Positions 1 to 27,175 of a stretch of 27,175 nt of DNA are shown piece after piece. The translations under genes were made by a program, and so were the position numbers. Under the pieces are notes generated by a model. It ran no database searches. It had not been told where the DNA came from and was given only the letters and a program-made list of their open reading frames with translations. Positions within the stretch are counted from its first letter, which is position 1. Each line of letters starts with the position of its first letter. Origin of the DNA: a virus; IMG/VR virus record IMGVR_UViG_3300006738_000063, positions 1-27,175 of that record; one strand, 5' to 3'.

Positions 1-128
1 CACAAAGAGCAAAAGAAACTTGGGTATGTTCTATTTGTGATAAGTCTACTTATAATGTGGAATATGATTATATTGGTTCAGGTACTAATCATTTAGGTTG
101 TGAACTTGAAATTGAAATGAAAAAATGA
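1..128 (+). CDS. C-terminal end of a small CxxC protein (5' truncated)
   Basis: A reading frame is open from the window edge (first full codon at position 3) to TGA at 126-128. It gives the last 41 residues of a protein whose beginning lies outside the window. A CSIC pair (CxxC) followed by one more Cys about 30 residues later suggests part of a small zinc-ribbon-like fold, but a second full CxxC is not visible. Its stop overlaps the next start as ATGA, typical of translational coupling in phage operons. The function is unknown. Confidence 0.6.
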   Translation, partial: QRAKETWVCSICDKSTYNVEYDYIGSGTNHLGCELEIEMKK

Positions 129-574
129 AAATAGGTTGTATTAAATTAGAAACGACTATTGGACAGTCGTATTATAAAGTAAAGAAAACTGTCTTGAACA
201 AGGATGGAAAGCTTTTGAAGTTTATGTTACCTCTTGGGTATACGCTAGTACACTATAAGGGAATTCGACGCGGTGCAATCATCAAGATTATGAATCCTTT
301 TGGAACAGTGTACACATATAAACTTGTTACGTATTCTACGTCTAAAAACAAAACCACATATCATAGTATTTGGAAAGAAGGAAAAATGTTATCAGGTATT
401 AAGTTCTGGTCACATCGCCATTTCATTGAACAAATGAAGGGTTACACCATAATTAAAGAAGCGTTAACATTTACCACGAAGAACAGATCGATAGATTTCT
501 TTCTTCATATATTTATCAAACCATATTTTTGGATTAGATCTTTGAAATATAAGATTTTTTTCCTGTTTAATTAA
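125..574 (+). CDS. hypothetical protein, 149 aa, basic
   Basis: The start overlaps the preceding stop (ATGA), which supports this ATG although no strong Shine-Dalgarno site is visible. The protein is rich in Lys, Tyr, Phe and Ile. A beta-rich N-terminal part includes a stretch reading MLPLGYTLVHYKGIRRGAII, and the C-terminal third (about residues 120-149) is hydrophobic and aromatic with interspersed Lys/Arg, ending in IFFLFN. It could be a membrane-associated or small DNA/RNA-binding phage protein. I recognise no family. It sits at the head of a run of small unknown genes. Confidence 0.65.
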   Translation: MKIGCIKLETTIGQSYYKVKKTVLNKDGKLLKFMLPLGYTLVHYKGIRRGAIIKIMNPFGTVYTYKLVTYSTSKNKTTYHSIWKEGKMLSGIKFWSHRHFIEQMKGYTIIKEALTFTTKNRSIDFFLHIFIKPYFWIRSLKYKIFFLFN

Positions 575-589
575 TAAAGGGATAAAACT

Positions 590-820
590 ATGAGCAAATC
601 TTGGCCAGATGAACGGGCAGAGATAGCAACTTGGCTATCAGGTTACTTGTCTATGTACAAAAAGTGGGTAGATAGGATATTGGATAACGATGATCATGAT
701 GTAACAAAAAATAAGATTGTTGAACTGTTATCTGAATGGATAAAACATTTAGAAGCAGAACGTGAAAAGATTATGAGAATGTCATCTCATTCTATTGATG
801 GCGATAATTTACCAGATTAA
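590..820 (+). CDS. hypothetical protein, 76 aa, helical
   Basis: A short, highly charged and probably all-helical protein with Trp-containing heptad-like segments (WLSGYLSMYKKWVDRIL, then LLSEWIKHLEAEREKI). An AAAGGGA Shine-Dalgarno-like sequence precedes the ATG at normal spacing, and the gene starts 15 nt after its neighbour. The last residues are acidic. No family is recognised. The size and composition resemble small early host-takeover proteins of T4-like phages, which is inference only. Confidence 0.7.
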   Translation: MSKSWPDERAEIATWLSGYLSMYKKWVDRILDNDDHDVTKNKIVELLSEWIKHLEAEREKIMRMSSHSIDGDNLPD

Positions 821-828
821 TATTTATA
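821..828 (+). promoter_or_regulatory. TATTTATA octamer (possible late promoter, weakest copy)
   Basis: This is an exact copy of the octamer found before several virion gene heads further downstream. Here it lies only 1 nt before the first possible ATG (830) of the next gene but 40 nt before an in-frame ATG at 869, a spacing like that at 21097. It is either a promoter for a start at 869 or a chance match in AT-rich DNA. Confidence 0.25.
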
Positions 829-829
829 G

Positions 830-1174
830 ATGATGAAACAATTATTAGAAACTTCAGGCGTAAGCAACATGTATAAAGCAGATGCTGGCGAACCAGATAC
901 AGGCTGGATTAATGGAGGAAATCCTAGGGTTTTGGGATTCAACAAGGGAAAACCTGAACCATGGTATCATCAGTTGGATTTTGAACAAGTAGATTTTCCT
1001 GTTGCCGATTACATTTATGGAAGTGCAAAAGAAGATAAAAAACGTGGTACTCACGTTATAAAGAATGTAGAAGTAGTAGATTTAGCAGCAATGTTAAAGA
1101 GCTTGGATATAGAAATACAGGAACTACATGATAATACAAATAGTATGTATCATGATGTAAAGCGAGGAAAGTAA
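830..1174 (+). CDS. hypothetical protein, 114 aa
   Basis: The central segment is rich in Gly, Pro, Asp and Trp (around GEPDTGWINGGNPRVLGF), and the C-terminus is helical and charged. The pattern looks like a conserved phage family, but I cannot name a function. There is no Shine-Dalgarno site before the tandem ATGs at 830/833. The in-frame ATG at 869 (residue 14) has a weak CAGGCG eight bases upstream and fits better if the TATTTATA at 821-828 is a promoter. The true start is therefore uncertain, and the shorter form would have 101 residues. Confidence 0.65.
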   Translation: MMKQLLETSGVSNMYKADAGEPDTGWINGGNPRVLGFNKGKPEPWYHQLDFEQVDFPVADYIYGSAKEDKKRGTHVIKNVEVVDLAAMLKSLDIEIQELHDNTNSMYHDVKRGK

Positions 1175-1175
1175 A

Positions 1176-1865
1176 ATGATTAATATTGATATTAGTGTTG
1201 GAGATCAGATTCTCGTTGGTCGGTTTAAAAATAAAAAAATTGAAGTTAAGGATATTGGTGTAGATAAACATGGTGGACCGACTATAAACGGTAGATCTAT
1301 TTTGAAGATACGAAAAATGAAATCTCCGAATGAACGTAGAGAAGCCGTGAATAATATTCTTGATACTATGAAAAAGAAATCATTAGGCGAAGCCAAAGAA
1401 ATTGGTGGATACTACCTAATGAAGCAGCTTAAGGATTTAGCTCGTGATTCCAAGAGATCAGGTGAGAAAAAGGTAGCAAAAGCTTTGATGTATTTACATG
1501 ATAGAATAAATCAATCGTCTCGTGATATAGATTTAAGTGCTGATGATTTGAATGATTTTCTCAATGATCCACGTGGTAGAAAACATGCAAAAGATCTTCC
1601 AGATTGGATGATTGATGATTTATTTGAAGGTATAACAGTCAAAGCTCATATACGAGAGCGTATAGAACGTGATGAAGTCCATGCTGAAACAAAGAAAGAA
1701 CTTAAAACGGCCATAGCAAGAAGTATGAAAGAGATACTAGCCGGCAAGACCCCAAAATACGATATTATTAATGGTAGGACCGGAGAGATGATTGGTTGGA
1801 AAGATGGTAAAGATTACATATGGCAACCGGATGCAATTCCGTATGCTGAACGAGAATTAAAATAA
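1176..1865 (+). CDS. hypothetical protein with N-terminal SH3-like/KOW-like segment, 229 aa
   Basis: Residues 1-47 form a compact beta-rich segment (VGDQILVGRFKNKKIEVKDI, then a Gly/Pro turn and TINGRSILKIRK). I recall this signature at the start of several marine T4-like phage proteins, where it is uncharacterised; a small beta-barrel is likely. The remainder is helical and strongly charged (DERIERDE/KKELK-type runs), followed by a short Trp/Asp/Gly C-terminal part. A GAGGAAAG Shine-Dalgarno site lies just before the ATG, inside the end of the preceding gene. The function is unknown; a nucleic-acid or scaffold-binding role is possible. Confidence 0.75.
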   Translation: MINIDISVGDQILVGRFKNKKIEVKDIGVDKHGGPTINGRSILKIRKMKSPNERREAVNNILDTMKKKSLGEAKEIGGYYLMKQLKDLARDSKRSGEKKVAKALMYLHDRINQSSRDIDLSADDLNDFLNDPRGRKHAKDLPDWMIDDLFEGITVKAHIRERIERDEVHAETKKELKTAIARSMKEILAGKTPKYDIINGRTGEMIGWKDGKDYIWQPDAIPYAERELK

Positions 1866-1897
1866 TTTTTGATAGCAGTTAAAGGGTAATTATTAGT

Positions 1898-2140
1898 ATG
1901 AAACAACTACACTATTTAGAAGGAGACGATCGTCCTGTATTAGATTGGGAGTCGTTTTGCTCTGAAATGTTGAATATGTATAATACCCATTCTGAATCTA
2001 TTCCAGAGCTGCGAATTCCACAAGAAGAATTAAGCAATACAGCAAGAGAAATATTCGAAGCAATGATATACGATTACGCTATGTCTAGGACGGCAAAAAG
2101 AAAAATGGAGCATTTGAATTATCGACTAGCTGAGGCATAA
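1898..2140 (+). CDS. hypothetical protein, 80 aa
   Basis: A small acidic protein. The N-terminus is mixed (HYLEGDDRPVLDWESF), followed by two predicted helices. An AAAGGG sits about 12 nt before the ATG, slightly too far for an ideal ribosome site. It ends in TAA directly abutting the next ATG, so the two are probably translated together. No recognised family. Confidence 0.65.
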   Translation: MKQLHYLEGDDRPVLDWESFCSEMLNMYNTHSESIPELRIPQEELSNTAREIFEAMIYDYAMSRTAKRKMEHLNYRLAEA

Positions 2141-2410
2141 ATGCAAGTTACCCTTCCTTATAATATTCCTATAGAAAACATTACCGTTACAAGTTTACCA
2201 CAATTTTCGGATTATCCGTATGTAGTACAAACCGAAAGGAGTAAGACTATGGAGTTAGATGATATCGTGTTACGATTGGATATTGCATTGTCTGATAGGG
2301 ATTGGGAAGCAATTAGATTATTGATGGAAGATCTACGAGAAGAATTAGAATTAGATGGCTCGACTACAAATGACTACGGTGATGATGATTGGGCAGTACC
2401 ACACGAATAA
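2141..2410 (+). CDS. hypothetical small acidic protein, 89 aa (or 53 aa from an internal start)
   Basis: Two starts are plausible. The first ATG (2141) follows directly on the preceding TAA, with GAGG just upstream. A second in-frame ATG at 2249 has a much better AAAGGAG with 7-nt spacing and begins a compact acidic helical protein (MELDDIVLRLDIALSDRDWE...). The C-terminus is Asp/Gly-rich. The region before 2249 stays open, so I keep the longer form. The function is unknown. The gene ends 10 nt before the tmRNA. Confidence 0.6.
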   Translation: MQVTLPYNIPIENITVTSLPQFSDYPYVVQTERSKTMELDDIVLRLDIALSDRDWEAIRLLMEDLREELELDGSTTNDYGDDDWAVPHE

Positions 2411-2467
2411 AATTAAACATGGGCCCGCTCGGTATCGACGGGTGTTTTTTGACAATTGAGTGCAGCA

Positions 2468-2499
2468 GAGATTGAGTAGATCTCGAGACAAAATGCTCA
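2468..2499 (+). other. tmRNA pseudoknot PK1
   Basis: Stem 1 is GAGAT (2468-2472) with ATCTC (2480-2484). The loop TGAGTAG contains TGAG (2473-2476), which pairs with CTCA (2496-2499) to make an H-type pseudoknot. It occupies RNA positions 48-79, matching PK1 of E. coli tmRNA (about 49-79). This fixes the expected place of the resume codon about a dozen bases downstream. Confidence 0.8.
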
Positions 2500-2510
2500 C
2501 AAACCAATAT

Positions 2511-2627
2511 GGCGATAAATCGCTTGACGGGTTGGAAATTGATTGGCATATGGCCAATACAGAACGGATGTTTGACGTTTTCGTTGAACCCGTAATGGAT
2601 TCCCAACCGACTTACGCATACGCTTAA
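2511..2627 (+). other. tmRNA tag-peptide reading frame (38 codons plus stop)
   Basis: Counting from PK1 as in E. coli (resume codon at RNA position 90), the resume codon is GGC at RNA position 91. From there the frame stays open for 38 codons, starting GDKSLDGLEIDW and ending MDSQPTYAYA, then TAA at 2625-2627. The other two frames stop at 2516 and 2593 and do not give an Ala-ending tag. E. coli has 10 codons. The end resembles the usual small/hydrophobic ClpXP-type degron (YALAA) but with Tyr in place of Leu. The extra sequence is self-complementary: CGGGTT (2528-2533)/AACCCG (2587-2592), and ATTGGC (2542-2547)/GCCAAT (2553-2558). If the stem is instead an extra structural domain, the tag could start near GTA/ATG at 2592-2597. 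Confidence 0.7.
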
Positions 2628-2636
2628 GTCCTTGGG
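2602..2636 (+). other. tmRNA P5 stem enclosing the tag stop codon
   Basis: GACTTA (2609-2614) pairs perfectly with TAAGTC (2625-2630), and CCCAA (2602-2606) with TTGGG (2632-2636). The tag stop TAA is in the 3' strand of the stem, as in bacterial tmRNAs, where the end of the tag frame is part of P5. This independently supports the reading frame and stop of the tag. Confidence 0.8.
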
Positions 2637-2831
2637 TCGTTCAACACCCGAGTATAAAATAAGTTGAACACCAACTCTAGTGTATGAGTATAAAGACACC
2701 AGTTAAAGGATACGTTCTGCAAAAGAAATCCACATGGTTGTTTGTCGGTAGCTACCAATGGAAATCGACTAAGCTGTAACGACTTATTGTTAATAGCAGA
2801 CCGGACGGGAGTTCGACTCTCCCCGGGTCCA

Positions 2832-2942
2832 CAACGAACTAAAATTATGTTGCGAAATATTTCAAAGGTTTCACATACAAGAGGACGGGTCAATGGGTTC
2901 TACCTATTAAAAAAGAATCCAAAACACAATAGGAGTGACGCG
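2832..2942 (+). other. tmRNA-porin intergenic leader
   Basis: These 111 nt between the tmRNA 3' end and the porin start hold no tRNA and no clear hairpin followed by T residues. An in-frame upstream ATG at 2858 has no ribosome site. AGGAG at 2931-2935 serves the porin start at 2943. The absence of a terminator suggests that tmRNA and porin may share a primary transcript, with RNase processing releasing the tmRNA. Confidence 0.5.
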
Positions 2943-3725
2943 ATGAATACACTAAAAACAATCCTAACTGCTATCGTCTTTTTTGGCGGAATTACTTTCG
3001 CACAAGAAGAGGCTGTAGAAGCCGTAAATTCTTGGAGTGGTGAGTTCAGTACTGATATTACTTTTGGTGATACAGTATCAATGGGTTCACAATACACCGG
3101 AATTACTTTTAGCGGTGAAGGATGGAAACTTACATCGCACCTGTCAGAAGGTGGAATGAATGTAGAGGAAGCATATTACAATGTAGATGCTAAATTTACG
3201 TCCGTTACACTTGGACAACAGAGGATTCCCTTTGGTCTTTCTAATGCTTGGCATAGACCATCAGGAAATCCATTCGTTGGTGAACCAAGTTCTCAGGCTT
3301 ATGCCGTTGGACTTGGAGCATCTACTGAATTTGCGGGTGTAGGTATTGCTGGATTTTACGGCGATGGCGAAGCATATTCCATGAGAGCATCTTATGGTTT
3401 AGCTGGTCATACTGCTGGGGTTTCTATCAATAGTGATGAAGCACGTTTATTGGACGCAAGTGGAGAATTTTCACATGATTCATTTGGTTCAATTGCATCT
3501 TATTTTGAGTATGACCTTAGTGAAGAAACGAGTGGGGACTTATGGTATAGAGCCGTAATCTCGCCGTCCTTTACTAAAGGTATCACTGCTCTAGTAGGAT
3601 ATTCATCTGTTGGTGAGGATACCGAGACCATGTATGGTGTTGGTTATCGTTACGACAATTCTTACATTCGTACAGAATTGTCAGCAGATGGAGACGTCTC
3701 AGTACGAGTAAGTTATACCTTTTAA
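2943..3725 (+). CDS. porin-like outer-membrane beta-barrel protein, 260 aa
   Basis: The start at 2943 is chosen because AGGAG lies 7 nt upstream and the protein then begins with a good Sec signal peptide (MNTLKTILTAIVFFGGITFA, cleavage before QEEA). The mature part alternates polar and apolar residues in Gly/Ser/Tyr-rich strands. It includes a GQQRIPFGLSNAWHRPSG stretch, reminiscent of a porin constriction-loop region, and ends in VSVRVSYTF; a terminal Phe is the BAM-recognition signal of outer-membrane proteins. The expected location is the host outer membrane. It would let solutes through, replace a host porin, or alter the surface against further infection; these roles are inference. It is unusual cargo for a T4-like phage and probably derives from a bacterial host. 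Confidence 0.8.
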   Translation: MNTLKTILTAIVFFGGITFAQEEAVEAVNSWSGEFSTDITFGDTVSMGSQYTGITFSGEGWKLTSHLSEGGMNVEEAYYNVDAKFTSVTLGQQRIPFGLSNAWHRPSGNPFVGEPSSQAYAVGLGASTEFAGVGIAGFYGDGEAYSMRASYGLAGHTAGVSINSDEARLLDASGEFSHDSFGSIASYFEYDLSEETSGDLWYRAVISPSFTKGITALVGYSSVGEDTETMYGVGYRYDNSYIRTELSADGDVSVRVSYTF

Positions 3726-3737
3726 GTAAGGATAATA

Positions 3738-3782
3738 GGGCGGGAGGCTACAGGCCGTGAGGGTCAAACCTCCCCCGCCCGC
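3738..3782 (+). other. GC-rich folded RNA element, possible three-way junction
   Basis: In AT-rich surroundings, GGGCGGG (3738-3744) pairs perfectly with CCCGCCC (3774-3780). The enclosed sequence can form two small hairpins: GGC-TACAG-GCC (3746-3756) and GAGG-GTCAAA-CCTC (3759-3772). It follows the porin stop by 12 nt and may end or stabilise the tmRNA/porin transcript. It is followed by nine A residues, not T residues, so it is not a classical intrinsic terminator on this strand. Its function is uncertain. Confidence 0.55.
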
Positions 3783-3803
3783 AAAAAAAAATGAAAAAAA
3801 GCA

Positions 3804-3843
3804 TGTACTTTTACCCCATTAATGTGTATATTAGGGGTATAAC
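3804..3843 (+). promoter_or_regulatory. possible sigma70-type promoter with overlapping inverted repeat
   Basis: TGTACT (3804-3809), a 17-nt spacer and TATATT (3827-3832) form a weak sigma70-like promoter ahead of the 3D/HD/gp55 cassette. TACCCC (3812-3817) and GGGGTA (3834-3839) are inverted, and the inner TAAT/ATTA can also pair, giving an operator-like or hairpin-forming site across the -10 region. No TATTTATA octamer is present here, as expected for a unit expressed before the late genes. Confidence 0.4.
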
Positions 3844-3864
3844 AATCAAGAAAGGAAGCACGCC

Positions 3865-4395
3865 ATGCAAAACATAAACAAATACATAATATCAATAATC
3901 GCAGTTACAATGATTAATGGTTATGTTGCAGTTCATTTTATGAAGGAAAATAAACAAGTCTATCACGAATATTATACAGATTTATATTCTAAAAATGTAG
4001 AACTTCACCAGCAACTCGAAGAATTTTATTCGTATGGAATTAAAGTAGATGTAACAATGTATCAACCAGTATATCCACAAACAGATAGAACTCCAGATAT
4101 TACAGCAGATGGTACCAAATTTAATATTGAGGAAGCATCTAGATATCGCTATGTTGCATTATCTCGAAATTTACTAAAACGATGGGGTGGACCATTCGAT
4201 TACGGTGATTTCGTTTTGCTTAAAGGTACGCTAGAAAAAGATGGCGTTTACCAAGTTAGAGATACTATGAATGCTAAATGGGTAAATGTAGTGGATATTT
4301 TAGAATCTAAGGGTGTTAGACAATATAGGTTTAGCAACGTTGATTTATTTAAATTACCATGGACAAAAAAAGAGAAAGAGAAGGAGAATGCATGA
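3865..4395 (+). CDS. membrane-anchored 3D-domain (RlpA/MltA-C-like) protein, 176 aa
   Basis: One hydrophobic segment near the N-terminus (about residues 7-25) is an uncleaved anchor or signal. A short helical linker follows, then a 3D-type double-psi beta-barrel from about residue 62 to 160. Visible hallmarks are the Asp-rich TDRTPDITADGT, YVALSRNLLKRWGGPFDYGD, and VRDTMN...WVNVVDIL with Asp133 and Asp144. 3D domains occur in lytic transglycosylases and related cell-wall proteins, so a role in peptidoglycan remodelling or lysis in the periplasm is likely. AAAGGAAG gives a good ribosome site. The stop overlaps the HD gene start (ATGA). Confidence 0.75.
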   Translation: MQNINKYIISIIAVTMINGYVAVHFMKENKQVYHEYYTDLYSKNVELHQQLEEFYSYGIKVDVTMYQPVYPQTDRTPDITADGTKFNIEEASRYRYVALSRNLLKRWGGPFDYGDFVLLKGTLEKDGVYQVRDTMNAKWVNVVDILESKGVRQYRFSNVDLFKLPWTKKEKEKENA

Positions 4396-5138
4396 AATTA
4401 AGTGCAATCGAGATCAGTGAAAATTGGTCTGAGTTACAGTCTATTGTAGATGAGTCCTTTACGGGCGATCGACTAGAAAAAATACGGTTATTACAGGAGC
4501 ATTTTAAAAATCGTATGATGATTGCTCCGGCATCAGGAGTTAATTGGTTTCACAACGCGTTTCCAGGTGGATATGTTGCACACGTATTAAATGTTATTAC
4601 ATGGGCTAAGAAATATTATGGTTTGTTTGATGAGATGAATATGTATGTGGATGATTTATCTGATGAGACGGTAGTATTTTGTGCAATGTTTCACGATTTA
4701 GGAAAAGTCGGAAACTTAGAAAAGGATTACTATGTACCAAATCCGGATGGATGGAAAGCTAAAAAATATGGACGTCCGTACGATCATAATCCAGAATTAA
4801 ATTATATGACCGTTACAGATAGAGCAATGTGGATTTTAAATCAGTTTGAAATTCCCATGTCTGAAACTGAATATATCGGTATTAGAATGGCTGATGGTTT
4901 GTATGCAGATGCTAACAAGCCGTATTTTCTTGAAGGAGTAGAGTGGAAAACTATAAAGACAAATATTGGTTTTATAATTCACTATGCTGATTCTTCTTCG
5001 GCCAGACAAGAAAAAGAAAAGTACATGTTTTCAGGAGAAGCACCAATAGATTTTCCTAAAATCATGAAAGGTGTAACTAAAGAAGATCCAGTATTGGAAA
5101 ACCTGGATGTTGATAAATTGGAGGATTTGTTTAAATGA
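4392..5138 (+). CDS. HD-domain phosphohydrolase, 248 aa
   Basis: The start at 4392 is preferred over an in-frame ATG at 4359: AAGGAGA lies just upstream and the start forms an ATGA overlap with the preceding stop. The HD signature is complete: His64 (GGYVAHVLNVI), His101-Asp102 (FHDLGKVG) and a late Asp200 (HYAD) can form the metal-binding H...HD...D set. Such enzymes cleave phosphate esters of nucleotides, including (p)ppGpp or dNTPs; the substrate cannot be told from the sequence. An insert after the HD motif is rich in Tyr, Pro and Asp. The C-terminus (VLENLDVDKLEDLFK) is acidic and helical. Confidence 0.85.
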   Translation: MKLSAIEISENWSELQSIVDESFTGDRLEKIRLLQEHFKNRMMIAPASGVNWFHNAFPGGYVAHVLNVITWAKKYYGLFDEMNMYVDDLSDETVVFCAMFHDLGKVGNLEKDYYVPNPDGWKAKKYGRPYDHNPELNYMTVTDRAMWILNQFEIPMSETEYIGIRMADGLYADANKPYFLEGVEWKTIKTNIGFIIHYADSSSARQEKEKYMFSGEAPIDFPKIMKGVTKEDPVLENLDVDKLEDLFK

Positions 5139-5398
5139 TATTAGAGATAGTAGTATCTTGCGTTATAATTGTATTTGTAATATGCTCTTACATCATATTT
5201 AATTTGTACAATAAGGTAGATAATTTGGAACAATGGATAGATTCTACGTATATAAGAGTACAAGATGTATTGCAAGAAATGAGAAAAATAGATTCTACGG
5301 GACACTTCGAAGCTGATGACGAAGTTGGATCAACATTCAACATGTTACAAGAAACCATAAATTCATTAGATCAAATAGTGGAGGATCACAATGCCTAG
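5135..5398 (+). CDS. small membrane-anchored coiled-coil protein, 87 aa
   Basis: An N-terminal transmembrane helix (about residues 3-24) is followed by a coiled coil and the segment GHFEADDEVGSTF. That segment resembles a recurring motif in small T4-like marine phage proteins of unknown function. The start overlaps the HD gene stop (ATGA, 5135-5138), with GGAGG ten bases upstream. Its own end overlaps the late sigma factor gene by 8 nt. It sits in a coupled cassette with the sigma factor, but its role is not known. Confidence 0.75.
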   Translation: MILEIVVSCVIIVFVICSYIIFNLYNKVDNLEQWIDSTYIRVQDVLQEMRKIDSTGHFEADDEVGSTFNMLQETINSLDQIVEDHNA

Positions 5399-6107
5399 AA
5401 AACCATCAAAAACTAGAATGTATTTTACAGAAGATACCGAAAATGCTATCGTTAAGTACAATGATTCTACTTCATCCAGAGAAAGAAATCTAATTTACAA
5501 TGAACATTTAAGAAAACCATTTGAAAAATTAGTAGAAAACATAATTCATACGTTTAAGTTTTACTATTTTGACATACCGTTAAAAGATGTTAAACACGAA
5601 GTCATATCCTTTATGATTACTCGCTTAGACAAGTATAAGCAGGGTAAAGGAAAAGCGTTTAGTTACTTTAGTGTGGTTGTTAAAAATTGGCTTATATGTC
5701 ATAACAATGCAAACTACAAGAAATTAAAAACGCATGCGGATGTTTTAGATTTGAAACACAAAGATGTAAAGAAGGTAGTTTATTACGATAGCGAAGCAGA
5801 ACGAGAAACGAAAAGATTGTTCTTTGATTCTATTGTAGAATATTGGGATAACAATGTAGATCAAGTTTTTAAAAAACAAAGAGATAAAAATATCGCGTAT
5901 TCTATTCTTGAATTGATGGCTAAAGTTGATACTATCGAAATATTCAATAAGAAAGCTTTGTACATTTTACTTCGTGAAATATCTGGTGCAAAAACACAGC
6001 ATATAACAAAAGTATTGAATACGATGAAATCCCATTATGTTAACATAGAAAGTCAGTGGACAGATATGGGTTTCGTTAACACCACAGCATCTAGACGTAT
6101 TTTTTAA
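5391..6107 (+). CDS. gp55: late-transcription RNA polymerase sigma factor, gp55-like
   Basis: This 238-residue protein matches the phage T4 gp55 family, which directs host RNA polymerase to late promoters, in T4 together with the gp33 co-activator and gp45 sliding clamp. Residues about 44-115 read like sigma region 2: an amphipathic helix with FKFYYFDIPLKDVKHEVISF, then LDKYKQGKGKAFSYFSVVVK and NWLICHNNANYKKLK, rich in aromatics and Lys. The start MPRKPSKTRMYFTEDTE is also of the type I associate with marine T4-like gp55. GGAGG lies 6 nt before the ATG. The first late-type octamer and the virion genes begin immediately downstream. Confidence 0.88.
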   Translation: MPRKPSKTRMYFTEDTENAIVKYNDSTSSRERNLIYNEHLRKPFEKLVENIIHTFKFYYFDIPLKDVKHEVISFMITRLDKYKQGKGKAFSYFSVVVKNWLICHNNANYKKLKTHADVLDLKHKDVKKVVYYDSEAERETKRLFFDSIVEYWDNNVDQVFKKQRDKNIAYSILELMAKVDTIEIFNKKALYILLREISGAKTQHITKVLNTMKSHYVNIESQWTDMGFVNTTASRRIF

Positions 6108-6117
6108 GTACCGAGTA

Positions 6118-6125
6118 TATTTATA
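6118..6125 (+). promoter_or_regulatory. putative late promoter octamer TATTTATA
   Basis: TATTTATA (within TATATTTATA) starts 11 nt after the gp55 stop and ends 19 nt before the ATG at 6145, just before the whole structural block. The same octamer at near-identical spacing precedes 23220, 24314 and 25430. It is the reverse complement of the T4 late consensus TATAAATA, so it is a related AT-rich element read in the other orientation. Confidence 0.55.
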
Positions 6126-6144
6126 GTCAAAGGAATGTTCTACA

Positions 6145-6522
6145 ATGTCTGCTGACTATGAAATATTTAAAGGTACAACTCTCGCCGATATGTTTAAAAA
6201 AATCGACGAGAATTCCTCTCGCAATAAGATTCAAATAGAATCACTGATACAGGAATTGATGGTTTTCATCAAAGATCCCAACAGTGCGATCCAATTGTTT
6301 CCCATGATCAGTGATTATATGGAAGCCAACATTAGAAACGATGAGTTACTTGTAAAATTGTTGGCTGTTGTTCAACGTGTTATGCAAACAGAAGCCAAGG
6401 CTGACGATGGAGATTACGGACTTTCTGAAGTTGAAAAGGATCAGATCATACGTAAACTTGAAGAGACTACTAAAGATATACAAAAGGAAGTAGACGATAT
6501 TACACTTGGCATTCAGGAGTAA
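6145..6522 (+). CDS. conserved phage protein, 125 aa, first gene of the structural block
   Basis: A largely helical protein with IFKGTTLADMFKKIDENSS at the N-terminus, a middle containing MISDYMEANIRNDELLVKLL and an acidic coiled-coil C-terminus. It resembles a recurring small protein next to baseplate hub genes in marine T4-like phages; I cannot assign it to a T4 gene. AAAGGA is 10 nt before the ATG, and the putative late promoter at 6118 drives it. The next gene starts 3 nt after its stop. A baseplate assembly or chaperone role is a guess from position. Confidence 0.7.
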   Translation: MSADYEIFKGTTLADMFKKIDENSSRNKIQIESLIQELMVFIKDPNSAIQLFPMISDYMEANIRNDELLVKLLAVVQRVMQTEAKADDGDYGLSEVEKDQIIRKLEETTKDIQKEVDDITLGIQE

Positions 6523-6525
6523 GTC

Positions 6526-7782
6526 ATGAAAAAAAGCGCAGCGGGCGTTTTTCTTGATACCATCGGTAAAACCCCAGATATTGAACTGGGTGAAGGTATA
6601 CCAAATGAAAAACGTGTACGTGATATAGTATTATCTATTATTGAATCGCTACAGACGGTATCGATACAAACTGTCTTAGCTGAAGTCGATGTAGTTATCT
6701 ATAATGATGATGATTTGGGCGATGAACCCAATAAAATTAAAATATCTCCTCTGTATGTAGGGTGTATTAAAGTTACACCATCTGTACCGTTTCCTATTTT
6801 ACCAGTTGGAGGACCCGGTTGGATTTATCCACTAGACGCGAACATAAAATCTTATCCTATTACAGGCGAAATGGTGGCTATAGTAAATTATGGTGCTCAA
6901 ACATTTTATTATTCTCCAATAAATGTTTTGAATTCAGTTAATCACAATTTAAGAGTGGGTATGACTGAACTTCCAACCAAGGGGAAATCAAATTTTGAAG
7001 CGGAAGCTTCTGCTTTTTTTGGAGCAGATGCCGGGGGTTATCAAATAACAGATTATCCAAGACCGGTTAAACAGTTTCCAGGTGATTGGGCCGTAAACGG
7101 TAGAAATGATCAATCTATTAGAATTGGTAAAACTGGTGGTTCTAAAGAGGATTCGGTAATAAAAATTAGAATAGCTGAAAATGAAACTGAAGGGGAAAAT
7201 ACTAATCTACCATTAGAAGAAAATCCAAATGAAGATCAAGCATCTATTTATTTAACTAGAAATGAAACAGTTAGTTTAAATGTAGTTCCTAATGCAGGAG
7301 CTGAAGTGACACCAAAGGAATTTACTGGCGCTCAGGTTTTAGTTGATTCTGATAGTTTGACCTTTAATTCTAAGGACGGTGACGTCAATATTTATTCTGC
7401 AAACAGATTTAATTTTGTATCTAAAAATAATGCAAATTTAGTAGGATCAAATGTAACCATTGGAGATGTTGGAATACCATTAAAGGGACAACTCTCTCCA
7501 GATGGAGATAATACAAATTTACAACATGCAGTTTTGGGTGAAAATTTAGTAGAGTTCCTTACTCAGCTGTGTGATCAGTTGGTAAAATTTGGAAATCAGT
7601 GTGCGGGTGCAACAGGTATTGGAAATTTAGGTATTGCGGTTCCTATTCCTAAAGTGATGGGTGGCGGTACTGGTCTTTCAACTTGGTGTCAAGAACAATC
7701 TGCTGGTAAGGGTAAAACTTTAAAAAATAAATTATTAAGTGCGAATGTAGCAATTTCTAGGATTGCTAAACAGGATTTGTAA
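6526..7782 (+). CDS. baseplate central spike/hub candidate (gp5-like virion protein), 418 aa
   Basis: The N-terminal half has OB-fold-like segments with GPGWIYPLDANIKSYPITG and EMVAIVNYGAQTFYYSPIN, a pattern seen in gp5/gpV-type spike proteins. Around residues 265-320 a run of short strands (DSDSLTFNSKDGDVNIYSA, NRFNFVSKNNANLVGSNVTI) looks like a beta-helix/spike region. The C-terminal part contains Gly/Pro/Cys-rich turns. No lysozyme domain is visible, unlike T4 gp5. AGGAG is 6 nt upstream. Its position right before other baseplate genes fits a hub or spike, but the exact T4 equivalent is uncertain. Confidence 0.6.
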   Translation: MKKSAAGVFLDTIGKTPDIELGEGIPNEKRVRDIVLSIIESLQTVSIQTVLAEVDVVIYNDDDLGDEPNKIKISPLYVGCIKVTPSVPFPILPVGGPGWIYPLDANIKSYPITGEMVAIVNYGAQTFYYSPINVLNSVNHNLRVGMTELPTKGKSNFEAEASAFFGADAGGYQITDYPRPVKQFPGDWAVNGRNDQSIRIGKTGGSKEDSVIKIRIAENETEGENTNLPLEENPNEDQASIYLTRNETVSLNVVPNAGAEVTPKEFTGAQVLVDSDSLTFNSKDGDVNIYSANRFNFVSKNNANLVGSNVTIGDVGIPLKGQLSPDGDNTNLQHAVLGENLVEFLTQLCDQLVKFGNQCAGATGIGNLGIAVPIPKVMGGGTGLSTWCQEQSAGKGKTLKNKLLSANVAISRIAKQDL

Positions 7783-7783
7783 C

Positions 7784-9244
7784 GTGGCCGAATTATACTG
7801 TAAGCATATAACATCTGCAAAAAGATTTTTACCAGCCGGCTCAGATCTTTTATTAGGAGATCAGATAACTGATGGATCTGCAATAAAGAGTGGTACCGGT
7901 GAAGGTTCTGCACAAACAGATGCTGAACTTTTGAAGGATCAAGTTGCAGCCGACATTTACGGGTTAGATCCATCAATGGTTGATTTGTTTAATAGAAATT
8001 CAGTTTTAGGACCCGGCGATTTTGTTACTGAAGGTGGATTTGAAGCTGGACCAAATGGTGCAGAAGTAATTCATTCTGGTTATGGGGGAGAAGCTAGGTC
8101 TTTTGCTCCTGGAACTAATTTGAAAGAGGGGGATTTGGTTGTAAACGGACGGGTCGTAGGTCCAAATGGAGAACAATTAGAGGCTCCATTATCTATAGAT
8201 GGAGATGGATATTCTGTTGGCGATGAAGGTGCTGTAGTTTCTCCAGGAGGAGCGACCGATGACGAAGCGTACTGTAGTTTACAAGAACTAGCTGGGAAAC
8301 CAGCAGGTAGTAGCTTTTTAGACGATCTATTAGCAGATATAGATTTGGATTTAGAAATTCCAGGATTGGATTTTTCGTGGTGGGTTAAAGTTCAAGAAAA
8401 AATAAACGAGCTATCAGCATTACAGTCTAAGTTTTTAGCTAAGACTCAGAATTTAGTTTCGTTGGTCGAGTTAGATCCAGAAAAAGTGTGTCAGTATGTT
8501 CCTGATGTAAGTGCGCTGATAGCGCTTTTACAAAAGGTTCAACAAACCATAAGAAAGATAGAAAAAATATTTAAACAAATTTCTAAAATTTTAAAAAAGA
8601 TTAAGAAAGCTATTAAATTTATTAAGTGGATATTTGCACCGATTAGATTAGTAGAAGCGTTCTTATTCTTACTTCAGATAGTGAATGGATTAGTAGATAT
8701 GTTAGAACAAGCAGCTAAAAACTTAACAGATACTAGTAAATTAATTCCTCAGTTAATAGCTTTATTGCAGAAACTTTTAGCTCAGTGTATGGCTCAACGA
8801 GGTGCAGAAGCTGGACTTAGTCAAGAACAGTGTGAAGCAGTTGGTGGAGTTTACGTAGATAGACGATTGGGAGATTTAGGAGATGCAGGATCAGGCGGTC
8901 AATTAGGTGGGGACTTGGGTCTTGGAGATTTAGGTTTGGGATTAGATGACGACGATAGAGATTTAGCATACATGAAACCTGGAACGGATTTAAATGCAGG
9001 AGATTACATATCTGATGGTTCTGCTGTAGGTCCGGACGGTTCAATATACGAGGCACCGTTTACTATTCCAGATACTGGTGATGGAAGCGGTTTTCAAACT
9101 GGAGCAAATGGTGCAACCGGTGAATCTGATAATGCTATACTATCAGAAGAAGAATTAAATGCGTTAATAGATTCTCAAATACTAGATTTAAGCCAATGTA
9201 TGACAGCATTAGATGATATATCAAAAACAAGATCATTTGGCTAG
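7784..9244 (+). CDS. virion structural protein with repeated PGT-GD-VGP motifs, 486 aa
   Basis: A GTG start at 7784 is preferred: it follows the upstream stop by one base (TAACGTGGC), exactly as in the gp6 gene at 10577, and starts MAELYCKHITSAKRF. Four Gly-rich copies of a motif like PGTNLKEGDLVVNGRVVGP lie at about residues 17-35, 76-97, 108-136 and 398-425, two each side of a central helical region. That region (about 213-336) is very Lys/Ile/Leu-rich (KIFKQISKILKKIKKAIKF) and could be amphipathic or membrane-interacting. A DLGLGDLGLGL stretch precedes the last repeat. It is probably a baseplate or tail component by position; the family is not recognised. Confidence 0.65.
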   Translation: MAELYCKHITSAKRFLPAGSDLLLGDQITDGSAIKSGTGEGSAQTDAELLKDQVAADIYGLDPSMVDLFNRNSVLGPGDFVTEGGFEAGPNGAEVIHSGYGGEARSFAPGTNLKEGDLVVNGRVVGPNGEQLEAPLSIDGDGYSVGDEGAVVSPGGATDDEAYCSLQELAGKPAGSSFLDDLLADIDLDLEIPGLDFSWWVKVQEKINELSALQSKFLAKTQNLVSLVELDPEKVCQYVPDVSALIALLQKVQQTIRKIEKIFKQISKILKKIKKAIKFIKWIFAPIRLVEAFLFLLQIVNGLVDMLEQAAKNLTDTSKLIPQLIALLQKLLAQCMAQRGAEAGLSQEQCEAVGGVYVDRRLGDLGDAGSGGQLGGDLGLGDLGLGLDDDDRDLAYMKPGTDLNAGDYISDGSAVGPDGSIYEAPFTIPDTGDGSGFQTGANGATGESDNAILSEEELNALIDSQILDLSQCMTALDDISKTRSFG

Positions 9245-9270
9245 TATATAATATAAACAGAGGTAACAAA

Positions 9271-9696
9271 ATGAAACAGTCTACAATGAATGCTCTAAAG
9301 AGTGTAATAAAAAAGATGATTAAGGAAGAAGTAAAAAATCAACTTAATCAAATTGAAAATGAACAGCATGAAGAACCAGCAGATGATGCAGATTGGTATC
9401 AGGGTCCAGATGGACATCATGAGGCAGTAAAGTATGCTGATGATCCTGTTTTAAACAAGATTTTAAATGAAACTAAGGGTGGAATTCAAGGAGATACCGG
9501 AATGGAACCCTATCCAACAATGACTGGTGGTGTTACGGATACTCAAGAGAAATTTTTTCAACAAACTGGAAAAGCTCCAATTGGAAACATAGGGTCTCAG
9601 GCTGATATGCCTAATTTTATGAAGAAGGCCATGAGCGGACATTATAAAGAAGTCATTGACAAAGTAGAGGAAACACGTGGCACTAGAACTAAATAG
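9271..9696 (+). CDS. conserved phage protein, 141 aa
   Basis: The N-terminus is a Lys-rich helix (SVIKKMIKEEVKNQLNQIEN), followed by a low-complexity Asp/Trp/His region and the motif DPVLNKILNETKGGI. That motif recurs in small proteins of marine T4-like phages near the baseplate genes. An AGAGG site precedes the ATG. A TATATAATATAA sequence at 9245-9256 just upstream may act as an internal promoter, though it differs from the late octamer. The gene overlaps the next by 20 nt. Function unknown; possibly virion-associated. Confidence 0.65.
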   Translation: MKQSTMNALKSVIKKMIKEEVKNQLNQIENEQHEEPADDADWYQGPDGHHEAVKYADDPVLNKILNETKGGIQGDTGMEPYPTMTGGVTDTQEKFFQQTGKAPIGNIGSQADMPNFMKKAMSGHYKEVIDKVEETRGTRTK

Positions 9697-10141
9697 ATTG
9701 ATACAGAATCTTGCGAATTTAAAAAATAAAGAAACCGCTAAGAACAAGTTTCTTAAGACAAAACCTAAAATTCAAGAAATGAAACAGAATGTGGAGAAAG
9801 CTAGAGAAGAGGCTGCAGCTTTTCACGATTATGTTCAAGCTGCCGAAGTTCAAATGGGTGGACCAGGAGGAGCAGGATCAATTCCTCCGTTTGAATTAGA
9901 TTCGTTTAAACCGTTAATGGATATGTTAGTAGATGTATTTACCGGAAGTAAAACTCAATCGGAACAATTAAGTTTAGTTGCGGCGTTGCAGGATAAGCTG
10001 GAAATAGGTATTGCGGTAACAAATGCAGGTCAACGGTATTTAACTACAAGAGCACGTGCTTTAGAAATTGGGGCTACGTTTCAGCCAATGAACAATTCAC
10101 TGGCAGCATCGTTATCTCAAGGCGGAGGTACTATTAAATAA
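9677..10141 (+). CDS. conserved baseplate-region protein, 154 aa
   Basis: A GTG start with GAGG six bases upstream lies inside the previous gene. The first 60 residues are helical and coiled-coil-like (LNRLIQNLANLKNKETAKNK, VEKAREEAAAFHDYV). A Gly/Pro linker GGPGGAGSIPPF follows, then a second helical part. The gene ends TAATG over the gp25 start. Position immediately before gp25 would suit a gp53-like wedge protein, but I see no sequence proof. Confidence 0.6.
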   Translation: MALELNRLIQNLANLKNKETAKNKFLKTKPKIQEMKQNVEKAREEAAAFHDYVQAAEVQMGGPGGAGSIPPFELDSFKPLMDMLVDVFTGSKTQSEQLSLVAALQDKLEIGIAVTNAGQRYLTTRARALEIGATFQPMNNSLAASLSQGGGTIK

Positions 10142-10575
10142 TGGCACTAAACAATCCAAGAACATCATCTACTAGACTTAGAGATTCTGATCCAGATTCT
10201 AAGATAGGGGTTGTATTGCCTATTCGTTCTGGACAGGGGGGATTTTTTAAACAATCATCTACGCTAATAGAACAGACTTTAAGTAATATGAAAAACTTAC
10301 TTTTAACAGTAAAGGGTGAAAGACTTGGACAACCAACGTTTGGAAGCAATATTTATAATATATTATTTGAAAATTTTGATGTTGGATTTACGAAGAAGTT
10401 AGAAGATTCAATTAAGGAGTCCGTTGCTATATGGCTTCCACATGTATTGATAAACAATTTGATAGTGAAGGCATCTCCCGATACGAACACAGTTAATATT
10501 TCTGTTGGGTTTTCTATAATCACGGATCCGAATGCTACAGAATCGTTAACGTTAAATTTAAGAAGGGCTATATAA
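10141..10575 (+). CDS. gp25: baseplate wedge protein, gp25/GPW family
   Basis: This 144-residue protein carries the family core NLLLTVKGERLGQPTFG (residues 52-68) followed by SNIYNILFENFD, the conserved T-x-x-GER...P-x-FG signature of T4 gp25 and P2 gpW. In T4, gp25 joins gp6 and gp53 in the inner baseplate and starts sheath assembly. The length is close to T4 gp25 (132 aa). The start overlaps the upstream stop (TAATG), and the gp6-type gene follows after one base, the same neighbour pairing as in many contractile tails. Confidence 0.88.
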   Translation: MALNNPRTSSTRLRDSDPDSKIGVVLPIRSGQGGFFKQSSTLIEQTLSNMKNLLLTVKGERLGQPTFGSNIYNILFENFDVGFTKKLEDSIKESVAIWLPHVLINNLIVKASPDTNTVNISVGFSIITDPNATESLTLNLRRAI

Positions 10576-10576
10576 C

Positions 10577-12568
10577 GTGGCAAGTACAAAGGTAAAACCA
10601 AAGCAAGTAAATTACTTAAACAAGAATTTTACTGGGTTTAAGTCTGATTTGGTTGAGTATGCAAAAACTTATTTTCCTCAATCGTATGCGGATTTTAATG
10701 AAGCATCTCCAGGAATGATGTTTATTGAAATGGCATCTTACGTTGGAGATGTACTGTCATTTTATTTGGATGAACAGTTTAGAGAATCATTATTGGTGTA
10801 TGCCGAAGAAAGAAAAACAATATTTGATATAGCTCAGTCTTATGGCTACAAACCTACTATGTCTACTCCATCTACGGCTACTTTAGATGTTTTTCAAACT
10901 GTTCCAGCAAGCGTTGTTGGAGATTCTGTGACTCCTAATTATGATTACGGATATAGGATTAAAGAAGGTTCAAGAGTAGAAAGTTCTCAGTATGGGAAAA
11001 CATTTAGAACTTTAGACGAAGTAAATTTTCAACATTCAAGTTCTATGGATCCTACAACTGTATCTATTTATGAAATTGATGATGATAATATTCCATCAAA
11101 GTATCTTCTTAAAAAACAAGTCAAAGCTGTTAGCGGAACAATTGAAACGGAAATATTTACTTTTGGACAAGCTGTATCTTATGATATGGTTACTCTTGGA
11201 AATAAAAATGTTTTGGAAGTTATTTCTGTTACGGATGGTGATGGTAATAAATGGTACGAAGTAGAATCATTAGCACAAGATTTGATATACGATAGTGTAC
11301 CAAATACGGCTGAGTTCGATCCAAATTTAGCTGCGTATAATGATACTACTCCGTATATTATGAAAGTAACTAGAACTCAAAATAGATTTAAAACTCGTGT
11401 AACCGTTGATGGTAAATTACAACTTAGATTTGGATCTGGAACGGCGTCAGGAGCCGATGAAGAAATAATACCAAATCCAGCAACAGTTGGAAATAATTTC
11501 TCAAATACTAATTTTTTAAATTCCAATAGTGCATTGGATCCAGCAAATTTTTTAAACACGGCCGTTTACGGTAAAGCACCCTCTAATACATCATTAACCG
11601 TTGAGTATTCTTATGGAGGTGGAGTAGAATCAAACGTTCCTGCTAATTCTATAACGAGTAAACGGTCTTTGAACTTATCAATCAATTCTTCAGGATTAGA
11701 TACTGGTTTGTTATCTGATAGCGAATTATCGATTGCATTTAATAATCCTGTTCCAGCTACTGGTGGAAGAGGAGAAGAAACGCTTAACGAAGTTAAAGAA
11801 AATACTAGACAATATTTTCAAGCTCAAAACAGAGCTGTATCAAAGGAGGATTATGCAACTAGAATTTACAATCTTCCGGCGAAGTATGGTAACGTTCAAA
11901 AGATTTATATTACACAGGATGATCAGCTTAATACGGGAGAAGGTGTGATTCAAGAAGAAATGATAACGATTGATACTGTTTTAGATGCGGGTGGAGAAAT
12001 TCCTCTTAGTGCTTTACAAACTAGAATGCCTAATCCGTTAGCATTAAATTTTCATGTACTTGGATACGATCATGATAAAAAGTTGGTTAAAGTTAATCAA
12101 GCAACCAAAAAGAATGTTCAAACGTATTTGGGTCCTTACAGAATTTTAACGGATGCAGTTAATATTAAAGACGGGTATATTATTAATATTGGAGTTCGCT
12201 TTGCATTGTATGCTAAGAAGGGTTACAATAAACAAGAATTGATATTAAAGTGTATACAAAAAGTTAAAGATTATTTTGATGTTGATAAGTGGCAAATTAA
12301 TCAGCCAATAATATTAGCTGATATTGCGTATGAAATATCATTGGTGGAAGGAATAAACAATGTAATACCGCCTGTTAACAACAATCCTAATCAGCAGATA
12401 GTTGTAATTGAAAATAAATTTAAGGTAGCCAACGGATATTCTGGAAATATTTACGATATTCAAGCCGCTACAAAAAATGGAATTGTTTATCCATCATTAG
12501 ATCCGGCTATATTTGAAGTAAAGTTTCCAGATGCAGATATTATTGGTAAGGTATTGGGAGATTATTAA
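10577..12568 (+). CDS. gp6: baseplate wedge protein, gp6-like (baseplate J family)
   Basis: A GTG start one base after the gp25 stop is supported by AAGGG upstream. The N-terminus (VNYLNKNFTGFKSDLVEYAK, YFPQSYADFNEASPGMMFIE, ASYVGDVLSFYLDEQFRES) is the hallmark of T4 gp6. The baseplate J core around residues 395-430 contains GGRGEETLNEVKENTRQYF and NRAVSKEDYATRIY. The length of 663 residues matches T4 gp6 (660). It forms the wedge ring that moves when the baseplate switches to contraction. The stop overlaps the next start as TAATG. Confidence 0.92.
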   Translation: MASTKVKPKQVNYLNKNFTGFKSDLVEYAKTYFPQSYADFNEASPGMMFIEMASYVGDVLSFYLDEQFRESLLVYAEERKTIFDIAQSYGYKPTMSTPSTATLDVFQTVPASVVGDSVTPNYDYGYRIKEGSRVESSQYGKTFRTLDEVNFQHSSSMDPTTVSIYEIDDDNIPSKYLLKKQVKAVSGTIETEIFTFGQAVSYDMVTLGNKNVLEVISVTDGDGNKWYEVESLAQDLIYDSVPNTAEFDPNLAAYNDTTPYIMKVTRTQNRFKTRVTVDGKLQLRFGSGTASGADEEIIPNPATVGNNFSNTNFLNSNSALDPANFLNTAVYGKAPSNTSLTVEYSYGGGVESNVPANSITSKRSLNLSINSSGLDTGLLSDSELSIAFNNPVPATGGRGEETLNEVKENTRQYFQAQNRAVSKEDYATRIYNLPAKYGNVQKIYITQDDQLNTGEGVIQEEMITIDTVLDAGGEIPLSALQTRMPNPLALNFHVLGYDHDKKLVKVNQATKKNVQTYLGPYRILTDAVNIKDGYIINIGVRFALYAKKGYNKQELILKCIQKVKDYFDVDKWQINQPIILADIAYEISLVEGINNVIPPVNNNPNQQIVVIENKFKVANGYSGNIYDIQAATKNGIVYPSLDPAIFEVKFPDADIIGKVLGDY

Positions 12569-13674
12569 TGGCTCATTATTTTGTTTTTGCCGATAAGGAT
12601 GCTACACTCGAAATGGGTTCCGATGTATACGATACAGCTAGTGCTAAGAATACCGGAATGGACGAAATTCTTGAAGTTGGAAAAGCGTTTAAAGCCAATA
12701 GCGATGTAGCTATCGGTTCAACATCTAGAACTGTAATATCTTTTCCGACTACTGTTATATCACAGTCTGTAGCAGATGGAACATTTCCAGCTGGAACAAC
12801 ATACTATTTAAATTTGTATGATGCGGGTTCTGTTTCTTTAAATAGGGATCAAACATTGTATGCTTATGCGATATCTCAAAGTTGGTCAGAAGGAGATGGT
12901 AAGAAGAGCGATCTTCCAAATACTACAAACGGTGTAAGTTGGAGATACAGAACAGAAGTAACATCATCCGAGTGGAATGCAAGTACTATTCACTGGGGTG
13001 CTACGTATTTTAGTGGATCGTTAGACACGGCTTCTCAGTCGTTTAATAAAGACGAACCCACGGATATGAGAATGAACGTTACGTCTATCGTTAATAATTG
13101 GATAAGTGGTGGAATTGATAATGAAGGATTTTTAATAAGACGATCTTCCGATGATGAAACTAATCTTGATAAAGTTGGTATGTTTAAGTTTTTCTCGTCT
13201 GATACGCACACAGTATTCAGACCAAGATTAGAAGTTGTTTGGGATGATACCGTATGGACTACGGGTTCTCTGTCTCCTTTGACTTCGGATAATCTTGATA
13301 AGTTAGCAGTTTACATGGAAAACTTTAGACCTGAATACAAGTTAGGAAGTTTATCTAAAATCCGGATTAAGGGTAGAGAACAATTTCCTGGAAGAACGTT
13401 TGCTACTTCATCTGTTTATAGAGATGTAAAATATATGCCAAGTGCATCTTCTTGTTATTCTGTTGTGGATTCTAAAACTGCAGATACCATTATTCCATTT
13501 GGCAGCGGATCAAAATTAAGTTGTGATACGTCCGGTAATTATTTTACACTTAGAACACAGGGCTTGGAACCAGAAAGATTTTATAAAATACTATTTCGTG
13601 TTGAAACCGGTAGTGGCGTTAATAAGATTGTTAATTTTTATGACAACGATGATTCATTTAAGGTGGTAAGATAA
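12568..13674 (+). CDS. DNRLRE-like virion structural protein, 368 aa
   Basis: Residues about 1-230 follow the DNRLRE domain pattern: a starting strand with TLEMGSDVYDT, SRTVISFP, YYLNLYDA, YAYAISQSWSEGDGK, MRMNVTSIVNNWISGG, NEGFLIRRSSDD, and F-x-S...FRPRLEVVWDD. Such beta-sandwiches are carbohydrate-associated or structural in bacterial surface proteins. The C-terminal third is a second beta-rich domain. Lying between gp6 and the giant gp7-like gene and overlapping both neighbours by 1 nt, it is probably an outer baseplate or wedge component. Confidence 0.65.
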   Translation: MAHYFVFADKDATLEMGSDVYDTASAKNTGMDEILEVGKAFKANSDVAIGSTSRTVISFPTTVISQSVADGTFPAGTTYYLNLYDAGSVSLNRDQTLYAYAISQSWSEGDGKKSDLPNTTNGVSWRYRTEVTSSEWNASTIHWGATYFSGSLDTASQSFNKDEPTDMRMNVTSIVNNWISGGIDNEGFLIRRSSDDETNLDKVGMFKFFSSDTHTVFRPRLEVVWDDTVWTTGSLSPLTSDNLDKLAVYMENFRPEYKLGSLSKIRIKGREQFPGRTFATSSVYRDVKYMPSASSCYSVVDSKTADTIIPFGSGSKLSCDTSGNYFTLRTQGLEPERFYKILFRVETGSGVNKIVNFYDNDDSFKVVR

Positions 13675-13973
13675 TGCCGTACGACGAACAAGAATTACTA
13701 AGTAATGAACATTATACTTCCTTAAAAACTAGGGATGAGATCGCATACACTCAAGAATTTATAAGCACACGGGATAAGTGGTCTAATCGAGGAGGTCAGT
13801 ATTGGGATTCATTGAGGGATAAAGAGGATGTAATTCAACTGTATGAAGATCCTCAGACTGGAAATTCCCACGATTCGCAGACACAGTCTTTACGGATTTG
13901 GATTTATCAAAGACGATATAGAACAAATGCTGCAACCAAGGATATATTAGATAGACAATTTAAGGAATTCTAA
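13674..13973 (+). CDS. conserved small baseplate-region protein, 99 aa
   Basis: A charged, Tyr/Arg/Gln-rich protein without membrane segments. Both ends overlap their neighbours by a single base (TAATG), so it is translated with the DNRLRE-like and giant proteins. A central RDKWSNRGGQYWDSLRDKED is the most distinctive stretch. It may be an adaptor between them. No family is recognised. Confidence 0.65.
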   Translation: MPYDEQELLSNEHYTSLKTRDEIAYTQEFISTRDKWSNRGGQYWDSLRDKEDVIQLYEDPQTGNSHDSQTQSLRIWIYQRRYRTNAATKDILDRQFKEF

Positions 13974-16900
13974 TGCCTAATCAAAAAACAAGACGGACTA
14001 GGGCAATCCCAGATAAGTTGTATGATTTAATTACTCTACCAGATGGAAGAGATTATACTACATTTAGGGATACTGCTTTTTACCCCCAATTCTCGGGTGC
14101 TAGTTACGATTCGTTTAAGTGGCCTGATTTACCTTACGGCGTAAATCCAAATGATATAATCAAAGTAAATGTTTACGGCAACAGTGGTGGATTAATAGCT
14201 ACTAGTTATTTAACTCACGAACAGATTCAATCGTTTATTGGATCTGATATACCGGAACAACCGGCTGTTGTAGCTATAAATCCAGGAGATATTTTACGGG
14301 GGTTGGGGTTTCGTCGAGGTCGATTTCAAGTAACATTTGATTTTCTAAGGGTACAAGCTGGTAGTCCATTTCCATTATTGGTTAATAAAGATGAAAAGAT
14401 TTATAAAGGTTCGTTTGAAACCGATCAAGAAGACGGTTATGTTTATGCATCAGAAGATCATGCTGATTCTAATACAGTAAGTGGTGCTAAATTATATGTA
14501 AAAGAAAACAAGTTTATAATACAGGATATTTCTTCGGATAGAACTGAACTTATTATTTCTCCTGCGTACATAAATGATGAAGATTATTTGGAAGGTTTTA
14601 GATTAGCTGCCTTTAATTGTTTGAATTGGTTTCCACCTGAGGGAATGACCGTTCAGTTTGATAATGCAGAGTCTCAATATTTACTTTTCAATACAGAGGA
14701 AGATTTACCTAGTTCTTTTGTTAATGGAACTATAAGAATTAATAATGCTTACTTTGCAGGTAAGAGAATTATTCCTGAAGAAAGAGAACTTTTAGAAGTT
14801 GAACCCGATGTTGAAATAGAAATTCAAAGACCCAATTTAATGGGGGATAAAACCTTAGATAGTCTATACGGGTGGACTACTCACGGAGTTTGGCCCAATG
14901 CTAACGGTGTTGTATCTAGTAATTCTGCACCAAACAATAGAGCCATGAGAATAGAATCTGTAGAAGAATCTAGTCCAGCTGGGCAATTAGCGGTTAAAGT
15001 AATACTTGCTAATCCTGTTAATGTTGCTAGTGGGTATTTGGAAGAAGTGGGTAGAACTATTGGTACCATGATCAACGTTAACAACGGGTTCGTTGCAGCT
15101 GGACACCAGTTATCTATGGATATCGAAGGATTGACCATGACGGCAAGTGTATGGGTTAAAGCTCCGGATGGAAGTAAAATTAGATTAATGGCTCATTCCG
15201 GAGCATGGGGTATTACCGGAAATACTAAGTATAGTCCAATAGAATTTGCAACTGGTGAATGGCAACGATTGGTTCTTACGTTCTACTTAATCAATACTAG
15301 TGACAATAAGATTCAAATTCGTATACTGTGGGATGCTAGGCCGGCCGGAATTGATCCTACTTCGGCTTCTTCTATGGGTGAATATTATTTGGCAGCTGGA
15401 TGTCAGTTAGAACTGGGATCGACAGTTACAAAATTTAAACGAAATACAACTTTGCAACACGAGGAAACGACAGAAGTAGCAATTAACAACATACTAAAAT
15501 TTAATGATCCGGACGGTCAGCTGATATCGTGTAACTTTGCAGACGGTGAAGAAAGGTTTAATGAAAGAATGATTGGTGGTGTATTGAAAGTAACAGATGC
15601 AATAGCTATTGATGATTTATCTCAAGCAGCTTCTTATTCCGATGCAGAGTTAGAAAACATTTACACGTGGGATCTTCAAGAGGCCGATGGTCCTGAAGGT
15701 CAACCTGGAGGATTGCAACACTCGTGGGATTCAGCACTACATGGTCAAGCTATAAAAGTAACTACGCCAGGCGGGAAAGAAATGTGGCAAGATGGTTATC
15801 ACAGTTGGAATGCAGATCAAAGGTACAGTCATTCTGGAACAGTAAATCATGGTTACCATTGTCATTGGAGAAGTGGAAAGGGCGTAGACGGTGGAGTAGC
15901 CATGTACTTTCCCGATTTGAATCATCAAGATTTTATTATTGAACCAATGCGGGAAAATGCAGTGGAAGCATGGTCGGATCCCAATAATGGATATTACGTA
16001 AAAAACAACAATGCAGATCCAAGAATAGATGGAAACTATCCGTTACAAAACTGGTGGAAACATCGGGGAATGTGGATGGCTTCTTCTGATGCCGATGGAA
16101 CTAGTGCTATGGGATCATTAGCTTCGTGGGGAGTTAAGCCCGGAGATACAATAAGAGTTAGTTGGATGCAAAAATCGGCTCCATTAGATTACGCCAACGG
16201 TGGAAGAAAGGGCGCTAGCGTTGGTCTTCGTCATTATTTTTTAGAAGAGTATACCCCACCGGCAGCTCCGATTGTAACCGATACAGACGTAGAAGCCGAA
16301 GATGCACGAATGTCTGACATGGCCGACCCATTCAATGGAGGGAGTTCGTTTAACACTGCCAACGATTATTTTGATCCAGATAACGAGGCTAATGTTAAAC
16401 CAGGTTTAAACCCCAAAGATTTAGGAGTGGATCTGAATTATTACACGGGTCCTACATCAGATGAATATCCAGACCCTAAACCGAGTAGTTTTGGTATAAA
16501 AGAAACGGGAGCTAGGTCTGATGGTGGATATTGGTACATCAAGGAAACAAGAAATCCTCTTGGTTCTGGAAAAATGAGTACTCGTACTTGGGAGCCAAAC
16601 TGGGAATCCGGCGCTTCTGGAAATAAAAAGGATCCTCCAGTAGATTTTGAATACAATGAAAGCGCTAATATATGGGAGTACACGGGTGCATCGATAAATC
16701 TAGCGGTTGGAGCTCAATCTCCTGGAAAAATTAGTAAAGTGATTATGGGTGTAAGAGAGGATATAGACTCGAGTGCATTTGGCTGGACGTGGGACGGTAA
16801 CGATTGGATATCGAACTATGTGGGAGGCGGTGGAATTTTTAGAAGCCTAAATAGCGAAGGAAAGTTAATTCCAAGACAGGATTTCCCATCTAGAACAGAA

Positions 16901-19900
16901 CTAGAAATACCTGGAAAAAACATATCCGCCGACGAGGTGTTCGAGTGGCTCGGTGAGGCATGGAGTGTGGTTCCAGGATTTAATGCAGAACCTGGAGATG
17001 ATGGTTCTGTAGTTGTTAAAATTGCGACGTGGAGATTGGAATCTTTAGATTCAGGACCCCAAGCTCGTCGGTACATTCAGTGTCAAGATTATAACGAGTG
17101 GGAGTCTGCTGCATTTGAAGTTGTAGTTCCGGAACAGTGGAGCTTACTAGATCCATTTTGGATTTACGTATACGGTCATTACGGTGACTTTGGAACTTTA
17201 TATGTGGATCAGGTTAAATTGGATGTGATAATGACATCCGATCTACGGGTAAGAATAGATGATACGGCCGTACTGGCTCCATTAGAATTAATGATAGAGG
17301 ACGTTGTAGATAGCAATACTGTAAGAGTTACTCAAACGTATGATGAAGCTGCAACTTCACAAGGAAGTGTACTGTCTAATTTTCGGGTGAATAAGTACAG
17401 TGAATTTGATAATGGATTTTCTGTTGATTATATTTCTATTCCATCTGGTTCTGAAGATATTAATGTACGATTTGAAGGAAAAATTTTAGACGTAATAAAC
17501 GATGATCCTCAAGCAAAGAAGGTATACGTAGAAAAATCTTATCAAGAGTTTGGTGATGAGATAGGAGCCGTTATGACTGGAGAAGATGCTATTAGTATAG
17601 CTGATCCATTCGAAACTTATTTTATCCGATATTTGTTAAAAGATCCTGATAATTTATACACGTATCTTATAACGGGTGATGATACTAAATCACTAATAAC
17701 GAATTTCAAACCCGTTAACACTCAAGAGTATCCTGGAAGTATAGCGTACAAACTATTAGAACCACTAGATCCGGATCTTGAAAAGTTAGATATGGTTTAT
17801 ATAGCCAATGAGGTTACTCCATCGTTGAAAGAAACGATTAATTTAGTTCCGTTTATAGACGAAAAAATTCCAGATACCGTTTTAAGATTGCCCAAGTTCG
17901 ACGATTTAGATTCACCAATACGAGATCGTGAAACATCATATCTTTCTCACACTGATTTGGTAGGAGCCGGTGTAGCTGTTAGAGAACAACTTGAAGATAA
18001 AGTTCTTAGTGGAAGTTTGGAAGATGTAACTATAAATGTAGATTATAATCAATTTTCAAATTTTATACATTTTGGTTCTGCAGAAAAAAGAATTAAAAAT
18101 TTCAAATATAAATTGAGTTTAATTGAGACGTATACTAATAATAGTGCATCTTTAAGCGGAAATCTATTAACTGGTTCTGGATATTTGGGTAGTGCCACCG
18201 GATCTGATGTTAGTGCATCATCTGTAGATATTGCCAAATGGGAAATGTCTAAACGTCAGACTATAAATGAATTTGATGATTTTGAAAACTACATGTATTT
18301 TAAAAGTTCGTCATACGTGACTAGTTCCAATGGAGAATTTTATTCTAATGCATCTCCCAAATATTCAGGAGCTGGAACTCTTATTAATCCGTATGTTAAC
18401 GAATCAGTTACTAGTTCGGCATTTATTACATGGTTTGATAATCAAATTGTTACTGCTTCAATTTATGACAGGAGAAATGTTAATAGACTTGTAAATTTAT
18501 TACCGGAACACATAACGTATGATCAAGAAAATAATGAATTTGTTCTTTTTATGGATATGATGGGTCATCATTATGATAATATATGGACTCATATAAAGGC
18601 ATTATCAGATATACACGATAGATCTGAAGATGTTACTAAGGGTATTTCGCAAGCATTAGTAGAACCAGTTGCAAAATCATTGGGTTTTGATCTGAAAGAG
18701 GGAAGAGATCTGGTTAGATTACCCCAATATCATTTAGGATTACAAGAATCTGGATCTAATACTAACATTTATAATATCAGATTTACTAAAAGATCCCAGA
18801 AAGATGTTACACGAGAAATATGGAATAGAATTTTAGCAACAATGCCGTACATGTTAAAATCAAAGGGAACTAAACAGTCATTGAAAGCATTGATTGCTGC
18901 TTACGGTATTCCAACGTCTATACTTAGGATACAAGAATACGGTGGACCTAAAATTTCTGGAGCTCCGGATTTTGAAATAAAACAGCGATTTACTAAAGCT
19001 GTAGATTTTCATGGATCTCAATACATTAAAGCTCCGTGGTATGATACGAGTTTTGAAAGATCTCCTGATACTTTAGAATTTAGATTTAAATCTAAACAGG
19101 AAGTTGATCAATTACTTGCAACTAAAATAGATTCTAATAATAAAATTGAAGCCGCAGTTTATCTTACAAATGTTGCCGGAGTTGATAGTAGGGGAGATGT
19201 AAAGTTCGTTCTCAGTGGAAGTACGAATCAAACAGCAACGATATCAAATCAACCTGTTTATAACGGTGAATTCTGGTCAGTAATGGTTAAACGAAGAACT
19301 GCATCAATATCAAGTAGTTACGCCGATCAGAGTATTACAAGCAATTATAATCCTACTACCCAAAGTTTTGATATGTTTTTAGGATATTATGATTCAGGAA
19401 TAGATGATGTAATTGTTAGAGCGTCTGCTAGTATGGATATTTCTGGAAGTGCAGGTAGTGGATTATTACAACATTGGAATGTAACGAGTAGTGTAGCTGG
19501 AGATAATGCATGGTACATTGGTGGAAAGTTTGATGATGCCAGTAAAGGTCAACAGTTTTCTGGATCGATGATGGAATGGAGATATTGGGGAACTCCGCTA
19601 TCTGAGTCCGCTTTTTACAATCATGTTGCTGCTCCTAAAGCAGTTAATGGAAACAATCCAAGTTCTTCATATTATGATTTGAGTTTAAGATTTTCTATGG
19701 ATGATTATTTAAATTTACATTCTAGTCAAAATCCATACGGAATACGGGATTATTCTTTAACAGACGGTCAGTTGTTTGCTTCGGCATCGGGATTTGATAA
19801 TGAAATTAATTTTAGTAATGTGTTAGATAGACAAAAAGCATTTGTACCAAATATTGGAATAGGTAAAAAATCAAATAAGATTAGAATTGAAAATTCAGTT

Positions 19901-21082
19901 TTAAAAACTCCAGACGGAGCTGCTGCAACATTAAGTCCGAATGAGAGAGTAGAAGTTAGTTCCTACGATTTAGCGTCTAACGATTCGGCTAAGTTGGGAA
20001 TATTTTTTGCCCCATCTGATGTTATAAATGAAGATATTATTTTATCGGTAGCAGATTTAGATTACGGATCTTATCTGGGTGATCCAAGAGATATTTATGA
20101 AGATTCATACGTATATGGTCGATTCAATAGAATAGCCGATACGTATTGGCAAAAGTGGACTACTACGCAGGGTTTTTGGGATTATATTAAATTAATAAAA
20201 TATTATGATTTAAGTTTGTTCGATCATCTTAGAAAATTATCTCCTGGTAGAGCTAAGAAAAACTTAGGTTTATTGATAGAGCCAACTATTTTAGAAAGAT
20301 CAAAGGTAGTAATAGGCGCACCACCAACAGTAGAAGATTTAAGAAAAGAGGCATTGTATGATCTAACTGTTCTTGCAAAGCCGTCTTCATCTAGGGAATA
20401 TTCTAGGGGAATTTTAAAATCCGGATTCGAAACGTCGGCGACTGCGTCTAACGAGTTAGAAAAGCAAATTCAAATGGATCAGTATGCAAATATTCGGGTG
20501 AGTGGATCTAAAGAATTTAAGTCTGGTACGCTTTCTGATTTTGTTTTTGATGTAAGCGGAAGTAATGTTCTACTTAGAACTGCAGTAACTTCAAGTGTTA
20601 ATGAAAAACTTGTTTCCGATAGAATTGATTACGAAACCGTATCGTCTTCTGGTTTTCAATATGGTGGTGGTTCTTTGAGATCATTCGGAGATATTAATAT
20701 TGATTTTGAAGATAGAGATTACACAACAGCTAGTGTTTCTACATACGGGGGTGATAATATCTTTTTTGAGGTTCTTCCACCAAATATAACTGGATCGAGA
20801 ATGTCTCGTCATAATGAAGAGACGGTGTTATTTTATTCGTCTGCTTTGAGCGCATCTTTGTATAATGCACATTCTTCATCATTGCAACGTAGTGAGTACG
20901 AATCAGTGTATGATAGTCATACTGCACTGTTTAGATTGGCATACGAAGGGTGTAAAGAAGACGGTTCAACAGTACCGTTTGGTAACAATATTGCAGTTGA
21001 AATTACAGAAACCAATCCGTATGTTGTAACATCAACTACTACGGGTGATTCTTACGTAGATACAGATTTAAGTGGAGAATAA
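13973..21082 (+). CDS. giant virion protein, 2369 aa, gp7-like baseplate/adhesin
   Basis: By position after gp6 and by its DNIWTHIKALSDIHDR and TREIWNRILATMPYMLKSKG segments (about residues 1530-1630), it looks like the large gp7-type wedge proteins of marine T4-like phages; T4 gp7 has 1032 residues. Several beta-sandwich regions resemble carbohydrate-binding modules. Residues about 290-495 contain MTASVWVKAPDGSKIRLMAH, GEWQRLVLTFYL and YYLAAGCQLELGS. Others lie at about 566-760 and 990-1086. Residues about 1672-1860 look LamG-like (AVDFHGSQYIKAPW, DTLEFRFKS). A region at about 780-950 is rich in Asp, Pro and Gly. It probably combines wedge structure with host-surface binding. AAGGAA precedes the ATG, which overlaps the upstream stop. 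Confidence 0.75.
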   Translation: MPNQKTRRTRAIPDKLYDLITLPDGRDYTTFRDTAFYPQFSGASYDSFKWPDLPYGVNPNDIIKVNVYGNSGGLIATSYLTHEQIQSFIGSDIPEQPAVVAINPGDILRGLGFRRGRFQVTFDFLRVQAGSPFPLLVNKDEKIYKGSFETDQEDGYVYASEDHADSNTVSGAKLYVKENKFIIQDISSDRTELIISPAYINDEDYLEGFRLAAFNCLNWFPPEGMTVQFDNAESQYLLFNTEEDLPSSFVNGTIRINNAYFAGKRIIPEERELLEVEPDVEIEIQRPNLMGDKTLDSLYGWTTHGVWPNANGVVSSNSAPNNRAMRIESVEESSPAGQLAVKVILANPVNVASGYLEEVGRTIGTMINVNNGFVAAGHQLSMDIEGLTMTASVWVKAPDGSKIRLMAHSGAWGITGNTKYSPIEFATGEWQRLVLTFYLINTSDNKIQIRILWDARPAGIDPTSASSMGEYYLAAGCQLELGSTVTKFKRNTTLQHEETTEVAINNILKFNDPDGQLISCNFADGEERFNERMIGGVLKVTDAIAIDDLSQAASYSDAELENIYTWDLQEADGPEGQPGGLQHSWDSALHGQAIKVTTPGGKEMWQDGYHSWNADQRYSHSGTVNHGYHCHWRSGKGVDGGVAMYFPDLNHQDFIIEPMRENAVEAWSDPNNGYYVKNNNADPRIDGNYPLQNWWKHRGMWMASSDADGTSAMGSLASWGVKPGDTIRVSWMQKSAPLDYANGGRKGASVGLRHYFLEEYTPPAAPIVTDTDVEAEDARMSDMADPFNGGSSFNTANDYFDPDNEANVKPGLNPKDLGVDLNYYTGPTSDEYPDPKPSSFGIKETGARSDGGYWYIKETRNPLGSGKMSTRTWEPNWESGASGNKKDPPVDFEYNESANIWEYTGASINLAVGAQSPGKISKVIMGVREDIDSSAFGWTWDGNDWISNYVGGGGIFRSLNSEGKLIPRQDFPSRTELEIPGKNISADEVFEWLGEAWSVVPGFNAEPGDDGSVVVKIATWRLESLDSGPQARRYIQCQDYNEWESAAFEVVVPEQWSLLDPFWIYVYGHYGDFGTLYVDQVKLDVIMTSDLRVRIDDTAVLAPLELMIEDVVDSNTVRVTQTYDEAATSQGSVLSNFRVNKYSEFDNGFSVDYISIPSGSEDINVRFEGKILDVINDDPQAKKVYVEKSYQEFGDEIGAVMTGEDAISIADPFETYFIRYLLKDPDNLYTYLITGDDTKSLITNFKPVNTQEYPGSIAYKLLEPLDPDLEKLDMVYIANEVTPSLKETINLVPFIDEKIPDTVLRLPKFDDLDSPIRDRETSYLSHTDLVGAGVAVREQLEDKVLSGSLEDVTINVDYNQFSNFIHFGSAEKRIKNFKYKLSLIETYTNNSASLSGNLLTGSGYLGSATGSDVSASSVDIAKWEMSKRQTINEFDDFENYMYFKSSSYVTSSNGEFYSNASPKYSGAGTLINPYVNESVTSSAFITWFDNQIVTASIYDRRNVNRLVNLLPEHITYDQENNEFVLFMDMMGHHYDNIWTHIKALSDIHDRSEDVTKGISQALVEPVAKSLGFDLKEGRDLVRLPQYHLGLQESGSNTNIYNIRFTKRSQKDVTREIWNRILATMPYMLKSKGTKQSLKALIAAYGIPTSILRIQEYGGPKISGAPDFEIKQRFTKAVDFHGSQYIKAPWYDTSFERSPDTLEFRFKSKQEVDQLLATKIDSNNKIEAAVYLTNVAGVDSRGDVKFVLSGSTNQTATISNQPVYNGEFWSVMVKRRTASISSSYADQSITSNYNPTTQSFDMFLGYYDSGIDDVIVRASASMDISGSAGSGLLQHWNVTSSVAGDNAWYIGGKFDDASKGQQFSGSMMEWRYWGTPLSESAFYNHVAAPKAVNGNNPSSSYYDLSLRFSMDDYLNLHSSQNPYGIRDYSLTDGQLFASASGFDNEINFSNVLDRQKAFVPNIGIGKKSNKIRIENSVLKTPDGAAATLSPNERVEVSSYDLASNDSAKLGIFFAPSDVINEDIILSVADLDYGSYLGDPRDIYEDSYVYGRFNRIADTYWQKWTTTQGFWDYIKLIKYYDLSLFDHLRKLSPGRAKKNLGLLIEPTILERSKVVIGAPPTVEDLRKEALYDLTVLAKPSSSREYSRGILKSGFETSATASNELEKQIQMDQYANIRVSGSKEFKSGTLSDFVFDVSGSNVLLRTAVTSSVNEKLVSDRIDYETVSSSGFQYGGGSLRSFGDINIDFEDRDYTTASVSTYGGDNIFFEVLPPNITGSRMSRHNEETVLFYSSALSASLYNAHSSSLQRSEYESVYDSHTALFRLAYEGCKEDGSTVPFGNNIAVEITETNPYVVTSTTTGDSYVDTDLSGE

Positions 21083-21096
21083 AACCAGTACGGCAA

Positions 21097-21104
21097 TATT
21101 TATA
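21097..21104 (+). promoter_or_regulatory. putative late promoter octamer TATTTATA
   Basis: This exact copy of the octamer lies in the 60-nt gap after the giant gene and ends 38 nt before the ATG at 21143. The spacing is longer than at the other copies. Between it and the ATG lie a short palindrome (AACATGTT) and CGGAG as the ribosome site. Confidence 0.5.
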
Positions 21105-21142
21105 ACAAACATGTTCTGTACATAAATTCGGAGAATATAATA

Positions 21143-21820
21143 ATGGGATACCTTAATAACGCAACTACTGTTTTAGACGCAATCTTAACAAAGAAAGGTC
21201 GTGAACTGTTAAGTCGTGGACAAAATGAATTTCAGATTACAAAGTTTGCTTTGGCTGATGATGAAGTAGATTATTCTTTGTGGGATGTTAGTCATCCAAA
21301 TGGCACGGATTATTACGGTACAGTAATTGAAGCTTTACCGCTGTTAGAACCGACACCAGATACAAACACTATCATGCGATATAAATTAGTATCTAGAGCC
21401 GTTGGAACTAGAAAAATGTCTACTTTAACGGGAATTAATTCAACGTATGTTGTTGATTGGAGTTCAAACGGAAGTGCAGTTAACTCACAAACAATTACAC
21501 CAGCTACTACAAATGTTCCTAATGATGGTACTATAGATCCAGATGGTTATTCATTTACTTTACTAAATTCTTCCATTGCATTTTTAACATCACCCAATAA
21601 TGATGGTGGTGCTACTGGTCAAGGAGCTATAAACTACACACAATCTACTCAAAATATTAGTCAAACTGTTTACGGTAATAGCTGTACTGTTACCGCAAAA
21701 GCCATAAGTCAGCCTGCTACGGGAGAAGCTAATCCAGCTACGACAATAATTGTCACTGGATTAACATACGGAGCAACTTATGCTACTACACTGAGTGTAG
21801 CATATCAAGACGAATCATAA
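21143..21820 (+). CDS. virion structural protein (MGYLxN family), 225 aa
   Basis: The N-terminal domain (MGYLNNATTVLDAILTKKGR, FQITKFALADDEVDYSLWD, a Tyr/Gly turn, then EALPLLEP) is of a type that recurs in structural gene clusters of marine T4-like phages. The remainder is Thr/Asn/Gly-rich and probably beta-stranded. It is followed after 18 nt by a gene with a clearly related N-terminus, so the pair is a tandem duplication. The exact place in the virion is not known. Confidence 0.7.
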   Translation: MGYLNNATTVLDAILTKKGRELLSRGQNEFQITKFALADDEVDYSLWDVSHPNGTDYYGTVIEALPLLEPTPDTNTIMRYKLVSRAVGTRKMSTLTGINSTYVVDWSSNGSAVNSQTITPATTNVPNDGTIDPDGYSFTLLNSSIAFLTSPNNDGGATGQGAINYTQSTQNISQTVYGNSCTVTAKAISQPATGEANPATTIIVTGLTYGATYATTLSVAYQDES

Positions 21821-21838
21821 TAAACCAGGAAATCGCCA

Positions 21839-22984
21839 ATGGCATTTCTAGATAAAACATCTCTTATAGTTGATGCAGTTATAACGGATAAGGGGAGAGA
21901 AAAACTCTCTACTAATTCTTTTACTATAACTAAGTTTGCATTGGGAGACGATGACATAGATTATTCGCTATACAATGAAGCCAATACAAATGGTCCAAAT
22001 TATTACGGGATAGCTATTGAGAATATGCCGTTACTGGAAGCATTTACCAGGGGTTCGGAAGCGTTACGATATAAGTTAACAACTAGACCGGTCGATAGTA
22101 ATAGAACTCCAGAAATATCTGCGGGTTTACCAACTACTATTTCGTTAGTTGGTACTAATGATTACGCTCTGATAGAACCTGGAACGGTGAACTTACCAGC
22201 TGGACAAACTAGTGAGGATTACATATTTGAATTAGTTGGAAGTGATTTAGATATAGATTTTATTGTTGGAAATTATGCGGAGCAGAAAAAGACTACTGAA
22301 CATCAAGTTATAATAGAACAAATTTACGCGAAATCTGGAGGATCACTGGCTAAAAAGGACATGTTAGAGATGAAGATAGATAGTTCGCCAGCTAAGCCGA
22401 CCGGTCCGTCAGCTAGAATTACTAGTATGTTTGCAACCGATTCCACTCACTATATTGCATTTGCAGGAGATCCAGAACAACCGACACATATTGTAGCTGT
22501 TCACGCTGAAGGTGAAGTGTATTTTAACACGTATCAGGGAAAAGTAGCAAAAAAACTTACGAGTCCGTACGCGATTTATCCTGGGCATCCTGGTATTGAA
22601 TTTGTAGTTAACGGGAGTGGATTTATTCAACTTCTTGTTATAACAACGGAAGAGGAAAAGAAAGAAGAAGAGAAAAAACAAGAAGAGAAAAAGGAAGAAG
22701 GTAAAGAAGGGAAAGATGTACAACTTGCTGTACCATTAACAGTTCAAAAGGGTGGAGATGTTTTGGCAGAACTTGATATGAGTAGAGGAGCAATCAGTGA
22801 GGGTGTTAAAATGGGTATTTTAAGAGCAAACATGAGCGTGTTTATAGATTATGAGACGAAAGACGGTCGTATGCAAAGAACTAATGCTACAATTGCTAGT
22901 ATAAATGCTAAACAGGATAGGATACAACTGCGTAAATCATTGAGTAAAGCAATACCAAAAATTGTTCATTTGGTAGTTGAATAA
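21839..22984 (+). CDS. paralogous virion structural protein with extra C-terminal domains, 381 aa
   Basis: The first about 95 residues parallel the preceding protein (MAFLDKTSLIVDAVITDKGR, FTITKFALGDDDIDYSLYN, ENMPLLEA, ALRYKLTTRP). It then has its own domains. Residues about 200-265 look beta-rich (HIVAVHAEGEVYFNTY, IYPGHPGIEFVVNGSGFIQL). A Lys/Glu-only linker lies at about 269-292, and a C-terminal basic domain ends in RIQLRKSLSKAIPKIVHLVV. The linker reflects a nearly all-purine stretch on this strand. The N-terminal part probably docks on the virion and the C-terminal part adds a separate binding function; that is inference. Confidence 0.7.
   Translation: MAFLDKTSLIVDAVITDKGREKLSTNSFTITKFALGDDDIDYSLYNEANTNGPNYYGIAIENMPLLEAFTRGSEALRYKLTTRPVDSNRTPEISAGLPTTISLVGTNDYALIEPGTVNLPAGQTSEDYIFELVGSDLDIDFIVGNYAEQKKTTEHQVIIEQIYAKSGGSLAKKDMLEMKIDSSPAKPTGPSARITSMFATDSTHYIAFAGDPEQPTHIVAVHAEGEVYFNTYQGKVAKKLTSPYAIYPGHPGIEFVVNGSGFIQLLVITTEEEKKEEEKKQEEKKEEGKEGKDVQLAVPLTVQKGGDVLAELDMSRGAISEGVKMGILRANMSVFIDYETKDGRMQRTNATIASINAKQDRIQLRKSLSKAIPKIVHLVVE
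22649..22715 (+). repeat. purine-rich (GAA/GAAA) tract coding a Lys/Glu linker
   Basis: About 67 nt on the plus strand are almost purely A and G, with a single C and a single T, inside the 381-residue virion protein. They encode a run of Glu and Lys between two folded parts. Such tracts are prone to slippage, and the length may vary between related phages. Confidence 0.6.
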
Positions 22985-22999
22985 GGAAATTAGAGTACC

Positions 23000-23161
23000 A
23001 TGGGACAGAATAAAGATACACAAACAAGAACATTAACAGGAAGACAAATTAGTTTAGTGGCAAAGAATGTTGTGGAAACAAAACAGATGACACTTAGGGT
23101 AACGGGCGTAAGTTCTGGCGCGACTAAGACTATAAGTGTAACAGTTTCCCCTAGGCCTTAA
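23000..23161 (+). CDS. small hypothetical protein, 53 aa
   Basis: An ORF in the gap between two virion genes. It starts with MGQNKDTQTRTLTGRQISLV, continues in a basic, Val/Thr-rich and probably beta-stranded pattern, and ends in TVSPRP before TAA. A GAG lies four bases before the ATG, with AGGAA slightly further up, so ribosome binding is weak but possible. It starts 15 nt after the preceding gene. The codon use resembles its neighbours. It could be a small virion component; no family is recognised. Confidence 0.55.
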   Translation: MGQNKDTQTRTLTGRQISLVAKNVVETKQMTLRVTGVSSGATKTISVTVSPRP

Positions 23162-23190
23162 ACTAGTTGCACAAAAAACGAGTTGATTAA

Positions 23191-23198
23191 TATTTATT
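23191..23198 (+). promoter_or_regulatory. putative late promoter octamer TATTTATT
   Basis: TATTTATT preceded by TTAA ends 21 nt before the ATG at 23220, with AGGAG in between. The position and sequence match the other copies with one change in the last base. Confidence 0.5.
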
Positions 23199-23219
23199 AG
23201 TGAATAGGAGTTAATTATT

Positions 23220-24236
23220 ATGCCAACACAAGAAGGAATTTTTTCAAGATTTGATGACGACGATGTTATACCTGGACAGGTAAACGTTGTATCGTCCGGG
23301 ATGTGGTCCGGTGGAGCTGGAACATTAACCTCCTTTTACACGTCTTCTACACAAAGTGGAAGTACTGGAGAACACTACTACGATGTTTACAATGGAGTAG
23401 TTGGTACGAATGCGACAGCATCAGTACAAGCTTCAGTTACGTACGGTCACAAGACTGGATTGGGTTCTCTATCTGGAGATAACGATTATAAGGCTTCTAA
23501 AGCCGTATACGCACAATTAAAGAATTTACTATTAACACAAAATGAAGCTTCGTTTAGTTATGCACCAAATAACGCATCGGCTTCCAATTCAATATACGCA
23601 ATATCAATTAACAGATCTAGACTTAAGGAAAAGATGGATCCGGGTAACTGGGAACTTCATTTATCTGGTTCTGATGCTAGCATTATAAAACTTATTGATG
23701 ATAGCGGAGCAACTTCAGATCCAAATGTTAAAGCTACGGTTAGAGAATTTGCTATTATTTCAGGATCTATTGCATCTGGTACGGCTGTAGAACCTACGAG
23801 CGGTACAAAACATTATGGTAAATTTTATCCGGAATCTGGACTTTTAATTCTAGATGCAGATGAATTAGGAGGTGCTACATTCGTAGCTGGTTATTCTGTT
23901 GCTGCTAATGCAGATGCTGATAATTCTGCTAAATTTTTCGATGCAGTTAAGGGTGGAGCGTATTTTTCAGCAAGAAGGGAAGAGCAGATAAAGTCTACTC
24001 ATTATTTTTGTAGAGTAAAACATGGAAAGTACAATCACAGTCAAAATCCAACGTATTTTTCTGGATCAAATGCGGATTTAACTATTCCATCGTTTAAAAC
24101 TGATCCTAAATCGTATATTACGACCGTAGGATTATACAATGATTCTAACGAACTGTTAGCCGTGGCAAAACTTTCAAGACCTGTTTTAAAATCTACATCA
24201 AGAGAAGCACTTATTAAAGTACGGTTGGATTTCTAA
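23220..24236 (+). CDS. virion structural protein, 338 aa, paralogue A
   Basis: A Ser/Thr/Ala/Gly-rich protein with no signal peptide or membrane segment. The N-terminus is MPTQEGIFSRFDDDDVIPGQ. The last about 70 residues (THYFCRVKHGKYNHSQNPTY, then ITTVGLYNDSNELLAVAKLS and a basic beta-strand ending in RLDF) are shared with the next gene. The same C-terminal pattern is typical of baseplate or tail surface proteins in marine T4-like phages. AGGAG is nine bases upstream. Confidence 0.7.
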   Translation: MPTQEGIFSRFDDDDVIPGQVNVVSSGMWSGGAGTLTSFYTSSTQSGSTGEHYYDVYNGVVGTNATASVQASVTYGHKTGLGSLSGDNDYKASKAVYAQLKNLLLTQNEASFSYAPNNASASNSIYAISINRSRLKEKMDPGNWELHLSGSDASIIKLIDDSGATSDPNVKATVREFAIISGSIASGTAVEPTSGTKHYGKFYPESGLLILDADELGGATFVAGYSVAANADADNSAKFFDAVKGGAYFSARREEQIKSTHYFCRVKHGKYNHSQNPTYFSGSNADLTIPSFKTDPKSYITTVGLYNDSNELLAVAKLSRPVLKSTSREALIKVRLDF

Positions 24237-24285
24237 CAACTTTATTTCAGCAGTGATATCTGCTAAGCTAAACTCGGTTATGAAA

Positions 24286-24301
24286 TATTTATTAATAAAT
24301 A
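24286..24301 (+). promoter_or_regulatory. late promoter octamer inside a perfect 16-bp palindrome
   Basis: TATTTATTAATAAATA is exactly its own reverse complement. The TATTTATT half ends 20 nt before the ATG at 24314, like the other copies. The mirrored half places the same octamer on the minus strand. A weak hairpin (AGCAG/CTGCT, 24249-24264) lies upstream. Confidence 0.5.
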
Positions 24302-24313
24302 ATAGGATTTGCT

Positions 24314-25402
24314 ATGTTTAGCCAAATAACCAGCGAAGATAGAACTGTCACTCCATATAAAGTACACAAAAGATTTACTGTTAATTATTATGCAGGAACT
24401 GATAGTGCCACTAGACTTGGAGTGCAAGCTCTTGATGCTATTTCTGGTAGTTTGACTGGAAATCCTGCGTTTGCTACAAGTTCAGCAGCTTATAATACAG
24501 TTATTACTGAAGGAACTACATTTAAAGTATTCAAATTACCGTTATACAGACAATTAAAATTAAATTTCTTTGAATTTCAACGCTATCCGAATAGGATCAG
24601 CGCGGAAAACCCACAGCCCCAACACGTTTTAGATAGTAATTTTTTACCGTTTGGTCATGGAAAACCCAGTCCCACTGAGACTGTAAACGCGGGTTATTAT
24701 CATTGGCAAGTATTAAAACTTAGGGAGTTACACGATAAAGCCAATGTTATTAGTATTCCTCAAAAATTATTTGGGGAAAGAATCCGTACTGGTTCTATAG
24801 AATTAAAGGATTATTCTAGTGGTGCTGGTATTACGATTAACGATGATGGATACGGTAACCTATATGATGCTGCATACGAATCAAATTTTATGAGTGCAAG
24901 TTTAACGGCTCAAGGATCCGGATCATCATTAGGAGTGGTTTCATACGATTATGGTTTATTAATGTTCACGCACACTGGAAGTTACTATACCGATATTGGT
25001 CGGGGAGAGGGGGTAACCGGTTGGACTTTAAAGTTTGATGCTACTAAAACTGTATACGAACATGAATATCTTTGCAACGTAAAAGAAGGACAGTTTAATA
25101 ACAGTACAAATATAAGTGTTTCACTTGAAAGAAGTGGAAGTCAAACTATTCCGGCTGGTATGAATGCTGATGATTTACGAGAAGTAATGAATTCTCCAGC
25201 TGAGTCATCTTATGGTTCGAATGGATATACGGCTACTACTCAAACAGAAAATTTTACAACACATTCATTTTTTGCTCCGTACGTTACAACGGTGGGGCTA
25301 TACAACGATCATGGAGATTTGTTGGCCGTGGCAAAAACATCTAGACCGGTTAGAAATGATCCAGATTTGCAATTGAGTTTCATGGTTAGATTCGATGTGT
25401 AG
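24314..25402 (+). CDS. virion structural protein, 362 aa, paralogue B
   Basis: The C-terminal part parallels the preceding protein (YEHEYLCNVKEGQFNNSTN; VTTVGLYNDHGDLLAVAKTS; ending MVRFDV). The N-terminal two thirds differ, with aromatic and basic stretches such as YRQLKLNFFEFQRYPNRISA. Having its own promoter-like octamer and an AGGA ribosome site suggests it can be expressed independently of its neighbour. It is probably part of the same virion sub-structure as paralogue A. Confidence 0.7.
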   Translation: MFSQITSEDRTVTPYKVHKRFTVNYYAGTDSATRLGVQALDAISGSLTGNPAFATSSAAYNTVITEGTTFKVFKLPLYRQLKLNFFEFQRYPNRISAENPQPQHVLDSNFLPFGHGKPSPTETVNAGYYHWQVLKLRELHDKANVISIPQKLFGERIRTGSIELKDYSSGAGITINDDGYGNLYDAAYESNFMSASLTAQGSGSSLGVVSYDYGLLMFTHTGSYYTDIGRGEGVTGWTLKFDATKTVYEHEYLCNVKEGQFNNSTNISVSLERSGSQTIPAGMNADDLREVMNSPAESSYGSNGYTATTQTENFTTHSFFAPYVTTVGLYNDHGDLLAVAKTSRPVRNDPDLQLSFMVRFDV

Positions 25403-25410
25403 TATTTATA
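25403..25410 (+). promoter_or_regulatory. putative late promoter octamer TATTTATA
   Basis: This exact octamer overlaps the end of the preceding gene's stop region (one base after TAG) and ends 19 nt before the ATG at 25430, the same spacing as at 6118. Confidence 0.5.
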
Positions 25411-25429
25411 TCAAACGAGGAATATTATT

Positions 25430-25756
25430 ATGGCTATAGAAAAAACAGTATCGCAAATGAAAGAAGAGTCTTCAACTGCGGACAGGAAACACGAAATTAA
25501 TTTAGATTTACTTGGTATTATTAAATTTAGACAAGCAAGAAAGTGGTATATTAGTATTGCTGTTGTTTCATTGTTTTCTATTATATTAGCACTTATGATT
25601 TACTTTATGAGTAATGGTGTTGATGTTCAAGGAGGTTGGAAAGAAATTTTACTATTAATGTTGGGTGGATTTGTTGGATCATTTGCAAAGGTAATTGATT
25701 TTTGGTTCAATAATGCGGAAGATGACACGAAATTGTTAGAACACGCTGACGATTAG
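25430..25756 (+). CDS. two-TM membrane protein, holin-like, 108 aa
   Basis: Two hydrophobic helices at about residues 41-61 (YISIAVVSLFSIILALMIYF) and 72-90 (EILLLMLGGFVGSFAKVIDF) are joined by a short polar loop. A charged N-terminus and an acidic tail (NNAEDDTKLLEHADD) flank them. Small size, topology and a place at the end of the virion genes fit a class II-like holin that would permeabilise the inner membrane at lysis. No endolysin gene is directly adjacent, so this remains a suggestion. Confidence 0.6.
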   Translation: MAIEKTVSQMKEESSTADRKHEINLDLLGIIKFRQARKWYISIAVVSLFSIILALMIYFMSNGVDVQGGWKEILLLMLGGFVGSFAKVIDFWFNNAEDDTKLLEHADD

Positions 25757-25774
25757 TTTAACTGGAGAAAACAA

Positions 25775-27064
25775 ATGTTTAAAAAATGTATATTGGGATT
25801 GTTACTGGTTTCATCTATACATGCACAGGATTTTATATTAAACTTTTTTAAGTATTCGACGGCATATGCAAGTTTCAGTTTAAATGCTCCAAGATATCAG
25901 GAAGATCGATTCAGTGTAGTTGGAGGTTTAGCAACTGGAGAATTGGAAGTTGAACGAGAAGAACGAGAACTTCAAGCCGATTTTCAAAAATCTTTTGGAT
26001 TGAGAAAAATTGGTCGATTTAATTACGAACCAAAACGAGGTGTTAAGAACGCTGGTGTTGGTGGAACTTGGTACGATGGTTCAGAAAAAAGTGCAAACGA
26101 AAATGCTACATTCGGTCCCGTTAAGGGATGGGAGTATTTAATAAAATTTACTGAAGGTCGTCGATGGGGTAATGAATATTTGAATCAAGAATACTGGTTG
26201 AGATATACTGGTAAGTGGTTTATGAGTAAAATAGGTTGGACGGAACTTGGATTAGAAGAGATAACCTACGGTCAAGGTGATTTGAGATTAAAGTGGACAC
26301 CAGAATTTTTAGGTAATCAATTAACATTTAGTGTTGGTGCAAAACATAGACAACATCCTGTATACGGATTTGATGCTATGATATTGGATACAACTTGGTA
26401 CAAAGGATCTTGGTGGGATTTTGCTGAAACCGCTTTCGGTGTGGATGATAACCGATGGTACATAATTGATGAAAATGGCGAGATACCAGAAGGTCAATTG
26501 GTGTACTATGATTCGGCTTCGGATTCTTGGATACCTGTATCGGGTGATGGACCGTTTTTTAATGGAATGGGTGAATTTATTGGGTATGATTACATGTGGG
26601 AAACTTCAGATGGAGAAATTATTGCGTGGACGGATAGAGAATTTTTCATATATCACTTTCCAGGATTGTTAGAATCATACATGAATGGAATAAAAAGGGA
26701 TTTAGGCTATCAAAGAGAAACATCTTTAGTATTGGGTTTAGATTATTATCATTATGCTGATAGATGGTGGGTACATGCTTGGGGCAATTGGATGCCATAC
26801 CATTACGGACATGATAAATATTCGTATCATAATGCAGCCGATTATATAGGGCACTTAGAAGAAGGTAAGGAACCACATGAGTTTATGTTTATGGAGTCGA
26901 TGTGGATGAGCTGGTATGATTATGATATAGGTGCAATTTTTGGAGTTAAAGTACAAGAAAATCTAGGCGTATTTGCGGAAGGTCGTTATCTTTATTACTG
27001 GGACAGACCAGCGTATGATTTTAAAGTTGGATTAAATTATCAGTTTGTAGGATTTAGTAATTAG
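25775..27064 (+). CDS. predicted outer-membrane or secreted protein, 429 aa
   Basis: A clear Sec signal peptide (MFKKCILGLLLVSSIHA, cleavage before QDF) without a lipobox is followed by a Trp/Tyr-rich sequence with alternating polar and apolar residues. Examples are NEYLNQEYWLRYTGKWFMSK and TSLVLGLDYYHYADRWWVHA. The end, FAEGRYLYYWDRPAYDFKVG then LNYQFVGFSN, looks like the last strands of a beta-barrel. The body is acidic with a long Asp/Gly/Pro-rich insert at about 225-300. It is the second such protein in the window. The host outer membrane is the likely location; the role could be superinfection exclusion, uptake or lysis. TGGAG is seven bases upstream. Confidence 0.65.
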   Translation: MFKKCILGLLLVSSIHAQDFILNFFKYSTAYASFSLNAPRYQEDRFSVVGGLATGELEVEREERELQADFQKSFGLRKIGRFNYEPKRGVKNAGVGGTWYDGSEKSANENATFGPVKGWEYLIKFTEGRRWGNEYLNQEYWLRYTGKWFMSKIGWTELGLEEITYGQGDLRLKWTPEFLGNQLTFSVGAKHRQHPVYGFDAMILDTTWYKGSWWDFAETAFGVDDNRWYIIDENGEIPEGQLVYYDSASDSWIPVSGDGPFFNGMGEFIGYDYMWETSDGEIIAWTDREFFIYHFPGLLESYMNGIKRDLGYQRETSLVLGLDYYHYADRWWVHAWGNWMPYHYGHDKYSYHNAADYIGHLEEGKEPHEFMFMESMWMSWYDYDIGAIFGVKVQENLGVFAEGRYLYYWDRPAYDFKVGLNYQFVGFSN

Positions 27065-27073
27065 GAGAATAAA

Positions 27074-27175
27074 ATGACTATAAATAAAAGTATGGCTGCT
27101 ATTATAGTAGCCTTTATAACGGGTCTATCACCTATGGGAGTAATCTTAACTCAAGGGTGGATGGAACAAAGAAAA
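27074..27175 (+). CDS. start of a small membrane protein (3' truncated)
   Basis: AGGAG (27063-27067) lies seven bases before the ATG, and the frame stays open for 34 codons to the window end. The visible part has one hydrophobic segment (MAAIIVAFITGLSPMGVILT) followed by a polar, basic stretch, as expected for a short membrane or lysis-related protein. Nothing more can be said without the remainder. Confidence 0.6.
   Translation, partial: MTINKSMAAIIVAFITGLSPMGVILTQGWMEQRK

Follow-up and report, generated by a model that had tools for sequence, protein, structure and literature searches.

Introduction

The tags encoded by tmRNAs are usually viewed as short degradation signals of about 10 residues. 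A tag of about 27 aa is encoded by mf-SsrA of Mesoplasma florum. This longer tag has the end NYAFA, and Lon recognises it (PMC9382460). Among phages, ten tmRNAs have been described (PMC4131195), and a 2025 database, in which the commonest length of tmRNA tags in general is 10, holds 79 unique phage tmRNAs (PMC11915505). The RNA of phage DS6A consists of the tRNA-like domain only and has been proposed to be a decoy that sequesters SmpB; a similar molecule inhibits tmRNA (PMC4131195, PMC11915505).

A preliminary description of the DNA studied here, made from its letters, regarded phage tmRNAs as limited to a few groups. That view is outdated, as 402 of 18,146 phage genomes carry a tmRNA, among them that of a marine, T4-like methylophage whose tmRNA is in two pieces (PMC9004378), and huge phages have SmpB as well as tmRNA (PMC7162821). 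Here we analyse the tmRNA locus of a viral record of 27,175 bases, the whole of which we refer to as the window, and find that the most unusual part of this phage tmRNA is its two-part tag, which comprises 34-43 residues in the family and 38 in the window.

Results

A full-length, one-piece tmRNA gene

When the whole record was searched with Rfam cmscan, a single match to RF00023 was returned, at 2421-2834 on the plus strand. With a score of 70.6 bits (E 7.7e-26) against a gathering score of 47, and a span of model positions 1-374, i.e. full length, the window tmRNA exceeds the curated covariance-model cut-off over the entire model. The gene is thus a full-length, one-piece tmRNA, as the preliminary description had proposed when it stated that the phage carries its own; the check that it suggested, a covariance-model search of 2400-2850 together with a search of related phages, produced this match and about 100 relative contigs, and its coordinates of 2421-2831 prove right to the discriminator base. 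From the match and the alignment of 55 relatives, we take the gene as 2421-2831 plus an encoded CAA. The discriminator base is 2831 and the encoded 3' end reads A-CAA, so CCA is absent from the gene; among 79 distinct relatives, just one encodes it. Twelve loci of the family score 70-103 bits against the Rfam tmRNA model. No sigma-70-like promoter was found ahead of the tmRNA in a search of 2000-3100, which makes co-transcription with the upstream gene more likely.

Relatives were collected in three ways. A first tag-independent pattern, placed on the 3' part of the tmRNA, gave 64 viral stretches, among which L009/L055, L036, L022/L042 and L011 resemble the window tmRNA and have a long open frame in common. 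A codon-level pattern from the N-terminal part of the tag gave 65 viral stretches, and 111 came from an anchor on the PK2 side (AACACNCGNNNATAAAATAAGTT) that was likewise independent of the tag and chosen against circularity. The tag motif is present, in a frame whose stop lies exactly 15 nt ahead of this anchor, in 105 of the 113 tmRNAs examined; six of the remaining eight begin part-way through the tag, with its end visible, and two (L180 and L204) are without a call. The 104 fully read tags reduce to 79 that are distinct in DNA and 76 distinct peptides. The same tmRNA occurs on about 100 other viral contigs. A DNA comparison with isolated phages gave chance-level matches only.

ARAGORN reported no tmRNA in the window, and among the relatives it either misses the gene in the same way or shortens the long tags, as in L036 (read as GNDQPTYAYAA), L022, L011 and L129. 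The database tags of such phages are therefore likely to be wrong, and tmRNAs with long tags are probably under-counted. Other long phage tags were called by the same program among the stretches of the first tag-independent pattern. One class, F/YEDAxxFV, has 23-25 aa (L002, L012, L015, L016, L028 and L061). Another, seen on contigs that reach 271 kb (L017, L018, L020, L021, L025, L027, L040, L053, L056 and L058), has the 24-residue tag GNTNFWSLVNESVNAPVTEELLAA or one very like it. Single tags of 27 aa (L043) and 28 aa (L030) were also seen.

RNA structure and covariation

We examined covariation in the 55 aligned relatives for P1, part of P2, PK1, PK2, the T stem and two candidate elements. 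Across these relatives 94.6% of cells are paired, a figure that is favoured by the tested structure having been drawn from the window's own sequence, and 24 pairs show two-sided changes, which are the stronger evidence. The covariation score of 0.220 compares with 0.095 +/- 0.004 for shuffles, none of 500 being as high; when partners were slid, the score was at most 0.059 and pairing fell to 35-44%. This covariation speaks for P1, part of P2, PK1, PK2 and the T stem.

The strands of P1, GGGCCCG with G3 (2421-2427) and CGGGUCC with U70 (2824-2830), form 7/7 pairs in the window and in 78 of 79 unique relatives, where several sequence versions occur with compensatory changes outside G3.U70. This alanine identity pair is itself invariant (79/79). 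The T arm (2807-2823) has the stem GGGAG/CUCCC and the loop UUCGACU, with two-sided changes in four of five pairs, and the part of P2 that was tested (2462-2466 with 2773-2777) is 100% paired, two of its pairs being two-sided. PK1 (2468-2499) contains the covarying helices P3 (2468-2472/2480-2484) and P4 (2473-2478/2494-2499); just 63% of aligned P4 cells are paired, probably due to local misalignment. PK2, 3' of the tag (2632-2669; helices 2632-2637/2646-2651 and 2639-2645/2663-2669), is 100% paired with two-sided changes in five pairs. The Ala-type acceptor, T arm, PK1 and candidate PK2 read by the preliminary description, and P2 in part, are borne out in this way.

A long, two-part tag under selection

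Between PK1 and PK2 lies an open tag frame of 38 codons (GDKSLDGLEIDWHMANTERMFDVFVEPVMDSQPTYAYA; 2511-2627, plus strand), whose residues are encoded by 2511-2624 and whose UAA stop (2625-2627) stands just ahead of PK2. In E. coli, correct framing requires a conserved A placed 4 nt ahead of the resume codon (PMC2481249). The counterpart of E. coli A86, at -4 (2507), sets the resume frame and is A in 55/55 relatives, which, together with this ruler-like rule, provides independent support for the tag frame. The resume codon in the same relatives is GGC in 49, AGC in three, GGT in two and GAC in one. Alternative frames were rejected, as they are mostly closed by stops and lack the codon pattern of selection: over codons 5-15, frames +1 and +2 have pN/pS of 0.78 and 0.71, and stops in 76 and 65 of 79 tags, respectively.

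The family follows a common plan, [G/S/D][D/E]xSLxGL[V/D/E][I/V]DWH[L/M/F]A, then a variable linker, then [Q/E]P[T/S]YAYA(A). The N-terminal module (GDKSLDGLEIDWHMA in the window; 2511-2555), with the conserved core SLxGLxIDWHLA, is present in 104 tmRNAs recovered with the tag-independent anchor, and the C-terminal module, QPTYAYA (2604-2624), is kept among relatives, with YAYA(A) at the end of nearly all tags. Two main kinds of linker occur, EYDxS... and xSEMGFDNFVEP.... In a literature search, with supplements and tag-length records outside its scope, no tmRNA with a tag this long or with this peptide came up, and we do not claim that it is the longest known. The tag had no match and no partner among PDB sequences, and tblastn against phage records gave a single match (E 6, 43% identity).

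Nei-Gojobori counts were made over the 79 distinct tags. Codons 9-15 have a pN of 0.075 and a pS of 0.636 (pN/pS 0.118), and these counts point to clear selection as protein. Codons 1-8 give a pN/pS of 0.97 with a pS of only 0.168, GGG being invariant (79/79) and TTG present in 75 of 79; because of this low pS they look constrained as RNA, so the N-terminal module would not be purely a peptide signal. The six C-terminal codons have a pN/pS of 0.42.

Candidate sources of the RNA constraint are a small GCGA/UCGC hairpin over the resume codon (2512-2523), which is 97-98% paired and has two pairs with a few two-sided changes, and a helix between GGUUG and the CAACC of the QP codons, which is 96% paired across the 55 relatives with zero two-sided changes. 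The hairpin may explain the low synonymous change in codons 1-5. If the N-terminal part were conserved for such RNA reasons only (hairpin and GGGUUG/CAACC pairing), the peptide would be a long but ordinary degradation tag, and both the behaviour of codons 1-8 and the high pairing of the two elements fit that reading. We nevertheless judge it unlikely, given that in codons 9-15 residues are fixed while synonymous sites are free, that D and W are invariant while leucine is encoded by both TTR and CTN codons, and that the GGUUG/CAACC helix lacks any two-sided change.

The phage locus

The tmRNA sits in a conserved gene order that runs from a small acidic protein, through the tmRNA, to a protein of 176-178 aa, a phosphohydrolase-like protein, a coiled-coil-like protein and further genes shared with the window. 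Over 99 loci, the 176-178-aa protein was counted in 73 (176 aa in the window; 3865-4395, plus strand; phrog_21574), the phosphohydrolase-like protein in 56 (4359-5138, plus strand; phrog_28876, E 5.8e-10) and the coiled-coil-like protein in 53. When the phosphohydrolase-like protein was used to look for further relatives, just four loci came up, L134 and L135 among them. Of the contigs with EDA-type tags, four (L012, L023, L033 and L061) also encode this phosphohydrolase-like neighbour.

The small acidic protein (2141-2410, plus strand), directly 5' of the tmRNA, is syntenic in relatives: in 66 of 88, its homolog ends somewhere between 12 nt within the tmRNA and 14 nt ahead of it. Its core in relatives (among L009-L224) is xxxDWDxVxxLxxxL; in 20 of the 66 its stop falls inside the tmRNA 5' end, as LWG-stop read from TGGGGCTGA, and in a few loci a cold-shock-like protein takes its place. 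The case for this neighbour as an obligate partner of the tmRNA is weakened by its presence in L134 and L135, where the locus is kept with no tmRNA match. By eye, genes upstream of the tmRNA in many relatives (e.g., L106 and L119) resemble peptide deformylase (43 loci) or IMP dehydrogenase (33 loci). Two window proteins, encoded at 2943-3725 (directly after the tmRNA) and 25775-27064, have signal-peptide-like starts and appear beta-barrel-like by eye; neither has a Pfam or PHROG match.

In L134, the phosphohydrolase-like protein is 59% identical to that of the window and the flanking genes stand in the same order on both sides, yet the tmRNA and the gene that follows it are absent: at L134:3099-4025 about 110 bp separate the acidic protein from the next gene. 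This empty site with the same flanks marks the tmRNA as an accessory gene at a fixed site, with no assembly join. The preliminary description had named a chimera as one finding that would overturn it. Nothing in the window itself favours a chimera, or contamination of a phage contig by a host tmRNA, although binning errors do exist, as the misbinned contig L125 (below) shows; with about 100 other contigs that carry the same conserved phage genes around the tmRNA, in addition to the empty site, we give this explanation practically no weight and consider it excluded.

Window proteins match the T4-type baseplate wedge families phrog_261, phrog_219 and phrog_6, and two of them are baseplate wedge proteins. 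Most of the other structural proteins have no PHROG match, and by matching proteins the nearest isolates are Flavobacterium phage immuto and Microcystis phage Mel-JY01. The source is a marine tailed phage, and the label T4-like given to it earlier applies loosely and is fair for the baseplate only.

SmpB, proteases and a candidate host

The window had been noted to lack SmpB, which would leave the phage dependent on host SmpB; 16 long related phage contigs, which are incomplete and do not represent whole genomes, yielded none either. A ClpP-like protease was found in one of the 16 (L225, on G185, the contig of L183), and ClpP was rejected as a general phage partner on this count. No phage-coded adaptor for the tag was identified.

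A scan of 84,980 species genomes of prokaryotes found the tag pattern in a single place, contig L125 (NHIV01000037.1) of the MAG TMED198. Its matches to the phage family identify L125 as a phage contig misbinned in the MAG, so that anyone surveying this MAG would count two tmRNAs for the bacterium. The tmRNA of TMED198 itself (L128, 172 bits) encodes the 9-residue tag ADYGYAAAA. We read 19 further tmRNAs from the same GTDB family, 15 of which have the same or close tags (ADYGYVAAA, GNYSYSAAA and others), the remaining four being doubtful ARAGORN calls. The YxYAA end of the host-group tags resembles the ends of phage tags (SYSYAA, TYAYAA). One binned phage contig and these similar ends weakly suggest the TMED198 group as a candidate host. 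Its genomes encode SmpB in 17 of 23, ClpP in 20 and Lon_C in 19, and SspB in none of the 23. A search for the shared beta-barrel-like protein in 149 genomes of the MAG's phylum, run with no positive control, gave no match.

The gene could be host-derived cargo kept by chance, or its product a decoy that sequesters SmpB instead of tagging; there is precedent for the latter in DS6A and in the inhibition of tmRNA by a similar molecule, and the absence of the tmRNA from close relatives such as L134 shows that it is accessory. However, the tag frame, its stop, the resume A and the pseudoknots are all conserved, none of which a decoy or cargo would need, and the tag pattern is absent from bacterial genomes apart from the one misbinned phage contig. 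We therefore regard cargo or a decoy as very unlikely.

Discussion

We think it probable that the window encodes a working one-piece phage tmRNA that would carry out trans-translation via host SmpB and add a two-signal, phage-specific tag of 38 residues. According to this proposal, which follows the tmRNA pathway, the phage RNA would be CCA-tailed and alanylated by host enzymes (host AlaRS) during infection; once charged, it would bind host SmpB and EF-Tu, enter stalled ribosomes and add the 38-residue tag to stalled chains. The C-terminal end, (Q)PTYAYA(A), is probably, if with some uncertainty, a degradation signal for a host protease, which may be either ClpXP or Lon. Similarly, the SLxGLxIDWHLA module would probably offer a second site of recognition to an adaptor or some other protein, though this too is uncertain, and phage-tagged products might thereby meet a different treatment from host-tagged ones. 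As to interpretation, the preliminary description is supported in its reading of a phage tmRNA that would need host SmpB; the long, conserved, two-part tag was missed.

What the second signal would achieve is more tentative. It is possible, though we would not put it higher, that the phage takes over trans-translation and that its specific module routes rescued polypeptides to a different fate or partner. The tag would then be the first of any tmRNA known to us in which two such long protein signals are separately conserved. The tag might also confer a fate other than degradation, with a phage protein binding SLxGLxIDWHLA and recycling or inhibiting rescued host polypeptides, or with rescue acting as a sensor. 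A phage-specific module conserved as peptide, the absence of SspB from the candidate host group and a tag far longer than a C-terminal degradation signal requires would all suit such a role; since the conserved YAYA(A) end resembles known degradation tags, and neither a partner among PDB sequences nor an obligate neighbour emerged (the acidic gene also occurs without the tmRNA), we consider it rather improbable and favour the tagging tmRNA with a degradation signal at its C-terminal end.

About 100 marine phage contigs keep a tag of 34-43 residues in two conserved parts, one of them clearly selected as protein, where the candidate host group encodes a tag of nine. This suggests that phages alter the outcome of ribosome rescue, beyond topping it up, and long tags may be a common property of phage tmRNAs. 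SLxGLxIDWHLA, in the synthetic form SLDGLVIDWHLA, provides a concrete peptide with which to search for a binding partner or protease.

Comparison with known systems places the novelty in the tag. With bacterial one-piece ssrA (RF00023), the phage gene shares the full architecture of G3.U70 acceptor, PK1, tag frame, PK2 and T arm; it differs in its longer tag, 38 residues here and 34-43 across the family where the commonest length is 10, in the N-terminal module and in not encoding CCA. Complete phage ssrA genes are likewise carried by the mycobacteriophages Bxz1, Wildcat and others and by Bacillus phage G (PMC4131195), but these are other phages with other hosts, and nothing similar to the window tmRNA was found in 50,697 phage records. 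The OM43 phage Melnitz and the pelagimyophages (PMC9004378) are also marine T4-related myophages with a tmRNA; theirs is permuted, in two pieces and accompanied by a glutamine riboswitch, whereas that of the window is one-piece with a long tag. Parts of trans-translation are phage-encoded both here and in huge phages (PMC7162821), although an SmpB of the phage's own was not found in the 16 contigs. The M. florum mf-SsrA tag is also longer than usual and has an aromatic-alanine end (NYAFA, compared with TYAYA), but it is bacterial and shorter, its upstream part is unrelated, and its protease is known to be Lon, where ClpXP or Lon is proposed for the phage tag. Phage tmRNAs as such were already known, and the new aspect is the long, conserved, two-part tag.
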